From positions 1,984,001 through 2,048,000 of the forward strand of contig NC_013946.1 in the NCBI RefSeq assembly GCF_000024425.1: DNA of 64,000 nucleotides. The letters are read 5' to 3'. This document shows, piece after piece, positions 1 through 64,000 of the stretch; within the stretch, counting starts at the first letter, position 1; the number at the start of each line of letters is the position of its first letter. The position numbers and the translations under genes were made by a program. The DNA comes from Meiothermus ruber DSM 1279 (GTDB taxonomy: Bacteria; Deinococcota; Deinococci; Deinococcales; Thermaceae). The notes beneath the pieces were generated by a model. That model saw only the letters and a list, made by a program, of their open reading frames with translations, was not told the DNA's origin and did no database searches.

Positions 1-976
1 CGCCCAGGTCGGCGAGCAGCTCGAGGCGGGCCCTTATCTCCTCGCTGGGGTAGATGATGGGGTTGTCCTTTTCTTCAATCTGATCCATCGCCGCTGCCAC
101 CGGTGTGGCATAGCCAATCGAGTTGGAGATCTGCGCGGCGATCTCGGGTTCCAGCAGGAAGTTGATGAACTTATAGGCCAGCTCGTGGTTGGGGCTCTTC
201 TTGAGCACCACCAGGTTGTCCGTCCAGAGGGTGGCCCCTTCAACGGGAATCACATATTTGAGCTGGGGGTTCTCGGCCTGGGCCGCCAGAATATCCCCCG
301 AGTAGGCAGGCCCCACGGCAATGTCACCCGCAATCAGGCGGTCGCGGATGCTGGTTCCACCGGCAAAGCCCTGCGAGCGCCGCTTGGCCTCGAGCAGAAG
401 CTCCTGCACCTTGGCGAGCTTCTCCGGGTCGGTGGTGTTAACCGACTCCCCCTGGTATTTGAGAGCCGCCCCCATCATCTCGCGCATCTCGTCCAGCAGT
501 AGGAAAGACCCCACTTGCTTGGCCGGATCAAAGATAACCGCCCAGCTTTCCACCGGCCCGCTCACCAGATCTTCGCGGTAGGCCAGCCCGGTGGTGCCCC
601 ACTGGTACACCACGCTGTACCGGGCCCCCGGATCGAAGGCTGGATTGGCGAATTGGGGGTCGAGGTTCTGCAGGTTGGGAATTTTGCTCTTGTCGAGTTC
701 CTGTAGGCTACCGGCTCGAGCCAGCGATCCCACCGTGTAGTCGGCGGTAATCAGCACATCGTACTCGGCATCGCCCCCTGCTTGCAGCTTGGAAAGCATG
801 GCCTCGGGGGAGTCGTAGGTGTCCTCCACCACCTTGATGCCCTCACGCTTTTCGAACTCTTCAAGCACCTCCTTGGGCATGTAATCCGACCAGTTCAACA
901 GGCGCAGCTCTTGCTTCTGCTGCCCACAACCGGCGATCAACAATCCCAGCAAAGCAATTACCCACACTCTGTTCAC
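1..976 (-). CDS. potD: Spermidine/putrescine ABC transporter substrate-binding lipoprotein, C-terminus cut by window edge
   Basis: Extracytoplasmic solute receptor of a polyamine-type ABC importer. It starts at GTG 976 behind a GGGAGG Shine-Dalgarno. Residues 1-17 are a lipoprotein signal ending in the lipobox LIAGC (Cys17). About 325 residues are visible and match the PotD family, including LLNWSDYMPKEVL near residue 25 and the region around GTTGLAYREDL. It is the last gene of the leftward potA-potB-potC-potD set, 19 bp after potC, so it is probably co-transcribed. The exact substrate (spermidine, putrescine or another amine) cannot be decided from sequence. The stop codon lies left of base 1. 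Confidence 0.92.
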   Translation of the reverse strand, partial: MNRVWVIALLGLLIAGCGQQKQELRLLNWSDYMPKEVLEEFEKREGIKVVEDTYDSPEAMLSKLQAGGDAEYDVLITADYTVGSLARAGSLQELDKSKIPNLQNLDPQFANPAFDPGARYSVVYQWGTTGLAYREDLVSGPVESWAVIFDPAKQVGSFLLLDEMREMMGAALKYQGESVNTTDPEKLAKVQELLLEAKRRSQGFAGGTSIRDRLIAGDIAVGPAYSGDILAAQAENPQLKYVIPVEGATLWTDNLVVLKKSPNHELAYKFINFLLEPEIAAQISNSIGYATPVAAAMDQIEEKDNPIIYPSEEIRARLELLADLG

Positions 977-995
977 GCTCAACCTCCCTCTACCA

Positions 996-1775
996 TTATG
1001 CGCGTTGTTTCCAGAACAGTGTCCCCAGCAACAGCACCAGAATTGTAATCCCTACCATCAAGGTAGAGAGCGCATGAATTTCTGGGCTTATCCCCAGCTT
1101 AACCGAGGAGTAAATGTACAGCGGCAGGGTGGTGGAACCCGGGCCAGCAGTGAAAAAGGTTACCACAAAGTCGTCAAGGGACAGGCTGAACGCCAGCAAA
1201 GCCCCGGAGATCACCCCCGGCATGATCAGGGGCAGTGTGACCTCGCGAAAGGTCAGCCAGGGGGTGGCCCCCAGGTCTTTAGCGGCTTCCTCCAGGGTGG
1301 GGTCAAGCAGCATCAACCGCGCCCGTACCACCAGGGTCACGTAGGCGATCTGAAAACTGATGTGCGCCAGGATGATGGTAAACAAGGACAAGCGGGGCCA
1401 GCCAATGGCATCGCGCACCACATCAAACAGCAAAAGCAGCGAGATACCCATCACCACATCCGGCACCACCACCGGCACATACAGCAAGTAGCGCAGGGCG
1501 TTTTGCCAGCGGAACCGGTAGCGCACCAACCCCACCGCCAGCAAGGTTCCCAGGATGGTCGAGACCGCGGTGGAGACCACCGCCACAATCAGGGTGTTGG
1601 TGAGGTACTCGAGGATTCTTTCGTTGTTGAACAGGCGGATATACCAGTCGAAGGTAAAGCCAGTAAAGCGCACCCCAAAACGGCTTTGGTTGAAGGAAAG
1701 CGCCACAATCACCGCTATGGGCAGGTACAAAAAGGCGAAAACCAACCAGGCGTGCACAGCCAGCCAGCGTTTCAT
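996..1775 (-). CDS. potC: Polyamine-type ABC transporter permease PotC
   Basis: Inner-membrane permease of the PotABCD importer, 259 residues with about six hydrophobic segments. The cytoplasmic EAA loop that docks on the ATPase is visible as EEAAKDLGATPWLTFREV followed by LPLIMPG. I chose ATG 1775 because it overlaps the potB stop as ATGA. An upstream in-frame start would add 16 polar residues lying inside potB. The protein starts MKRWLAVHAW and enters the first membrane helix directly, as PotC does. It is translationally coupled to potB and followed by potD. Confidence 0.95.
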   Translation of the reverse strand: MKRWLAVHAWLVFAFLYLPIAVIVALSFNQSRFGVRFTGFTFDWYIRLFNNERILEYLTNTLIVAVVSTAVSTILGTLLAVGLVRYRFRWQNALRYLLYVPVVVPDVVMGISLLLLFDVVRDAIGWPRLSLFTIILAHISFQIAYVTLVVRARLMLLDPTLEEAAKDLGATPWLTFREVTLPLIMPGVISGALLAFSLSLDDFVVTFFTAGPGSTTLPLYIYSSVKLGISPEIHALSTLMVGITILVLLLGTLFWKQRA

Positions 1776-2635
1776 ACCAGCTTGTCCAGTCCTTTCTCGC
1801 CCTGGGTTCGCGCGTAAAGCCACAAACCCAGCAGCACCATGGCCATAAGCACCATACTGACCGCGCTACCAAAAGCCCAGTTCTGCGCGGAACCAAACTG
1901 GAGCTGAATCAGGTTGCCCACCAGGGTCACCTTGCCCCCGCCCAGCAGGTCGGCAATGACGAAGGTGCCCACCGCCGGGATGAACACCAGCAAGAAGCCG
2001 GCAAACAAACCCGGCACCGTCTGGGGGAAGACGGCCTCCCAAAAGGCCCGGATGGGCCGGGCCCCCAGGTCGTAGGCAGCCTCGAGCTGGCTCCAATCGA
2101 TGCGCTCAACAGCCGCATAGAGCGGTAGCACGAAAAAGGGCAGGTAGGTGTACACAGTGGCTACATACACCGCAAAGGTAGAGGGCAGCAGCTCGGCAGG
2201 CGGCAGACCCAAAGCCGTGATAACCCCGTTCAAAAGGCCTTCTTTCTGAAATATCACAATCCAGGCGTAAACCCGGATCAGAAAGTTGGTGAAGAAGGGG
2301 ATAACCACCAGCAGCAGCAGCACCTCTTTGTAGCGGCTTTGGGCAATGTAAAAGGCCAGCGGGTAGCCCAGCAGCATGATCAAGACGGTTGACCAGAAGC
2401 CGATCCAGAGGCTACGCCCGATGATCTCGATGAAAAGCGGGTCAGAAAAAAAGCGCACGTAATTGTGAAGGCCCAGGGGCGGCACCAACTGGCCCAGGCT
2501 TCCCCGGCTCATCAGCGAGGCCACCAGCATGACCAGGGTTGGGATCAAAACAAACAGCACCAACCACAGGCCCCCCGGCCCCACCGTCACCAGCACCTGG
2601 CGCAGGCGTTCCCAGGGTGTGGCGGCTTCACGCAT
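1772..2635 (-). CDS. potB: Polyamine-type ABC transporter permease PotB
   Basis: First permease of the importer, 287 residues with about six membrane segments. The EAA loop reads LEAAYDLGARPIRAFWEA followed by VFPQTVPG. Start ATG 2635 overlaps the 3' end of potA by 8 nt; a longer reading would begin inside potA and add an unrelated polar N-terminus. The two permeases PotB and PotC form the membrane channel, and PotA powers it. Confidence 0.95.
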   Translation of the reverse strand: MREAATPWERLRQVLVTVGPGGLWLVLFVLIPTLVMLVASLMSRGSLGQLVPPLGLHNYVRFFSDPLFIEIIGRSLWIGFWSTVLIMLLGYPLAFYIAQSRYKEVLLLLVVIPFFTNFLIRVYAWIVIFQKEGLLNGVITALGLPPAELLPSTFAVYVATVYTYLPFFVLPLYAAVERIDWSQLEAAYDLGARPIRAFWEAVFPQTVPGLFAGFLLVFIPAVGTFVIADLLGGGKVTLVGNLIQLQFGSAQNWAFGSAVSMVLMAMVLLGLWLYARTQGEKGLDKLV

Positions 2636-3770
2636 AGGGATCGCTCCCTTCACTCCCCCCCTGAATAACCACCAGTTTTTCCGGGGTAAGGGCCACCCAG
2701 ACCTCTTCGTCGTAGGCAAACTCCTCGTGGCCGGGCTCCTGGATGTCCTGGTTGAGGGTCTCGCACATCAAGCGCTGACCACCCGCCACCAGCACATACT
2801 GGTTCTCCGAGCCGGTGTAGATGATGTCGTCCACTTTGGCTCGGAATACGTTGGGCAGGCTCGGCCTCTCACGGAAAAGGCGGATCTTTTCGGGGCGAAT
2901 CGAGAGCAACACCTCCTGGCCAGGGGTCAGGGCATCCTCGTCGTCGAGCACGAACTCACCCAGCGCCGTTTTAACCTTGCGCGGCTCGATGGCCTGGGCC
3001 GGAATCAGGTTGGAGTCGCCGATGAATCTGGCTACAAAAGCGGTTCGCGGCAGCTCGTAAATCTCCTCGGTGGGGCCCAACTGCTCGATGCGGCCTTTGT
3101 TCATGACGGCGATGCGATCCGACATCACCAGGGCTTCTTCCTGGTCGTGGGTCACGAAAATGAAGGTGATGCCCAGCCGCTCCTGCAGGTTCATCAGGTC
3201 TACCCGCAGCTCCTGACGCAGCTTGAGGTCGAGGGCCGAGAGCGGCTCGTCGAGCAGCAACACCTCCGGTTCGTTGACCAGGGCCCGGGCCAGGGCGATC
3301 CGCTGCCGCTGCCCCCCGGACATCTGATCCGGGCGGCGCTTCTCGTAGCCTGGCAGGTTGATAAGCTCGAGCGCCCACTGCACCCGCCGGGCGATCTCAT
3401 CGCGGGGCATTTTTTTCATTCTGAGCCCAAAAGCGATGTTCTGCTCCACGGTCATGTGTGGGAAGAGGGCGTAGTTCTGGAAAACCGTGTTGACCGGGCG
3501 CAGGTAGGGCGGCACCTGGGTCATGTCCTTGCCCCCGATGATGACCCGGCCTTCGTCCGGGGTCTCAAACCCTGCAATCATGCGCAGCAGCGTGGTCTTG
3601 CCGCAGCCCGAGGGCCCCAGCAGGCTAAAAAACTCGCCGTCGCGAACCTCGAGGTTGACCTTTTCAACCGCCTTCTGGTCGCCAAAGCGCTTGGTGACCC
3701 CCTCGAGGCGTACCGCAATGTGCTCACCTAGCTTTCGCTCGCGCCGGCTGCGAAAAAGTGTCGGCTCCAC
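2628..3770 (-). CDS. potA: Polyamine-type ABC transporter ATP-binding protein PotA
   Basis: ATPase subunit of the importer, 380 residues. It shows Walker A GPSGCGKTT, the ABC signature MSGGQRQRIAL, Walker B LLLDEPLSALD and a switch His (VTHDQEEA). A C-terminal TOBE/OB-type region starts near residue 250 (SIRPEKIRL). I chose GTG 3770 because a -10 box (TAGACT) ends 7 nt upstream, giving a leaderless transcript of the kind common in Thermaceae. The longer frame to 3950 runs antisense through the tRNA gene and is rejected. A rare ATT start at 3719 behind AGGTG is possible but less likely. Confidence 0.9.
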   Translation of the reverse strand: MEPTLFRSRRERKLGEHIAVRLEGVTKRFGDQKAVEKVNLEVRDGEFFSLLGPSGCGKTTLLRMIAGFETPDEGRVIIGGKDMTQVPPYLRPVNTVFQNYALFPHMTVEQNIAFGLRMKKMPRDEIARRVQWALELINLPGYEKRRPDQMSGGQRQRIALARALVNEPEVLLLDEPLSALDLKLRQELRVDLMNLQERLGITFIFVTHDQEEALVMSDRIAVMNKGRIEQLGPTEEIYELPRTAFVARFIGDSNLIPAQAIEPRKVKTALGEFVLDDEDALTPGQEVLLSIRPEKIRLFRERPSLPNVFRAKVDDIIYTGSENQYVLVAGGQRLMCETLNQDIQEPGHEEFAYDEEVWVALTPEKLVVIQGGSEGSDPYA

Positions 3771-3777
3771 AAGGCAG

Positions 3778-3807
3778 AGTCTAATCTTTGGTGGAGCCCA
3801 GCGACAA
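3778..3807 (-). promoter_or_regulatory. Leaderless promoter of potABCD
   Basis: On the minus strand TTGTCG (3807-3802) and TAGACT (3783-3778) are separated by 18 nt. The GTG start of potA begins 7 nt after the -10 box, where transcription itself should start. Both hexamers resemble housekeeping sigma consensus. Confidence 0.55.
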
Positions 3808-3822
3808 CCGCCCCGACCCCCC

Positions 3823-3851
3823 TTGACGAAAATCTCCAAACTGGCTACTAT
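3823..3851 (+). promoter_or_regulatory. Promoter of tRNA-Leu
   Basis: TTGACG (3823-3828) and TACTAT (3846-3851) have a 17-nt spacer, and the tRNA begins 15 nt after the -10 box. The promoter is divergent from the potA promoter. Confidence 0.75.
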
Positions 3852-3865
3852 TTTGCTTGCCCTGA

Positions 3866-3952
3866 GCCGGGATGGCGGAATTGGTAGACGCACATGATTC
3901 AGGGTCATGCGCCCGCAAGGGTGTGCAGGTTCAAGTCCTGTTCCCGGCACCA
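3866..3952 (+). tRNA. tRNA-Leu (anticodon CAG), CCA encoded
   Basis: The 87-nt class II tRNA folds with acceptor arms GCCGGGA (3866-3872) and TCCCGGC (3942-3948), discriminator A and an encoded CCA. The anticodon stem CATGA/TCATG encloses loop TTCAGGG, so the anticodon is CAG (reads CUG, Leu). A long variable arm (GCCCGCAAGGGTGT) and T-loop GGTTCAAGTCC are present. Confidence 0.97.
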
Positions 3953-3957
3953 GGCAC

Positions 3958-3985
3958 CCCCCTCACCGAGGGGGTCATGCTTTTT
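3958..3985 (+). terminator. Terminator after tRNA-Leu
   Basis: Hairpin CCCCCTC-ACC-GAGGGGG (3958-3974) is followed six bases later by a run of five T (3981-3985). Confidence 0.6.
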
Positions 3986-4042
3986 GAGGGCATTCCCGCC
4001 CACGAGCACCGCTGACGCCGTCGCATGGCGGCCCGCCTCACA

Positions 4043-4075
4043 TTGCCTTCCTGGCAATAGGTGCTAAAGTATAGT
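4043..4075 (+). promoter_or_regulatory. Candidate promoter of rimP-nusA-ylxR-infB
   Basis: TTGCCT at 4043-4048 is followed by TAAAGT (4065-4070, spacer 16) or TATAGT (4070-4075, spacer 21). Either would give a leader of about 70 nt before rimP. The choice is uncertain. Confidence 0.3.
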
Positions 4076-4149
4076 GTAGAAGTTCTCCCGAGATTCCGAG
4101 GGGGTGGGTTGATAGCCCACCCTTCTTGCTTGGGGGAGGAGGTGAAGGA

Positions 4150-4629
4150 GTGGAGCCAGAACATCCCTTGCAGGCAGGCGGCGCCCCCCAATGGAGCCAG
4201 GTGGCCGAAAGTGTGCTGGCACCGCTGGGTTACGAGGTGCTCGAGGCGGGCCTCAAGAGCGGTAAAAACCCCGTGCTCCTGGTGCGCATCGAGCGGAAAG
4301 ACGAAGTGCCCATCTCGATCGCCGACCTCGAGCGGGCCAACCGCGCGCTCAGCGCCCACCTGGACACCCTCGAGGCCCTGCTGCCAGCGCGCTACCTGCT
4401 CCAGGTGGAGTCGCCAGGCGCCGACCGTCCGCTCTTCACGGCCCGGCATTTTGAGCGCTTTGCCGGGCTGAAAGTACGGGTGCGCAGCCCACAGGGCAAC
4501 TTTACCGGGCGAATCGGGGCGGTTAGGGGTGATATGGTCGAGTTTCTGCTGGAAAAAGACGAAACGCGCAGCCTGCAGCTCGGCACCTTCAAGGCCACCC
4601 TGGCGGAGTGGCCGGATAAGCCCAGGTAG
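4150..4629 (+). CDS. rimP: Ribosome maturation factor RimP
   Basis: 30S subunit maturation factor, 159 residues, normal for the family. GTG 4150 sits behind a strong GGGGGAGGAGG run. The conserved core LGYEVLEAGLK, LERANRALSAHLD and VESPGADRPLF (N-terminal alpha/beta domain), then the SH3-like C-terminal part (RVRSPQGNFTGRIGAV), are all present. It heads the rimP-nusA-ylxR-infB operon, an arrangement widespread in bacteria, and nusA follows after 39 bp. Confidence 0.93.
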   Translation: MEPEHPLQAGGAPQWSQVAESVLAPLGYEVLEAGLKSGKNPVLLVRIERKDEVPISIADLERANRALSAHLDTLEALLPARYLLQVESPGADRPLFTARHFERFAGLKVRVRSPQGNFTGRIGAVRGDMVEFLLEKDETRSLQLGTFKATLAEWPDKPR

Positions 4630-4668
4630 AGCGGGCCACCGAAGCATCAGCCCAGAGGAGGAATATCT

Positions 4669-5847
4669 GTGAACAAAGATTTTGTAGACGCCCTATCCCA
4701 GGTAGCCCACGAGCGTGGGGTCACGGCAGAGGAACTGATCTCCAACTTTGAGGAGGCCTTGAGGCTGGCCTACCTCAGGCAAAAAGGCTTCCGCCCTAAG
4801 GATGTGGAAGAAGAGGGCAAAGGGCCCATCATCGAGGTGCACCTAGACCCCCAGGAGGGCCACCTCGAGGTGCTGGAGATACGGCGGGTGGTCGAGGAGG
4901 TCAAAGACCCCGATAAAGAGATCGACCTCGAGACTGCCAAAAAGTACGACCCGGAGGTTGAAGTTGGCGAAGAAATGGAGTTCCCCGTAGACCCCGAGGA
5001 ATTCAGCCGCATCGCCGTGCAGATTGCCAAGCAGGTGCTCACCCAGCGCCTCAAAGAGGCTGAGCGCACCCGCGTGCACAACGAGTACAAAGACAAAGAA
5101 GGCGAGGTCGTGACCGGCAGCGTGGCCCGGGTGGATAACCGGGGCAACGTCTACGTGGAGCTCGGACGCGGCGAAGCCCTGATGCCACAAAAGGAACAAA
5201 TCCCTACCGAGCGTTATCATCCCGGCCAGCGCATCAAAGTTTATCTGAAGCAGGTGCAGCGCTCGAGCAAAGGGCCCAGCCTGGTGGTGTCCCGCGCTCA
5301 CGAAGAGCTGCTGCGCTATCTGTTGCGCCAGGAAGTACCCGAGATTGCCGAGGGCATTGTGGAGGTCAAGGCGGTCGCCCGTGAACCCGGTAGCCGCTCC
5401 AAGGTGGCTGTGGTAAGCCACAACCCCAACGTGGATCCCATCGGGGCCTGCATTGGGCATAAGGGCCAGCGCATCCAGGCCGTTTCTGCCGAGCTGGGCC
5501 GGGAGCGGATCGATATCATTCAGTGGAGCCCCAATCCCAAAGAGTTCATCCGCAACGCGCTCTCGCCCGCTACCGTTGGCGAAATCACCATAGAAAACAG
5601 CGAGAACGGGCAGAACCGCGCCAGCGTGGTGGTTGCAAAAGACCAGCACTCTCTGGCCATCGGCAAGGCCGGGCAAAACGTGCGCCTGGCCTCCAAGCTG
5701 ACCGGCTACGAGATCAATTTCGAGGAAGCCGAAGAAATTACCGATCTCGACGCAGCCATCTTGAAAGCTGCCGAAAGGGACGAGTCGTCCAGGGTCTCCA
5801 GCGATGCCAAGAGCCGCTTTGAGAGCCTGTTCAAGGACGACGAATAA
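4669..5847 (+). CDS. nusA: Transcription termination/antitermination factor NusA
   Basis: RNA-polymerase-binding elongation factor, 392 residues. The order is an N-terminal polymerase-binding domain (1 to about 125), an S1 domain (about 130-200, starting GEVVTGSVARVDNRGNVYV), KH1 (GHKGQRIQAVSAELGRE) and KH2 (AIGKAGQNVRLASKLTGYEI). It lacks the C-terminal acidic repeats of the E. coli protein, as usual outside proteobacteria. GTG 4669 lies behind GAGGAGG. It is followed by ylxR. Confidence 0.97.
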   Translation: MNKDFVDALSQVAHERGVTAEELISNFEEALRLAYLRQKGFRPKDVEEEGKGPIIEVHLDPQEGHLEVLEIRRVVEEVKDPDKEIDLETAKKYDPEVEVGEEMEFPVDPEEFSRIAVQIAKQVLTQRLKEAERTRVHNEYKDKEGEVVTGSVARVDNRGNVYVELGRGEALMPQKEQIPTERYHPGQRIKVYLKQVQRSSKGPSLVVSRAHEELLRYLLRQEVPEIAEGIVEVKAVAREPGSRSKVAVVSHNPNVDPIGACIGHKGQRIQAVSAELGRERIDIIQWSPNPKEFIRNALSPATVGEITIENSENGQNRASVVVAKDQHSLAIGKAGQNVRLASKLTGYEINFEEAEEITDLDAAILKAAERDESSRVSSDAKSRFESLFKDDE

Positions 5848-5871
5848 CCTACAGTCCAGCACGGAGTGGTA

Positions 5872-6165
5872 ATGTCCAGGGCCAAGCACATCCCCATCCG
5901 CCAGTGCATTGCCTGCCGAGAACGCAGGCCCAAACGTGAATTGTTGCGGATTGTGATGACCGAGGGAGGCCCCGTACTCGATCCTACCGGCCGCAGACCA
6001 GGGCGCGGTGCTTACGTCTGCCCCGATCGCCCTGAATGCTGGGCTGAGAAAAAACTGCGCCGCCTCGCCGGAGCAAAAGCAGCAGAACTTGCCTTGGCAC
6101 TACAGATGGTTTTGGGAAACGTGGCGTGTCCGGCTTCGCAGAACGAACAGCCATCGCCGCAGTGA
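5872..6165 (+). CDS. ylxR: YlxR/RnpM family RNA-binding protein
   Basis: Small basic protein of 97 residues with the family hallmark RQCIACRERRPKRELLRIV and the second conserved block GRGAYVCPDRPECW. YlxR (RnpM) proteins sit between nusA and infB in most bacteria and have been linked to RNase P modulation in Gram-positive species; here that role is inference from family. ATG 5872 is chosen over the in-frame GTG 5866 because the GGAG at 5863-5866 is correctly spaced for it. Confidence 0.88.
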   Translation: MSRAKHIPIRQCIACRERRPKRELLRIVMTEGGPVLDPTGRRPGRGAYVCPDRPECWAEKKLRRLAGAKAAELALALQMVLGNVACPASQNEQPSPQ

Positions 6166-6193
6166 CTCTAGGCATATACAACCGGAGGTCAGC

Positions 6194-7909
6194 ATGGCAA
6201 AAATCAGAATCTATCAGCTCGCTAAAGAACTTGAGATGTCCAACGACGAGCTGCTGAAAATCCTCGACGATATGGGGGTCACCTACAAGTCCCATGCCAG
6301 CACCCTCGAGGAAGACACCGCGCTCGCAGTCAAGGAGCTCATCGGCGAGCAGAAGGTAGCCGAGGCTGCCCGAAAAGCCGAAGAAGCCCGTAAGTCCATC
6401 CCCCACCGCCCTCCGGTGGTGGTGATTATGGGCCACGTGGACCACGGCAAGACCAGCTTGCTGGACTATCTTCGCAAAAGCCGCATTGCAGAAAAAGAGG
6501 CTGGGGGCATCACCCAGCACGTGGGGGCCTTTGAGGTAAAAACCCCTGGCGGCACCGTGGTCTTCATCGATACCCCAGGGCACGAGGCCTTCACCACCAT
6601 CCGCCAGCGCGGCGCCAAGGTCGCCGATATCGCCGTAATCGTGATTGCAGCCACCGAAGGGGTGATGCCCCAGACCAAGGAAGCCATCGCCCACGCCAAG
6701 GCTTCCGGGGCCAAGATCATCTTTGCAGCCAACAAAATGGATCTACCCGGCGCTGACATCAACAAGGTCTACCAGGATTTGATGCAGCTTGGCCTGGTGC
6801 CGGTGGCTTACGGGGGCGATGTCGAGGTGCTACCCATCTCGGCCAAGACCGGCCAGGGCGTGGCCGATCTGCTCGAGACCATCCTGCTAATGGCCGAGCT
6901 GGAAGACCTGCGGGCCGACCCCAAAGCCGAGGCCCAGGGGGTGATTCTGGAGGCTCGAGTAGATAAGCAGGCGGGGGTTCTGGCAAGCCTGCTGGTGCAG
7001 CAGGGCACCCTTAGAATCGGTGACTATGTGGTGGCGGGCGAGTGCTGGGGCAAGATCAAGGCCATGTCTGATGCCGAGGGCAACCGCCGCACCGAGGCCG
7101 GCCCCGGAAGCGCCGTGCAGGTGCTGGGTTTCTCGGAGCTACCCTCCGCCGGCGATACCTTTACCTGGGTTCCCGACCAGGTAGCCGCCAAGGAAATTAC
7201 CGAGGAACGCATCGAAGAGCGCAAAGCCTCTGAGGCTCGAGGCGATCTCCAGCGTGCCCGCAGCCTGGCCGACCTGATGCGCAAGGCACAGCAAGACGAG
7301 CAAAAAGAAATCAACCTGATTCTGCGGGCCGACACCCAGGGCTCCCTCGAGGCCATTCAAAACATCCTGGCCAAAGAAGCCACCGAGGAGGTCAAAATCA
7401 ACGTTCTCCTGGCCGCAGTAGGGGCGCCCACCGAATCAGACGTGCTGCTGGCCTCCACCGCCCATGGGGCCATTCTGGCCTTCAGCGTCAACCCCAGCGG
7501 CTCGGTCAAGAAGGCCGCCGAACAGAAAGGCGTGCCCTTACAGAGCTTCCGCATCATCTACGAGCTGATCGACGAGATCCGCAAGATGGTCAAAGGGCAG
7601 CGTGAACCGGTTTACAAGGAAGAAATCCTGGGAACCGCCGAAGTCCGGGCCATCTTCAGGCTAAGCCGCGGGGTTATTGCGGGTTGCATGGTCACCTCGG
7701 GTAAGGTTACCCGCAGCGCCGATATCCGGGTGCTGCGCAAGGGCAAGGAGATCTGGAAGGGCAAAATTGGGGGACTTAAGCGCCTCAAGGACGACGTGCG
7801 CGAGGTGACCCAGGGCTTTGAATGCGGCATTCTGCTGGATGGCTTCACCGATTTTCAGGAAGGAGATGTCCTCGAGGCCAGCCAGCAGGTCGAGGTGGCT
7901 ACAGACTGA
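6194..7909 (+). CDS. infB: Translation initiation factor IF-2
   Basis: GTPase that places initiator tRNA on the ribosome. At 571 residues it is a short IF-2 without the long N-terminal repeats of E. coli, as in Thermus. An N-terminal IF2N module ([21 protein letters not shown]) is followed by G1 GHVDHGKT (residues 80-87), G3 DTPGH (126-130) and G4 NKMD (180-183), then domains II, III and the fMet-tRNA-binding C2 domain. ATG 6194 has GGAGG upstream; an extension to 6008 would run inside ylxR. Confidence 0.97.
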
Positions 7910-7998
7910 CGCCAAGCTGTATGGGGCGCGGGGCCTGCATCCACCCCCGCGCTGGCCAAACCAGGCGCCTGGGGTATACATTGATTGGGCAATAAGTT

Positions 7999-8319
7999 AT
8001 GCAACGCTGGCAACGCTGGATCACCCTGGCTACCCTGGCCTTGATCGCCTTGGGGCCAGGGCTCTTCTGGTCGCCCAGCAAGGCCAAAGCTGGCAGTGGG
8101 CTGAGCCAGGGTTGGATGGCCGTCCCCCTGCCCCAGCCGCTGCTCGAAGCCAAGGCCAAGTGCAATCCCTTGGGGCCAGGGCTGGTGGCAAACGCCCTGG
8201 AACCGATCCTGCGCAGCCACACCCCCACACTGACCCAGGCGCCCCTTTCCCACCCAGCCCCACCCCCCCAAAAACGGCTCTACCTGGCCTATGCCCGCCT
8301 GCAAACCGACGGCGGATAG
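7999..8319 (+). CDS. Hypothetical exported proline-rich protein
   Basis: Not recognised. The 106-residue frame begins with a signal-like stretch (MQRWQRWITLATLALIALG), then a Pro/Leu/Ala-rich body with one Cys and a C-terminus ending YLAYARLQTDGG. There is no clear Shine-Dalgarno. It fills the space between infB and secDF in the same direction and could be a real small secreted protein or a chance frame. Confidence 0.35.
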   Translation: MQRWQRWITLATLALIALGPGLFWSPSKAKAGSGLSQGWMAVPLPQPLLEAKAKCNPLGPGLVANALEPILRSHTPTLTQAPLSHPAPPPQKRLYLAYARLQTDGG

Positions 8320-8446
8320 TCCACCAGCACGCATCCCTGCGCCAGCCAAACCATACGACCCTCCGCTCTCCTCACTGAGCCTGGACATCGGTTAGCCGCC
8401 AAAGCACCGCTGGGCTCACCTGGGCAAAGTACAAACAGGAACGGAT

Positions 8447-10726
8447 ATGACCAACCGCACGTGGAAAGCTGTTCTTCTCATCGGGCTACTCCTAGCCGCT
8501 ATTGTGGGGCTGTTCCGCCCCTGGGAAGCCCGCAACCCACAAAAACCCTTGCTGCCCGCCGATGGCCTGATCCGGCTGGGCCTCGACCTACAAGGGGGCT
8601 TGCGCATCACCCTCAAGGTGGCCGAGCCCAACCCCGACCCCTCTGTGGCTAAAACCGAGCTGGATGTGGCCCGCACCGTTATCGAGAACCGGGTCAACGC
8701 CATCGGGGTGGCTGAGCCCCTGGTGCAGGTACAGGGCAACGATCGCATCATCGTGGAATTGCCGGGCCTGAAGCAGGATCAGCAGGAACGCGCCCTGGGC
8801 CTGATCGGCCAGACCGCTAAGCTGGAGTTCCGCATCGTCAATCAGGGGGCCACCGGTACCACCGTGGCACAGATCAACGAGCAGCTACGCAGCTCTGGCC
8901 TCAGCGGGGCCGCCCTGGCCGCCCGCCGGGCCGAACTTGAGAAAAACCTATACAAGCTCGAGGACCTGGGCCCTCCCCTGCTCACCGGTAGCGACCTGCG
9001 TACCGCCAATGCCTCTTTCGACCAGTTTGGACGTCCTCAGGTGGATATGGAGTTCACCCCCGAGGGGGCCAAAAAGTTCGAGGAGGTCACCCGGGCCAAC
9101 GTGGGCCGCCAGCTCGCCGTGGTGCTCGACGGTAAGGTCTACACCGCACCCAGCATCCGCCAGGCCATTGCCGGCGGGCGGGCTGTAATCGAAGGACTTT
9201 CCGGTGTGCAGGAAGCCTCTGACATCGCCCTGGTGCTGCGCTCGGGCTCGCTGCCGGTCAAGCTGGAGGTAGCCGAGACCCGCGCCATCGGCCCCACCCT
9301 CGGCCAGGATGCCATCAACGCGGGTATCCAGGCAGGCATTATCGGCACAGTCTTGTTGTTTATCCTGATTTTCGCCTACTACGGCTTCTGGATGGGCCTG
9401 GTGGCCGCCCTGGGCCTCATCTACACCGCCATTCTGCTGCTGGCCTCCATCTCGCTGCTGGGGGCCACCCTCACCCTGCCGGGCATCGCCGGCCTGATTC
9501 TCACCCTGGGCGCTGCGGTAGACGGCAACGTGCTCTCCTTCGAGCGCATCAAGGAAGAGCTCAAAATGGGCAAGAAGTTCCGTCAGGCCATACCGGGCGG
9601 CTTCTCCCATTCCATCATTACCATCCTCGACGTCAACATGTGCCACCTGCTGGCCGCGGCCGCCCTCTACCAGTACAGCACCGGGCCGGTGCGGGGTTTT
9701 GCAGTCATGCTGGCGCTGGGCGTGGTGACCTCGGTCTTCTCCAACCTGGTCTTCAGCCGCTGGCTTCTGGAGCTCATCGGCGACCGCTGCGAGGTCAGGC
9801 CCCCCTACTGGCTGTGGGGTACCAAAATCGACTTCCTGGGCATCTCGCGCTATGTTACCGCGGCCTCCCTCACACTAGCTGTCATCGCGGCCGGTATCGT
9901 GTTTGTCAAAGGCTTCAACTTCGGCATCGACTTCACCGGCGGTACGGCCTTTACCATCCGCGTACCCGAGGGAACCCGGGCCGAGCAAATCCGCAGTTTT
10001 CTCGATAATGCCGGGATCGCCGAGCTCCGCGGGGCCGAATCGGTGATCACCTCGCTTTCCAGCGTGAACGGCAACGAATTCTCGGTACGGGTGCGGCAAA
10101 TCAGCGAGGAACAGCGCATCGAGCTGGAGAAAAAGTTCCAGGAAAGCCTGCAGGCCACCATCCTTCAGTCCGAAACGGTAGGCCCGGCCATTGGTTCGGA
10201 GCTGCGCCGGAATACCATTTTTGCGGTACTGGTGGGCCTGGCGCTGATTCTAATCTACGTGGCCTTCCGCTTTGACTGGGTGTTTGGCGTCGCCAGCGTG
10301 ATTGCGGTGGGGCACGACGTGGCGATTGTGGCGGGCATGTACAGCTTGTTGGGGCTGGAGTTCTCCATCCCGACCGTAGCGGTTCTGCTCACCATCGTTG
10401 GTTTCTCGATTAACGACTCGGTGATTATCTCGGATCGCATCCGCGAAAACCTCAAAATCATGCGGGGCAGGAGTTACTACGAGATTGTGAACGCCTCCAT
10501 CAACCAGACCCTCTCCCGCACCCTCATGACCTCCCTCTCCACCATGCTGCCCATCCTGGCCCTGCTCTTCTTGGGTGGGCCGGTGCTGCGCGACTTCTCG
10601 CTGGCTATCTTCGTGGGCTTTGTGGTGGGTACGTACTCCTCCATCTACGTGGTTTCGGCCCTGGTGGTCTGGTACAAGACCCTCGAGCAGCGTCGCAAAG
10701 CCACCGCGAAAGCCCGCTCAGCCTGA
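8447..10726 (+). CDS. secDF: Fused protein-export membrane protein SecDF
   Basis: Proton-driven accessory subunit of the Sec translocon that pulls secreted proteins across the membrane. SecD and SecF are fused in one 759-residue chain, as in Thermus. Visible landmarks are the first TM helix (VLLIGLLLAAIVGLF), the D1 motif GLDLQGG (about 45-51), the large periplasmic P1 domain, and the SecD channel helix with DGNVLSFERIKEE, whose Asp359 is the expected proton-relay residue. The SecF half begins near residue 460 with GFNFGIDFTGG, and about 12 helices are expected in all. Start ATG 8447 has AGGAAC upstream. Confidence 0.96.
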   Translation: MTNRTWKAVLLIGLLLAAIVGLFRPWEARNPQKPLLPADGLIRLGLDLQGGLRITLKVAEPNPDPSVAKTELDVARTVIENRVNAIGVAEPLVQVQGNDRIIVELPGLKQDQQERALGLIGQTAKLEFRIVNQGATGTTVAQINEQLRSSGLSGAALAARRAELEKNLYKLEDLGPPLLTGSDLRTANASFDQFGRPQVDMEFTPEGAKKFEEVTRANVGRQLAVVLDGKVYTAPSIRQAIAGGRAVIEGLSGVQEASDIALVLRSGSLPVKLEVAETRAIGPTLGQDAINAGIQAGIIGTVLLFILIFAYYGFWMGLVAALGLIYTAILLLASISLLGATLTLPGIAGLILTLGAAVDGNVLSFERIKEELKMGKKFRQAIPGGFSHSIITILDVNMCHLLAAAALYQYSTGPVRGFAVMLALGVVTSVFSNLVFSRWLLELIGDRCEVRPPYWLWGTKIDFLGISRYVTAASLTLAVIAAGIVFVKGFNFGIDFTGGTAFTIRVPEGTRAEQIRSFLDNAGIAELRGAESVITSLSSVNGNEFSVRVRQISEEQRIELEKKFQESLQATILQSETVGPAIGSELRRNTIFAVLVGLALILIYVAFRFDWVFGVASVIAVGHDVAIVAGMYSLLGLEFSIPTVAVLLTIVGFSINDSVIISDRIRENLKIMRGRSYYEIVNASINQTLSRTLMTSLSTMLPILALLFLGGPVLRDFSLAIFVGFVVGTYSSIYVVSALVVWYKTLEQRRKATAKARSA

Positions 10727-10742
10727 GCCAACCACCAAAACG

Positions 10743-10768
10743 CCCCCACCTCTGGGTGGGGGTTTTTT
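10743..10768 (+). terminator. Terminator between secDF and guaA
   Basis: Perfect stem CCCCCACC/GGTGGGGG (10743-10750, 10755-10762) has loop TCTG and then six T. The two flanking genes converge here; read leftward the stem is followed by four T, so it may act in both directions. Confidence 0.9.
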
Positions 10769-10808
10769 CTGCCCGGTGGTGGGCTGGCTCCAGGATCAGC
10801 AACGGGAT

Positions 10809-12335
10809 TCATTCCCACTCAATGGTAGCCGGTGGCTTGCTGGTGATGTCGTAAACCACCCGCCCAATCTCCGGCACCTGGCGGGTGATTTTGCGGGCCA
10901 CCTCATCTAAGAATTCCAGGGGAAGCCGGGCCCAGTCGGCGGTCATAAAGTCCACGGTGGAGACCGCCCGCAAACCCAGCACATAGCCATAGCTCCGTTC
11001 GTCCCCCACCACCCCCACGCTTTGCATAGGGGTCAGGATGGCAGCCGCCTGTGAGACCTGGTCGTACAGGTTCCAGTCGCGCAGGCTGGAGATAAAAATG
11101 TCGTCGGCCCGGCGTAGAATCTCCAGTTTTTGTGGGGTCACCTCCCCCAGTATGCGAATTGCCAGGCCTGGCCCGGGGAAAGGGTGGCGCATCCGAATGG
11201 GCTCGGGCAAGCCCAGCAGCAAGGCCAGCTCCCGCACCTCGTCTTTGAACAGATAGCGGAAAGGCTCGAGCAGCTCAAACTGCAAATCCTCGGGCAGGCC
11301 CCCCACGTTGTGGTGGCTCTTGATGTTGGCGCTGCCCTCGCCGCTACCCGCTGACTCGATTACATCGGGGTACAGGGTGCCCTGGGCCAGCCATCTATAG
11401 CCCTGGGCCGACAATTGCCGGGCTTCCCGCTCAAAGACCCGGATAAACTCGCGCCCCACAATCTTGCGTTTCTGTTCGGGATCGGTCACCCCTCGCAAGG
11501 CCGAGAGAAACTGCCCGGAAGCCTCTACAACCCGCAGGGCTTTCCCCAGGGGGCGCAGGGCCTGCTCGACCTCCTGGCGCTCACCCAGGCGCAGCAGGCC
11601 ATGGTCTACAAACACCGCGGTCATCCGGTCGCCAATGGCTCGAGCCAGAAGCAGGGCCAGGGTCGATGAGTCCACCCCGCCTGAAACAGCCAGCAGCACT
11701 TTTTCGTCCCCAACCTTCGCCCGGATATCGGCGATCAGGTGCTCCAGGGTGTGCTGGGCCGTCCAGTCGCGGACCACCCCCGCCAGCTCGAGGAAATTCT
11801 CCAGCACCTGCATCCCTTTGGGGCTGTGCACCACCTCGGGGTGAAACTGCACCCCAAAAGTTCGGCCATCGGGCGCGGCAATAGCGGCCACCGGGTTCTC
11901 TTCGGTGCTGGCAATCACCTGCCAGCCTGGGGGTAGTTCGGTAACGGCATCGGAGTGGGACATCCACATCTGTAGCTCCCCCTCGAGGCCAGCAAATAAA
12001 GGGCCGGTGTGGTGCACCAGGTTGGCCTTGCCGTACTCGCGCCGCCCAGCCCGCTCAACCCTGCCTCCAAAGTACTGGGCCAGGTACTGCATTCCGTAAC
12101 AGATGCCCAGGACGGGCCAGCCCTGCTCGAGCACCCCTGGCGCGGGGCGCGGACTGTTGGGTTCGAACACCGAGGCTGGCCCCCCTGAAAGAATAAGGGC
12201 CTGCGGACGTTCGGCCTGAATGCGCTCCAGGCTAGCCGTTCCCGGCAAAATAACCGAATAAGCCCGTAGCTCACGGATGCGCCGGGCGATCAAACGGGTG
12301 TACTGAGAGCCATAATCGAGGATAACGACGCTCAT
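10809..12335 (-). CDS. guaA: GMP synthase (glutamine-hydrolysing)
   Basis: Last step of GMP synthesis, XMP + ATP + glutamine to GMP. 508 residues hold an N-terminal class-I glutamine amidotransferase (nucleophile Cys79 in [11 protein letters not shown]; His and Glu in GVQFHPEVV), an ATP-pyrophosphatase domain with P-loop [10 protein letters not shown], and a C-terminal dimerisation domain ending in the conserved [11 protein letters not shown] 12335 ([13 protein letters not shown]) lies 6 nt after a -10 box. A longer reading would add about 125 unrelated residues. Confidence 0.97.
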
Positions 12336-12341
12336 ACAAAG

Positions 12342-12370
12342 AGCATATCGCCCAAGGCGGTATGCTCCAA
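12342..12370 (-). promoter_or_regulatory. Leaderless promoter of guaA
   Basis: Minus strand TTGGAG (12370-12365), a 17-nt spacer, then TATGCT (12347-12342); the guaA ATG begins 6 nt further on, near the expected transcription start. Confidence 0.5.
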
Positions 12371-12394
12371 ACCGTGCGCCTTGCAGCGGGTCTG

Positions 12395-13807
12395 CTATTG
12401 CAGGCTGATGGTGACCCCGCCGGGGTTGGGCACTTCGATGAGCGATTCCACCGGCGCCCGTCCCTGCACCCGAACACGAATGCGGTAGATACCGGGCCGG
12501 TCGAAGTCCACGCGCCCGGGCAGTTGGGCTATCTCGGTATTCAACGGCATCTGGGAACCCTCTGGGGCCTCCAAGATAGCCAAGCTTGCACCCGGCCCCG
12601 GTGGCTGAAGGCGGAATTCCACCGGATAAACCGCGGTGGCTCCTGGAGAAGGCGTCCTCGAGCGCATCCACCAGCCCAGGCCGGCCAATAGCAGCACCAG
12701 TGGGATCAACCATATCCAGAGCGCAACGGTGCGACGGCTGGGCAAGGGGGGCTCCAGCACCTCGAAGGGGGGCTCGAGCCGCTCCTCAATGCGGATGCGG
12801 CGCGGCGGCGTGCTGGCTGCAGCCGGCTGGGCCGGCTCGTTCACCTCGACATTGAGGCTTTTGCTATGGGTTTGCTTCTCAGCGTCCGGCGCGTCTTGCG
12901 AAGTGGCTTTTGCAGGTCTTTTATCGGGGGTCATTTCGTCTTGCGCCCTCTCACCACACACCGCATCCCCCACCCCCTCACCGCCAGCTCGCGCCCTGCG
13001 GGCCTCGAGCGAAGACGAGGCCCCCTCACCACGCACCGCATCCCCCACCCCCTCACCACCAGCTCGCGCCCTGCGGGCCTCGAGCGAAGACGAGGCCCCC
13101 TCACCACGCACCGCATCCCCCACCCCCTCACCACCAGCTCGCGCCCTGCGGGCCTCGAGGGGATCAGCATGGGGGCGGCTGGGGTCTTGTGCAGGTGGGC
13201 TGGTGCGCACCGCGGCCTGCGGATCAGACGAACTCGACTTCGATGCCGGGGTCTCGCCCTCGAACTCGAGGCGCTCCAGCAGGGCCGTGTAATCGCGGTG
13301 ACCGGCCACATAGTCTTCAAGGGCTTCCCGCCAGGGCAGGGCCGGATAAGCCTCACCCGCAAACACCTTTATGGTGTTGAGCAGGCCAGAAAAATCGCGA
13401 GCATGCTCAGGGTTAGGCACCCCCACCCCACCCAGCCAGATCCGGCTGCCCCTGGCCCAAATCAGCTCAGGAATCACATACCCTACCGGAATATCCCGCT
13501 CTTGCGCCCAGTGGAGTACCGTTACCAACTGTTTACACCACTGCGTCAGGCGGGCTATATCGAGCCGCCCAGCCAGCCAGGCAGTCTTGACCGCCCCCAC
13601 CGGAATCTCGGCAATCCAGGCATCCCCCTCCTGGTCTATCCAGGGAAGGGTGTGCGGTATGGATAGTTCTGGGAGCGGCTTTGCGATGGGTCTAAAGGCC
13701 AGCACATCAATGCCGGTTCGCACATCCTGGCCTTCGAAGGCCTCCATCGCACCTACCCCCGGCAGCACAATGCGCTCCCGTAACAAGTAGTGCCCCAGGC
13801 TTTCCAT
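12395..13807 (-). CDS. Membrane protein with degenerate kinase-like domain, repeat linker and PEGA-like C-terminus
   Basis: No catalytic function assigned. Of 470 residues, about 1-200 resemble a Ser/Thr kinase fold (glycine-loop-like [14 protein letters not shown]; catalytic-loop-like [19 protein letters not shown]), but the VAIK lysine, HRD and DFG residues are not recognisable, so it looks like a pseudokinase. Residues about 216-286 are encoded by an in-frame 75-bp repeat, and about 361-382 form one TM helix ([19 protein letters not shown]). The outer 80 residues resemble a PEGA/beta-sandwich domain. Start ATG 13807 is 7 nt after a -10 box. A sensor or scaffold role is inference. Confidence 0.75.
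12951..13159 (-). repeat. 75-bp tandem repeat, about 2.8 copies, in frame inside a coding region
   Basis: The anchor GCGCCCTGCGGGCCTCGAG recurs at 12991, 13066 and 13141, exactly 75 bp apart. Copies are nearly identical, and each encodes 25 residues rich in Ala, Arg, Gly and Glu ([17 protein letters not shown]...). It forms the linker of the pseudokinase-like protein. Confidence 0.95.
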
Positions 13808-13814
13808 AGATCGC

Positions 13815-13842
13815 AGTATAACTTGCCTGCCAACCGGGTCAC
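13815..13842 (-). promoter_or_regulatory. Leaderless promoter of the pseudokinase-like gene
   Basis: Minus strand GTGACC (13842-13837), 16 nt, TATACT (13820-13815). The start codon begins 7 nt downstream, which supports ATG 13807 as a leaderless start. Confidence 0.5.
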
Positions 13843-13915
13843 CCGGCCTGGTGTGCTGGACTGGCATCGGATATGTCAGTACGCCAAGCGTGGATTTTAA
13901 TCCAACAACCTCGCG

Positions 13916-13945
13916 TTGACACCATATTTTTTTGAATCCTATAAT
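13916..13945 (+). promoter_or_regulatory. Strong consensus promoter
   Basis: Perfect TTGACA (13916-13921), 18-nt spacer, perfect TATAAT (13940-13945). It gives a leader of about 50 nt before the 122-residue gene at 14003, so that gene is probably highly expressed. Confidence 0.9.
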
Positions 13946-14002
13946 CATGGAGGAAAAATCAACCGTTACCCCCTCAAGGGTTCTGTGTTGAAAGGAGCTA
14001 GG

Positions 14003-14371
14003 ATGGAGTACAAGGTGACCCTCTCCACCGAAGAAATTGTGCGCGGTCTGAAACACTACCGTCGAATTGCCAAGCAGGATGTTCTTCGGGCCCCGGAGAC
14101 ACCGAACCCCGATATCTTCCGTTTACACGCTGAAGCCCGGCGCGAAATCTATGCCAAACTGGCCGAGGTGGCCGAAAACGAAGGCCCGGATGCGGTTGTA
14201 AGTCAGGCCCTCGAGCTGTACCAGCAGCTTCCTTTTGTCACCGGCACGGCTGAAGACATGCACCCGGAGATCAAAGGTCAGGAAAATGCCCTCGAGAACT
14301 TCTTTCTGATGATCGGCCTGGATCCCAAAATTCGCCGGGAAGCCCGCAAGGCACGCAAACCCTTACAATAA
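14003..14371 (+). CDS. Conserved-looking hypothetical protein, 122 residues
   Basis: Family not recognised. A soluble, mostly helical, charged protein (MEYKVTLSTEEIVRGLKHYR...LDPKIRREARKARKPLQ) without membrane segments or metal motifs. ATG 14003 follows AAAGGAGCTAGG. The near-perfect sigma promoter just upstream suggests strong constitutive expression, which is unusual for an unknown gene. A weak hairpin follows at 14390. Confidence 0.75.
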   Translation: MEYKVTLSTEEIVRGLKHYRRIAKQDVLRAPETPNPDIFRLHAEARREIYAKLAEVAENEGPDAVVSQALELYQQLPFVTGTAEDMHPEIKGQENALENFFLMIGLDPKIRREARKARKPLQ

Positions 14372-14389
14372 CGGCTCCGGATAGGGGTG

Positions 14390-14414
14390 CGGGGAATACC
14401 TGTGCCCCGGTTTT
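14390..14414 (+). terminator. Weak terminator-like hairpin
   Basis: CGGGG (14390-14394) pairs with CCCCG (14405-14409) across a 10-nt loop and is followed by four T. Confidence 0.4.
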
Positions 14415-14438
14415 CTATTCTCTGTTTTTCTTCCTGCC

Positions 14439-15056
14439 ATGAACCTCGAACTGCTCGCTGCTCAAGCCAAAGCCTGTACAGCCTGTGGTCTGGCCCGGCA
14501 ACGCACGCATGTGGTGTTTGGGGAGGGCAACCCCGACGCCAAGCTCATGATTGTGGGTGAGGGCCCCGGCGAGGACGAAGACTTGCAGGGGCGGCCTTTT
14601 GTGGGGCGCAGCGGACAACTGCTCGACAAAATCCTCGAGGCCGCCGGTATCCCTCGAGCCAGCGTCTACATCGCCAACATCGTCAAGTGCCGGCCACCCG
14701 GGAACCGCGCGCCCGAGCCCTTAGAGGCCAAAACCTGCACCTCGCTCTGGCTGGTCAAGCAAATCCAGCTCGTCAAACCCCAGATCATCATCCCGCTGGG
14801 CGCTACCGCGCTGGAGTTCTTCGCAGGGGAAAAACTCTCCATCACCAAAGCCCGTGGCAAGTTTTTTGAATGGCAGGGCATCCGGATTTTTCCCATGTTT
14901 CACCCGGCTTATCTACTGCGCAACCCATCCCGCGAAGCCGGCAGCCCCAAACACCTCACCTGGCAGGACATCCAGCTGGTCAAAAAAACCCTGGATGAGC
15001 TCGGGCCAAAACAAGGGATCGAGATCAAAACCGTGAGCCAGGAATCGCTTTTTTAA
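14439..15056 (+). CDS. udg: Family 4 uracil-DNA glycosylase (4Fe-4S)
   Basis: Removes uracil from DNA, mainly from cytosine deamination at high temperature. 205 residues, the size of the Thermus UDGa enzyme. Family-4 motif A appears as GEGPGEDED (40-48) and motif B as HPAYLLRNP. Four cysteines C13, C16, C84 and C100 are placed as cluster ligands. No clear Shine-Dalgarno precedes ATG 14439. It stands alone, 68 bp after the 122-residue gene. Confidence 0.93.
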   Translation: MNLELLAAQAKACTACGLARQRTHVVFGEGNPDAKLMIVGEGPGEDEDLQGRPFVGRSGQLLDKILEAAGIPRASVYIANIVKCRPPGNRAPEPLEAKTCTSLWLVKQIQLVKPQIIIPLGATALEFFAGEKLSITKARGKFFEWQGIRIFPMFHPAYLLRNPSREAGSPKHLTWQDIQLVKKTLDELGPKQGIEIKTVSQESLF

Positions 15057-15086
15057 GAGCACCCAGCCTCCCACCCCCCTTTCCCA

Positions 15087-15986
15087 ATGCCTTTTTCACG
15101 AGCTGGCCTCCTTCACCTCCTGGTGGTCTATCTGGTTTGGAGCAGCACCTACCTGGCCTTCAAAATTGGTCTCCTGAACGGCTTCGAGCCCTTCTGGATG
15201 GGCGCCGCCCGGTTTATCCCGGCGGCTTTGCTACTGCTCCTGTATGCCCGCTGGCGCGGCTGGCAAATACACCCCAGCCGCCAAATGCTGGGCAAGCTGG
15301 CGCTTTCGGGCAGCCTGCTCTGGCTGGGCGGCACCGGCTTGATTCTCGTGGCAACGCAGTATGTGCCTTCGGGTTATGTGGCCCTGATGATCGCCACCAC
15401 CCCCATCTGGGCCGCCGCGCTCGAGGGTTTGCTGGACCGCAAACCGCCCTCGAGGCTGCTGGTGTTGGGCCTGCTCACCGGTCTCCTGGGCATCCTGGCG
15501 CTCAACGTCCCCAAGCTAAGCACAGGCACTTCCACCAACCTGCTGGCCTTCTTGCTGCTCTTGATTTCTCCGCTAATGTGGTCCAGCGGAACCATCCTCA
15601 CCCAGCGCCAGATTGCTAACCTGGAGCCGGTGGTGGTCTCGAGCTACCAGCAACTCTTTGGCGGACTGGGCTTCCTGATTCTTTCTATCGCCCTTGGCGA
15701 ACCCTGGCACACCCCCACCCTTTTGGGCTGGGCCAGCAACCTGTATCTGATCGTCTTTGGCTCTCTGATTGCCTACACCTCGTACATCCTGGCGGTGCGC
15801 CTGCTGCCTCTAAGCCTGGTCACCACCTACGCCTATGTGAACCCCGTGATCGCCCTGCTTTTGGGCTGGCTTTTCCTGCGGGAGCCCCTGGGCATCTGGA
15901 CCTGGGTTGGCGGCGCCCTGGTGCTGCTGGGGGTAGGGCTGGTCTTCCGCAGCCGCCTACAACCCGCTGCTCAACCCACCCTTTGA
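15087..15986 (+). CDS. EamA/DMT-family transporter (YedA/RhaT-like)
   Basis: 299-residue inner-membrane protein with about ten hydrophobic helices in two EamA repeats (VYLVWSSTYLAFKIGL near the start; YVNPVIALLLGWLFLREPLG in the second half). The family exports amino acids or other metabolites; the substrate cannot be inferred. It follows the glycosylase gene by 30 bp in the same direction and may be co-transcribed. Confidence 0.85.
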   Translation: MPFSRAGLLHLLVVYLVWSSTYLAFKIGLLNGFEPFWMGAARFIPAALLLLLYARWRGWQIHPSRQMLGKLALSGSLLWLGGTGLILVATQYVPSGYVALMIATTPIWAAALEGLLDRKPPSRLLVLGLLTGLLGILALNVPKLSTGTSTNLLAFLLLLISPLMWSSGTILTQRQIANLEPVVVSSYQQLFGGLGFLILSIALGEPWHTPTLLGWASNLYLIVFGSLIAYTSYILAVRLLPLSLVTTYAYVNPVIALLLGWLFLREPLGIWTWVGGALVLLGVGLVFRSRLQPAAQPTL

Positions 15987-16016
15987 ACACTGGGCGGCCT
16001 GATGAGGGCTTGATAC

Positions 16017-16070
16017 GCATTTCGGTAGTATCGTTCACTTTGACAAGCCTAAACGATACTACCGAAATGC
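16017..16070. terminator. 19-bp perfect inverted repeat, probable bidirectional terminator
   Basis: Arms 16017-16035 (GCATTTCGGTAGTATCGTT) and 16052-16070 are perfectly complementary around a 16-nt loop, and four T follow on the right. It lies between converging eamA-type and purH genes. Confidence 0.6.
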
Positions 16071-16090
16071 TTTTCTACTCCCTTCGGTCG

Positions 16091-16138
16091 GCTTGAATCC
16101 TTCACCTCTGACTGCGTCCTATAGTGAAGGATTCAAGC
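16091..16138. repeat. 15-bp perfect inverted repeat beside the terminator
   Basis: GCTTGAATCCTTCAC (16091-16105) pairs with GTGAAGGATTCAAGC (16124-16138) across 18 nt. No T-run follows rightward. It lies 35 bp past the end of purH and may terminate purH or be a protein site. Confidence 0.6.
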
Positions 16139-16173
16139 GGAAACGGTATGATTGCGCAAAAAACCTCGGCGGG

Positions 16174-17679
16174 CTAATGCTTAAAGTGGCGCGAGCCGGT
16201 AAAAATCATGGCGACGCCCAGCTCATTGCAGGCGGCGATCACCTCTTCATCGCGCTTAGCACCCCCCGGCTGCACGATGGCGGTAACCCCGGCGGCAGCA
16301 GCAGCCCGCACCACATCGTCGAAGGGGAAGAAGGCCTCGGAGGCCAGCACCGCCCCCCGGGCCCGCTCACCTGCGTTCTGGATGGCACGCTCGGCGGCCC
16401 AGATACGGCTCACCGCCCCCGTACCCAGCCCCACCGTGACCCCATCCTTGGCCAGCACCACATTGTTGGAGCGGGTGTGCTTGCCCACATACCAGGCGAA
16501 CTTGAGATCTAAGAGTTCCTGGGCCGTGGGGATGCGCTCGGTCACATAGTGCAGGCTGAGCTCCTCCCAGCGCCGCTTGTCCCGATCCTGCACCAGGAAA
16601 CCCCCCACCAGCGGGCGGACTTCCCTTTGGTCGGCGTCTTGTGAGGCCGCGACCAGCACCCGCAGGTCGGGCTTTTTGCTGCGGAACCACTCCAGGGCCT
16701 CCGGGCTTACCTCGGGGGCAATCAGCACCTCGAGGAAGGTTCCACGGGTGGCCATGGCGGTCTCGAGATCCACCGGGCGGTTGAAGGCCACCACCCCCCC
16801 AAACACCGAGAGGGTATCGGCATCACGGGCACGCTCCCAGGCGGTTTTGGGATCGTCGGCCAGGGCCACCCCACAGGGGTTGGCGTGTTTGACGGCCACA
16901 CAGGCCGGCAGCTCGAACTCGCTCACCAGGGCCCAGGCCGCATCGGCGTCGGCATAGTTGTTGAAGCCCATGGGCTTGCCGGCCAGCACCCGGGCGTGGA
17001 GCACCGGGCCCCGCTGGCCCTCGAGGGCATACAAGGCCGCTTCCTGGTGGGGGTTCTCCCCATAGCGCAGCTCCACCGGCAGGCGCTCGAGGCTCAGAAG
17101 CTGGGTCTGGGGAAACTTCTCGTAAGCCAAGAACTCGGCGATGGCCGCGTCGTAGGCAGCGGTATGAGCAAAGGCTTTATACGCCAGCCTGCGGCGAAAC
17201 TCACTGCTGACGCCGGTGCGCAAGGCCTGCAGCACCTCGGGGTAGTCGGCCGGGTCACACACCGGCAACACCGCCTGGTGGTTCTTGGCCGCGGCCCGTA
17301 GCATGGCCGGCCCCCCGATGTCGATGTTCTCGAGGCACTCCTCAAATGAAGCCCCACGCGCCAGGGTCTCCCGGAACGGATACAGGTTGACGCAGAGCAG
17401 GTCAATCCGGGGAATGCCCTGGGCCTGCAACTGGGCCTCGTGCGCGGGGCGCTTGGTCGCTAGCAAACCGGCGTGGATGCGGGGGTGCAGGGTCTTGACC
17501 CGCCCGTCCAGAATCTCGGGAAAGCCCGTCACCTCGGAGACATACACCACCTCCAGCCCCGCCGCCTGTAGGGTTTTGTGGGTTCCGCCGGTAGAGACCA
17601 GCTCAAAGCCCAGCTCCAGCAAACCCTGTGCAAACTCCACCAGACCTGCCTTGTTCGACACCGACAAAAGCGCGCGCAT
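16174..17679 (-). CDS. purH: Bifunctional AICAR transformylase / IMP cyclohydrolase
   Basis: Last two steps of IMP synthesis: formylation of AICAR, then ring closure. 501 residues, with the IMP cyclohydrolase domain first (MRALLSVSNKAGLVEFA; STGGTHKTLQ; GRVKTLHPRIHAGLLA) and the transformylase domain behind it (RYGENPHQEAA; VKHANPCGVA; PFDDVVRAAAAAGVTA). The N-terminal start ATG 17679 is 8 nt after a -10 box (leaderless). It diverges from yqeY. Confidence 0.97.
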   Translation of the reverse strand: MRALLSVSNKAGLVEFAQGLLELGFELVSTGGTHKTLQAAGLEVVYVSEVTGFPEILDGRVKTLHPRIHAGLLATKRPAHEAQLQAQGIPRIDLLCVNLYPFRETLARGASFEECLENIDIGGPAMLRAAAKNHQAVLPVCDPADYPEVLQALRTGVSSEFRRRLAYKAFAHTAAYDAAIAEFLAYEKFPQTQLLSLERLPVELRYGENPHQEAALYALEGQRGPVLHARVLAGKPMGFNNYADADAAWALVSEFELPACVAVKHANPCGVALADDPKTAWERARDADTLSVFGGVVAFNRPVDLETAMATRGTFLEVLIAPEVSPEALEWFRSKKPDLRVLVAASQDADQREVRPLVGGFLVQDRDKRRWEELSLHYVTERIPTAQELLDLKFAWYVGKHTRSNNVVLAKDGVTVGLGTGAVSRIWAAERAIQNAGERARGAVLASEAFFPFDDVVRAAAAAGVTAIVQPGGAKRDEEVIAACNELGVAMIFTGSRHFKH

Positions 17680-17687
17680 ACGGCAGA

Positions 17688-17717
17688 ATCATACCCTTCA
17701 AAAAGCCCCCTTTTGAA
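17688..17717 (-). promoter_or_regulatory. Leaderless promoter of purH
   Basis: Minus strand TTCAAA (17717-17712), 18 nt, TATGAT (17693-17688); the purH ATG starts 8 nt later. Confidence 0.5.
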
Positions 17718-17780
17718 ATCCGCCGGGGTAATGGCACCTTTACAACGGTTTACTGGCCCAGATGGGGCTAAACTGAATCC

Positions 17781-18179
17781 ATGAGCGCATCCATTTATGA
17801 AGCCATCAAGAAGGAGATTGTCGAGGCCATGAAGCGCGGCGACACCGCCACCCGCGACTACGCCCGGGTGGTCAAGGCCGAGCTCGACCGCAAGGGCGAT
17901 GGCAGACCCCTGCCCGATGCCGACGCGGTTAAAATTCTCAAAGCCCTGCGGGTTACCGCCGAGGAAAACCAGAACCCTTTCGAGGTGGCCTTTCTGGACA
18001 AGTTCCTACCAAAGGAGCTGAGCGAGGCCGAGATCGAAGCCTGGATCAGGGCCAACGTAGACTTCGCCTCGCTCAAGTCGCCCATGGCCGCCATCGGAAT
18101 CGTGACCAAAGCCCTGGGCCCCGCCGCCCCGGGGGATCGGGTGAAAAAAGTGGTGGAGAAACTGGTATCCCGGTCGTAG
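17781..18179 (+). CDS. yqeY: GatB/YqeY domain protein
   Basis: 132-residue helical protein of the YqeY family, related to the tail domain of the GatB amidotransferase subunit (MSASIYEAIKKEIVEAMKRGD; FLPKELSEAEIEAWI; AIGIVTKALGPAAPGDRVKKVVEKLV). A role linked to tRNA is inferred from fold only. A TAAACT box 6 nt upstream of ATG 17781 suggests a leaderless message, but no good -35 is seen. rnpB follows at once. Confidence 0.88.
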   Translation: MSASIYEAIKKEIVEAMKRGDTATRDYARVVKAELDRKGDGRPLPDADAVKILKALRVTAEENQNPFEVAFLDKFLPKELSEAEIEAWIRANVDFASLKSPMAAIGIVTKALGPAAPGDRVKKVVEKLVSRS

Positions 18180-18203
18180 CCGCCCATCTGCTACAATAAG
18201 GGC

Positions 18204-18572
18204 TTGGGAAGAGGGCGCAGCCGCTGGTGGCAACACCAGAGGAAAGTCCGGGCAGCACAGGGCATGATGCCAGCTAACGGCTGGGCGGGGTAACCCGACG
18301 GAATAGTGCAACAGAAAGCAGACGGCCCTCGCCCCAAAGCGAGCGGTCAAGGTGAAACGGTGCGGTAAGAGCGCACCAGTGCCCCTGGTAACAGGGGCAG
18401 CTAGGCAAACCCCATCTGCTGCAAGTCCCACGTCCCGCTTAGGCGGGGCGACACGCTAGGGAGAACTGACCCGGTTCGCTACGACCTGCGGTAGGGACGC
18501 TTGAGGTGAGCGGCGACGCTCATCCCAGAGAGATGGCTGCGGAAACAGAACCCGGCTTACTCCTCTTCCCAA
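18204..18572 (+). ncRNA. rnpB: RNase P RNA, bacterial type A
   Basis: Catalytic RNA that trims tRNA 5' ends. The ends pair (TTGGGAAGAGG at 18204-18214 with CCTCTTCCCAA at 18562-18572). The conserved GAGGAAAGTCCGGGC core (CR I), ACAGAAA (near 18310) and the 3' core AGAGAGATGGCTGCGG...ACAGAACCCGGCTTA are present. About 369 nt, normal for this RNA. A -10 box TACAAT (18192-18197) lies 6 nt upstream. Confidence 0.96.
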
Positions 18573-18586
18573 CCTCGACCTTTCTG

Positions 18587-18624
18587 GCCGACCCCTGACC
18601 TTGATAGGTTGGGGGTCGGCTTTT
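18587..18624 (+). terminator. Terminator of rnpB
   Basis: Perfect stem GCCGACCCC (18587-18595) / GGGGTCGGC (18612-18620) with a 16-nt loop, followed by four T. Confidence 0.85.
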
Positions 18625-18680
18625 GCACATCCAGCCCAGTCCTTCTTACGGTTCCTCGAGTATTAAGACAACACCCCAAA

Positions 18681-18733
18681 TGTCACGCAACGACATAAAC
18701 TTCAAAATGAGAAACGACATAAAGGTAAATTTC
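18681..18733 (+). repeat. Prophage right end with two transposase-site-like repeats (R1, R2)
   Basis: ACGACATAAA occurs at 18690-18699 (R1) and 18714-18723 (R2), 24 bp apart and pointing inward. R1 continues CTTCAAAATG. The same organisation, in opposite orientation, is found at the other end (51574-51746). 18734-18821 is AT-rich phage DNA with no gene. Confidence 0.75.
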
Positions 18734-18821
18734 TCATGAATAACTATTCAATAATATCTAGGTTTTTTGCATAGTAATACATTTTTGGCGTGAATCATTA
18801 ATGGTTCGATTTTGAGTACCG

Positions 18822-19276
18822 CTACCCGGCTGCCGGCGAGCTGCTGCTCAAAATCAACGGCTTCTCCGGTATCCTCTCCCAGCGCACCCACTCCGGCCAC
18901 TCGTGAGCATTTAGCTGCTCCACCTTCTTGGCAAGGGCAACCGTAGCTTGTAGAGAGTCTCTGACGCCTTCGAGAGAATCCAGGGCATCGAAGTATTTGT
19001 TGAGTTCGGCCCCCCCAACCTACCAAGTTGCAACTTCGCCATCAACTCGTCGAAGTCGGCAGGTTTGAGGGCCTTCCCCCTCTCCAGAATCCCATCACGT
19101 ATTTTCAAAATGGCCTCCTGTTTGGCCATCCCCAACCATTCACTCTCTATCTCGCCCCGGAGAGCCTCCAAATCAACATCCTCTTTCAGGCCGCTGAGAT
19201 AAATGGAATCCCCATCAATCCGCATGGAGAGCCCCCCCTGAGTGAGGGGGAGAAGTTTATTGAGCAGTGGACGCAT
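18822..19276 (-). pseudogene. Last tail gene, frameshifted at a run of seven G (tail-fibre-chaperone position)
   Basis: Function not recognised; position suggests a fibre assembly protein (Mu gpU place). From ATG 19276 (behind AGGAGGA) the frame runs MRPLLNKLLPLTQGGLSMRI...MAKLQLGRLGG, then meets G7 at about 19011-19017. In the present frame it ends at 18911 with low-complexity residues. One base more would continue as AELNKYFDALDSLEGVRDS... to a stop at 18822, which is far more protein-like. Mutation, homopolymer phase variation, -1 recoding or sequencing error are all possible. Confidence 0.65.
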
Positions 19277-19287
19277 TTCCAATCCTC

Positions 19288-20655
19288 CTAAGCGATTTCA
19301 AACTCTAACCAGTAGGAATCATATGAGTAAAAAGTTTGATTATTGCTGCCGCTGTTATATACAGCCACGGTTATTGGTCTCAGTCCAGAGTTGGGGTCTA
19401 TCAGCGCGTCCGGGGTAACATCATCAGCAGTATTGCTAGAGGTGAATGTATTTTCACCGATTACTCTCAATCTTATCGCTGGGTTCGTCATCCTATATCT
19501 AGCTCGACGCAAATATAACGATTTGCCATTGGGAATGTGTACCATAAACTGCGCCACAAACGTATAGCTTCCACCGGGCAGGGTGTAATCGAACCCCACG
19601 TTGGAGCTAAACACGAAGCGGTCCCGGTGGTCGTAGCGGGCTTTGAGAACTCCGTCTTTCAGCTTTATTGTGTGGGGGTGGGTGTTGTTGTTGTAATCAT
19701 CAAGCAAATCATAAAACTGTATGCCGCCAGGTGCGGTAGTGGAGGAACTAGCGTTATACGTTATTTCCGCTCCCCCGGTGGAGGAAAGCTCTAGATTGAC
19801 AAGGGCAAATATCCCGGTTCTTAACCAAACATAAGTCCAACCATCCCCCCCATCCTTAGCAAGGATACTCGCATGGCCAGCGGTACCCAAAATATACCCG
19901 TCAACACGAAACTGACCTCTACGTGAGATTTGCAAATCTATATTTGCACGCCCCTGTGAGGGTTCGTGCCCGCCCAAAGTGCCCTGTATTTTCAAAATGC
20001 CAGCGTGGTTAGTTACCCTACCTAGTGGGTAGTAGCGATCGGTATCGTCAGAGCCCTGATCAACGTAAACATTGAACAAACGGTGTCCCTCAATGGACAG
20101 CCGTCCAGTCATGTTGTCACCGGCTTTGTTGAGTGGAGTATAGCCAAGATGCCCTACAACAGCCCCGGATGCCAGTTTAGCGCTGGTCACCGACCCATTC
20201 ACTATATGCGCGCTGAAAATGCTGTTATCGCGCACATCCTGGGCCAGGCGGCCAGACCCATCAAGTGTCGCCAGCCCAAGGTTGGCCCCTTTTAGGTCTC
20301 TCTCGAGATGAATCCAGCGCCCACCGCCTGAAGCCGTTAGCACCCACAGGCCGTCAACCGTGGCGCTGGACGAGACGAATAGCCTATAAAGACCATATCC
20401 ATCCACGCTCACGATGTCACCATCGGCAAACCCAGAGGCCGCCGAGAGCGCGGAGCGAGAAGCGAACTGGCGGATGCGCTTGGTTCCAATGCCCTCTAAA
20501 GTCACCCGCGACTGATGAAGGTTCTCCGTTCGGTCCAGCACGGCTTGGATGGCCGCCTCGAGTGGCTCAATGGCGATGGGTTCGTTGTTCCCAGAGATCG
20601 GGAAATTGGTGATGCTGGTGGGGAAATTATTGTTGGGATTGAGGGTTTTAGGCAT
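19288..20655 (-). CDS. Phage tail fibre / receptor-binding protein
   Basis: 455 residues, last large gene of the tail module, as expected for a fibre. The N-terminal part (about 1-60) is Asn/Pro-rich, then helical (EPLEAAIQAVLDRTENLHQ). The middle contains fibre-like short motifs (LDGSGRLAQDVRDNSIFSAH; LNKAGDNMTGRLSIEGH). The C-terminal third is beta-rich. More AT-rich than neighbours, a common sign of fibre gene exchange. Receptor is unknown. Confidence 0.8.
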   Translation of the reverse strand: MPKTLNPNNNFPTSITNFPISGNNEPIAIEPLEAAIQAVLDRTENLHQSRVTLEGIGTKRIRQFASRSALSAASGFADGDIVSVDGYGLYRLFVSSSATVDGLWVLTASGGGRWIHLERDLKGANLGLATLDGSGRLAQDVRDNSIFSAHIVNGSVTSAKLASGAVVGHLGYTPLNKAGDNMTGRLSIEGHRLFNVYVDQGSDDTDRYYPLGRVTNHAGILKIQGTLGGHEPSQGRANIDLQISRRGQFRVDGYILGTAGHASILAKDGGDGWTYVWLRTGIFALVNLELSSTGGAEITYNASSSTTAPGGIQFYDLLDDYNNNTHPHTIKLKDGVLKARYDHRDRFVFSSNVGFDYTLPGGSYTFVAQFMVHIPNGKSLYLRRARYRMTNPAIRLRVIGENTFTSSNTADDVTPDALIDPNSGLRPITVAVYNSGSNNQTFYSYDSYWLEFEIA

Positions 20656-20664
20656 AGGTTTCTC

Positions 20665-21279
20665 CTATGGGTACAACACGATTGGGGGTTGCCCCCAAAC
20701 CTGTCCGGCGGGGTTCCAGTTCAGCCCCGCCGGGTTCCAGTTCAATGGGCCATTAGGCACGTAGCGCACGCTGCCTATGCGTGTGTGAGCCGGTTTTATC
20801 TGGTTGATAATCCCCAGGATGCGGCTTTTCTCTTCCTGGGAGCCGTCATAGCTGCGGGTGCTAGCGTAGAGGTACACGTCAAACTCGCTCCACCGGTTAT
20901 TGTCGTAGTTGCGCACCGGCACGATCGCGCTGTTGTAGCCCAGCTGCGCCAGAGCGAGCTGTATACCATACTCGGTGCCCGCCCATTGCCAAAACTCCCA
21001 GGCTCCCAGCACTCGGGTACGCCAGGCCTCGAGGCTTTCCCCCGGATATCGCGTAAGCCCGCGCTCGGCGCCCAGGCGATTCAGGGCATCTTCCGGCGCC
21101 AGGGCGGCCCAGCGGGCCAGTACGCCGGTTGCGGCAAGCGAGGCAAACTCATCCAGCCCCTGGCCCCAGCCGGCGAGTAGGGCTTTGCCTTTGGGGCCCT
21201 GCAGCCAGGGTGGGGCCAGCTCGGGCAGCCATTCCTCGTAGAGGCGCACTGGAACCAGATCAATCTCCGAGCCCGGCAT
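20665..21279 (-). CDS. Baseplate/tail protein in gp48 (P2 gpI-like) position
   Basis: 204 residues. Follows the J-like gene directly, as in Mu and P2 where the next gene links baseplate to fibre. Contains WQWAGTEYGIQLALAQLGY and a C-terminal WNPAGLNWNPAGQVW double motif. Assignment rests mainly on order and length. Confidence 0.65.
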   Translation of the reverse strand: MPGSEIDLVPVRLYEEWLPELAPPWLQGPKGKALLAGWGQGLDEFASLAATGVLARWAALAPEDALNRLGAERGLTRYPGESLEAWRTRVLGAWEFWQWAGTEYGIQLALAQLGYNSAIVPVRNYDNNRWSEFDVYLYASTRSYDGSQEEKSRILGIINQIKPAHTRIGSVRYVPNGPLNWNPAGLNWNPAGQVWGQPPIVLYP

Positions 21280-22362
21280 TTATACCTCCAGGTAGGTGGC
21301 CGTGAGGCTAATGTTGGCCGTCTGCACCGCGGTCAGGGTCTGATCGCTGGATGGGCTGGTAAGGGCTACATCCAGGACGTTGCCCACGAATAGCGCCTCG
21401 ATCAGCGCCGACCGGTACACAGTCGCACCAATCGGCAAACCCCGCTGAAATGCGGCGAGGCTGGCGGCAACGTCCGCCTGTACCTGCGCAAGCTGTCCGG
21501 CACGCAGGCGGATGGTAGCGTTCAGGGCAATATTTATCTGACTGGCAGCGTAAACCTGCACGTTGGCGGTTAGCGGCTTCCGCGCCTGGATATACGCATC
21601 TGCCGCAGCGATCGCCCCCGCGCCCAGGCCGCCCTCGCCCCAGATCACCACGTCCACGGTGCCTTGCCCCCGTGGGTTGTTGTCCAAAACCCTTGCCTTG
21701 GTTATCGATGGGTCGCTGGATAGCGCCCAGCTCTCGTATGCGGCTCGAGTGGCGCCAAAGCCCAGCTCCCCCCAGCGCAACCTGCAGCGCGCACGATAGG
21801 CAGAATCGGTTTCTGTGTCAATCGCGGCCTCCAGGATTTCCGTATTGCTCACGCTTACGCCGGGCAGTGGGGTAAACATTACTGTTGCCGAGCCGAGGGG
21901 CAGATTGTACGCTGCGCCCGGACGTTCGGCTCTAAATTCCAATTCGAGCGTCCCCCCCAGCGGCAACGTGCCGCCGCTGAGATTATTGAATCGCAGGCCC
22001 TGCGCATCGCCCACCCAGAGCTGACCCGGCTGGATGCTATATGGACCAAAGCCGGTCTGGGCAGTCAGCGTAAATTTTTGTCGCGCAAATGTGGCCTGCT
22101 TGCGGCTCAGGCCGTAGGCGCTCTGGCCCAGCAAGTCCAGGTAATCGCCCTCGGCAAAATCCAAAAACCCCGATTTGGCGATTTGCAACCGCAGCGCCTC
22201 GAGGTCGGCAATCCCGGCAGCCTGCAACTCCACCAGGGTTCGCTGGACGCTTCCTTCTACCCAGTCGGTGGGGGGGTAGCCCTTGGCCTGCAGGAAGGCA
22301 ATCAGCGCGGCCAGCACCTGGTCGCGGCTGCGGGGCTGCAGCAGTTGGTTCAGGTTAGGCAC
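21280..22362 (-). CDS. Baseplate J-like protein (gp47)
   Basis: 360 residues matching the baseplate J family: N-terminal DWVEGSVQRTLVELQAAGIADLEALRL, central GTVDVVIWGEGG, and the late LTANVQVYAASQINIALNATIRL typical of the family. Builds the wedge of the contractile-tail baseplate. Overlaps the gp46-like gene by 8 nt. Confidence 0.88.
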   Translation of the reverse strand: MPNLNQLLQPRSRDQVLAALIAFLQAKGYPPTDWVEGSVQRTLVELQAAGIADLEALRLQIAKSGFLDFAEGDYLDLLGQSAYGLSRKQATFARQKFTLTAQTGFGPYSIQPGQLWVGDAQGLRFNNLSGGTLPLGGTLELEFRAERPGAAYNLPLGSATVMFTPLPGVSVSNTEILEAAIDTETDSAYRARCRLRWGELGFGATRAAYESWALSSDPSITKARVLDNNPRGQGTVDVVIWGEGGLGAGAIAAADAYIQARKPLTANVQVYAASQINIALNATIRLRAGQLAQVQADVAASLAAFQRGLPIGATVYRSALIEALFVGNVLDVALTSPSSDQTLTAVQTANISLTATYLEV

Positions 22363-22729
22363 GCAGCACCTCCACGCTCAGATCGCTGATGCGCACCACC
22401 AGGCTGAAGGGGCCTGCCTCGGCCTGCACCACGATGTCCAGATCGAGCTGGTTCAACTGCGGCTGGCTGGCGCTCACCTCGGCGCTCAGGATGCGCGGGT
22501 CAGCCTCGAGGGCATTTGTTGCCCGCACCTCGATCTCAAATAGCGTCTCGGGGGTGATTTCCCGGTTCAGGAACTGCTTGAGGTCAAGCCGGTACTCGGG
22601 GGCATAAAACAGGCTCCCGGGCGGGGTAATGAGGCAGCGGGCCGCCGCCTCGGCCAGATTATCCAGTCCGCTTTTGATCGTCCAGGATAGGTCGGGAAAT
22701 ACCGATAGATCGGTGCCAAAATCCGCCAT
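22355..22729 (-). CDS. Baseplate protein gp46 (GpW/gp25-like)
   Basis: 124 residues with the small wedge-protein pattern (LAEAAARCLITPPGSLFYAPEYRLDL, then RATNALEADPRILSAEV). Placed between spike and J genes as in Mu. Starts at the last base of the spike gene. Confidence 0.82.
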   Translation of the reverse strand: MADFGTDLSVFPDLSWTIKSGLDNLAEAAARCLITPPGSLFYAPEYRLDLKQFLNREITPETLFEIEVRATNALEADPRILSAEVSASQPQLNQLDLDIVVQAEAGPFSLVVRISDLSVEVLRA

Positions 22730-23205
22730 TACTGCACCCCTTTCACTTTGCTGGAGCCGCCAGATTGCACGGTGCCGGTGGTGGGCACATTTGCAACCGG
22801 GGTGGTGTTAAAAACAAATGTCAGCGGCTGACCCTGGAGCAGCACGCTGGAGCCCCCAGAGCCCCCCAATTCCACCAGCGGCGCGTTCACCGTTATCTTG
22901 ACGCTGGCGGTCAGTTGTACCTCCCGGAGCCCCTCGCCCCGCCACAGGTCGCAGTAGCGCAGCTCGGGATCGCCCTGGTGAAAGCCCACCAGCACCCGGG
23001 CCCCCGGCGAGACCTTAACGCTGACCCCGGGCAGGCCCAGCCAGATGGGCACCCGGGTCAGGGCGCCCAGGCGGGGATCGTCCACCTGCACATCCACGTG
23101 CATGTCGCCATAATCCTTCAGTACGCTCCCCGGATACAAAGCCAGGTAGTCCAGGTGGGCGGGGCGGGCCAGTTGTTTGATGGCTTTGGTGAGTCGTTCT
23201 TGCAT
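22729..23205 (-). CDS. Baseplate spike protein (gp45/gpV-like)
   Basis: 158 residues. N-terminal half is OB-fold-like (VDVQVDDPRLGALTRVPIW; GARVLVGFHQGDPELRYC). The C-terminal Gly/Ser-rich beta region (VKITVNAPLVELGGSGGSS) suits a trimeric membrane-piercing tip. Follows the hub gene as in Mu. Confidence 0.78.
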   Translation of the reverse strand: MQERLTKAIKQLARPAHLDYLALYPGSVLKDYGDMHVDVQVDDPRLGALTRVPIWLGLPGVSVKVSPGARVLVGFHQGDPELRYCDLWRGEGLREVQLTASVKITVNAPLVELGGSGGSSVLLQGQPLTFVFNTTPVANVPTTGTVQSGGSSKVKGVQ

Positions 23206-23871
23206 CTAGCCTCCCACATACACTGCCGTTCGCAGTTTAGCCCCGATCTGGTGAATCACCCGCTCCACCCGGCCCAACTCCCGGACCTGGCCGTCCCAGA
23301 GGCCCTTGAGCACGACTCCGGGCCGGAGCGCAGGCATCGGTAGTAGTGAAAACCAGCCCCGCTGGGGGGCGGCATCAGCCACCACCGCCCCCTCCGGCCC
23401 CTGCGGCCAGGCCTCGGCCCCGGCCCAGGTTGTGCCGTCGGGCAGCACCCGCCAGACTCGGTCAGGCAGGCGCGCCATCACCGCCTTAAGGGCCTCTGCA
23501 GCAGTACCGCCGCGACGAGCCCAGCGCACGAATACGGTGGGCAGATCCAGTTCCCCCGGCTGCTCCCCTGCTTCGGTTAGCAGATCCCGCACCACCAGTG
23601 CGGCCGGCACGCCTTCGTAATCCTTAGGGGGCAGGATTTTGGATAGCCCATCGTAGCCGCCGACCAAAAACACCTCGGTTATACCTGCGCTGGGACCGCC
23701 CCGCCGCACCGTGGTGCGGTAGGTGGTGCCGTCCTCAAATCTCAGGGTTACCGCCTCGCCAATTTCCAGGGCTTCCTCCCCCAGCCTCAGCTCGGCCAGC
23801 GGCCGGCCTATGCGGGGGATTGTGATAATCCCGCTGCTGACGGGAATGTCGTTTGCAAAAAGAAAGCTCAA
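23206..23871 (-). CDS. Baseplate hub protein (gp44/gpP-like)
   Basis: 221 residues. TTG 23871 overlaps the previous stop as TTGA behind AAGGGGGTG; a longer frame would lie within the preceding gene. Motifs FLVGGYDGLSKILPPKDYEGVPAALVVRDLLTEAG (written here in part) resemble the gp27-like hub fold. Located before the spike gene. Confidence 0.7.
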   Translation of the reverse strand: MSFLFANDIPVSSGIITIPRIGRPLAELRLGEEALEIGEAVTLRFEDGTTYRTTVRRGGPSAGITEVFLVGGYDGLSKILPPKDYEGVPAALVVRDLLTEAGEQPGELDLPTVFVRWARRGGTAAEALKAVMARLPDRVWRVLPDGTTWAGAEAWPQGPEGAVVADAAPQRGWFSLLPMPALRPGVVLKGLWDGQVRELGRVERVIHQIGAKLRTAVYVGG

Positions 23872-24449
23872 GGCCGCACCCCCTTTGCGCTGGGCGGATT
23901 GGCCAATGCCCGCTGCTGGGGGATGGGCGTCCCGTCCCGGTCGGCCCCGCCGGTGTCGCCATCGGTTCTCTGCCCCCCGCCCTGCCTGCCCACCTGGGTG
24001 GCTTCGGCCTTCACCTTCTTGTAGCTGGGCCGCCACTCCCGCATCTGCAGGGTGGCCGTCCAGCCCTTCACGGGATCATACGGCGGCTCCTCGATGCCGA
24101 AGATGTACAGGTGGGTGATCCCGTGCCGCCGCAGGGTGGGGTGCACCGGCTGGTACACGTCGGGGGCTTTCTGCTCCTTGCCTTTGGGGCGGAAGAGCTG
24201 GATCAGCTTCTGGAGCTTGTTGAACTCGCTCTCCTTCCAGACCCGGATTTCCACCGTGACCTCGGCATAGTCGTAGCCCAGGTAGGTGTACTCAACCCCC
24301 TTCTTCGGAATTTCGGTGCTCTCCTCCTTGAGCGTTCGGCGCACCGATACCTGCACCACACCCTCGATCTCGTTCTGGCCCCGGGCCCGGGGCCTGACAG
24401 CGATGCGCTTACCTGCCGGACCCACAAAAACAATCTGGTCGCGCTCCAT
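23868..24449 (-). CDS. Tail protein in gp43 (N) position
   Basis: 193 residues, family not firmly recognised. Core is beta-rich (VQVSVRRTLKEESTEI; YTYLGYDYAEVTVEIRVW), with a Gly/Arg-rich disordered C-terminus. It lies between tape measure and hub, the place of Mu gpN (DNA circularisation/tail protein); role assigned by order only. Confidence 0.6.
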   Translation of the reverse strand: MERDQIVFVGPAGKRIAVRPRARGQNEIEGVVQVSVRRTLKEESTEIPKKGVEYTYLGYDYAEVTVEIRVWKESEFNKLQKLIQLFRPKGKEQKAPDVYQPVHPTLRRHGITHLYIFGIEEPPYDPVKGWTATLQMREWRPSYKKVKAEATQVGRQGGGQRTDGDTGGADRDGTPIPQQRALANPPSAKGVRP

Positions 24450-26542
24450 CAGGCGCCCTCCTCAATGGCGGCCCGCTCGAGGGCCTCCAGGATGGCCTCC
24501 ACCACCAGGGTTCTGGCCTCGCTGGGGGTCTGGGCCTGCTGCAGCACGATATTGCCGATATGAACGTGCACCTCGCGGGTAACGGTGGCAGCCGAAGCCC
24601 CTGCACCCGCGGCGATAACGGCCGCCGGCATCTGGGGGGCGGCCGGAATGGCCGCCGTGGCCAGGGCCAGCCCCGCGCCGGCTACCACCCCGCGCATGGC
24701 CAGCAGGCCCCGCTCGAGGCCCAGGCCGCTCTGCTCGCCGATACGGGCCAGGGCCCGACTGGGGGAGCGCACCTCGAGGCCCGCCCGCGCCCCGCCTACT
24801 GCCTGCACAGCCAGCCCCTTGGCTGCCTCCCAGATTTTGCCGGGCGCGGCCTTGAGGCCGTTCCACAGGCCGGTAATGGCGTTGCGGCCAATCTCCAGCA
24901 TCAGCCCCGGCAGGTTGGCCAGGGCGCTGCGGATGGTCTCGGGCAAGGTGCTGATCCAGGCAATCAGCTCCCCGCCTTTGGTGATGATGGCCTGCCACAC
25001 CCCGTTTACCCCGTCGCGGAACCAGCCCAGGCGCTTGTAGGCCAGCACCACCGCAGCCACCAGGCCCCCCACCAGGGCAATGACCCAGCCCACCGGCCCC
25101 ATCGCCAGCAGCCAACCGCCTGCCATCCGGGCTGCGGTGGCTACCCAGACCAGGCCCAGGCGCAGCAGGGTGCCGGCCAGGCCGAAGGTCAGGGTGTTGA
25201 GCAGGCGGAGCCCGGTGGTGAGCACCAGGAGGGTGCCCATCAGGGCCAGGCCCCCGGCGTTGGTTCCGGCCAGGCCGGCCTGATTGGCCGAGAACCCCCT
25301 GGCCAGATGGCCCAGCAGCGCAATGCCCGGCTCCAGCGCCTTCCACACCCCCTGCAGCGCACCCAGTCCGGTCTGCACCCCCGCCCAGAACTGCCGGGCA
25401 TACCCCAGGGCCAGGGGGAAATACTGCCGGGCCTTCTGCGCCAGCAGGGCGGTCCGATCAAGGAAGCCCAGGATGGCCTCCCCGGCCTTTTTCGGTTCGG
25501 TAGCGCTGGCCAGCGGCCCGAACGTTGCTTGCATCAGCCTGCCCAGGCTGTCCTGGAAGCGCCTGGAGATGGCGGCCCCGGGGCCCTGGCTGAAGTCGGT
25601 CAGGGCGGCCAGGTTGCTGAGCATCTGCTTGAAGGGCTTTAGCGGGCCGCCATCGCCCACGTCCATCTGGCTGAAGAGTTCGAAGGGGCGGCTTTTGAGG
25701 GTAGACATCAGGCCAAAGATGCTGGTGCTCTGCTCCTCCATCAGCCCGCCAAATCGCTTCTGGATGATCTGGCGCACCGCCAGCATGGCCTTGTTCACTG
25801 AGCCGACGTAGCTCCCGCCCTTATCAAACTTGAGGCCCTGGGCCTCCAGCAGCTCCCGGCTAATGCCCAGCTCCCGCAGCCGCTCAAAGGCCTCGCCGAA
25901 GTTCCCTGAGCGCAGGCGGGTCAGGGGGCTGATGGCGTCCTCCAGCCGCACCCCCATCGCCGAGGCCAGGTCGCCGGCGTCCTTGAGCAGCCCCTGCAGG
26001 TTCTTGACATTCACCCCGGCGGCCAGCAGTTGCTTGCCGCCGGCCAGGACTTCCTGGGTCTCGAAGGGCGTCTGGGCGGCAAACCGGGCCAGCATGGCAT
26101 AGGTTTCCTGGGCCATGCGCCCGGCGTCCGCACCGAACTGGGGCCGCAGCATCACCCGGAGGCTGATGAGTTGCTGCTCCTTGAAGCCCAGGGCATCGAA
26201 TATGGCCTTGGTGGTCAGCCCAGCCGCCCCAGCCAGTAGGAGGTTGGGCAGGCTGGTCAGGCGGCCAATCAGCCCGCTTAGCGATGAATAGGCATTCTGG
26301 GCGTAGGCGCGGATGCTGGCCAGGTGGCGGCTGGCCGCCCCTACCGCCACCAGGGCCCCCACCAGGCGGCGCGCGGCAGCGGTCGATACCCCGAAGCTGC
26401 CGGCGATGGCCCGAGCTGCAGCCGCACTGTCCCGCCCGGAGCCCTGCAGCTGGGTGCGGATGCGGCCCAGGCCCGCCGACATGGCCCGCGACTGGGTGAC
26501 GAAGTTGTTTCGCAGCCCGAAAAACCAGGTCAGACGCCTCAT
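24449..26542 (-). CDS. Tail tape measure protein (gp42)
   Basis: 697 residues, the largest tail gene. N-terminal coiled regions, several hydrophobic Ala/Leu-rich segments (LTSLPNLLLAGAAGLTTKA; WLLAMGPVGWVIALVGGLV), and the typical tape-measure phrase near 560-600 (ISTLPETIRSALANLPGLM...AITGLWNGLKAA). Sets tail length and forms part of the DNA channel. Overlaps both neighbours by 1-4 nt. Confidence 0.88.
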   Translation of the reverse strand: MRRLTWFFGLRNNFVTQSRAMSAGLGRIRTQLQGSGRDSAAAARAIAGSFGVSTAAARRLVGALVAVGAASRHLASIRAYAQNAYSSLSGLIGRLTSLPNLLLAGAAGLTTKAIFDALGFKEQQLISLRVMLRPQFGADAGRMAQETYAMLARFAAQTPFETQEVLAGGKQLLAAGVNVKNLQGLLKDAGDLASAMGVRLEDAISPLTRLRSGNFGEAFERLRELGISRELLEAQGLKFDKGGSYVGSVNKAMLAVRQIIQKRFGGLMEEQSTSIFGLMSTLKSRPFELFSQMDVGDGGPLKPFKQMLSNLAALTDFSQGPGAAISRRFQDSLGRLMQATFGPLASATEPKKAGEAILGFLDRTALLAQKARQYFPLALGYARQFWAGVQTGLGALQGVWKALEPGIALLGHLARGFSANQAGLAGTNAGGLALMGTLLVLTTGLRLLNTLTFGLAGTLLRLGLVWVATAARMAGGWLLAMGPVGWVIALVGGLVAAVVLAYKRLGWFRDGVNGVWQAIITKGGELIAWISTLPETIRSALANLPGLMLEIGRNAITGLWNGLKAAPGKIWEAAKGLAVQAVGGARAGLEVRSPSRALARIGEQSGLGLERGLLAMRGVVAGAGLALATAAIPAAPQMPAAVIAAGAGASAATVTREVHVHIGNIVLQQAQTPSEARTLVVEAILEALERAAIEEGA

Positions 26543-27069
26543 GGTTTCTCCTCAAAGTGGCCCAGCAGCACCGCCGCCTCCAGCGCGGCCCCGGCCAGGG
26601 CCTCGGGGGAGTCTTCCCCCTGCCGGTAGGCCAGCAGGAGCTGGCCCGCGAACAGGGGCCGGTCGCGGTGCTTCAGGGCCTCATTCAGCAGGTCGGCGGA
26701 TTTTTGAAGGAACTCCGTCTCGGCCATCTGGGCAATGGCCGCCAAGTCCTGGCTGATAACGTCGGCCAGGCCGGGGTAGTCCTCCAACATCTGCTCAAAC
26801 TCGGTCTTTTCGGGGTACACCAGCGCCGCCTTGGCGTACTTCTCGCCGATGGCGTAGGTGTCCAGGGCCAGCTTCTGGCCGCTGGCGGCCTTGTCCAGGT
26901 CGGCCCGCATGAGCCGGTATTCGCCCTTGGATAGAGGACGAAAAACCAGCACCCGGCCCTGGCGCACCAGGGCAAACAGCCGGTCACCGTGGATTTCAAT
27001 CAGCTTGGAGAGGGTGGTGGGGGGCAAAAGGCCCTCGAGGTCATCCGTCAAAAGCTCGGGTTTTCCCAT
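26539..27069 (-). CDS. Tail assembly chaperone-like protein (gp41 position)
   Basis: 176 residues, acidic and helical (MGKPELLTDDLEGLLPPTTLS...). Sits between tube and tape measure, where tail chaperones are found. I see no obvious slippery heptamer producing a second product. ATG 27069 has GAGGAA upstream; a TTG four codons earlier is possible. Confidence 0.65.
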   Translation of the reverse strand: MGKPELLTDDLEGLLPPTTLSKLIEIHGDRLFALVRQGRVLVFRPLSKGEYRLMRADLDKAASGQKLALDTYAIGEKYAKAALVYPEKTEFEQMLEDYPGLADVISQDLAAIAQMAETEFLQKSADLLNEALKHRDRPLFAGQLLLAYRQGEDSPEALAGAALEAAVLLGHFEEKP

Positions 27070-27125
27070 GTTGTTCCTCAAAAATGCCGGCCCCGCCAGG
27101 GGCAGGGCCGGTACAAAACGTTAAA

Positions 27126-27557
27126 TCAGAAAGTGGCCAGGTCGCCGGGCACCACGTCCAGCGCCTTGCAGGTCAGCTCGGCCATCAGGGCCTCGGCCCC
27201 GGGGGAGGCCGAGAGCGCGTCGTTGAGGATGCGGAGATCATTGAGTTTGTCGATCACGACGTTCTCCTCCGCATCTACAAACGTGACCACCGCGTTGAAC
27301 GATTTGCGCTTGTATTTGGCCCCCAGTTTGGCGCGGAACTGGTGCCACTGATCCACCGGCATCTTGATGGTTACGTCGGCCGGGGCCATCTGGCCGGGGG
27401 TACGCCCCACCGGCTTGCCCCCGGCGTAGATGTACTCCTCCGAGACCTCGCCGGTGTTGTACTCCAGCTCGACATTCACGGGGATGCGTTCGCCGTCAAG
27501 GTCGAGCTGGATGCTCGAGTTATCGTACACCTTACCGTTGCGTACAGTAATCGCCAC
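27126..27557 (-). CDS. Tail tube protein (gpM-like)
   Basis: 143 residues, beta-rich (VRNGKVYDNSSIQLDLDGE; APADVTIKMPVDQWHQF; NAVVTFVDAEENVVIDKL). Immediately after the sheath gene, the invariant order in contractile-tailed phages. Confidence 0.8.
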   Translation of the reverse strand: MAITVRNGKVYDNSSIQLDLDGERIPVNVELEYNTGEVSEEYIYAGGKPVGRTPGQMAPADVTIKMPVDQWHQFRAKLGAKYKRKSFNAVVTFVDAEENVVIDKLNDLRILNDALSASPGAEALMAELTCKALDVVPGDLATF

Positions 27558-27567
27558 GCGCCACCTC

Positions 27568-28995
27568 CTAGGCCGCTACCGGCTGCAGTTGCGGGTTGAA
27601 GAACCGCACCTTGCCGGTGATCCGCTCGGCGTAGCCCAGCGGGACGATGCTGATGTCGTAGGGGATGGTCTTGGTGCTGAGGATGTTTTCGGCCCGGTCA
27701 ATGCGCACATATACCGCCGGCTGGTCGGTGGTCTCGTCAATCGAGACCTTGCCGCGCAGGGCGGTCCGTACCAGCCCCTCCACGTAGGCCTCGATGCGCA
27801 GGGCCTCCCGCTCCAGAATCCGCCCGGTCGAGGCGGAGACCTGAATCTGCTCGTTGAGCCAGCGCAGCCAGGCCCGGTAGGCCGTCTCGCAGGCCACGTC
27901 CATCACCTCGCGGAGCTGAACCTGCTCGTAGTCGCTGCCGGGCGGGGCAAACAGACGGCCCCGGGTGATGTAGAAGCCGCCCTGGATGGTGCGCAACGTG
28001 GCAAAGCGAGCGGCGTCCAGGGCCGGTGTGACCGACTCGTCCCCGTGCAACTTGACCACCGTTTTCAGCGCCCCGGAGGCGTAGCGCCCGGGATGCTGCT
28101 CCACCGGTCGGCCGCTGTACCGGCCGGCAATGACCCAGGTCGAGGGACGCTTCATCACCAGGCCGGTGATGGGGCTCACCACATCGGCGTAGCGCCCACC
28201 GGCGCCCACCCGCACGCTGGTGAAGCTGGCAAATGCCGCAATCAGGGCACTGTCGGTATCGTCGGCGGTGTCCAGGATGGCGTGAATCCAGCGGGGGTTG
28301 TTGGGGTCGTTGGCCCGGGTTTCCAGAGCCGCGTTGACCCCTGCGGCCACGGTGGCGCTGGCAACCCCCACCACGTGGATGAAGCGGTAGGAGAGTTCGG
28401 TGCGGGCAAATAGCGCGTTGAGAGCATCGTTGAGATCCGCCAGGGTGTAGCCGGGCGCGGTGCAGGTGGCGGTATAGGTATCTCCCACCACAAACGTGCC
28501 GTCGGCCCAGGTCAGGGTCAGGCCCGTGTCCGCAATGACGTAAATCCCGGAGACCGGCACGGCCGTCTCGGGGCTGTAGGTGTTGCCGCCGTCCAGCGAG
28601 TATTCAAAGGCCGCCTGGGCGGCGGCCAGGTTGGCCGCAGCCCGGGTGATGCGGACGCGCAGCTTGTAGTCATCCCTGGGGGTACTGCCGGTCAGGGCCA
28701 GCGTGGCCGTGCCGGCACCGGTTTTGGTCACGGTCCCGGCCACCCCGGCCACGCTGGGGTTGGCCGCCAGGCAGATCACCGCCTGGGTGCCTTCCCCAAA
28801 AGCCAGGGCAGCCGCTTCGGCCAGCTTACCGCCCACACGTTCTTTAGCCCCCTGGGGGCTGGTCACGGTCACGATCTCGTTGGGGCTCAGGAGGGTGGCC
28901 ACGCCGATCTTGACGTGGACGCCCTCGCCGCTGCCGGGAATGGAGCCGATGCCGAAATCCTGAGGTACAACTTCAACCCGCGGCAGCCCGGTCAT
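27568..28995 (-). CDS. Tail sheath protein (gpL-like)
   Basis: 475 residues. N-terminal VEVVPQDFGIGSIPGSGEGVH; an inserted beta domain (about 90-180, TVTKTGAGTATLALTGSTP...); and the conserved C-terminal sheath core (AYRAWLRWLNEQIQVSAST; RIEAYVEGLVRTALRGKVS; DISIVPLGYAERITGKVRF). Marks this as a myovirus-type contractile tail. Confidence 0.9.
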   Translation of the reverse strand: MTGLPRVEVVPQDFGIGSIPGSGEGVHVKIGVATLLSPNEIVTVTSPQGAKERVGGKLAEAAALAFGEGTQAVICLAANPSVAGVAGTVTKTGAGTATLALTGSTPRDDYKLRVRITRAAANLAAAQAAFEYSLDGGNTYSPETAVPVSGIYVIADTGLTLTWADGTFVVGDTYTATCTAPGYTLADLNDALNALFARTELSYRFIHVVGVASATVAAGVNAALETRANDPNNPRWIHAILDTADDTDSALIAAFASFTSVRVGAGGRYADVVSPITGLVMKRPSTWVIAGRYSGRPVEQHPGRYASGALKTVVKLHGDESVTPALDAARFATLRTIQGGFYITRGRLFAPPGSDYEQVQLREVMDVACETAYRAWLRWLNEQIQVSASTGRILEREALRIEAYVEGLVRTALRGKVSIDETTDQPAVYVRIDRAENILSTKTIPYDISIVPLGYAERITGKVRFFNPQLQPVAA

Positions 28996-29198
28996 CGCCC
29001 ACCCCCAGTCCCGATGGGCTCATTGGCCGCCTCGGCAATACCCCGATCAAAGGCCGCTTTGGTCAGTTCCTGCCCCACCACCCAGCGGTGCTTGACCCGG
29101 GCCGCCGCCAGCAGCCAGTCGGGGGTCCCGGCCTCGGCGGCCAGCTCCTCTACGGTTTGCAGTTTGCGGAGTTCCGCAGTCGTGTCGTTTTTCGCCAT
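28992..29198 (-). CDS. Small protein before the sheath gene (gp38 position)
   Basis: 68 residues, helical (MAKNDTTAELRKLQTVEELA...). ATG 29198 follows AGGAGGAAA and the stop overlaps the sheath start. Not recognised beyond position. Confidence 0.7.
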   Translation of the reverse strand: MAKNDTTAELRKLQTVEELAAEAGTPDWLLAAARVKHRWVVGQELTKAAFDRGIAEAANEPIGTGGGR

Positions 29199-29208
29199 GT
29201 GTTTCCTC

Positions 29209-29706
29209 CTAGGGGAGCACCTCGGTCTGGTCGAGCAGGGCCCGCTCGAGCCGCACATACACCCCAGGCTCCGCCGCCCCTACCTCTACCAGTACCCGGA
29301 AGCGCAGCTGATAGCGCCGCTTGTCGGCCGGCAGGGCTGCGGCCTGGCCGGTCTCGTCTTCATCCCAGCCGCTGGGGAACAGCTCGAGGCTGCTCCCGCA
29401 GATGCGCCGCAAGGCCGCCACGCAATCGGATAAAACATCCTCCACCGCGGGGTAGTTTTTGCCCCAGATGTGCAGCGTGTAGCCGGCCAGCCGGGTGTAG
29501 GGGGGTCGGGGGCGGGGCTCGGCGGGCGGGGATCCGGCCAGCGCCTCGGGCGCGACCGCCCGGCTATCCGGCGCCGTGAAGGTGTCCTGCCCGGGCACCA
29601 GAACCAGTTTGAGCGGTACGTCCAGTTGGTTGAGCGCTTCCGGGCCCAGCTCGATTTTTGCCGGTGCTAGCTCTGTTTTGAGTCGTTCGAATAGGGCTTG
29701 GGTCAA
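29209..29706 (-). CDS. Tail terminator-like protein (gp37 position)
   Basis: 165 residues. C-terminal RRYQLRFRVLVEVGAAEPG and VEDVLSDCVAALRRI fit the tail-completion fold. Contains a Pro-rich insert near residue 60. Assigned mainly by order between gpG-like and sheath genes. Confidence 0.6.
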   Translation of the reverse strand: MTQALFERLKTELAPAKIELGPEALNQLDVPLKLVLVPGQDTFTAPDSRAVAPEALAGSPPAEPRPRPPYTRLAGYTLHIWGKNYPAVEDVLSDCVAALRRICGSSLELFPSGWDEDETGQAAALPADKRRYQLRFRVLVEVGAAEPGVYVRLERALLDQTEVLP

Positions 29707-30206
29707 GGCACCTCCTGCTGAAAATACGCTTCGGCAGCCTCCTCAAAGGCCCGCTCCCAGCGGGGGGAGAGTTCGGGCTCGGGGATGAAGGGCCGGGCGG
29801 GGATCTGCACCTTTTGCGCCTGCACCCACCGCTGGCCCATTTTGAAGCGCAGGGCCTTTTTCTGCTGCGGAGTGATGGTGGCGCCGTACTGGTGGGTAGC
29901 CGCATACACCACGTTGGTGCCCACCTCAAAGCCCTCGGGCTCGGTCTGGAGGGCTGATTTGGAGGTCATGGAACGTTGCAGCCGGGCGGTCTTGCGCAGG
30001 GTCTGGCCGCCGGTAGCCTCGGCCCGGGCGGAAGGCTTCCAGGGGCGATCCCAGGGGTCTTTCTGTCCTGCGAAGGACTCGTCGATCTGGTTCAGCGCCG
30101 CCTGGCCCAGGTTCTTCGCCAGGCCCTCGGCAAACTGCGGCTGGCGCAGTCTGTCTGTGAAGCGGATCAGCCGATCCAGTTTGCGGAAAGCGCCGGTGAG
30201 CGCCAT
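29703..30206 (-). CDS. Virion morphogenesis protein (gpG-like)
   Basis: 167 residues of the phage virion morphogenesis family: GQKDPWDRPWKPSARAEA, LRKTARLQRSM, GTNVVYAATHQYGATI, PARPFIPEPELSP. This family finishes heads or tails. ATG 30206 overlaps the lysin stop as TGATG; the longer frame is an artefact. Confidence 0.85.
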   Translation of the reverse strand: MALTGAFRKLDRLIRFTDRLRQPQFAEGLAKNLGQAALNQIDESFAGQKDPWDRPWKPSARAEATGGQTLRKTARLQRSMTSKSALQTEPEGFEVGTNVVYAATHQYGATITPQQKKALRFKMGQRWVQAQKVQIPARPFIPEPELSPRWERAFEEAAEAYFQQEVP

Positions 30207-30748
30207 CAGGGCCTCCAGTTTCGGGGAATGCGGCCCTGCGTGGTGACGGTGTCCCACTGCTCCAGCGGGGTCAGGCGCAGGGCCGATTTACGCCCCCACC
30301 AGCGGCCCCGGTCGGCCCGGGTGTTCTCCGCAATAGAGGGTACCCCGTCCACTTCCCCCACATAAAGGCCGATATGCCCTTCCCGATCCGGCGCGGTCCG
30401 GCGGGATCGGGGGGGCTCGTCGAAGGGCGCGCTGCTGAAGAGCAGGTCGCCGGGTTTGAGCTGCCGGAGCAGGGCCGCCCGGTCGGCGGGGCTGGCCGGG
30501 TCACGGTCCAGGGCGGAGACGTCCCAGTCCAGCCGGTCGATGGCCCGCTCCACTGCCACCGCCCAGCGGCTGCGGTCGGGGTCGGCCCGCACGCTGTCGA
30601 GCATCCGGCTGTAGAGCTTCCAGCGGTTGGTCTCGTAGGCCCGGGCAATGACCTCGAATACGAACGCCACGCACCATCCGGGGGTGCTGACGAAGCCGGG
30701 CAGCTCCCGCCGCACGGCCTGCAGGGCAATCTGGACAATCGGGTTCAT
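30206..30748 (-). CDS. NlpC/P60- or CHAP-like cell-wall hydrolase, probable endolysin or tail lysin
   Basis: 180 residues. GWCVAFVFEV places a Cys26 nucleophile at the start of a helix; LKPGDLLFSS and EGHIGLYVG (His125) give the second and third elements of the cysteine-peptidase fold. No signal peptide. It sits among head-tail joining genes rather than beside the holin-like gene, so it could be a virion-associated lysin. The start is the only ATG; its Shine-Dalgarno (AAGGAG) is distant. Confidence 0.72.
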   Translation of the reverse strand: MNPIVQIALQAVRRELPGFVSTPGWCVAFVFEVIARAYETNRWKLYSRMLDSVRADPDRSRWAVAVERAIDRLDWDVSALDRDPASPADRAALLRQLKPGDLLFSSAPFDEPPRSRRTAPDREGHIGLYVGEVDGVPSIAENTRADRGRWWGRKSALRLTPLEQWDTVTTQGRIPRNWRP

Positions 30749-30875
30749 CTTGTGAGTTTTTTCACTCCTTGCCGCTAAAAGCGTTTTTAGGGCGGGTCTG
30801 ACCCCGCCCCTATGTGGGGGTAGGGTTAGGGGTTTCCCGCCGCATTCCGGCCCCCCTGGTTCGGCCAGGCGGGGC
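30749..30875. other. Intergenic stretch with hairpins
   Basis: No gene. Contains a GGGCGGG/CCCGCCC hairpin (30790-30809), a CTAAAA/TTTTAG hairpin next to it and a GTGAG...TCAC stem near the lysin start. These could be processing or attenuation signals; there is no clear T-run in the direction of transcription. Confidence 0.5.
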
Positions 30876-31343
30876 TTACCAGTTCTTGAGCTTGTCCCGG
30901 CCAAAGACCCGGGGAGCAGCCTTTATCTCGGGTTTGGCCTCCGCGGAAACTACCCCCCCAGCCGCCTCGCCTGGAGGGATAGGCGCGCCATCGTCCGCCG
31001 GGATCTGCGCCTTGCCCTCCGCCACCAGCCGCAGCCATTTCAGGGCCTCCTCATAGTCCCGCACTACCACGTCGTCGGCTGTGCCCTCCTGGAAACCCCG
31101 CCGGGCCAGGATGAGATAAAAGGCGATATCGGCATTGACGCGCTTGAGGGCCCGCACCGGGGGCAGGGGCAGGGTGTAGCGCTGCCCCACGAAGCTATCG
31201 ATGATGTCGGCGGCGTCCTGGAGGGCCGCCTGTGCGCGGGCCTCGACCAGGGTCGTCCAGGTGCTGGCTTCCGGGTCGAGGGCGTAGCGCATGGCCTCCT
31301 CCCGCTTGCGGGTTTTCAGCTCGGCGGTGTCGAGGTAGGGCAT
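30876..31343 (-). CDS. gp36-like head-tail protein (DUF1320 family)
   Basis: 155 residues: MPYLDTAELKTRKREEAMRY, then LVEARAQAALQDAADIIDSFVGQRYTLP (quoted in part) and AFYLILARRG, the DUF1320 pattern. Start overlaps the gp35-like stop as TAATG. Confidence 0.83.
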   Translation of the reverse strand: MPYLDTAELKTRKREEAMRYALDPEASTWTTLVEARAQAALQDAADIIDSFVGQRYTLPLPPVRALKRVNADIAFYLILARRGFQEGTADDVVVRDYEEALKWLRLVAEGKAQIPADDGAPIPPGEAAGGVVSAEAKPEIKAAPRVFGRDKLKNW

Positions 31344-31552
31344 TATTTCCTCCGCTTGGGCCGGGCTGCCTTCGGCTCGGGCGCCTCTTCGGGCGCCTCG
31401 GACGCCAGTATCTCCACCCGGAGCAGGGAATCGGCCTGCAGGCGGGCCAGCTCCTCGGCCGAGACCAGGGCCTCCTGGGGTTCGGGCCACCACTGCCGCC
31501 CGATGCGCCAGCGGCCCCGGCGCTGCGGGGTGCTAACCTTAACGCGGTACAT
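31343..31552 (-). CDS. gp35-like small protein
   Basis: 69 residues, starting MYRVKVSTPQRRGRWRIGRQW with a basic C-terminus (PKAARPKRRK). Lies between capsid and gp36-like genes as in Mu-like prophages. Confidence 0.7.
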   Translation of the reverse strand: MYRVKVSTPQRRGRWRIGRQWWPEPQEALVSAEELARLQADSLLRVEILASEAPEEAPEPKAARPKRRK

Positions 31553-31565
31553 TCAGGCCCCCGCG

Positions 31566-32465
31566 CTATCCCACACATTTGTAGGCCAGGAAGGGCAGGG
31601 TGAAGCCGGCGTTGCCGCGCGCATCCACCCCGTAAACGAACTGCCGGCGCATGAAGACGTTGTCGTCGGTAGGGTCATCTTTGGCTATGAACTCCGGGCT
31701 CTGGCGGTTCTGGAAGACCAGCGGTCGGATGGGCCGGCTCACGTCGAGCAGGTACCAGGCGGTAGGCTGGCTGGCCAGTTTGGGCACCACCAGCAGATCG
31801 GCCGAGCCCCGCCAGATGTTGGTATCGCCGCCGGCCACGAAGTCGGCGTTGAGGATGCGGCGAGCCGTCCCTTCCAGCTGCGGGGGCACCACCAGCAGGT
31901 TGGGCATGACCTCCAGGGGCTGGCCATCGTCTCCCCGGAAGGCCATCATCTCCGCCCGCGTGGCCTCGTAGTTGGCGGTGGTCAGGGCCCGGCTGGTGGC
32001 GTAGTTGCTGTATACGCCCAGGCTGCTGTCCACGGTGGAGACCGGGTGGTCGGTGTCAAAGAAGTTCTGCCCGTCAAAGCACAGGCTGTTTTCCCCGTTG
32101 CGCAGCAGGGAGAAGACCAGATCGTCGGGGTACATCCGGGCGGCCTGGCCCATCTGGTCGAACTGCATGTTGTAAATCCCCAGGTTGTCGTCCTGGATAT
32201 CGTTGCGATCTACCGCGACGGTGGCCTCGAAGTTGCGGTTCTGGATGGTGTAGGAGGCCTCGGCCAGGTTCTGAAAGACCCGCTCGCCCAGCCACTCCCG
32301 CATCCGCAGCATTTTGAGCAGCCAGCCGTAGGTGTTCTCCTTGGTGGTGCTGGGCACCTCGGTGGCCACCCGGTTCCACAGGGGGGTCGCGGCCTGGTAG
32401 GCCTCGTTGTAGCGGGTTTCAAACGAGACCCGCAGGGCTTGTAGTGCAGCAGTCGTGATTCGCAT
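31566..32465 (-). CDS. Major capsid protein (Mu gpT-like)
   Basis: 299 residues: YNEAYQAATPLWNRVATEVPS, TYGWLLKMLRMREWLGER, FEATVAVDRNDIQDDNLGIY, and GQNFFDTDHPV, all hallmarks of the Mu gpT family. Forms the icosahedral shell. Confidence 0.92.
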   Translation of the reverse strand: MRITTAALQALRVSFETRYNEAYQAATPLWNRVATEVPSTTKENTYGWLLKMLRMREWLGERVFQNLAEASYTIQNRNFEATVAVDRNDIQDDNLGIYNMQFDQMGQAARMYPDDLVFSLLRNGENSLCFDGQNFFDTDHPVSTVDSSLGVYSNYATSRALTTANYEATRAEMMAFRGDDGQPLEVMPNLLVVPPQLEGTARRILNADFVAGGDTNIWRGSADLLVVPKLASQPTAWYLLDVSRPIRPLVFQNRQSPEFIAKDDPTDDNVFMRRQFVYGVDARGNAGFTLPFLAYKCVG

Positions 32466-32474
32466 GAGCTCTCC

Positions 32475-32885
32475 TTAATAGGTCTCGACCCAGACCCCGT
32501 CGGCCTCCACGCCGACCACCCTTCCGGCGCGGCTGCGGGTATTGCTGCCGTTGGTCTTGGCCACGGTCGTCGAGTTGACGATGAAGCAGTCGTTGAGCAG
32601 GTCGGCCTGGGTGATCTGATCGGCCGCCGAGGAGTTCTGCCACTTGAAAGCCCCCCGGCTCACCCGCACCAGGCGGGCCCCCTGGGCCCCACCCTGGTTG
32701 TTGACGGTCTGCTCGGCGCGGCCTGCGGCCCGCAGGTTGGTGGCGGTGCTGCCGTGCACGGCGTAGCCAGCCGCGTTCAGCACCACCAGGTTGCCGGCTT
32801 CAATCAGGGTGTTGGCCTCCACCGGCAGGTCGAGGTACTCCAGTATGGGGCCCAGGCCCCGTTGAGGGGTGTTGCGTTCAGGCAT
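32475..32885 (-). CDS. Capsid decoration/cement-like protein
   Basis: 136 residues, beta-rich (LPVEANTLIEAGNLVVLNA; GRVVGVEADGVWVETY). Small protein between protease and capsid genes, as the DUF2190/decoration proteins of Mu-like phages. Overlaps the protease gene by 8 nt. Confidence 0.72.
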   Translation of the reverse strand: MPERNTPQRGLGPILEYLDLPVEANTLIEAGNLVVLNAAGYAVHGSTATNLRAAGRAEQTVNNQGGAQGARLVRVSRGAFKWQNSSAADQITQADLLNDCFIVNSTTVAKTNGSNTRSRAGRVVGVEADGVWVETY

Positions 32886-33882
32886 GGTGTTCCTCCCGTC
32901 GGCGTTTGGTGGCCAGATAGGCCTCGGCGCTCACGCCGGTTTGCGCGATGATGGCGCGTTCGAGCTCGCTGAGGACATCGCTCGGCCCCTGCGGGGGGGC
33001 AAAGGGCCCGGTCGGTACGGCCGCCCCCGCCCGCAGGCTGGCCAGGTGGGCCCGAACGGCCTGGGGATTTTTGCGAAATTTCTCCAGCCAGTAGTCCCGG
33101 CTGGCGGCGTGGATGCGGCCTTCCGTCAAGGCCGCGTCCACCACGCGCGCGGCCTCGGCGTCCGTCGTCTGGGCCCGCAGGGTGGACAGTTCGGCCTCGA
33201 GTTCGCCGACCCGGGCGGCTAGCAGGGCGTTCGCAGCCGCTGCCATCGCCTGGCCGTGGGCCTCGTCGCTGCCGATGGGGGCGTGGATGCCCGCCTCGGC
33301 CAGCAGGGCCTCGGCCTGCTCGAGCTGCCCCACCCGGTTTTGTAACTCAGTCAGAGCATTTTCGATTTGCTCGTCGCTGGCATCGGCCGCCAGTCCAAGC
33401 AGGGTGATCAGTTTTTCTCGCATGGGATCTCCGTGGGCTGAGGCCACCAGCGGCGCCTGGTTTACCGTGGCCGGCTGGTTGGTCAGCCCGATCATGTCCA
33501 GTTGTCGAATATGGCCGTCCTCGTCCCAGAACACCGGCGACCAGTGGCGGTACTCCCCGGCCCTCAGCAGGTTGGCCGCGGTCTCGGTCCAGCGCACATT
33601 GGTCGCCCAGAGCCCATCGGGGCGGGCCTCCAGCTGGAACCAGCCGGCGGCCGGTACCGGCCCGTTGTCCACCGGGTTCTGGTTGCGGTGCTCGTAGTCG
33701 ATGGGCAGCTCGGGCATCTGGGCCCGCCGGATCACCTCCTGGGCGTCCTCCGGGGTAAACAGCAGGTCGATCTGGGTGCCATCTGCCCAGCGGAAGGTCA
33801 CTGGGCCGTAGGGCCAGATCAGAAACTCCCCGGGCGGCTCCTGGGATGGGAATACGTTGAATCCGGTGTATCTTCGTCTCAC
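32878..33882 (-). CDS. Prohead protease with nested scaffold (Mu gpI/gpZ-like)
   Basis: 334 residues. The N-terminal protease part shows PELPIDYEHRNQNPV, PAAGWFQLEARPDGLWA and RHWSPVF...IGLTNQPA, as in Mu gpI. The C-terminal half is a helical scaffold (LQNRVGQLEQAEALLAE...). An internal ATG at 33423 is preceded by GGAGAT and would give the scaffold alone, mirroring the I/Z arrangement of Mu. Confidence 0.88.
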   Translation of the reverse strand: MRRRYTGFNVFPSQEPPGEFLIWPYGPVTFRWADGTQIDLLFTPEDAQEVIRRAQMPELPIDYEHRNQNPVDNGPVPAAGWFQLEARPDGLWATNVRWTETAANLLRAGEYRHWSPVFWDEDGHIRQLDMIGLTNQPATVNQAPLVASAHGDPMREKLITLLGLAADASDEQIENALTELQNRVGQLEQAEALLAEAGIHAPIGSDEAHGQAMAAAANALLAARVGELEAELSTLRAQTTDAEAARVVDAALTEGRIHAASRDYWLEKFRKNPQAVRAHLASLRAGAAVPTGPFAPPQGPSDVLSELERAIIAQTGVSAEAYLATKRRREEHHA

Positions 33883-33915
33883 ACGGTGCTCCCTCCTCGG
33901 GGTGGATTTTCGGAT

Positions 33916-34218
33916 CTATTCGAGCGGCTCCGGCCGCTCGGGGTGGGCCAGCCGCTCGGCCAGGGGCTTGCTGACAAACTCGTAGGTCGCCACCGAGCCG
34001 GCGATGCCGGCGGCCATCTGGAGCAGCAGGTTTTCAATCCCCAGTCCGCACAGGGTCAGCCCCGTGGTCAGGGCCGCCACCGCGTTCAGAATCACCACCG
34101 CCTTGCGGGGATTGGCCTGCACCCAGGCGATGCGCTTGAGGGCGTCTACCAGAAAGGAAACCACCGGCCCCTGCCCCAGCAGCCAGACGCCGAAGCCCAG
34201 AACTTTACACGTGTCCAT
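33916..34218 (-). CDS. Holin-like membrane protein
   Basis: 100 residues with about three hydrophobic stretches (VLGFGVWLLGQGPVVSFLV; AVVILNAVAALTTGLTLCG; LLLQMAAGIAGSVATYEFV) and a charged tail. Size and pattern fit a holin but the family is not certain. ATG 34218 has a very strong AGGAGGTG. It has its own leader with a -10 box and hairpin. Confidence 0.6.
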   Translation of the reverse strand: MDTCKVLGFGVWLLGQGPVVSFLVDALKRIAWVQANPRKAVVILNAVAALTTGLTLCGLGIENLLLQMAAGIAGSVATYEFVSKPLAERLAHPERPEPLE

Positions 34219-34246
34219 ATGCACCTCCTTTCGGGGCAAAGCAAAT

Positions 34247-34294
34247 CCCCCGACCGGGGTCGGGGGGTAGTTTGCCGAGATTACTGCGATTATA
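34247..34294 (-). promoter_or_regulatory. TATAAT box and strong hairpin in the leader of the holin-like gene
   Basis: On the minus strand TATAAT lies at 34294-34289 with TTGCAG 20 nt further upstream (poor spacing). Within the leader, CCCCCGAC/GTCGGGGG (34247-34266) forms a GC-rich hairpin flanked by GGCAAA/TTTGCC. It may end the toxin-immunity transcript and/or control the holin-like gene. Confidence 0.45.
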
Positions 34295-34401
34295 CGGAAT
34301 TTTTTGCTAAGGTGCTGCAAGCCCTCGGGCTGCCTTGCGTTCGACGACCGGGCTGGGCCCGGAAGCGATTGGGCCACCAGAATTGCTCCTGGGCACCGTT
34401 T

Positions 34402-34641
34402 TTAACGCTCTCGGGGTGGGAGCGCGTTTTTCAAGCTAAGTTCCTCTAGTGCGCGGCGCTTCTCTTCCCACCAATCCTTTGGAGACAAAATCCATACCGT
34501 CTCAAGGGCCTCGAGGTCATCCCCCGCTGCCTCAACCAGTTGGGGCCAGAGCCGCTCGAAATCCTCTCGCGTATACCGGCCTTCACGGTGCAGGATGTAA
34601 ATCTCGTCGTTCAGGTCTCCGACGGTGGGTTTATGTTCCAT
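34402..34641 (-). CDS. Small acidic protein, candidate immunity protein for the MuF toxin
   Basis: 79 residues, acidic and probably helical (MEHKPTVGDLNDEIYILHRE...; WPQLVEAAGDDLEALETVW). No known family. It begins 11 bp after the MuF metalloprotease gene, in the same direction, with GGGGAG before ATG 34641. It is followed by a hairpin, so the two genes form a unit. MuF toxins are commonly followed by a cognate immunity gene; the assignment here is inference from this position. Confidence 0.65.
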   Translation of the reverse strand: MEHKPTVGDLNDEIYILHREGRYTREDFERLWPQLVEAAGDDLEALETVWILSPKDWWEEKRRALEELSLKNALPPRER

Positions 34642-34652
34642 AGGCGCTCCCC

Positions 34653-35873
34653 TCAACGCAGACGAGCCAACACATCCTGAATAATAGCAGATGTGGCCGG
34701 GTCAAACTTGCGAAAATCCCTCCGAAAGAACCGGTGGGCAGCCAGAGACTCCGAAAACCACTCAAGCACTCCGTCTCTTGCCCGAAGCGAGACAAATCGG
34801 CCCTCCTTTTTGACTTGAATGTACCTGGCAAAAAGTCGGTTCTCCGTCTCTTCTCGCATCGCTTCGTACAGGTGATGCCCGAACTCGTGTACCAGAGTAA
34901 TTGCTGCGGCCTGGAGGGCCGAGCTACCTTTGGTCGAAACCGCCCGCAGTTGGCCCAACGGCTTTTCGTCGGCCCAACTTCCGTCGGGTCTGGGATATAG
35001 CAGCCGGATGGTCTGCGTAAGTCGGTCGTAGTCACCCATACGGTTTGTAAGGTTTGCGGTAATCTCGAGCGTCCGGATAGGATTTTGTTCCATCCAGCGG
35101 TTTAATCTCAGCCCTTCCAGACCCCGCAAAATTCGGTCTCTCTCCCGGACGCTTACCTGCCCCCGCAGCTCCAGAATCTCCCGGCCAATCTCAATCCGCT
35201 CGGCTAGCTTGCCTTGCAGGGCTTCCCAAAGCTCAGGTGAGTATTTGGCTGGGTCCGGCTCCCATCTTGCTGTGGGGGGCCGGGCGAACCCTGGCGGCAC
35301 CTCCAGCCCGGGAGGCAGTGGGCTTACCCCTCCCCTGGCCTCCGCTTCCCGCGCGGTCAGGCTCCGCACCCCTGCCCTGCAGCCGAAGTGGTTGGGGGGA
35401 TATATGCGCTCCCATATGGGGTCATCTGCTGGTCGAATCACGCCGTTCAGGCCCCGGCAGATGGGGGTGGTGCCCGAGTCCAGCACCGCATCGTACATCC
35501 AGTAGGGACGAGCCGAACGCACCTGAGGATCGGTCTGTTGCTCGTAGCGCCCAGCAGCGTATGCTCCCAGAATGTTTTGTCGAAAGATCAACTCCAGCCG
35601 CCAGGGTTTGGTCCCTCCCCATGCCGCCGAAAGCCGGGGCCCGATGGAACGGGCCCACTCCTCGTAGGGGGTGCCTGCCTCTATCGCGGTCTGAAGGGAC
35701 TGCAGGATTTCGTGAATCAGGTCAAGCTGGGCCACCCCCGCCACGGTGAAGGCCTGCTGCGCCTCTTGCAGTGTTAGAGAGCGGTATTCCTCCTGGGTGA
35801 GGGGCACCTTCTGGCGAAGAAAGGCCTCGGCCTCTTCAAAGCGCAGCGGGTCAGCCCGCACCTTCCAAGCCAT
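34653..35873 (-). CDS. MuF head-morphogenesis protein fused to a zinc-metalloprotease-like domain (polymorphic toxin)
   Basis: 406 residues. The first 180 are a MuF/SPP1-gp7 minor head domain (WRLELIFRQNILGAYAAGRY; VLDSGTTPICRGLNGVI; YPPNHFGCRAGVRSLT). After a Pro-rich linker and a helical region, the C-terminal 140 residues carry LVHEFGHHLYEAM, a zincin HExxH (His329, Glu330, His333), and EWFSESLAAH, with Glu375 as a likely third ligand. Normal Mu gpF has no such tail. The C-terminal part is more AT-rich than the MuF part, as in exchanged toxin tips. ATG 35873 is best spaced from GGAGG; an ATG two codons earlier is possible. Confidence 0.82.
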   Translation of the reverse strand: MAWKVRADPLRFEEAEAFLRQKVPLTQEEYRSLTLQEAQQAFTVAGVAQLDLIHEILQSLQTAIEAGTPYEEWARSIGPRLSAAWGGTKPWRLELIFRQNILGAYAAGRYEQQTDPQVRSARPYWMYDAVLDSGTTPICRGLNGVIRPADDPIWERIYPPNHFGCRAGVRSLTAREAEARGGVSPLPPGLEVPPGFARPPTARWEPDPAKYSPELWEALQGKLAERIEIGREILELRGQVSVRERDRILRGLEGLRLNRWMEQNPIRTLEITANLTNRMGDYDRLTQTIRLLYPRPDGSWADEKPLGQLRAVSTKGSSALQAAAITLVHEFGHHLYEAMREETENRLFARYIQVKKEGRFVSLRARDGVLEWFSESLAAHRFFRRDFRKFDPATSAIIQDVLARLR

Positions 35874-37422
35874 CGACATCCTCCCTCACCGCCACACGGC
35901 CAGCCAGGTTTGCCAGCACCAGGGCATTTTCCAGCAACTCGGCCAACGCCCCGGGTTCCAGGTCGGCGTACAGGGCTTCCAGCTTCCGTCGTAATGTGGG
36001 GTAATCCGGCGATTGCTCAATCACTTGCAAAATCTGCTCCAGGTCGGCCTGCATGATCGCGGCGGCCTGTTTGGTGGCGGATGGAATCAGTTCGTCCACA
36101 AATAGCATGCCGTTGACGAAACCTCGAGCCTGCTCCAGCGGCTCCCCCGAGGCCAGCTTCACCCGCCGCCCCCTCGAGGCCATCCTCAACTGATTCCGCA
36201 TGGGATCCAGAATCTCGTCCTCGGGCTGGGGCGCTGGGATCTGAAACCGCTTCTGGATGTAGCTCACCGGGATGGGTGCCCCCGCTTCCACCAACGTTTT
36301 GACGGTCTCGGCGGCGGTGCGCAGATCCTCCGGTTCCCGAATAATCGGCTCCACCACCGGCGTTAGGTCAGCCCGGTCGAAGTTGTAGTGGCAGAAGGGC
36401 ACCAGCAAATCGCGGCGCAGGGTGGCATAGACCGCCTTGGCGTCGGAGCGGGTCAATCTCTGCGAGATTTTATCCAGGGTAAGAGCCATCGCGTTGGAGC
36501 CCCCGGCGCCGTCGAAGCTGCTCAGGGGACTCCCGGTCACGGCCACCGCCATCTCCCGCTCCATGAGCTCGATGAACTTACTGTAGGCGTCGGCGCTGCC
36601 GAAGCGCTGGGCCTCCTTGAACTCGATCTCGGCGTTCTTCGAGATCACCCCGCGCCCCTCGGGCCCCAGGGCTGCTACGGCCTCCTTGAGGGCGTTCAGC
36701 TCGTCCTTGCTGGCCGTGGGGTCGTATTTGCCCAGCACCAGCGGCTGCCCGTACATCTCCAGAAAGGTCGCCCAGTCCTTTACCGCGTAGTTTTTGAACA
36801 GGTACAGCCAGGCCAGGCTGCGCATCAGGCCCGCCCGGTTCAACGATCCCGATTTGGCCCGGTAGTGGTGCACCAGCGCCGCGCCGTAGGGGATGGGGAC
36901 GGCCCCGTCGTTCGTGCGCATCCGGAGGGTTCCGGTATCTGCGTCATAGGTCAGGTTGCGCTGGTGCACCCAGGTGAACCCCGCCGGCACCTGCATCCGG
37001 GCAATACGCTGATACTCCCAGCGCACCGCCACCACGCTGACCCCCTTGGCGATGGCGTCGAGCAGGTCGAGCAGAAGGTACTCGAGGTCGATATTGGCCA
37101 GCAGGGCGGCTACCTGGTCCGCGATCTGCTTCGCCTCCGCCGAGTCGTCGGCGGGAAGCACCGCGTAGTCCAGGGCCAGCACCGCCTGCTTCCGCGTTTG
37201 TAATAGACTGGCCAGGTAGGCATCCTTCTCCTCAATCTCCTCAAATAGCTCCATCTGCTTGGTCAGGTCGCCCTGCTCGGCCTGGCGCAGGATGGCGGCC
37301 AGGCCCGCCGGCTCCAGCCCCCGGGAAATCCCGCTACCGACCCGCCCGCTGGGGGTCTGGGGGGTGGGGGCTGATGGGGGCTTTGTCCCCAGCAATTTTG
37401 CGATCTGTTCAGTCAGCCACAT
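35851..37422 (-). CDS. Portal protein (Mu gp29-like, DUF935)
   Basis: 523 residues: LFEEIEEKDAYLASLLQTRK, VVAVRWEYQRI, NYAVKDWATFLEMYGQPL, GKYDPTASKDELNALKEAV and the SNAMALTLDKISQ block are typical of DUF935. Forms the DNA entry ring at one vertex. Shares one base with the terminase stop and overlaps the MuF start. Confidence 0.92.
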   Translation of the reverse strand: MWLTEQIAKLLGTKPPSAPTPQTPSGRVGSGISRGLEPAGLAAILRQAEQGDLTKQMELFEEIEEKDAYLASLLQTRKQAVLALDYAVLPADDSAEAKQIADQVAALLANIDLEYLLLDLLDAIAKGVSVVAVRWEYQRIARMQVPAGFTWVHQRNLTYDADTGTLRMRTNDGAVPIPYGAALVHHYRAKSGSLNRAGLMRSLAWLYLFKNYAVKDWATFLEMYGQPLVLGKYDPTASKDELNALKEAVAALGPEGRGVISKNAEIEFKEAQRFGSADAYSKFIELMEREMAVAVTGSPLSSFDGAGGSNAMALTLDKISQRLTRSDAKAVYATLRRDLLVPFCHYNFDRADLTPVVEPIIREPEDLRTAAETVKTLVEAGAPIPVSYIQKRFQIPAPQPEDEILDPMRNQLRMASRGRRVKLASGEPLEQARGFVNGMLFVDELIPSATKQAAAIMQADLEQILQVIEQSPDYPTLRRKLEALYADLEPGALAELLENALVLANLAGRVAVREDVDGLEGAG

Positions 37423-38702
37423 TACCAGGCTCCTCTCTCCAGCCGGGGGCCCCCCACCCGTTCAAAGGCAATGGGGCCGCTGGGCCGGGCGGCTGCATGC
37501 ACGGCCAGGGCAGCCGCCCAGAACTCATCGGCGTGGCCAGCATCATCGCGTTCGGCGTCAAAGCGGAAGTTGCCCGCGCTGGTGGTGATGCGCCGCACCG
37601 CGTGCAGGCTCTCGCGGATGCGCTCGTGGGGGGGGACGCGGATCCGGCGATCCTCAAAGCGGCGGCGCAGGGTGATGGCCAGGTCTTCCTTGCACGCGTT
37701 GGTAAACAGCACCGGCTCCACCTTGCTGCCAAAGCGCTGGCGGGCCTCCTCCGCCAGCTGCATCCCCAGGCCGGTGGCATCGATGGCGGCCCGGCGCACC
37801 TGCGGGAGCAGCCCGTACAGCACCTCCCGCTGGGCGCTGAAGGGGGTGCGCTCGAGCCAGATTACCCGCCGCGTCCACAGCACGTCCCCCACCTGCTCGA
37901 TCACCCAGATCACGCTCAGGTCGCGCTGCCGTCCGATGTCCATGCCCAGGTACAGCTCGCCCTCCCGCTCCAGCTCGCCGTCGGTGCGGGCTAGTTCGCT
38001 CTCGCAGGTGGCCAGTAGATCGTAGGGCAGCCAGGCGGTGTTCTCCTCCACAAACTCCAGCAAGTACTCCTGCTGCCACTTGAGCGGGTCGCGGATGCCC
38101 TGACGCAACACCTCCGGGTCAATGGCCAGGCCCTCTTTGACCGCATCGTAGATATCCACCCGGTGCCGGCTCCACACGTCACCGGGTCCGCCCTGCCACA
38201 GCTCCCAGAACTTCCCGCTCTGGCCGTTGGGGGTGGATATGACCCGGATCCTGTAGCGCTCGTTGCGGGTGATGGTGGGGTAGATGGCCCCCCAGATCTC
38301 GCGGGAGTCCTGGTGAAAGCCGAACTCGTCGAGGAGCACGCTCCCCGAGTAGCCCCGGGCGGTGTCAGGGTTGGCCGGCAGGCTGATGATGCGGCTGCCG
38401 TTAGGGAACTGGATCACGTACTGCTTGGTGGCGACATCAAACTGCTCCTGGTGCAGCTCGGCTACCGCCCGGATGGCCTCGCAGTGCCGCTTGGCTTTTT
38501 CGGCCAGCTCCAGGCTCTGCCGCTCGCCCCGGGAGAGGAAGATCCACAGCTGGCCCCGGTGCTCGAGGCAGTCCAGGACGGCCTCAAGGGAGGCCGCGAA
38601 GCTCTTGCCGGTCTGGCGGGACCAGAGGCCGATCTTGAAGCGGCTCTTATCGGCCACCCAGCGCTGCTGGTAGGGCAACAGGATTACGTCAGTCGAGGCC
38701 AT
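37422..38702 (-). CDS. Terminase large subunit (Mu gp28-like)
   Basis: 426 residues. Packaging ATPase with Walker A WSRQTGKS (27-34) and Walker B-Glu LLDEFGF (Asp125-Glu126), coupling motif STPNGQ. The C-terminal RNase-H nuclease has Asp255 in MDIGRQRD, AIDATG and DDAGHADEFWA. Cuts and packages DNA headfuls. Confidence 0.93.
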   Translation of the reverse strand: MASTDVILLPYQQRWVADKSRFKIGLWSRQTGKSFAASLEAVLDCLEHRGQLWIFLSRGERQSLELAEKAKRHCEAIRAVAELHQEQFDVATKQYVIQFPNGSRIISLPANPDTARGYSGSVLLDEFGFHQDSREIWGAIYPTITRNERYRIRVISTPNGQSGKFWELWQGGPGDVWSRHRVDIYDAVKEGLAIDPEVLRQGIRDPLKWQQEYLLEFVEENTAWLPYDLLATCESELARTDGELEREGELYLGMDIGRQRDLSVIWVIEQVGDVLWTRRVIWLERTPFSAQREVLYGLLPQVRRAAIDATGLGMQLAEEARQRFGSKVEPVLFTNACKEDLAITLRRRFEDRRIRVPPHERIRESLHAVRRITTSAGNFRFDAERDDAGHADEFWAAALAVHAAARPSGPIAFERVGGPRLERGAW

Positions 38703-39225
38703 AAACCTCCCGCACCCGCCGGATGATCTCGGCGCTGGCCCCGGCCTCGGACAGGGTGGCCTCTACCTTGGCGGCCACCTCCAGGCGCACGTCGGCCCGC
38801 TCCAAGCGGCTCAGCACCTCCCCGGCCCGCAGGCCCCGGTCGATCGCCCGCAGCCGCTGGTTGTCGTCCAGGCTCTGCCAGTCCAGGTCGTCCAGCACCC
38901 GGAGGGTTTTGGCCAGTACGGCGTTGGCATAGGCCCGGGCCACCGAGAGCTTCCGCCCCGTGGCCTGGCTGATGGCCTCCACCATGCGCTCGGTCTCCAG
39001 TGCCGCCTGCATCGCCGGGTGAAGATGGTTGTTTTTATGGCGAGACAGGGCTGCAATGCTGGTCTCGAGTCCCCGCTGCTGTGCCCAGGCCGCAATCTCC
39101 TCCATGCGCCAGCGTCGGCCGTCCGGCGTGAGCTCGTTGCCCAGCAGCATCTGGTCGATCTCATCGCGCAGCGGGCTGTTGCAAATCTTGCAGCGGGGCT
39201 CGCGGGGATAGAACAGGTCTGACAT
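38689..39225 (-). CDS. Terminase small-subunit-like protein (gp27 position)
   Basis: 178 residues. N-terminal CKIC (Cys12, Cys15) and LTPDGRRWRMEEIAAWAQQRG suggest a DNA-binding HTH; a conserved HKNNHLHPAMQ follows, with a helical C-terminus. Gene order before the large subunit supports the call. Confidence 0.72.
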   Translation of the reverse strand: MSDLFYPREPRCKICNSPLRDEIDQMLLGNELTPDGRRWRMEEIAAWAQQRGLETSIAALSRHKNNHLHPAMQAALETERMVEAISQATGRKLSVARAYANAVLAKTLRVLDDLDWQSLDDNQRLRAIDRGLRAGEVLSRLERADVRLEVAAKVEATLSEAGASAEIIRRVREVYGLD

Positions 39226-39478
39226 GGCTCACCTCCTCCTGCGAAATCCGCCAGTGGGCCGTGAATCCCAGCCCGAATCCAATCGCCGCCAGCGTCAGTG
39301 CCAGCCAGACCCGCTTTCGAGGCGGCCTCAGCCCTATCTGCAGATGGGCCAGCGCCTCCCGCACGTCCTGCAGCGTGCGGCTCAGGTCGTCGTGCGCAAT
39401 GGTATGGGCCAGTCGGAGGCCCCGCAGCTCTTCCCGCAGGCTTTCGATCTGGGCTTCGATCCGATCCAGGCGTTCCAT
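39161..39478 (-). CDS. Small coiled-coil membrane protein (gp25/gp26 region)
   Basis: 105 residues. N-terminal coiled coil (MERLDRIEAQIESLREELRG), one TM helix (WLALTLAAIGFGLGFTAHW), and a polar tail that overlaps the terS-like gene by 65 bp in another frame. Such proteins stand at this place in Mu-like phages; function unknown. Confidence 0.6.
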   Translation of the reverse strand: MERLDRIEAQIESLREELRGLRLAHTIAHDDLSRTLQDVREALAHLQIGLRPPRKRVWLALTLAAIGFGLGFTAHWRISQEEVSHVRPVLSPRAPLQDLQQPAAR

Positions 39479-39822
39479 CAGCGCCTCGAGGTAAAAAAGA
39501 CCGCTCTGTCGTGCAGCGTGCCCTCGTACAGGTCGATCCCGGCGGTGGTCAGCCGCACGCTATCGAAGGTGCCGGTGCCGTCTTTGCGCCAGGCCACCTC
39601 GAGGTAGCCCTTCTCGGCGCAGTAGCGCAGGGCAGCGTGCAGGTCTGCCTCGCTGGGCAGCTCGTTCAGCTGTTCCAGGGCCGCCACCAGCACCCCTCGG
39701 CTCATGGTGTAGGGGTCGTCCGGGTTGAGCGCATCGCCCATCGCGGCGAAGTAGACCACCTCGAGGATGCGGCCCCGGATCAGGGCAGCCCGGCGCGGAT
39801 TGTTCTTGTTGAAGATGCTCAA
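39478..39822 (-). CDS. Winged-helix-like phage protein
   Basis: 114 residues: ELPSEADLHAALRYCAEKGYLEV and VRLTTAGIDLYEG form a winged-helix pattern, as seen in small Mu-like proteins upstream of terminase. Function unknown. Confidence 0.6.
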   Translation of the reverse strand: MSIFNKNNPRRAALIRGRILEVVYFAAMGDALNPDDPYTMSRGVLVAALEQLNELPSEADLHAALRYCAEKGYLEVAWRKDGTGTFDSVRLTTAGIDLYEGTLHDRAVFFTSRR

Positions 39823-39831
39823 GTTGTCCTC

Positions 39832-40071
39832 CTATGGTTTCCAGTTGATGCCCAGCGCGGCCAGCGCGGCGCCGATCAGGCTGGCGAGCAGCCTGAAGAA
39901 CCATTCGTTCTGCCACCAGGCGGGGGCTCTGGGCTTGGGAATCTGCAAGATGACCTTGCGCGCTTGCAGCAGGGTCTCGGCCTCCCGCAGTTCCGCCTCC
40001 CGCTCGGCCCGCCGAGGCGCTCGGACAGCCCGGATCAGATGCTCCAGCAAGCGGTTCTCATTTTCGTCCAT
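39832..40071 (-). CDS. Small membrane protein with C-terminal TM helix
   Basis: 79 residues: charged helix (MDENENRLLEHLIRAVRAPRR...) then one TM (FFRLLASLIGAALAALGI). First gene after the early/late gap; ATG 40071 is behind GGAGGG. Could be lysis-related; not recognised. Confidence 0.55.
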   Translation of the reverse strand: MDENENRLLEHLIRAVRAPRRAEREAELREAETLLQARKVILQIPKPRAPAWWQNEWFFRLLASLIGAALAALGINWKP

Positions 40072-40089
40072 GTCCCTCCAAAACGTGAA

Positions 40090-40145
40090 CCCCGCCGCAG
40101 GATGCGACGGGGTAGGCTATAGAAATCCTAGCAAAATTTTTGCTA
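40090..40145 (-). promoter_or_regulatory. Hairpin and palindrome at the early/late gene junction
   Basis: CCCCGCCGCA (40090-40099) pairs with TGCGACGGGG (40103-40112), with one G-T wobble, around a 3-nt loop. Next to it TAGCAAAA-T-TTTTGCTA (40129-40145) is a perfect 17-bp palindrome overlapping the stop of the preceding gene. Probably an early terminator and/or activator site for the late operon; inference. Confidence 0.5.
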
Positions 40146-40562
40146 TACGTCTGTTCGCACCACCTCAGCCCGCCGGGCCAGTTCCAGGGTCCACGCGGTC
40201 AGGCCCCGGTGCTCGTTGGCGGCCCGAACCCGCCGGTGGTGGGAATCGTAGTACCACAGGCTGGACCACCGGGCCCGGTGCAGGAAGGCCGCCCATTCGT
40301 CCTTGATGGCCGGGTCGGTCTGTTCCAGTAGGCTCTTGTAGTCCGACCGCCAGAGGCGCAGGGTGTGCCTGGGAATGTTGATGGCGGGCAGTTCCATCAC
40401 CCGTACCAGCAGGTAGCCGGGCCGTTCAATCCGCCCCACCGACCGTTCCACCTCCGGGGCGTGGCCGGTACCGTCAACCTGCCAGGTCTTCAGTCCGGTG
40501 GCCACCCACCAGAGGTATTTGGCCAGGTGTTCCGCGCGCCAGCGTTCCAGGTTGCTATCCAT
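40143..40562 (-). CDS. Hypothetical phage protein, 139 residues
   Basis: Unrecognised soluble protein rich in Trp and Arg (WRAEHLAKYLWWVATGLKTW; ERPGYLLVRVMELPAINIP; ARWSSLWYYDSHHRRVRAA). Overlaps the membrane wHTH gene by 8 nt and is the last gene before the early/late junction; a role beside its neighbour or in late activation is possible but unproven. Confidence 0.6.
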   Translation of the reverse strand: MDSNLERWRAEHLAKYLWWVATGLKTWQVDGTGHAPEVERSVGRIERPGYLLVRVMELPAINIPRHTLRLWRSDYKSLLEQTDPAIKDEWAAFLHRARWSSLWYYDSHHRRVRAANEHRGLTAWTLELARRAEVVRTDV

Positions 40563-41433
40563 GCCCCGCCTCCCTGCGGATCAGACCGTCCGGGGTTTCC
40601 AGTACCAGCCCGGCCTCCACCAGCCGGGCCGTCAGGCGGTACACCGTGGTCTTGGGAATTCCGGTTAGGCGGGCCAGGGTGGACGGACGAAGTGGTACCG
40701 AGGACACGGCATCCAGAATCTGGGCCATTCGGTCGTCCCACTGGACGCTCTGTTCCATTCCCATTCCCGCCTGGGCGGTCTGGATCTGGGCCATTCGGTC
40801 GTCCCACTGGACGCTCTGTTCCATTCCCATTCCCGCCTGGGCGGTCTGGATCTGGGCCATTCGGTCGTCCCACTGGACGCTCTGTTCCATTCCCATTCCC
40901 GCCTGGGCGGTCTGGATCTGGGCCATTCGGTCGTCCCACTGGACGCTCTGTTCCATTCCCATTCCCGCCTGGGCGGTCTGGATCTGGGTGGTGTGGACGT
41001 GGGTCTGCAGATGGATGGTCGGCGTAGGCTCCTTGGCCGCAGCGCTGGGGAGCGGCGGGGTCAGTCGGAGCAGTTCGCCAATGGCCTTCCCGGCCACCAG
41101 GGGGCCCAGGGCAAACAGGCTCTGGGCCAGCACCTCCCAGCCGGGGGCCTCCGCCACCCGGGCCATCGCCAGCAGGTTGCCCAGCCAGACCAGCAGAAGG
41201 AAGAAAATCCCCCCCGCCAGGCTCCAGCGCAGCCGGGGCTCGAGGGTGGAGGCCAGGCTGAGGGTGAACGCCAGCAGCTCGAGGCCCACCGCCAGGCCGA
41301 TGGAGAAGTACGCAGGCAGGTCGCCCAGGCTCAGGTCAAACCACTTGGTCAGGTGGCCCGCCGACATGACCAGAGTGGCAAGGTAGGCCAGGGCCAGCAG
41401 GCCGATCAGGCTATTGCGCAGGCTGGGGTTCAT
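40555..41433 (-). CDS. Four-TM membrane protein with 22-residue repeats and a C-terminal winged-helix domain
   Basis: 292 residues, not a known family. About four TM helices lie in the first 112 residues (IGLLALAYLATLVMSAG; YFSIGLAVGLELLAFTLS; WSLAGGIFFLLLVWLGN; LAQSLFALGPLVAGKAIG). Residues about 149-237 are four almost identical 22-residue repeats (QTAQAGMGMEQSVQ...). The last 55 residues form an IclR/TrmB-like winged helix (LRPSTLARLTGIPKTTVYRL). Four helices would put both ends in the cytoplasm, so this could be a membrane-held regulator. ATG 41433 is chosen; upstream residues lie in the previous gene. Confidence 0.72.
   Translation of the reverse strand: MNPSLRNSLIGLLALAYLATLVMSAGHLTKWFDLSLGDLPAYFSIGLAVGLELLAFTLSLASTLEPRLRWSLAGGIFFLLLVWLGNLLAMARVAEAPGWEVLAQSLFALGPLVAGKAIGELLRLTPPLPSAAAKEPTPTIHLQTHVHTTQIQTAQAGMGMEQSVQWDDRMAQIQTAQAGMGMEQSVQWDDRMAQIQTAQAGMGMEQSVQWDDRMAQIQTAQAGMGMEQSVQWDDRMAQILDAVSSVPLRPSTLARLTGIPKTTVYRLTARLVEAGLVLETPDGLIRREAGHG
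40722..40985 (-). repeat. 66-bp tandem repeat, four copies, in frame
   Basis: GGGCCATTCGGTCGTCCCA recurs at 40722, 40788, 40854 and 40920, exactly 66 bp apart, with essentially no differences among copies. Each copy encodes 22 residues of the linker between membrane domain and winged helix. Confidence 0.97.
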
Positions 41434-41774
41434 GCCCCCTCCTGGATTCCCTGCTGCTTCCGCCGGGCCCGGTAGGCCCGGTTGCTGCAGACCTTGGAGC
41501 AGTACCTGGAGTCCTTGCGCACGGCCACAAACGTCTGGCCGCACCATAGGCATTCCCGTTCCGCCCCGTGGTGCTCGTGGGGTTCCTCCATCGGTTCGTG
41601 GGTCTGTTCATCCCCTTCGGGCTGGGGGTCGGGCTCGGGGTTGACCAGCCAGTCGCTATAGGGCCCGACCAGCCGGGCGATGATCCGCTCGGCGTGTTGC
41701 GCGTCCACGGCATGCAGCGCGTGCATCTCGGTCACGGCGGCCACCAGGCGCACCTTGATCTCGCTCGTGTCCAT
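41430..41774 (-). CDS. Early phage protein with C-terminal zinc-binding motif
   Basis: 114 residues. An acidic, Pro/His-rich middle precedes CLWCGQTFVAVRKDSRYCSKVC (Cys75, Cys78, Cys92, Cys96; shown split: CLWCG and YCSKVC) and a basic tail NRAYRARRK, a pattern seen in small DNA- or RNA-binding zinc proteins. Overlaps the next gene by ATGA. Confidence 0.65.
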   Translation of the reverse strand: MDTSEIKVRLVAAVTEMHALHAVDAQHAERIIARLVGPYSDWLVNPEPDPQPEGDEQTHEPMEEPHEHHGAERECLWCGQTFVAVRKDSRYCSKVCSNRAYRARRKQQGIQEGA

Positions 41775-42100
41775 CAGTTCAGCTCCTCTCTGCCCAGTTC
41801 CTCGATGGGCGCTCGATCTCCCTGGGCTTTTTGCCAGTTGGGGCCCATCAGCACGATGGCCCCGTTTTTCAGTTCGCAGCGGTACTCGTCCACGTGACCC
41901 CCCTGGGTATAGCGCACGAAAAGGCGTTTGCAGGTCTCCATCGCGGCGGGGGTCAGATCCAGGCTGATCTGTGCGGGCCGCCGGGCCTTCAGCTGGGCGA
42001 CCTCGCCCTCCAGCCGCTTGAACTCGGTATAGGCAGTCGCAATCAGCCAGCCCAGTCCGCTCAGCAGGAGCGCGGCTGCCAAGTATCTCAGCGCCGCCAT
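41774..42100 (-). CDS. Early phage membrane protein, 108 residues
   Basis: One N-terminal TM (LRYLAAALLLSGLGWLIATAY), then a short coiled coil (EFKRLEGEVAQLKAR) and a globular part with two Cys. Unknown function. Confidence 0.6.
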   Translation of the reverse strand: MAALRYLAAALLLSGLGWLIATAYTEFKRLEGEVAQLKARRPAQISLDLTPAAMETCKRLFVRYTQGGHVDEYRCELKNGAIVLMGPNWQKAQGDRAPIEELGREELN

Positions 42101-42495
42101 CGCCCGGCCACCTCCTCGGCCTCGAAGAGGGCCTGCTGGATGGCCTGGGGCAGTTCGGTATCGCCCCAGCGCAGGGTGCGGGCCTCCTGGTAGGCCAGAA
42201 TGCGCTCCAGGCCGCTGCGCACGTAGCTCAGGGCGTAGGCGATGATGCGGTCGGCCTGCTCCGCACTGTTGGCGATGTGATACCGCCGGGTCATGGGGTC
42301 AAAGCCCACCACCTCCGGCTTGGCCCCGGGCAGGGCGGGGCGGGCCGAGAGCTTGGCGCAGAGTTCGACCGCTTCCCGCATCTCCCGGTCGGGCAGCTGG
42401 ACGGCGTGGGCCAGGGCGTCGCGATCCAAGCCGGCGGGCCCCGCCTCCCAGAGCGCGCGGAAGACCTGGCGGGCCAGTTCGATTTTGTCAGCCAT
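42088..42495 (-). CDS. Early phage protein, winged-helix-like, 135 residues
   Basis: The N-terminus reads like a helix-turn-helix (LDRDALAHAVQLPDREMREAV). The rest is helical (SAEQADRIIAYALSYVRSGL). ATG 42495 overlaps the preceding stop; a longer frame is rejected because it covers two upstream genes. Confidence 0.6.
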   Translation of the reverse strand: MADKIELARQVFRALWEAGPAGLDRDALAHAVQLPDREMREAVELCAKLSARPALPGAKPEVVGFDPMTRRYHIANSAEQADRIIAYALSYVRSGLERILAYQEARTLRWGDTELPQAIQQALFEAEEVAGRWRR

Positions 42496-42727
42496 GCTGC
42501 ACCTCAAAGGCTTGAAAGAGGCGCTCGAGCTCGGAGGCTGTGTCCCAGTGTTCAGTCGAGATGCCAAGCTCGGCCAGGGCCTCGCGGATTTCCCGAATCT
42601 GCGACCACGAGACCCGGGCCTCCGCGGCGTAACGGCCGGGCTGTTTGGGAGCGTACTGGGCAATCCGGTACGCCGCTCTGAGCAGCCGGTGGCGCGGGTC
42701 AGCCGAATCGGGGGCGGGCCTAAGCAT
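42488..42727 (-). CDS. Early phage protein, 79 residues
   Basis: Helical; a possible HTH (RVSWSQIREIREALAELGI). Overlaps both neighbours by 8 nt. Unknown. Confidence 0.6.
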   Translation of the reverse strand: MLRPAPDSADPRHRLLRAAYRIAQYAPKQPGRYAAEARVSWSQIREIREALAELGISTEHWDTASELERLFQAFEVQHG

Positions 42728-43019
42728 GCGTGGCCTCCCAGGTGTAGGGCCCGTACAGCTTCAAGTAGCCCTCCAGGCTCGGCCGGCCCACGGTCAGCCA
42801 CTCACCGGTGCTCGGCAGATGGATGCCATATAGGGGCTCCGCCCCGCCCTCGGCGGTCGGGCCCAGCCCCTCGTAGCGCACCAGCACCTCAATGCTGGCG
42901 CTGCGCAGCCGCACCGGGGTCAGCTCGTGGTCGTGCAGGAAGGCCAGCACCTGGGCGGTGTTGTCCTGTTTTTGTGCCTGCGCCTGGCGCAGGCGGGCCA
43001 GGGCCTGGGCGCTAGGCAT
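42720..43019 (-). CDS. Early phage protein, 99 residues
   Basis: N-terminal helix (MPSAQALARLRQAQAQKQDN), then a mixed region ending SLEGYLKLYGPYTWEATHA. No recognised domain. Overlaps neighbours by 8 nt. Confidence 0.6.
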   Translation of the reverse strand: MPSAQALARLRQAQAQKQDNTAQVLAFLHDHELTPVRLRSASIEVLVRYEGLGPTAEGGAEPLYGIHLPSTGEWLTVGRPSLEGYLKLYGPYTWEATHA

Positions 43020-43296
43020 CGAGGTCCTCCCGGCGCATGCGCTTCAGAATCAGCTCGATGCCCGCCTGTCCGATGCCCCGCAGGGGCAGCCCGGTCAGAT
43101 ACTGCTTCATCCAGCGCCAGACCGTATCCTCGCTGGGGTAGGTGGCCTCGAGGGTGGGCTCGAGGTCGTAGGTTTTGATGTATCCATCGCCGTTTTTCCA
43201 GACCGCAAAGTGTACGCCCTTGAGTACCAGTCGTGGATGCTCGTATATCGTGACGCCTTTGCGTTTCAGCCGTTCGGTAAGTTCAGTGGCAGTCAT
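43012..43296 (-). CDS. Early phage protein, 94 residues
   Basis: MTATELTERLKRKGVTIYEHPR...WRWMKQYLTGLPLRGIGQAG. Soluble, basic; unknown. ATG 43296 is nested 14 nt inside the preceding gene. Confidence 0.6.
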   Translation of the reverse strand: MTATELTERLKRKGVTIYEHPRLVLKGVHFAVWKNGDGYIKTYDLEPTLEATYPSEDTVWRWMKQYLTGLPLRGIGQAGIELILKRMRREDLDA

Positions 43297-43573
43297 GTTC
43301 CAGCTCCAGGTGGTGCACCTGGCGGCGGGACAGCACCACCGCCAGGGTGTTTGCAGTAACTTCGAGCCAGTCGTCCAGGGTGGGCGAGTAGATCCCGAAC
43401 AGATCCACCAGTTCCCCAGGGCGGTAGCCCATCGGATGACCGGCGTCGTCCTGGTCGGGCAGCGCGGTGCGGCCCAGGTAGCGCAGGCGCAGAGCAGTGT
43501 CGTGCGCGTAGAAGAGCAGCACGGGCCGCCCGGCTTGCCGGATCGCGTCCAGAATCTCCGCAGGGGTGCGCAT
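43283..43573 (-). CDS. Early phage protein, 96 residues
   Basis: MRTPAEILDAIRQAGRPVLLF...VTANTLAVVLSRRQVHHLEL. Small alpha/beta protein, no recognised family. Weak Shine-Dalgarno, so expression may depend on coupling to the preceding gene 7 bp away. Confidence 0.55.
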   Translation of the reverse strand: MRTPAEILDAIRQAGRPVLLFYAHDTALRLRYLGRTALPDQDDAGHPMGYRPGELVDLFGIYSPTLDDWLEVTANTLAVVLSRRQVHHLELEHDCH

Positions 43574-43580
43574 GGTCGGT

Positions 43581-43820
43581 TCAGGCAGCACAGTGGAAGC
43601 AGGGGATGTCGTCCAACCGGCCGGTGTTGCCGCAGGTGGGGCAGATATAGCCCTGGAGTTGCATAATGGCGCGGATGCGTTGGGCGGCCTCCAGGGCTTC
43701 GGCCACATCGGCGTAGAGCTGAGCCCCGTAGTAGTTTCCGTTCATCTCGCACAGGCGGCCGTAGTGCCGGGCCTGCAGGGGTGTCAGGTTTTTGGCGTAG
43801 ATACGGTCAAGGCTGGTCAT
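43581..43820 (-). CDS. Early phage protein with zinc ribbon, 79 residues
   Basis: Helical N-terminus, then two Cys pairs, CPTC (Cys60, Cys63) and CFHC (Cys74, Cys77), at the C-terminus, a compact zinc ribbon. Probably binds nucleic acid or protein; function unknown. Confidence 0.65.
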   Translation of the reverse strand: MTSLDRIYAKNLTPLQARHYGRLCEMNGNYYGAQLYADVAEALEAAQRIRAIMQLQGYICPTCGNTGRLDDIPCFHCAA

Positions 43821-43932
43821 GGGTATCCTCCTCGCGGCTGTGGCGACCCGACGCGCAGAGCAGGGCCATGAGCAACGCGCCCATCAGGCCGCCGGCCGTA
43901 TATGCCAGCAACAGCCAGATCCAGTCGGTCAT
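43807..43932 (-). CDS. Single-TM microprotein, 41 residues
   Basis: MTDWIWLLLAYTAGGLMGAL begins a single TM helix, followed by a short polar tail (GRHSREEDTHDQP). Start overlaps the previous stop as ATGA, and its stop overlaps the zinc-ribbon gene start. Coupling at both ends supports it being a real gene. Confidence 0.6.
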   Translation of the reverse strand: MTDWIWLLLAYTAGGLMGALLMALLCASGRHSREEDTHDQP

Positions 43933-44102
43933 GAGATCCTCGCTTCCAGCAGGCGGTGTAGCGCTTCCCGGCGCTGGCTGGTCCGCTCCTGCAGGGCCCA
44001 GCGCCAGCGGGTATACGCCCGCTCTTCCTCGGTTGCCCCGGCAGCCCGATCAAGAAAGCGCTGTCGGGCCTCTATTTCCCGGTGCAGCTCGTTGCCCGTC
44101 AC
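43929..44102 (-). CDS. Small helical phage protein, 57 residues
   Basis: GTG 44102 overlaps the preceding stop as GTGA. The product is a charged helix (MTGNELHREIEARQRFLDRA). Coupling at both ends supports it; function unknown. Confidence 0.55.
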   Translation of the reverse strand: MTGNELHREIEARQRFLDRAAGATEEERAYTRWRWALQERTSQRREALHRLLEARIS

Positions 44103-44419
44103 GGGGTCTCGACCCCCTTCATGCGGTGAGGGTTGCGCAGGATGTCCCGCACCGCATCCTCGTTTTCCGGCCCGGTGACCCCGAACAGTTCCAGGCTGGC
44201 CACGTAGGCCGCCATCGCCCGGCGGGCAATGCGGCGCAGCTCGGCCGGTTCCAGCTCGTTGTGCTCCTTGAGCTGCCGGGCCGCGTAGATCAGGTCGGTG
44301 GCCAGGTCATGCAGGAAAAAGTAGAGCTGCTGGTGCGGTTCGACGTGCAGATTGCTGGTGATTGCCTCGAGGGCGTCCTGGCTCTGCTCGAAGGTCTGGC
44401 GCTTGGTGGGCTTTTCCAT
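44099..44419 (-). CDS. Early phage protein, 106 residues
   Basis: Helical (MEKPTKRQTFEQSQDALEAI...; LRRIARRAMAAYVASLELFG). ATG 44419 has GGAGGAAA. The same frame is open back to 44534 without a start codon; that 115-bp stretch is otherwise gene-free. Confidence 0.65.
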   Translation of the reverse strand: MEKPTKRQTFEQSQDALEAITSNLHVEPHQQLYFFLHDLATDLIYAARQLKEHNELEPAELRRIARRAMAAYVASLELFGVTGPENEDAVRDILRNPHRMKGVETP

Positions 44420-44534
44420 AGATTTCCTCCCGAGTTGGGCTATTTTGGCGAGGGTGGCGCTTTTGTCCGTTCGGGTGCGGCTCCGACTGCGTGCCGGCTC
44501 TGCCTCGCCCCAGAGGGCCCGCAGGTCGGGGTCG

Positions 44535-44768
44535 CTATGGCTGGTCAGTCTTGTAAAGGCCAACGGCGTTTTCTTCGGCATCGGGCATCTCGACGAACTC
44601 GTGGGGGTGCGCTGCCACAATGCGGCGGGCCGCCAGCATCCGCAGGTAGTGCTGCTCGGCGTCGGAATAGTGCATCTTTCCTTTGCGGACGAGCTGGTTG
44701 TACACGCGGCGGCGTAGGGCCAGTTCCCGGTCGATTTCCTGTAGAACCTGAGCGAGTGAGAATTCCAT
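44535..44768 (-). CDS. Early phage protein, 77 residues
   Basis: Helical (MEFSLAQVLQEIDRELALRR), then a less ordered tail. Unknown. Confidence 0.6.
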   Translation of the reverse strand: MEFSLAQVLQEIDRELALRRRVYNQLVRKGKMHYSDAEQHYLRMLAARRIVAAHPHEFVEMPDAEENAVGLYKTDQP

Positions 44769-44781
44769 AGACCTACCCCGT

Positions 44782-45216
44782 CTATGCCAGCGGGCGGCCG
44801 GTGGTGAGCTGGTTGGCCAGCTTCACCTCGGTCAGCACGCGCTCCAGCAGTTCGGCGTATTTGCCCTCCAGGGCGGCCCGCAGGCTTTGGTGCTCGTCCT
44901 GAAGTTCGTCTTTCTCCACCTGGAGCTTGTCGATGGCCGCTTGTAGTTGTTTCAGTCGTTTGTTGTCCTCCTCCCACTGGACGTCTTCAAACACCGCCAC
45001 CGTCAGGAAGTCCTCCTGTGCGGCTGCTTTGGTCAGCGCGGCAAATTCCGGTGTCTTGCGGGCCAGCAGCCGGGCCTGCGCCGCCCGTTTCTTCAGGTCG
45101 TCTTCCAGGTCGCGCTTTTCGGCTCGCAACGCGGTGAGCTGCCGCCCTACCCGGGCGATCTCCCGGGGTAGGGCCAGCAGACGGGTGATGTGTTGTTGGG
45201 TTTGGGGGTCAAGCAT
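44782..45216 (-). CDS. Early phage coiled-coil protein, 144 residues
   Basis: Two coiled coils (VGRQLTALRAEKRDLEDDLK; DNKRLKQLQAAIDKLQVEK). ATG 45216 is preceded by GAGGG and overlaps the preceding stop by 8 nt. The place after B is where Mu carries Gam (DNA-end protector), but I cannot confirm homology. Confidence 0.62.
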   Translation of the reverse strand: MLDPQTQQHITRLLALPREIARVGRQLTALRAEKRDLEDDLKKRAAQARLLARKTPEFAALTKAAAQEDFLTVAVFEDVQWEEDNKRLKQLQAAIDKLQVEKDELQDEHQSLRAALEGKYAELLERVLTEVKLANQLTTGRPLA

Positions 45217-45595
45217 GATTAATTCCCTCCTGAACAGCATTTATGTATTCGTCATCTGTTTCCGCTGGCACAGCCAGTACGTTCCGACGAATCTGTCCCC
45301 ACTTACCGGAATGAATCAGGATCTCAATCTGTATCTCAACTAATCTCACAGGAGATAACGTTCCCATAAAAAAACTGGGCCTGAGGTCCTTAACTTGAAG
45401 AACATCGCCGACCTGCAACCACGCCAAGTCCAGCGGCAGGCCTACCAGCGGTTTTTTGGGCCAGGATTCACCGTCCTCGCTCAGGTAGATAAACGTTCCG
45501 GCGTCTTTGGTCACGGGAATCTCCTCGCCCCTATCGTCGGTAACGCTCTTGGGGAGTTGTTGTTTGTTGCGTCCACTCAGGTGTCGGCGTGCCAT
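45209..45595 (-). CDS. Early phage protein, 128 residues
   Basis: Basic N-terminus (MARRHLSGRNKQQLPKSV), beta-rich core (LVGLPLDLAWLQVGDVLQV; VRLVEIQIEILIHSGKWGQ). Starts on the last base of the preceding stop (TAATG). No recognised family. Confidence 0.6.
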   Translation of the reverse strand: MARRHLSGRNKQQLPKSVTDDRGEEIPVTKDAGTFIYLSEDGESWPKKPLVGLPLDLAWLQVGDVLQVKDLRPSFFMGTLSPVRLVEIQIEILIHSGKWGQIRRNVLAVPAETDDEYINAVQEGINHA

Positions 45596-45702
45596 TAGCG
45601 CCCCCAGTAAATGATTGCAATGATGATGCCTGCTCCAAAGGCACCGGTGGCGATATCGCGGGCCAGGTCTATCCAGCTATAGGGTCGTTTCAGTCGTTTC
45701 AT
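45595..45702 (-). CDS. Single-TM microprotein, 35 residues
   Basis: MKRLKRPYSWIDLARDIATG leads into a short TM (AFGAGIIIAIIYWGR). ATG 45702 follows AGGAGGAAG and overlaps the B stop as ATGA, and its stop overlaps the next start. Strong signals for a gene of this size; function unknown. Confidence 0.65.
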   Translation of the reverse strand: MKRLKRPYSWIDLARDIATGAFGAGIIIAIIYWGR

Positions 45703-46505
45703 TTGCTTCCTCCTGTCAGGTTGAGAAGTGCCGCCGCCTCATCCACGTTCTGTGGTTCGATATGTGCCCGAGTGAACCTGGGCTGGTTTTCGTCTATCTC
45801 GGCATTCAAGGTCTCCAGCGCGTCGTCCAGGCTCCGTATGAGGTTCTCGATGTCCCGCATCACCCCGCCGGTGTGGGCGTAGATGGATTTGAGGGTGGCG
45901 GGGCTAAACCCGCTCTGGGCGTACAGCCGGGCGAACTCAGGCTGTTTGAGCGGCATGGCCTGGGCCACGATGCCGATGCGGCTCTCGATATCCCGGTAAC
46001 GGCGCACCAGGGGCACGTACTCGTCCATCGTGCACAGCACGATCGTGGATTTGGTCTCGTCGGCCAGGTATTTGGCGGTGCCCAGGGTACTGCGGGGGAT
46101 GTTCTCGATGTCGTCCAGGATGATCAGCCGGGGGTTGCGGCGCAGGCTCTCCACCACGATGTTCAACAGCACGTGATAGCGCTCCACCTGCGTGATCTGG
46201 AGCCGCTCCGCTGCGGCCCGCACCAGAGCTGGTGCGGAGAAGTCGGGGTAGCAGCGGATGTAGGCCCCGCCCGTCTGTTCGGCCAGGTTTTTCAGAGTAG
46301 CGGTCTTCCCCACCCCTGCGGGCCCGTGTATCAGCACGAACTTAAACTGGCGCTTGAGTCCAAAGCGCACCCGTTCTGTAATGATGCGCGTCGCGGTGGT
46401 GTTGAGCAGGTCGGGCCGGTCCTCCGGCAGTAGGACGCCCTCCCCCACCGCCCGGGCGATGGCTTGACGAATCATCTCCAGGGATCCCAAAATAGGTTCT
46501 GTCAT
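45699..46505 (-). CDS. Transposition ATPase B (MuB-like AAA+)
   Basis: 268 residues. Walker A GPAGVGKT (61-68), Walker B LIILDD (Asp131, Asp132), sensor region STIVLCTMDEY. N-terminal segment contains a region preceding the P-loop as in MuB/TniB-type ATPases. Picks target DNA and activates transposase A in Mu-like elements. ATG 46505 with AAAGGAGAAG. Intact, though its partner A is interrupted. Confidence 0.85.
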   Translation of the reverse strand: MTEPILGSLEMIRQAIARAVGEGVLLPEDRPDLLNTTATRIITERVRFGLKRQFKFVLIHGPAGVGKTATLKNLAEQTGGAYIRCYPDFSAPALVRAAAERLQITQVERYHVLLNIVVESLRRNPRLIILDDIENIPRSTLGTAKYLADETKSTIVLCTMDEYVPLVRRYRDIESRIGIVAQAMPLKQPEFARLYAQSGFSPATLKSIYAHTGGVMRDIENLIRSLDDALETLNAEIDENQPRFTRAHIEPQNVDEAAALLNLTGGSK

Positions 46506-47967
46506 CTTTTCTTCTCCTTTCGGCACGGCCCTCGATTATTCCTCTCCGAATCCAAAGGGGTCGGGGGCCGATGTGCCCATGCCTAGGTTCGCCAGGGCGC
46601 GGCTCACGGGGTTGTCGCTCTGGCGCAGCTTCTCTATCAGTTCAGCCTGGCTTTCAGCGGCTTTAGCCGCGGCCTGGGCCGGGGTCTCGCGTTTCAGTTC
46701 GGCTTTAGGGCCTCGCAATTCCAGGGCGATGGGCTCAGCAGGAACGGCGGAACCTTTCGCCAGAACTGCGTCCTGCCGCCAGCTCGGGTTGAGGTACTGG
46801 TGACGGAATTTTTCGGCCTGGGCGAATAAGTCCTTGATGGCTGTTTTATTGGCCCGGCGCTGGGATCTGGCCTCCGGTGACAGGGCGTTCTCGGGCGCGG
46901 GAAAGGCCTGGCCTAGCTCAAGAAGGGTGCCGTTGGGCTGCTGTATATATAGGTTGACGATCGGCTCCCCGGTCATCGGGTGTTCGTACTCAGACACCAC
47001 CACCGTGCGGTTTTGGTAGAGCATCAGGGTGCCGTCGGGCAAAGTGTAGCGCTGGTTTTTCCAGCGGATCTCGCCGTTGCCCGTCACGGTGCGTTCCTCG
47101 CTTTCGGCAAATATCTCCAGCAGGTCGCGCAGGTTGTATTGAATCTGGGTTTCGGGCGGGACTTCCCGCAAGAACAGTTCGGCTCGGGTACAGCCACCGG
47201 GCAAAATCCGCGCGTGGTAGTCGTTTTGCAGCCAGTTCAGCGCCTCCTGTTTGTATTCTTCCTCCAGCAGCAGCCGGTTGCCCCGCCCGGGGTCGGCCTC
47301 CCGAGGGCAGCCCTTCTCCCACCAGGTGCGGGTGTTTTGGATCAGCCGGGCCAGCTCCCAGTCGTTGCGCTGGCTGGCATCCTCCCCGGCGTAGCCAGGC
47401 AGGGTGCGCTCCCAGGCGTGAAAGAGTTTGTGGAAATTCTCAATTTTCCCCCGGGTATGGCTCACCCAGGCCGGTGAGGTGCTGGTCTCGATGCCCAGGG
47501 TGGCCAGGCCGCGCTGGGTGGCCTCGGCAATATAGGACGAACCGTTGTCGTGGTAGATGCGTTTGGGTTTCCCGTATATGTTCCACCCGCCCGGTTTGGG
47601 GAAGAGGCCCAGAATGAGCAGGCGGGTGGTCGGGCGGCGGCTTTCCTCTCTGCTAAAAACCAGGGCGGGAATGGCCCCGGTGTAGTGGTCAATGCAGTCG
47701 TGAATCCGCAGGCGGAATGCGCTGGGCTCGGTGTCTGTGGCGCGGGCATAGCCCCAGACCAGGGTGTCGCAGCGGGTCATATCCATCTGCCAGAGTTCGT
47801 TGGGATGGGTCGCCACCACCGCCCCCGACCAGGTGCGCATAAACTCCCGCCGCTGGTCTTCGTTCATCAGGGCCGCCCGGGTCACGGGGTGCGCCTCGAG
47901 GCGGCGGCGCACGTCCCGTACTCCCCGAACGCTGAAGGTGCGCACGTAGTTTTTGCGCCTATATATA

Positions 47968-48855
47968 ACCCAAGTTGCCACCTACAAAATACTAGCCAGC
48001 CGCCTGAAGTTGTGGGCAAAGATGAAGCCCCACACCTTGAGCACAAAGCCCTGGAGGGTCGTGGCATGTATGCGCTTGGGGAATAGTTCCGTCAGGGCAG
48101 CACCCACCGACTCGATAATCTTCCTGCCCACGGTGGCTATGAACTGACCGGGTGGGTGGTAGCGCTTGGAGTTCCCCTTGCGGATGGCACGCAGCCGGAT
48201 GCCCTCAGCCATGGCCAGGTCATCTTCGGCCTGATAGTCGGTGTACCCCCGATCCACGTACAGCTCGCTTCCCTGCGGCAAGTCCAGCGGCAGCCGATAC
48301 AACCCCTCCACGTCCGCGGTAGCGCCAGGGGTGAGGAGAACTTCGCTGATCCACTGGTTATCCGTGCAGACCAGGTGGAGCTTGAGTCCGTGGAAGTAGC
48401 TGCGTTTGCTGGGAATGTAGCCCCGGTATACGCGGGCTGGGGCCAGGCGGCAACGGGGCGCGCGGATGTTTTCACAGACCGGCAGGGGTAAGGTGTCGAG
48501 GATGTAGTGCTCCACTGAGCTTAGCTGCTCCCATAAAGTCTTGCTCAGGGACAATAGCAGCGGTATCCAGTGGGCCAGGCTGTGCAGCCGTCGGCTGAAG
48601 CGGCTGGGGGAGGGGATGTAGCTGAAAAGACCCTGCTCTTTGGCATAGATCAGGGCGTGCTTGTGCTTTCCAGCGAAAGCCAGGGCGGCCAGAATCCAGA
48701 GGGTGAGGACGACGCTGGCGGGGGTCTTGCTCTGGGGGTCGTCCTTGTGTCCGAGGGTCTTGAGCAGATCGTCTATAATGCAGAAGGCCACTAGAACAGT
48801 CCAGTTCATAGTGGCCTTTATTTTCTGCGTAGTCAGGATAGGTGGCAACTTGAGT
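47968..48855 (-). mobile_element. Complete IS982-like insertion sequence, 888 bp
   Basis: Terminal inverted repeats of 17 bp match with one difference (ACCCAAGTTGCCACCTA at 47968; ACTCAAGTTGCCACCTA read from 48855). An 8-bp duplication TATATATA flanks it (47960-47967 and 48856-48863). The transposase gene fills it. The TSD and intact ends suggest recent insertion. Confidence 0.93.
47982..48809 (-). CDS. IS982-family transposase
   Basis: 275 residues. DDE elements: Asp in YILDTLPLPVC, Asp in LYVDRGYTDYQ, Glu in GRKIIESVGAAL. Also KRSYFHGLKLHLV, typical of the family. ATG 48809 follows AAAGG; a TTG at 48848 is in the inverted repeat and is less likely. The gene looks intact. Confidence 0.87.
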   Translation of the reverse strand: MNWTVLVAFCIIDDLLKTLGHKDDPQSKTPASVVLTLWILAALAFAGKHKHALIYAKEQGLFSYIPSPSRFSRRLHSLAHWIPLLLSLSKTLWEQLSSVEHYILDTLPLPVCENIRAPRCRLAPARVYRGYIPSKRSYFHGLKLHLVCTDNQWISEVLLTPGATADVEGLYRLPLDLPQGSELYVDRGYTDYQAEDDLAMAEGIRLRAIRKGNSKRYHPPGQFIATVGRKIIESVGAALTELFPKRIHATTLQGFVLKVWGFIFAHNFRRLASIL

Positions 48856-49493
48856 TATATATAAGGATGTCGGGATTCGCTACCTGCAGCCAGCGGTGAA
48901 TCATCCAGGCGCTCGCTTGCGGATGATGCAGCCACAAGCTGATGACGGCCTCCAACAGCTCCGTGGGAATGTGCAGGGAGCCTGCATCTGCCCGGCGGGC
49001 AAAAAAATGTCTGGCCGACATTTTGAGCCAGTTGTATGCCGTTTTAGCAGATACCCCCTCAGCGCGCGCAAAGGCTGCGATGGTTTGTGTGCGTTCGCCC
49101 CGTGGGATCTGGGCCAGCCGCCGCCGCAACTGCTCAATGCGCTCCCACAGGGCCAGGTCGTCGGGGTCTGCCTGGCGTAGGTCTGGCAGCACGGGCCGGT
49201 CGGCGAGGGCACTGGGGATCACGCTGTCGCTGGTTGGTTCAGCTTGAAGAGCGGTCGTGGGTGTAGGCAGGATAATCTCGGGGGCGGGCTCGAGGTCGGG
49301 CTGTGGGAGTGGGTGTATGGGTGGGCCCCAGATTTGTTCGATGCTGGACGGGTCGAACAGTAATACTGGACGACCTTTCTCAATAACTCGCTCGCAGTAA
49401 ACTCCCGGGGTGGATTGCAGGCGTCGCACAGCCCTCTCATTGCGCTCCCAGGCCGCTGCTATCTCGCTGGTGCTGTAAAGCCGTAGCGGAAAC

Positions 49494-49754
49494 CTACTTT
49501 TTTCTGGCTGCATAGGTTTTCTCCGAAGAGATTTTTTCGATACGATGAACCAGGTAACTAGTTTTTACTCCCAGGGCCCGAGCAAGCCGCTGCAGAATAT
49601 GCAATCCAATCTGCTCTCCCTTTTTTCCAGAAAGCAGTTCATAGATGTAACCATTCGCAACACCCGACTTTTTGCTCAATACGTTTGCACTCATTTTACG
49701 CCTATCCATAAGTTCGGATAGAGCTTGTGCAATTTCGTTTGGGTGTTCTCTCAT
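49494..49754 (-). CDS. Cro/Ner-like helix-turn-helix regulator
   Basis: 86 residues with an XRE-type HTH (MDRRKMSANVLSKKSGVANG, then YIYELLSGKKGEQIGLHIL). First gene of the early leftward operon, as ner in Mu. ATG 49754 lies 8 nt after a -10 box, so the mRNA is probably leaderless. Its 3' end overlaps the transposase start by 20 nt. More AT-rich than the late genes. Confidence 0.85.
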   Translation of the reverse strand: MREHPNEIAQALSELMDRRKMSANVLSKKSGVANGYIYELLSGKKGEQIGLHILQRLARALGVKTSYLVHRIEKISSEKTYAARKK

Positions 49755-49792
49755 AGGAGACTATGATATTCTCCTATGAGCCATTTGGTCAA
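49739..49792. promoter_or_regulatory. Divergent overlapping early and repressor promoters with palindromic operator
   Basis: Rightward: TTGGGT (49739-49744), 17 nt, TATGAT (49762-49767), ATG 8 nt later at 49776. Leftward: TTGACC (49792-49787), 18 nt, TATCAT (49768-49763), ATG 8 nt later at 49754. The two -10 boxes overlap. A perfect palindrome CATAGGAGA/TCTCCTATG (49752-49760, 49770-49778) encloses them and contains both start codons. Confidence 0.78.
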
Positions 49793-50501
49793 GCGTCATC
49801 GAATCGGCACAATCGGTATGGGTAGACCTCGAAAGTACCCGATATTAAATGGGCCCGTCAACGATCTAATCTTCGCCGCAATGAGGCGTGATGGGATCTC
49901 AAAGCCCAATGAGTGGGCTGATAAGTGGGGCATAGGTCGAACTGCTCTACGCACCGCAATGGTTGGACGACAATCGGCAGCTGGCACCTGGGTTCGCCCT
50001 GATATTAGAACCCTATGGCGACTTGCTAAGGCATTAGACGTACCTCTTGTTTACCTAATTGAGCGGTTCTACGATGACCTGGAAGATGTCGAAGCTCTTT
50101 GGCCCCAGATTCCAATTATTGGTTGGGTAGGCGCTGGGAGCGGCAGTGAAGAGGATATCCGAGAAAAGTACGTCCCGGTAGATATGGATATTGCTTTGCG
50201 GGGGAGCGCAGTAGCGTTCAAGGTTCGCGGCAACTCTATGTGCGCAGGCCCAAAGCCCATCTGTGATGGCGATGTGATCATAGTAGATTGCCGAAATAAG
50301 GGCAGGGTTGGTTCAAGGGTTGTCGCTCGCCTTGCTGATGGCAACTATGTCTGCAAGTTGCTAAAGCATGGCCCTAATGGAAACTATTTGGTCAGCGCCA
50401 ACCCATCATCAGATAATTCTTATCCTGATGTTATTCCAGCCTCCTCTGTTAAGGAGATAGTTGGAAAGGTGATTGAAGTTCGCTCATCTGATTCCCTTTA
50501 G
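49776..50501 (+). CDS. LexA/CI-type phage repressor (S24 peptidase)
   Basis: 241 residues. HTH region in the first 95 (ISKPNEWADKWGIGRTALRT), then a self-cleaving S24 domain: cleavage site Ala120-Gly121, nucleophile Ser154 in VRGNSMCAG, base Lys194 in NYVCKLLK. Such repressors are cleaved after RecA activation, so induction by DNA damage is expected. ATG 49776 would be leaderless; ATG at residue 15 is an alternative. Transcribed toward the phage end, opposite to all other phage genes. All active-site residues are present. Confidence 0.88.
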   Translation: MSHLVKRHRIGTIGMGRPRKYPILNGPVNDLIFAAMRRDGISKPNEWADKWGIGRTALRTAMVGRQSAAGTWVRPDIRTLWRLAKALDVPLVYLIERFYDDLEDVEALWPQIPIIGWVGAGSGSEEDIREKYVPVDMDIALRGSAVAFKVRGNSMCAGPKPICDGDVIIVDCRNKGRVGSRVVARLADGNYVCKLLKHGPNGNYLVSANPSSDNSYPDVIPASSVKEIVGKVIEVRSSDSL

Positions 50502-50505
50502 AGAT

Positions 50506-51215
50506 TCAACACGCCCACCTCCCGCCCTCGAGCCTCTTCCTTGAGGGCGAGATACGTTTCGGTTCATTCAACCCCAATTCGGAAAAACAACTCCACCCTA
50601 TCTCTAGCGTGCGTCCATAAGAGATCAGGAGCTTCCAGGCAGGGTCGTGCTCCATCCGCATGCGCAGACCGTAGCCCAGCAATACCGCATAGATGTGAAA
50701 GATTAGCCCCCGGGTCTTGCGGTAGGGGCGTTCGCTCAGCCCCAGTCGATCCAGGCTGGAAAAGACGCTCTCGACGATCCGGTGTCCTTGCCACAGGCGC
50801 TTCTCCCGCTGACTGAAGGGCCTCATGTTTCGTCTAGGCTTGGCAATCAGATCCACCCCGCACCGGGCCGCTTCCGGCTCAGGTAGCCCTTGTCTCCTGT
50901 GACCACCACATACTTCAACCCCCGTAGCAGCCGCACGGCCACCACCACATCATGCTCCTGGGCTGGGCGCAACAGCACCCGGCGCAAATAGCCCCGGTCG
51001 TCCACCTGGGCGTGCAAGCGCAATCCGTAAAAGTACGTGCGGTTGGCATGATCCCGCCCTATACGGCCGGGGAGTCTAACCCGCTTAGCCCGCGCCAGGG
51101 CGGCGGTGGGCAACTTCTTGGAATCCATGCGCAGGCGCGATGGGGGATTCAGGAGACCGGCCAGGGCCTTGACGGCCAGCACCACCTGCCCCAGCAGCTG
51201 GCTTGCATATTTATT
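50506..51215 (-). pseudogene. Remnant of a second IS982-like transposase, truncated and frameshifted
   Basis: The upstream piece (to 50847) has RLRMDSKKLPTAAL, RTYFYGLRLHAQVDDRGY and VVVTGDKGYLSRK; the downstream piece (50856-50506) has AKPRRNMRPFSQRE and GHRIVESVFSSLDR. The frames are offset by one base at about 50850, and the N-terminal ~100 residues are missing. Its sequence differs from the complete IS at 47968. The right limit near 51215 is my estimate, where the TGTCCGCA array begins. Confidence 0.75.
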
Positions 51216-51336
51216 TGTCCGCACAAATGTCCGCACCTGTCCGTGCGGACATTTGTGGGATGAACTGCATTTGTTCATTTTTACGATGCGGATCGATGTC
51301 CGCATAACCTCATTGGACTACAGGTTTTTGTCCGCA
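51216..51336. repeat. Array of five TGTCCGCA motifs with a 15-bp perfect inverted repeat
   Basis: TGTCCGCA at 51216, 51228, 51297 and 51329, and its complement at 51244-51251. CACAAATGTCCGCAC (51222-51236) and GTGCGGACATTTGTG (51243-51257) form a perfect palindrome with a 6-nt centre. Likely binding sites of a phage or host regulator, or a transposition enhancer; distinct from the operator at 49752-49778. Confidence 0.7.
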
Positions 51337-51573
51337 CCCCCTTTAGTTACATTAAGATGGAATCAGTTCATGGTATACCAAACTCGAATAAAAATTGTTT
51401 CACGCTGGCTTGTGGAATGCTCCGAGACCGGCCTGGGCTATATAGTCAAGTAATGTTTTTATAGGCCCAGCAAAGCATTATTTTGAACAACCCAGTTCCC
51501 GCGCCCAGGTTCATCTCAGCGTGTTTGTACTCAGTATAGTTTCACATCCCGCACTCTCATCGTTTTCAAATTT
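51337..51573. other. Non-coding phage left-end region
   Basis: AT-rich, with no convincing gene on either strand. It contains an imperfect hairpin CTGGGC-TATA/TATAGGCCCAG (51433-51470) and lies between the motif array and the transposase-site region. Confidence 0.5.
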
Positions 51574-51746
51574 GAAATTTATGTCGTTCCATTTTGAAAT
51601 CGTCTCGTTTTTCACAAAGTTCCGGATGGCCTCACTTTTTTCCACCCAGCACCCGCTTATTTTCGCGTCCCTATCGCACGTTTCCGCACGCTTCCGGTTG
51701 TTTCGGTTTCGCAACCCTTCTTTGAAATTTATATCGTAGCAATACA
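51574..51746 (-). repeat. Prophage left end with transposase-site-like repeats L1, L2, L3
   Basis: Read from 51746 leftward it begins TGTATTGCTACGATATAAA (Mu itself begins TGTATTG). L1 is 51737-51724, L2 51609-51596 (weaker), L3 51588-51574 (AACGACATAAATTTC). L2-L3 share the TTCAAAATG link seen between R1 and R2. L3 lies about 158-172 bp from the end, close to the L3 position in Mu. Confidence 0.75.
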
Positions 51747-51814
51747 GCGTCTGTGAGCCATGGCCGTGGCAGGGTGTGCCGGGTGGGAATCTCGCCCATT
51801 TTGGACACCGAAGG

Positions 51815-51860
51815 TGGGAAAAAGTGGGAAGTAGGTGGGAGATAGTGGTAAAAAGTGGGG
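51815..51860 (+). promoter_or_regulatory. MraZ-box array upstream of the dcw cluster
   Basis: TGGGA/TGGTA/TGGGG at 51815, 51825, 51836, 51846 and 51856, nearly all 10 bp apart. MraZ proteins bind direct repeats of TGGGN separated by 5 nt upstream of their own operon, so this is the expected autoregulatory site. A candidate -10 (TACATT 51870-51875 or TACAGT 51875-51880) follows; the -35 is unclear. Confidence 0.8.
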
Positions 51861-51956
51861 ATAGCGTGGTACATTACAGTCTAGAACAGCACCTCCGGTG
51901 GGAAACGCTCGTGGGGAGACGGGCTCAACAATCGAAACAGCGCAGGAGAACGCGGA

Positions 51957-52391
51957 ATGCCCTTCGGTGAATACCAGTATAGCCTCGATGACAAGGGTAG
52001 GGTGGTGATTCCACAGCCCTTCCGCTCGTTTATCGAGGATGGGGTGGTGATCACCCGGGGCCTCGAGGGCTGTCTCTACATGTACCCCCTGCTGGCCTGG
52101 AGCAATATCGAGCGCCAGCTACAGAACGTTCCGCTCATCGACCGGGAAGCCCAGGAGCTGGTGCGCTTCTTATACTCGGGGGCTCATAAAACCCAGATGG
52201 ACAACGCCTCGAGGGTGACCATTCCTCCACCTTTGCGCAAGTTTGCCGGCCTCGAGGACACCAACGAAGCCGTGGTGGTGGGCGCACCCACCCGCTTAGA
52301 GCTTTGGAGCGAGCAGCGCTGGTGGGCCGCCATCACCAAGTTTGTAGAGAATCCCACCACCCCCGAAGCCCTGCGCGGCCTGATTGGATGA
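51957..52391 (+). CDS. mraZ: Transcriptional regulator MraZ
   Basis: 144 residues, two SpoVT/AbrB-type halves (MPFGEYQYSLDDKGRVVIPQ and KTQMDNASRVTIPPPLRKFA). Ring-forming DNA-binding protein that controls the dcw operon it heads. ATG 51957 follows AGGAG. Only 210 bp separate it from the prophage end. Confidence 0.93.
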   Translation: MPFGEYQYSLDDKGRVVIPQPFRSFIEDGVVITRGLEGCLYMYPLLAWSNIERQLQNVPLIDREAQELVRFLYSGAHKTQMDNASRVTIPPPLRKFAGLEDTNEAVVVGAPTRLELWSEQRWWAAITKFVENPTTPEALRGLIG

Positions 52392-53565
<1,174 letters not shown>

Positions 53566-53569
<4 letters not shown>

Positions 53570-54981
53570 ACCAACTGGGCACCCACGAGCAGGCCACCCT
53601 TAACCGAGGCTGGGTGGTGCTATTGGCCATAGTGGCTTTTATGCTGGGGCTGGGGTATGGCTTTTATATCCTGTGGCACAACGCCCCAAGCCTGCTGCTA
53701 CGCCCCCCTACTGCCCAAGCCGCACCAGCGGTTCGCGGCCGTCTGGAGGCCGCCGATGGAACCCCCCTAGCCCTGAGCACGCCCCAGGAGACCCGGCTGT
53801 ATCCACTGGGACTCTCAGCAACCCAGTTGGTCGGTTTTGGCGAGCGCAGCGGGGGCAAGGGGCTTTCGGGCCTCGAGCTCGATCTGGAGCCCCTGCTGGC
53901 CCAGGGCCAGAACCTGCGCCTGACCATCGACCCCCAGGTGCAGGCCATCGCCGAGCAGGCCTTGTGGAAGGGCCTCGAGGCGGCCAAAGCCGACTGGGGT
54001 ACGGCGGTGGTTATGGAAAGCCAGACCGGCCGACTTTTAGCGGTGGCCAATGGCCCAGCCTTCGACCCCACGGCCCCCCGGGGCGATATTCGCAAGGACA
54101 TCGCCTGGCGCAACCACGCTTTTATGTATGCGCTCGAGCCGGGCTCAACCATCAAAGCCCTGACCGCTGCCGTGCTGCTGGAAGAAAACGTGGCCCGGCT
54201 GGACACCAAGGTCTATGCCCCCATGAGCCGGCGCGTGGCTGGCTGGACGATCAACGACGTGGTACGGCACCCCGAGACCCTCACCCTGAGCGAGGTGCTC
54301 AAGTACTCCTCGAATGTGGGCATCACCACCCTGGCCGAGCGAATTCCACCCAAGACCCTATTCGATTTCTTCAAGCAGCTACACTTTCTGGATGACCAGC
54401 TTCTTCCACCGTTGTCCTACCAGCCGCCAATTGCGGTGCAGATAGCCGCCCCCCAGGTGCGCCCTATACAGCGCTGGGGGCCTGCCGAGTACGCCAATGC
54501 CACCTTTGGGCAGGGTTTTCTGATTACCCCCCTGCACCTAACCGCTGCCTACAACGCCCTGGCCGCCGATGGTGTCTACCGCCAGCCCATCCTGTTCGAG
54601 GGCAACACCTCGCAAAGCAAGGCGGTCTTCCGACCGCAGGTGGCCCGTGCAATCCGCCAGGCCCTCACCCAGGGCATAACCGAGAACGCCAAGCTCCGCG
54701 GCTACACCCTGGGCGGCAAAACCGGTACCGCCCAGGTGGTGGTGAATGGCCGCTACAGCAGCAGTGTGTACACTGCCCTGTTCGCCGGCTTCATCCCCTC
54801 CGATACCCCACGCGTGACCGTGGTGGTCGCGCTGTACCATCCCAAGGGCAGCCGCATCCACGGAGCCCAGGTGGCCGCCCCCATCTACCGCGAGATTGCG
54901 GCCCGGCTCTTCGCGCTCTGGGGCGTTCCACCCCAGCCGCAGTTGGAAGCCTCGCCCAATACCAGTAAACTGGTTCATTGA
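53566..54981 (+). CDS. ftsI: Septal peptidoglycan transpeptidase (PBP, FtsI)
   Basis: 471 residues, shorter than E. coli FtsI because the non-catalytic N-terminal domain is small. One TM near residue 25 (VLLAIVAFMLGLGYGFYIL). Catalytic motifs: S-T-I-K with Ser194, S-S-N at 248-250, K-T-G-T from Lys385. TTG 53566 overlaps the ftsL stop as TTGA behind AAAGGAG, which decides the start. Confidence 0.94.
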
Positions 54982-55023
54982 TGTGCATCTTGTGTATGTT
55001 GAGCAAAACACTCATATGGGCTT

Positions 55024-56343
55024 ATGGTACCGTCCAACACTCCTAAGGAACTCCGCCCTGAATGGGTGGCCAGTCTGACCGGCGGCCAGGTGCACCCCGG
55101 TGCCTCGGTGGCCCACGACCTGCACTGGGACTCCCGCCAGGTTGGCCCGGGGGTGGCCTTTTTCGCCCTGCCGGGCGCCCGAACGCATGGGCGCGAGTTC
55201 GGTCAGCAGGCTGTGCAAGCCGGCGCCGCTTTCGTGGTCAGCGACCTGAACCACCCCGGTGCGGTGCAGGTGGCCAGGCCTGAGCGGGCCTTGCTGGCGG
55301 TTGGGCGGGCCTTGCGGGATCAGTTCAGGGGAAGCGTGCTGGCGGTAGGCGGCAGCTCGGGCAAGACCACCACCAAGGAATGCCTGGCCCAGGGGCTGGC
55401 CTGGCCGGCCCCGGAAGGCAATCTTAACAACGCCCCCGGCCTCACGCGCTTCTTTTTCCACCTGGAGCCGGCCGAAGGCTGTGTGGTGGAGCTGGGCATC
55501 GACCGGCTGCTGGAAATGGCCGAACTGACCTACCTGGCCCGACCCGATATCGGGGTGCTCACCGGCCTGGGCGTGGAGCATCTGGAAGGGCTGGGGAACC
55601 TCGAGAACGTCGTTCGGGAGGAAAGCTGGCTGTTGCAGGTCAGCCCCCTGCGGCTGGCCAGCGTGCAGGCCGCTGAGCTGCTGGACTTACCCAACCTGGT
55701 CACCTATGGCATCGAAGCCGGCGACTTCCGCGCCGAAGGGGTCGAGATGGGCCTCGAGGCCACCCGCTTCCGCTTCGAGGGAAAGGTTGTCCACCTCCCC
55801 TACCCCGGTGTGGGGCCGGTGATGGGGGCGCTGGCTGCGCTGGCCGTCGCCCGGATGCTGGACAAGCCCCTCGCCCAGACCATCGAGCGGCTGGCCGCCC
55901 TCCGGCTGCCCCCCGGCCGGATGCAGCGCCTGCGGCTGGGTGGTATCGACTTTATCCACGATGCCTACAACGCCAACCCCCTGTCGTTTAAGGCCGGAAT
56001 GGCGTTTTTACAGGCGCAGCCTGGCCGCAAGTGGCTGGTGCTGGGGCGCATGGCCGAGCTGGGCCAGGAAGCCTTAAAGCACCACCTCGAGGCCGCCCGG
56101 CTGGCTGCTGCCGTCAGCCCAAACCTGGTTTTCGTCGGCCCGTTTGCAAAACAGCAGGCCGCCGAAGCCGGTGGAACCGCCGTAGAAACCATCGAGGAGG
56201 CGGTGCAGTTGCTTTTTGGCAAAGTTCAACCCGGCGACCTGGTCTACCTCAAAGCCTCGCGCAGCGTGGGCCTCGAGCGCCTCCTGGAACTCTGGCCCCG
56301 AGAAAACAACCCGTCGGCACCGGCCGGAAAGGAGGGGGCATGA
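55024..56343 (+). CDS. murF: UDP-MurNAc-tripeptide D-alanyl-D-alanine ligase
   Basis: 439 residues. Adds D-Ala-D-Ala to the peptidoglycan precursor. ATP loop GGSSGKTTTKE, then GNLNNAPGLTRFF (the MurF version of the Mg/substrate loop), LGVEHLEGLGNLENV and HDAYNANPLS. It follows ftsI directly; murE is not between them. Its Shine-Dalgarno is weak, and the 42-bp gap to ftsI is the largest in this part of the cluster. Confidence 0.92.
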   Translation: MVPSNTPKELRPEWVASLTGGQVHPGASVAHDLHWDSRQVGPGVAFFALPGARTHGREFGQQAVQAGAAFVVSDLNHPGAVQVARPERALLAVGRALRDQFRGSVLAVGGSSGKTTTKECLAQGLAWPAPEGNLNNAPGLTRFFFHLEPAEGCVVELGIDRLLEMAELTYLARPDIGVLTGLGVEHLEGLGNLENVVREESWLLQVSPLRLASVQAAELLDLPNLVTYGIEAGDFRAEGVEMGLEATRFRFEGKVVHLPYPGVGPVMGALAALAVARMLDKPLAQTIERLAALRLPPGRMQRLRLGGIDFIHDAYNANPLSFKAGMAFLQAQPGRKWLVLGRMAELGQEALKHHLEAARLAAAVSPNLVFVGPFAKQQAAEAGGTAVETIEEAVQLLFGKVQPGDLVYLKASRSVGLERLLELWPRENNPSAPAGKEGA

Positions 56344-57137
56344 GGGCCGGACTGGCAGCCTGTGGCCTCTGGCTGGTAGCCTGCGCACCCCAGCCAGTTA
56401 CCCCACCCACCAGCACACCCATCCTGATTGAAGGGGGGGTGGTGGAAGGCCGGGTGGTGCGGGCCGGGGCGCTGCAACTGGCCCTGCCCAGTCCCACCCC
56501 CTGGGTGGCGCGCAGCGGCTCCACCCTCCTGGCCGCCTACCCCTTCCAGCTTTTGATCTATCAAGATGGCCTCATCCAGGAGAGCCAGCCGTTGCCGGGG
56601 GTTCCCGCTTTCGTGCGGGCCAAACCGCTCCCGCTGGTAGGCCTGGAAGACCGCCTCTTTGTGCCGGGGCTGGGCACCCTTCCCTACAAGGCCAAAGACG
56701 CGCTCTACACCAAAGAGGGCGTCTACTGGATCGACCAGCAGGGCCTCTACCTGGGGCGCCGCCTGCTGGCCGAAGGCCGGTTTAGCTTTCTGGCCGCCAG
56801 CGAGCGCTACGTGTACGCCTTTGGGCGTGAAGCCCTCCGCCTGCCCGATAACCTGCGGGTTCCTTTGCCCGCTGGCGTGCAGGCCGCCGTGGTGCAAGAC
56901 GACCTCTACGTGCTTACCTCCGAGGGAATTTACCGGCTAAGCCCGGAGGGGCTTCAACTGGGCTTCCGGGCCGGGGTGTACAAGGGCCTCGAGACCGACG
57001 GCACCTACCTCTACACGCTCGAGGCGGGCCGCCTGCGCACCCTGCAGCTTAACCTGGATACCGCCAACCGGTCGGAACCCCAAGCGCTTACGGCCTCTCT
57101 TGGCGTCCGGCCCCTTCTCGGTCAGGAGGTACCATGA
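56340..57137 (+). CDS. Lipoprotein of unknown function inside the dcw cluster
   Basis: 265 residues, not recognised. Lipobox WLVAC (Cys15) after a short signal. The mature part has repeated beta strands with aromatic endings (LYTKEGVYWIDQQGLYLG; ERYVYAFGREALRLP; DDLYVLTSEGIYRLSPEG; TDGTYLYTLEAGRLRTL), suggesting a beta-propeller-like or beta-sheet fold. Coupled by ATGA overlaps to both murF and mraY, so it is made together with wall enzymes and may act at the cell envelope. Confidence 0.8.
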   Translation: MRAGLAACGLWLVACAPQPVTPPTSTPILIEGGVVEGRVVRAGALQLALPSPTPWVARSGSTLLAAYPFQLLIYQDGLIQESQPLPGVPAFVRAKPLPLVGLEDRLFVPGLGTLPYKAKDALYTKEGVYWIDQQGLYLGRRLLAEGRFSFLAASERYVYAFGREALRLPDNLRVPLPAGVQAAVVQDDLYVLTSEGIYRLSPEGLQLGFRAGVYKGLETDGTYLYTLEAGRLRTLQLNLDTANRSEPQALTASLGVRPLLGQEVP

Positions 57138-58003
57138 ACACCCTCGCAGCGGCACTGCTCCTGAGCTGGTTCCTGGTGGGGCTTTGGATTACCCTCATGC
57201 AGTCGCTGCGGCTTGGCAAGCAGGTGCGGGCCGATGGGCCGCAAAGCCACCTGGCTAAGATGGGCACCCCCAGCATGGGCGGGGTGGCGTTTCTGCTGGC
57301 GGCTGGGGTTGTGTACGGCCTCTCGGGCGGCGATAAGTGGGCGGGGCTCTGGCTGCTGGTGCTGGGCATGGCCCTGCTGGGCTTAGCCGACGACCTGGCA
57401 GGTTCGCTGCGCCGCCCCCTGAGGGCCCGGGAGAAGCTGGTGGTGCAGGCGCTGATGAGCCTGATCTTCGCCGTATGGGCCGCGCGCCAGGTGCAGTACA
57501 CCCCCTACCCCGTGCTGGATGTTCTGATCTTTACGCTGGTGGTGATAGCCGCCTGCAACGCCTTCAACTTTACCGACGGGGTGGACGGGCTGCTGGCCAG
57601 CGTCACCACGGTCATACTGCTGCCCTTCGTGGGCCTGCCCATCGCCCAGGCTATGGTGGGGGCGCTGCTGGGCTTTTTGTGGCACAACGCCCCCAAGGCC
57701 ACGGTGTTTATGGGCGATACCGGCAGCATGGCCCTGGGCGCGCTGACCGCAGGGCTTTTCATCCTGGAGGGCAAGCTGTGGTGGCTGCCGCTGGCCGCGC
57801 TGATTCCGGTACTGGAGGTGCTCTCGGTGGTCATCCAGGTAAGCTATTTCCGCCGTACTGGAAAACGCTTCTTCCGCATGAGTCCGCTGCACCACCACTT
57901 CGAACTGTCCGGCTGGCCTGAGAGCAAGGTGGTCTTTCGCTTTGTCGTTGTCACCGCATTGTGCACAGCCCTGGCGGTGCACCTGTGGGGAGGATTGGGA
58001 TGA
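57134..58003 (+). CDS. mraY: Phospho-N-acetylmuramoyl-pentapeptide transferase
   Basis: 289 residues, about ten TM helices. Makes lipid I. Motifs: KMGTPSMGGVAF, GLADDLAG (Mg site), NFTDGVDGLL, and MSPLHHHFELSGW. A little shorter than the E. coli enzyme (360) with a trimmed N-terminus. ATGA overlap with the lipoprotein gene. Confidence 0.95.
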   Translation: MNTLAAALLLSWFLVGLWITLMQSLRLGKQVRADGPQSHLAKMGTPSMGGVAFLLAAGVVYGLSGGDKWAGLWLLVLGMALLGLADDLAGSLRRPLRAREKLVVQALMSLIFAVWAARQVQYTPYPVLDVLIFTLVVIAACNAFNFTDGVDGLLASVTTVILLPFVGLPIAQAMVGALLGFLWHNAPKATVFMGDTGSMALGALTAGLFILEGKLWWLPLAALIPVLEVLSVVIQVSYFRRTGKRFFRMSPLHHHFELSGWPESKVVFRFVVVTALCTALAVHLWGGLG

Positions 58004-59274
58004 GGCGGCTGGTATACGGGCTCGGTCGCAGTGGGCTGGGGGTGTTGGCCTACCTGCAGCGGCACGGCCTCTCCGCTTCTTTCTACGATGACAAGCTCAA
58101 GCCCGAGGAGGCTGAGCAGGCCTTAAGGCTGGGGTTTACCCTCGAGCCCAACCCCACCCCCGGCCTTTACGACCAGGTAATCGCCGCCCCTGGCGTCCCC
58201 ATCCAGCACCCCCGGCTGGCCGCGCTCAGGGAGGGAGGGGCCGAGGTGATCGGCGAGGCCGAGCTGGTCTACCGGCATTCGCAAACCCCGCTCATCGGCA
58301 TCACCGGCACCGCCGGCAAGACCAGTTGCACCCTATTCACCGGGCACTTTTTGCGGGCGCTGGGCTTCAAGGCGGTTGAAGGGGGTAACATCGATCCCCC
58401 CCTGGCCAGTGTGGTGGACGACGCCGAGGTGGTCGCGGCCGAGATGAGCAGTTTTCAGCTCGAGCGCGTCGTGCATTTCCGGCCCAGGGTGGCGGTACTC
58501 CTGCTGCTGGGGGTGGATCACCTGGATCGCCACGGCAGCCTCGAGGCCTACCACGCTGCCAAGCTCAATCTAATCAAGAACCTCACCGCTGAAGATGCCC
58601 TGGTCTACAACGCCAAAGACCCCAGAATTCTGGCAGGCATCGAGGGAAGCCCAGCCCGTCGCTACCCCTTTGAGCCGGCCAATAGCCCCCGCGAAACCAA
58701 TCTGAACGCCGCCCTGCAAGCAGCCCTGGCCTATGCCCAGATCGTCCAGCGCGAACAGCCAGGCCGAACCTGGGCAGTCGAACCCAGCGCACAGGGCCTG
58801 GCCCCGTACCGGGCCACCGCCCCCCAGCCCGAGGCCCGCTACGAGGTGTTTGCTCACATAGGGGGTTTGCAGTTCATCGACGACTCCATCGCCACCCGCC
58901 TCGACTCGGTACGCATGGCCCTGGAAGCGGCCCCCGGGCCGGTGGCCTGGATCCTGGGGGGTGTGGACAAAGGGGCACCATCCGCCGAACTCCTGGAGGT
59001 GGTGGCGCGCAAGGTGCGGTTGATTCTGGCGGTGGGTCGGGATGGCCCCCACCTGGCCGCGCCGCTTCGGGGGCAGGTGGAGGTGGTGGAAATCAGCGAG
59101 CCCGACGGGCGCAAGGCCCTGCGCGAAGCGGTGCTCGAGGCCCGCCGGCGGCTCACCACTGGCAGCGTGCTGCTGGCCCCCCTGGCCACCTCCTTCGACC
59201 AGTTCAAAGACTACAAGGAGCGCTCCAAGGTATTCCGGGAAGTGGTCATGGAGCTGGGAGGAAGCCATGGATAG
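58000..59274 (+). CDS. murD: UDP-MurNAc-L-alanine-D-glutamate ligase
   Basis: 424 residues. GLGRSGLGVLAYL at the N-terminus binds the UDP moiety; ATP loop GITGTAGKTSC; then EMSSFQLERV, LGVDHLDRHGSLEAYHAAK and WILGGVDKG. ATG 58000 overlaps the mraY stop; an earlier in-frame start lies in mraY. Confidence 0.94.
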   Translation: MRRLVYGLGRSGLGVLAYLQRHGLSASFYDDKLKPEEAEQALRLGFTLEPNPTPGLYDQVIAAPGVPIQHPRLAALREGGAEVIGEAELVYRHSQTPLIGITGTAGKTSCTLFTGHFLRALGFKAVEGGNIDPPLASVVDDAEVVAAEMSSFQLERVVHFRPRVAVLLLLGVDHLDRHGSLEAYHAAKLNLIKNLTAEDALVYNAKDPRILAGIEGSPARRYPFEPANSPRETNLNAALQAALAYAQIVQREQPGRTWAVEPSAQGLAPYRATAPQPEARYEVFAHIGGLQFIDDSIATRLDSVRMALEAAPGPVAWILGGVDKGAPSAELLEVVARKVRLILAVGRDGPHLAAPLRGQVEVVEISEPDGRKALREAVLEARRRLTTGSVLLAPLATSFDQFKDYKERSKVFREVVMELGGSHG

Positions 59275-60379
59275 CATCCTGCTTCTGGCCCAGCTCCTGC
59301 TGTTTGCCCTCTCGGCCCTGGGGGTGGCCACCTCCGACTGGATGCGGGCCGCCCCTGAGCAGCACAGCCTGGAGAACCTGCGCAACATCGCCCTCTCGCT
59401 GGCCCTGATGCTACTGGTCTCGCGCCTGCGCCCCCAGTGGGCCCTCCAGACGGCTCGGCCCATCTTTCTGCTATCGCTGGGGCTTTTGCTCGCCAACCTG
59501 CTGATAGGCTTTGGGCCGGGCAGCGAGCGTCGCTTTATCGACCTGCCCTTCACCTCGTTCAACATCCAGGCCTCGGAGCTGGCCAAGCTGGCGGTGGTGC
59601 TTTACCTGGCTGCCTTTTTCCACAACAAACCCACCGACTACCCCATCATCGGCCCCATCCTGGCCATCAGCCTGGCGGCCGGGCTGATCATCGCCTCCCC
59701 CGACCTGGACACCGGCCTGTTCGTGTTGCTCCTATCAGGCTTCTTGCTGATCGTCATCGGCGTGCCCTGGCGGCGCCTGCTGGCCATTGGGCTGGCGGCC
59801 TGGGTGCTGGCACTCTCGGTCTCGGGGCTATACCTGCACCGCTTCGAGAAGGTGCGCGACCGCTTCGAGGGCTGGAGCACCTACATCAGCGGGCGGGTTG
59901 ACGAGCTGAGCCCAGAGGTCATCCGGGGGCCGCTATACCAAATCACCCAGGCCCACAAAATCATCGTCAACGCCGGGCCGTTTGGGCAGGGGGTGGGTTC
60001 GCGCATGCCCAACCTGCCGGAGTCCCACAACGACTTTATCCTGGCCTCAATCATCTGGTCGGGGGGGTGGCTAGCGGGCTTTATGGTTTTGCTGGCCTGG
60101 TGGCTCATCCTGGCTCGAGGGCTGCAAATCGCCGCCAACCTGGAAGGCGCCCAAAGCGTGCTGGCCCTGGGTCTGACGCTGTACCTGGTGTTGCAAGCCG
60201 CCCTCAACATCGCCGCCGTGATCGGCACAGTACCCATCGGTGGCTCGCCGCTGCCCATGGTCAGCATGGGCGGCAACTCCATGCTGATGGCCGGGGTGGC
60301 TATGGGGCTCTTGCAGGCCCTCTCGAGGGAAGCCTTTGCCGGACAAAGCAAGACTCGCAAACAGGAGGCGCACCCATGA
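59267..60379 (+). CDS. ftsW: Septal peptidoglycan polymerase FtsW (SEDS)
   Basis: 370 residues, about ten TM helices. GSERRFIDLPFTSFNIQASELAKL and the later ITQAHKIIVNAGPFGQGVG, SHNDFILASIIWSGGWLAG, and PLPMVSMGGNSML are SEDS hallmarks (each longer motif named in pieces). Partner of FtsI. Overlaps murD by 8 nt. Confidence 0.93.
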   Translation: MDSILLLAQLLLFALSALGVATSDWMRAAPEQHSLENLRNIALSLALMLLVSRLRPQWALQTARPIFLLSLGLLLANLLIGFGPGSERRFIDLPFTSFNIQASELAKLAVVLYLAAFFHNKPTDYPIIGPILAISLAAGLIIASPDLDTGLFVLLLSGFLLIVIGVPWRRLLAIGLAAWVLALSVSGLYLHRFEKVRDRFEGWSTYISGRVDELSPEVIRGPLYQITQAHKIIVNAGPFGQGVGSRMPNLPESHNDFILASIIWSGGWLAGFMVLLAWWLILARGLQIAANLEGAQSVLALGLTLYLVLQAALNIAAVIGTVPIGGSPLPMVSMGGNSMLMAGVAMGLLQALSREAFAGQSKTRKQEAHP

Positions 60380-60419
60380 GGTTGCACAAGCCCTCTGTAC
60401 CACCCACTCGAGGAGGCGC

Positions 60420-61454
60420 ATGGTGATCGTTACCGGCGGCGGCACCGGCGGCCATCTCTATCCGGGGCTGGCGGCGGCGCGGGCCCTGCTGGCCGCCGGC
60501 GAACCGGTGACCTATGTGGGGGCCCTGGGGGGCCTCGAGGAGCGGGTGCTCCCGGAATCCAGGCTGCCGTATCGGCTCATCCCGGCCGGCAAACTCTCGC
60601 GCGAGGCGCTGCGTCCGGGTGAGGGGGTGAAGGTGCTGCGGGGCCTTTGGCAGGCCCGGCGGGTGGTGCGGGAGCTGCGGCCCCGGGCGGTGCTCTCTAT
60701 GGGCGGTTACGCGGGCTTTCCGGTGGCTTTCGTGGCCGCACTGCTGGGCATTCCCATGGTAATTCACGAGCAAAACGCCAGGCTGGGACTGGCCAACCGC
60801 ATCCTGGCCCGGCTGGCCCGGCGGGTCACCCTCTCCACGCCCATACCACTGGAGCCCCGGCTGGCCGCCAAAAGCCAGGTGGTGGGATACCCGGTGCGCG
60901 AGGAAAAACACAGCCCGGCCGAGGCTCGAGCCGCCCTGGGGCTAGATCCCACACGCCCCACCATCCTGATTCTTGGCGGCAGCCAGGGCAGCAAGGAGCT
61001 CAACGAACAACTGCCCCAGCGGCTCTATCCCCTCCTGGGCGCGTGGCAGGTTCTGCACCAGTGCGGGGTGCGTTGGGAGGGCGAGCTCAAGGCCCGGGAG
61101 CGGGCGCACTACTTTGTGCGCGGCTATGTGGATAGCGCGCTGGCCTGGAGCGCCGCCGATTTTGCCATCACCCGCGGGGGGGCTGGCACCTTATCGGAAG
61201 CGGCCTTCCACCAGGTACCGGTGCTGGGCGTACCGCTGCCACGCCACCTGGACGGGGGGGCGCAATGGGCCAACGTGGGCTTTTATGCCGAGCGGGGCGC
61301 GGCCCGGCTGCTTCACTCCTGGGATCAGTTCGAGGCCGAGCTTAATGCTTTGCTCGACCCCTCCACGCGGGCCCACATCCGCGATAGACTCAAGGGGTTG
61401 TCGCCAGCCGGAGCCGCCGAACGGCTGGCCCGGATTGTCTTGGAGGTAGCGTGA
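60420..61454 (+). CDS. murG: UDP-GlcNAc transferase MurG (lipid II synthesis)
   Basis: 344 residues. N-terminal VTGGGTGGHLYPGLA, GGYAGFPVAFVAALL, HEQNARLGLANRI; C-terminal nucleotide domain ILGGSQGSKELNEQL and ITRGGAGTLSEAAFHQVPVL. ATG 60420 follows CGAGGAGG; a longer frame overlaps ftsW. Confidence 0.95.
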   Translation: MVIVTGGGTGGHLYPGLAAARALLAAGEPVTYVGALGGLEERVLPESRLPYRLIPAGKLSREALRPGEGVKVLRGLWQARRVVRELRPRAVLSMGGYAGFPVAFVAALLGIPMVIHEQNARLGLANRILARLARRVTLSTPIPLEPRLAAKSQVVGYPVREEKHSPAEARAALGLDPTRPTILILGGSQGSKELNEQLPQRLYPLLGAWQVLHQCGVRWEGELKARERAHYFVRGYVDSALAWSAADFAITRGGAGTLSEAAFHQVPVLGVPLPRHLDGGAQWANVGFYAERGAARLLHSWDQFEAELNALLDPSTRAHIRDRLKGLSPAGAAERLARIVLEVA

Positions 61455-62824
61455 AGCATTATCACCTGATGGGCATTGGGGGAATAAGCATGAGCGGGCT
61501 GGCCCGCATCCTGCGCAAGGACGGGCATCTGGTGAGCGGCTGCGACAGCCAGCCCTCCGACCTGACCCGGCAGCTCGAGCGCGAGGGCATCCGGGTCTAC
61601 CAGGGCCACAGCCCCGAACACCTGCACGCCGTGGACGTGCTGGTGGCCTCCACCGCCATCAAGGACAGCGAGCCCGAGCTGGTCACCGCCCACACCCTGG
61701 GCATCCCGGTCTGGCGGCGGATCCAGGTGGTAGCCGAGATTTTGCGCGGTGGCTTCAGCCTGGGCGTCACCGGCTCGCACGGCAAAACCACCACCACCTC
61801 GATGCTGGCTAGCATTTTTATCGCCGCTCAGACCGACCCCACCGTGCTGCTGGGGGCCGAGCTGGGCCTGATCGGTGGCAGCGCCAAGGTGGGCTCGGGC
61901 CGGTATCGGATTGCCGAGGTGGACGAGTCCGACCCCTTGTTCCGTTTTTTGGAGCTGGACGTGGCGGTGCTGACGAACCTCGAGGCCGACCATGTCTCGC
62001 CCGATGGGCAGGCCCGCCCCAACTACCACACCTCCTTCGAGGCCCTGCAGGAGGCCGTGGGTTCCTTCGCTGGTCGGGCCAAGCACGTCATCTACAACGG
62101 CGAGCCCCGCTGGCAGTTGCTGGACGCGCTCACCCAGGGCCGCCCCCGCAGCAGCTTCGGGCTTTTGACAGGCGACTGCCACGCTAAAGAAATTGCCCTC
62201 GAGCCCTTCGGCAGCCGCTTCGAGCTGGTCTGGCAGGGCCGGTCGCTGGGCCCGGTGCACCTGCAAGTCCCCGGTGAGCACAACATCACCAACGCCCTGG
62301 CCGCCTCCGCCGCAGCCCTGGTGGCCGGGATCCCCTTCGAGGCCATCCAGCAGGGCCTCTACCAGTACACCGGGGCCAGCCGTCGTTTTGAGAAGATTGG
62401 CGAACTCAACGGGGCCCTGATCGTGGACGACTACGCCCACAACGCCACCAAACTGTTCGCCCTGCTCAAAGCCGCCCGCAACACCGGCCTGCGGGTGCGG
62501 GCCGTCTTCCAACCCCACCGCTATGGCCGCAGTGAGCAGGAATGGCCCCTGTACGCCCAGGCCCTCGAGCAAGCCGACGAGACCCTGCTCCTCGATGTCT
62601 ACGCCGCCGGGGAAGCCCCCCTCCAGCTCACCAGCGCCCAGATTGCCCAGCGCATACTCGAGCACCTCCGCGCCAAGGGCCGCTGGGCTTCCTATCAGAG
62701 CTGGGAAAGCGCCCTCGACTACCTGCGCCAGAGCGCCGCACCGGGTGAGCTGATTCTGACCATCGGGGCCGGCAACGTCTTCAGGCTGGGGCGGCTGCTG
62801 GTGACCGAAAAGGAGGCCGTGTGA
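61451..62824 (+). CDS. murC: UDP-MurNAc-L-alanine ligase
   Basis: 457 residues. YHLMGIGGISMSGLARIL, ATP loop GSHGKTTTTSML, then EVDESDPLF, NLEADHVS, IVDDYAHNATKL. First amino acid addition in wall precursor synthesis. GTG 61451 overlaps the murG stop. Confidence 0.96.
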   Translation: MKHYHLMGIGGISMSGLARILRKDGHLVSGCDSQPSDLTRQLEREGIRVYQGHSPEHLHAVDVLVASTAIKDSEPELVTAHTLGIPVWRRIQVVAEILRGGFSLGVTGSHGKTTTTSMLASIFIAAQTDPTVLLGAELGLIGGSAKVGSGRYRIAEVDESDPLFRFLELDVAVLTNLEADHVSPDGQARPNYHTSFEALQEAVGSFAGRAKHVIYNGEPRWQLLDALTQGRPRSSFGLLTGDCHAKEIALEPFGSRFELVWQGRSLGPVHLQVPGEHNITNALAASAAALVAGIPFEAIQQGLYQYTGASRRFEKIGELNGALIVDDYAHNATKLFALLKAARNTGLRVRAVFQPHRYGRSEQEWPLYAQALEQADETLLLDVYAAGEAPLQLTSAQIAQRILEHLRAKGRWASYQSWESALDYLRQSAAPGELILTIGAGNVFRLGRLLVTEKEAV

Positions 62825-62861
62825 GGGGTTTGGGAAAGGCCACCAATCTGAGGTAGGAATT

Positions 62862-63698
62862 ATGAAAATTGCGCGCCTGCCACTCGCCAAGCTCACCACC
62901 ATCGGGGTGGGGGGGGAGGCCGAGGTCTGGACGGTGGAGACGCTGCGTGATCTCAAAACGGCCACCCAGGCCCCCTACCGGGTGCTGGGCAACGGTTCCA
63001 ACCTGCTGGTCTCGGACGCAGGTGTTCCAGAACGGGTCATCCGGCTCTCGGGGGAGTTCGCCGAATGGCGCCCCGACCTCTCGGGCTGGGTGGGGGCGGG
63101 CGTCCTGGTGCCCAGCCTCTTGCAGGCCGCGGCCCGGCTGGGTCTGAGCGGCCTCGAAGGCCTGCACGGGGTTCCGGCCCAGGTCGGCGGCGCGGTCAAG
63201 ATGAACGCCGGCACCCGCTTCGGCGAGATGGCCGACGCCCTCGAGCTCGTCGAGCTCTACCACGACGGCAGACTGCACGTCTACCACCCTTCGGAGCTGG
63301 GCTTCCGCTACCGGCATTCCGAGCTGCCCGAGGGCAGCATCGTCACCCGCGTCAAGCTGCGCCTGACCCCTTCCACCGAAGAGGCCGTACGGGCCAAAAT
63401 CGCCCTGGTGGACGCCGCCCGCAAGGGCCAGCCCAAAAAGAAGAGCGCGGGCTGCGCCTTCAAAAACCCCCCCGGCGACTCGGCGGGCCGCTTGATTGAT
63501 GCAAACGGCCTCAAAGGCACCACCATAGGCCGGGCCATGATCAGCCTCGAGCACGGCAACTTCCTGGTCAACCTGGGTGGGGCCACGGCCGCCGAGATGT
63601 ACGCCCTGATCCGCAAAGTACAGGCCGTCCTGCCCCTCGAGGTGGAGTGGGAAATCTGGGGTGAGATAGCGCCCGCCGAGGTGGAGGTGCACCAATGA
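62862..63698 (+). CDS. murB: UDP-N-acetylenolpyruvoylglucosamine reductase
   Basis: 278 residues, FAD enzyme. LAKLTTIGVGGEAEVW, GNGSNLLVSDAGV, GVPAQVGGAVKMNAG, GFRYRHSEL, then KKSAGCAFKNPPGDSAGRLID (quoted as SAGCAFKNP). The usual catalytic Ser of this motif is Cys198 here. ATG 62862 follows GAGGTAGG. Confidence 0.93.
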   Translation: MKIARLPLAKLTTIGVGGEAEVWTVETLRDLKTATQAPYRVLGNGSNLLVSDAGVPERVIRLSGEFAEWRPDLSGWVGAGVLVPSLLQAAARLGLSGLEGLHGVPAQVGGAVKMNAGTRFGEMADALELVELYHDGRLHVYHPSELGFRYRHSELPEGSIVTRVKLRLTPSTEEAVRAKIALVDAARKGQPKKKSAGCAFKNPPGDSAGRLIDANGLKGTTIGRAMISLEHGNFLVNLGGATAAEMYALIRKVQAVLPLEVEWEIWGEIAPAEVEVHQ

Positions 63699-63823
63699 GG
63701 AAAAGCATGCGCTCAAGACAACAGTGCAAGCCGCTCGCCTTATACGGCTCAGCGCAAAGGTTGCTGCCTCTCCGCACCTGCGCGGCGCTTATGGGCGCAC
63801 TCGCTGAAGGAGGGCCGACGTGA
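63695..63823 (+). CDS. Possible 42-residue coupling ORF between murB and ftsQ
   Basis: Begins at ATG 63695 inside the murB stop (ATGA) and ends at TGA 63821-63823 inside the ftsQ GTG (GTGA). Encodes a basic, Cys-containing peptide (MRKSMRSRQQCKPLALYGSA...). No family. May be a spacer translated to couple ftsQ to murB, or chance. Confidence 0.35.
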   Translation: MRKSMRSRQQCKPLALYGSAQRLLPLRTCAALMGALAEGGPT

Positions 63824-64000
63824 TCCGGGCGGTGCTGCTAACCTTGCTGCTGGCCTCCCTGGGGGTGGGTTCGCTGGTGGTGCTGCCCATCGAACGGGTC
63901 GAGGTGGTCGGCCACCGGCAGCTCTCCCCCACCCAGGTTCAGCAGATCACTGGCCTCGAGCCCGGTGCGCCGTGGCTGTGGGCCTGGCCTTACAGGCTAA
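63820..64000 (+). CDS. ftsQ: Division protein FtsQ, N-terminal part, cut by window edge
   Basis: 60 codons visible: a short start, one TM (AVLLTLLLASLGVGSLVVL), and the beginning of a POTRA domain (IERVEVVGHRQLSPTQVQQI). Position after murB and topology match FtsQ. GTG 63820 follows GAAGGAGGG. Confidence 0.85.
   Translation, partial: MIRAVLLTLLLASLGVGSLVVLPIERVEVVGHRQLSPTQVQQITGLEPGAPWLWAWPYRL

Follow-up and report, generated by a model that had tools for sequence, protein, structure and literature searches.

A transmembrane pseudokinase of Meiothermus and its relatives in Deinococcota, a candidate non-catalytic membrane scaffold

The window analysed here, a stretch of 64,000 nucleotides of the Meiothermus ruber DSM 1279 genome, encodes at 12395..13807 (minus strand) a transmembrane pseudokinase of 470 residues, named PKL in this work, whose family is kept across the Thermus-Meiothermus-Truepera bacteria. 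We propose, with a probability of roughly 0.6, that PKL is a bitopic membrane pseudokinase acting as a scaffold without catalytic activity. Its N-terminal kinase fold would sit in the cytoplasm and, being devoid of the ATP- and metal-binding residues, of helix C and of the activation segment, would offer a surface to which partners bind. Between this domain and the one transmembrane (TM) helix would run a long, flexible linker and a juxtamembrane motif under strong constraint, and the small outer β-sandwich would contact or sense the envelope. The reading with the best support is that a partner binds the pseudokinase domain or the juxtamembrane motif. Bacterial membrane pseudokinases are already known as a kind, and bacterial pseudokinases in general are few and little tested. 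Because the PKL family is spread widely through a single phylum, lacks a Pfam model, includes living intermediates that display a stepwise loss of kinase parts, and occurs in Thermus, which is amenable to genetics and whose proteins are stable, the role of a kinase fold after the loss of catalysis becomes testable.

The host genome is closed and comprises 3,097,457 bp. The open reading frame of PKL is uninterrupted over the coordinates, strand and frame given in an earlier annotation made from the letters alone (the sequence-only reading), and its ATG start at 13807 is backed by an M-E-x-L-G-x-Y start conserved among the relatives.

The compact pseudokinase domain (residues 1-185; 13253..13807, minus strand) was recognised from its fold, its profile, and its motif columns compared with nine canonical Ser/Thr protein kinases. 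AlphaFold2, supplied with 24 sequences from the window and related loci, predicted the domain with a pLDDT of 92 and a pTM of 0.88. The model consists of strands β1-β5, one short helix and one long (84-103), strands β7-β8 and three more helices, the elements being named after kinase nomenclature by our own assignment. No helix follows β3, so helix C is missing, and the activation segment is missing too; the predicted domain nevertheless shows the bilobal kinase fold. The sequence-only reading had named an N-terminal fold unrelated to kinases as the outcome that would speak against it. The prediction gave a protein kinase fold, extending over about 185 residues rather than the 200 then supposed. 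A Foldseek search of the PDB with this model yielded 825 matches with an E of 0.001 or less, the lowest being 4.7e-6, and the best 50 of the 825 were all kinases, with TM-scores by query length of about 0.4-0.6. The top three matches by VIA-align were the pseudokinase of MviN (Z 15.5, 15.4 and 15.1), with RMSDs of 2.7-3.2 Å over 181-186 aligned residues (2.8 Å over 186 for the entry of Z 15.5), followed by other kinases at Z 13.4 and lower.

Kinase homology was also found at the level of sequence profiles, using A2, built from the Thermaceae members, and A7, built from eight members of the deep-branching families f3 and f5. The nine canonical reference kinases came from the window's genome (four), a Thermus (one) and genome G108 (four). 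Comparison with these references by hhalign gave P 4.9e-21 (score 140.3) for A7 and P 6.5e-7 (score 50.7) for A2, and the two PKL profiles matched each other at P 1.1e-11. An unrelated profile, used as a control, reached P 0.026 and 0.062, and 200 column shuffles of each profile reached top scores of 23.9 (A2) and 22.2 (A7). With these controls, the similarity of the N-terminal domain to protein kinases is significant. Searched against solved structures, A7 matched kinases at E 3.5e-6; A2 attained a best E of only 0.12, and the 60 matches listed for it were all kinases. MviN (ActPs3) was not among the matches listed for either profile. The window protein had no Pfam match at all and no useful match in NCBIfam, and the Pfam Pkinase model matched PKL relatives below its cut-off (best E 0.057).

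The catalytic residues have been lost across the family. The motif alignment comprised 48 PKL members and the nine canonical kinases (the partial L011, L017 and L020 were dropped and one G108 member was added); its 48 PKL rows are related, so the losses are not 48 independent events. The β3 lysine is kept in none of the 48, and 38 have Phe or Tyr in its place, in a register uncertain by one residue, Lys or Arg often standing one position later. The DFG aspartate is likewise kept in none, with Gly in 47 members and a gap in one. Eight members retain the HRD aspartate, all of them in family f5 (8/10 of f5), and ten retain the APE glutamate, in f2/f3 and f5 only; in the helix C column, 48/48 have a gap. 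All nine reference kinases keep the lysine, both aspartates and the APE glutamate. In the window PKL, the equivalent positions are F38 (β3 Lys), V108-G109-Y110 (HRD) and G127-V128-G129 (DFG), and in the Thermaceae members no catalytic column retains its residue. PKL therefore lacks the β3 Lys, HRD Asp and DFG Asp that characterise an active Ser/Thr kinase, and its kinase fold with lost catalytic motifs makes it a pseudokinase. Fold, profile homology and motif columns thus agree with the kinase-like N-terminus without catalytic residues that had been proposed at first sight. PknB-type Ser/Thr kinases carry a TM and an outer sensor domain; the canonical bacterial enzymes share significant profile homology with the kinase-like domain of PKL and differ from it by possessing the Lys, HRD Asp and DFG Asp.

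The following linker (residues 186-335; 12803..13252, minus strand) is delimited by its variation in length and sequence among the relatives and by the highest regional dN/dS, and is probably disordered. It contains an in-frame tandem repeat of 75 bp (12945..13159, minus strand), with 2.9 copies of 25 aa. The core of the repeat, CCTCGAGCGAAGACGAGG, is common to a 74-bp array at C1:1314812-1315048, and a further array related to the repeat, with periods of 74/149 bp, lies at about C1:1692808-1693187. The period of 75 bp is divisible by three, unlike those of the related arrays elsewhere in the genome, and the repeat looks like a genome repeat drawn into the PKL reading frame. The 150-residue linker with its 75-bp repeat, the constrained juxtamembrane motif and the phylum-wide conservation were all absent from the sequence-only reading.

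The conserved juxtamembrane motif (residues 336-358; 12734..12802, minus strand), recognised by its dN/dS, would lie on the cytoplasmic side of the membrane. It is followed by the single TM (residues 359-379; 12671..12733, minus strand), assigned by hydropathy. A Kyte-Doolittle scan located the TM of the window protein at residues 360-378 and found exactly one segment above 1.6 in 44/48 full or partial PKL relatives, in agreement with the single TM noted before. A crude comparison of charges found the N side to be more positive in 26/48 members.

The C-terminal domain (residues 386-470; 12398..12652, minus strand), presumably extracytoplasmic, was characterised by AlphaFold2 and fold comparison. 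It was predicted as a seven-stranded β-sandwich with a pLDDT of 90 and a pTM of 0.77. Foldseek found nothing for this model at E ≤ 0.001. VIA placed transthyretin-like domains first, with a modest Z near 7; the top one was that of carboxypeptidase D (5aq0_B; Z 7.1, RMSD 2.2 Å, 67 aligned residues), a Z that, by the tool's own warning, is also reached by models lacking any clear match. The modelled domain may be called weakly transthyretin-like. The sequence-only reading had described the outer domain as PEGA-like. The window protein has no match at the gathering score of PEGA (PF08308), and among 29 diverse relatives two gave matches at E ≤ 1, the best being L088 (E 0.0052), whose 17.1 bits fall short of the 20.8 required. 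Comparison by hhalign with the PEGA-type domain of the RodZ-like protein of the same genome, taken as a single sequence, gave P 0.099 and a probability of 0.6%. Profile searches thus bore out the kinase homology and not the membership in PEGA; a β-sandwich that is at most PEGA-like is what remains of the earlier description. The RodZ-like protein (C1:1066774) also has a single TM followed by a small outer β domain, and it matches PKL weakly across both (E 6e-5). It differs by a helix-turn-helix, read from its sequence, in place of the N-terminal kinase fold, and was rejected as a PKL paralogue, being a RodZ-like HTH-TM-PEGA protein. At L101:1677-2579 of this genome lies a RodZ-like protein whose HTH, TM and PEGA-type domain were assigned by eye and not by Pfam.

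Comparison with six Meiothermus relatives revealed purifying selection of different strength along the protein. The kinase-like domain has dN/dS values of 0.14-0.24, the juxtamembrane motif 0-0.10, the outer domain 0.04-0.12, and the linker, where one value was not computable, 0.25-0.44. A decaying gene was rejected as an explanation of PKL, the dN/dS being low and the frame open in nearly all members. The constraint on the kinase-like domain, the outer domain and the juxtamembrane motif favours a scaffold, as do the kinase fold, its significant homology and the loss of catalytic residues. PKL might instead be a passive envelope tether, whose outer domain would hold on to the cell wall or S-layer and whose kinase fold would be a stable anchor carrying no signal. 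Complete loss of the catalytic motifs, one TM with a small β-sandwich, and a linker free to vary in length are all consistent with such a tether; however, selection on the kinase-like domain and the juxtamembrane motif is stronger than an inert plug seems to need, and we consider the tether doubtful.

The spread across Deinococcota also argues for the scaffold. PKL was found by sequence search in 49 of 50 Thermaceae genomes. The fiftieth, Meiothermus G018, gave weak matches only, one of them to a RodZ-like protein; guaA is missing there as well (distant matches only), so that the whole block is absent from the assembly and the lack of PKL says little. When a profile of 24 Thermaceae sequences was run against 111 Deinococcota genomes, 88 gave a match at E ≤ 0.001; judged by its family labels, this set seems to be without Deinococcaceae. 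A wider profile of 29 sequences matched 109/111, 97 of them at E ≤ 2e-30, including by construction those of the 111 genomes that had supplied the 29 sequences. Twelve genomes with weaker matches only were excluded from the member count, and two had no match. Many of the weak matches cover only profile positions 43-156 or 274-400; these probably belong to other kinases or to proteins of the RodZ type. The family was absent from the literature searched on Thermus or Deinococcus pseudokinases, PEGA-kinase proteins and bacterial Ser/Thr kinases. A term search of a 2025 review found neither Thermus nor Meiothermus mentioned, and for the pseudokinase families in its section list (ActPs1-3, GLW, CP1, DYD and DLHK) neither that search nor the sections covered gave a description from Thermus (PMC12599244).

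The residues retained in the different families give a picture in which PKL would have been inactive already at its root, with further parts lost in Thermaceae and f4; the DFG aspartate is absent from all PKL lineages seen. A tentative extension, to which we assign little probability, would make PKL an ancestral, phylum-wide receptor-like pseudokinase, inactive from the root and whittled from the fuller f3/f5 fold to the 185-residue core of the Thermaceae. Without an FHA reader, it might take the part of the MviN pseudokinase in trans and couple the flipping of lipid II, or the supply of GMP, to the state of the envelope.

MviN (Rv3910, ActPs3) of Mycobacterium tuberculosis is the nearest functional precedent and the best fold match of the N-terminal domain. 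As described in the review, all its motifs are degraded, its activation loop is deleted, and a TM and then an outer domain follow the pseudokinase (PMC12599244); PKL has these features as well. In mycobacteria, according to the review, phosphorylation of the pseudokinase tail by PknB recruits FhaA and peptidoglycan synthesis is restrained (PMC12599244), and a 2025 paper puts forward the hypothesis that FhaA promotes this synthesis (PMC11898655). MviN differs from the free-standing PKL in being fused behind the MurJ flippase, in an outer domain of the carbohydrate-binding type (PMC12599244), and in acting through an FHA partner. The FHA domain (PF00498) had no match in four of four Deinococcota genomes (G000, G029, G108 and G058), in a search whose control was positive in 6/14. 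Because of this result, the known readout of MviN is unlikely here, and a direct copy of the MviN-FhaA mechanism in PKL hosts is unlikely despite the like anatomy and the four Ser/Thr kinases found above the Pfam cut-off in the window's genome. A second precedent is EssB/YukC of type VII secretion, which the review likewise describes as a membrane scaffold, its cytoplasmic pseudokinase being small, with the motifs degraded and the activation loop shortened (PMC12599244). It belongs to the T7SSb machine of Firmicutes, in which it differs from PKL, and it was not among the VIA-align matches listed for the N-terminal domain.

The likeness to MviN would also allow PKL to be a stand-alone version of its regulatory module, which would control the lipid II flippase MurJ as a separate polypeptide. 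The top fold match and the order of pseudokinase, TM and outer domain, as in mycobacterial MviN in the review's description (PMC12599244), point in this direction. So does the position of murJ, which lies 6.5-6.7 kb from PKL in 23/27 Thermus genomes (it is far in two and on a different contig in two) and 17.6 kb away in Meiothermus G015. In Thermus G029, the gene next to PKL is DUF3108-like (below the cut-off), the one after it we take to be hisD, and an LCP-family gene lies between PKL and murJ. Against MurJ control, murJ is 1.02 Mb from PKL in the window's genome and far from it in G016, G001, G038 and G048; the Thermus linkage may be a single inherited event; and the FHA domain was not found in the four genomes. 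The Z margin of MviN may be partly, or even only, due to the activation segment lacking in both domains. A MurJ regulator is therefore unlikely in our view.

The anatomy and the catalytic loss in 48/48 fit the putative membrane signalling scaffold suggested by the sequence-only reading. Against the scaffold, the phospho-dependent FHA partner of MviN has no counterpart in the four genomes searched, and the most conserved neighbour of PKL, guaA, is a purine gene and not a signalling gene. In the window, guaA (GMP synthase; 10809..12335, minus strand) lies directly downstream of PKL after a gap of 59 bp. The comparison of neighbours, proposed earlier for other Thermaceae, showed that guaA adjoins PKL in most loci outside Thermus. 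Of 34 testable loci there, 30 have PKL immediately upstream of guaA in the same orientation, about 9-250 bp apart: 12/13 in Meiothermus/Calidithermus, 7/7 in f4, 10/10 in f5 and 1/4 in f2/f3. None of nine testable Thermus loci has this arrangement, nor has a further Thermus locus, L115. These counts omit L043, L050 and L061, which stop at the end of a contig; L039 and L040 are almost identical to each other. In addition, purH is near PKL in Meiothermus and f4. PKL could thus be a regulator of GMP synthesis that binds GuaA and couples GTP supply to the state of the envelope. Gene neighbourhood is by itself weak, and PKL was kept where the link was lost, in Thermus and in three of the four f2/f3 loci, which makes such a regulator quite improbable. 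A repurposed enzyme transferring a non-phosphate group is very unlikely, for although SelO (AMP) and SidJ (glutamate) offer precedents among bacterial pseudokinases in the review (PMC12599244) and most f5 members retain the HRD aspartate, the Thermaceae proteins have no catalytic residue and Phe or Tyr has mostly replaced the β3 lysine.

The gap between PKL and guaA (12336-12394) folds as a strong hairpin, with a z of -2.5 for a stretch of 71 nt and 4/200 shuffles equally good; it may act as a terminator or belong to a leader of guaA. On the other side, a conserved ORF of 122 aa (14003..14371, plus strand) is divergent from PKL and neighbours it in Meiothermus, Thermus and f4 loci. It is 80-100% identical across them, which is unusually conserved, and its Thermus copy has no Pfam match. 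Elsewhere in the window, 18205-18575 is a bacterial RNase P RNA of class A, and 40555-41553 encodes a predicted membrane protein of 332 aa with a perfect tandem repeat of 66 bp (22 aa), present in 4.1 copies at 40718-40988.
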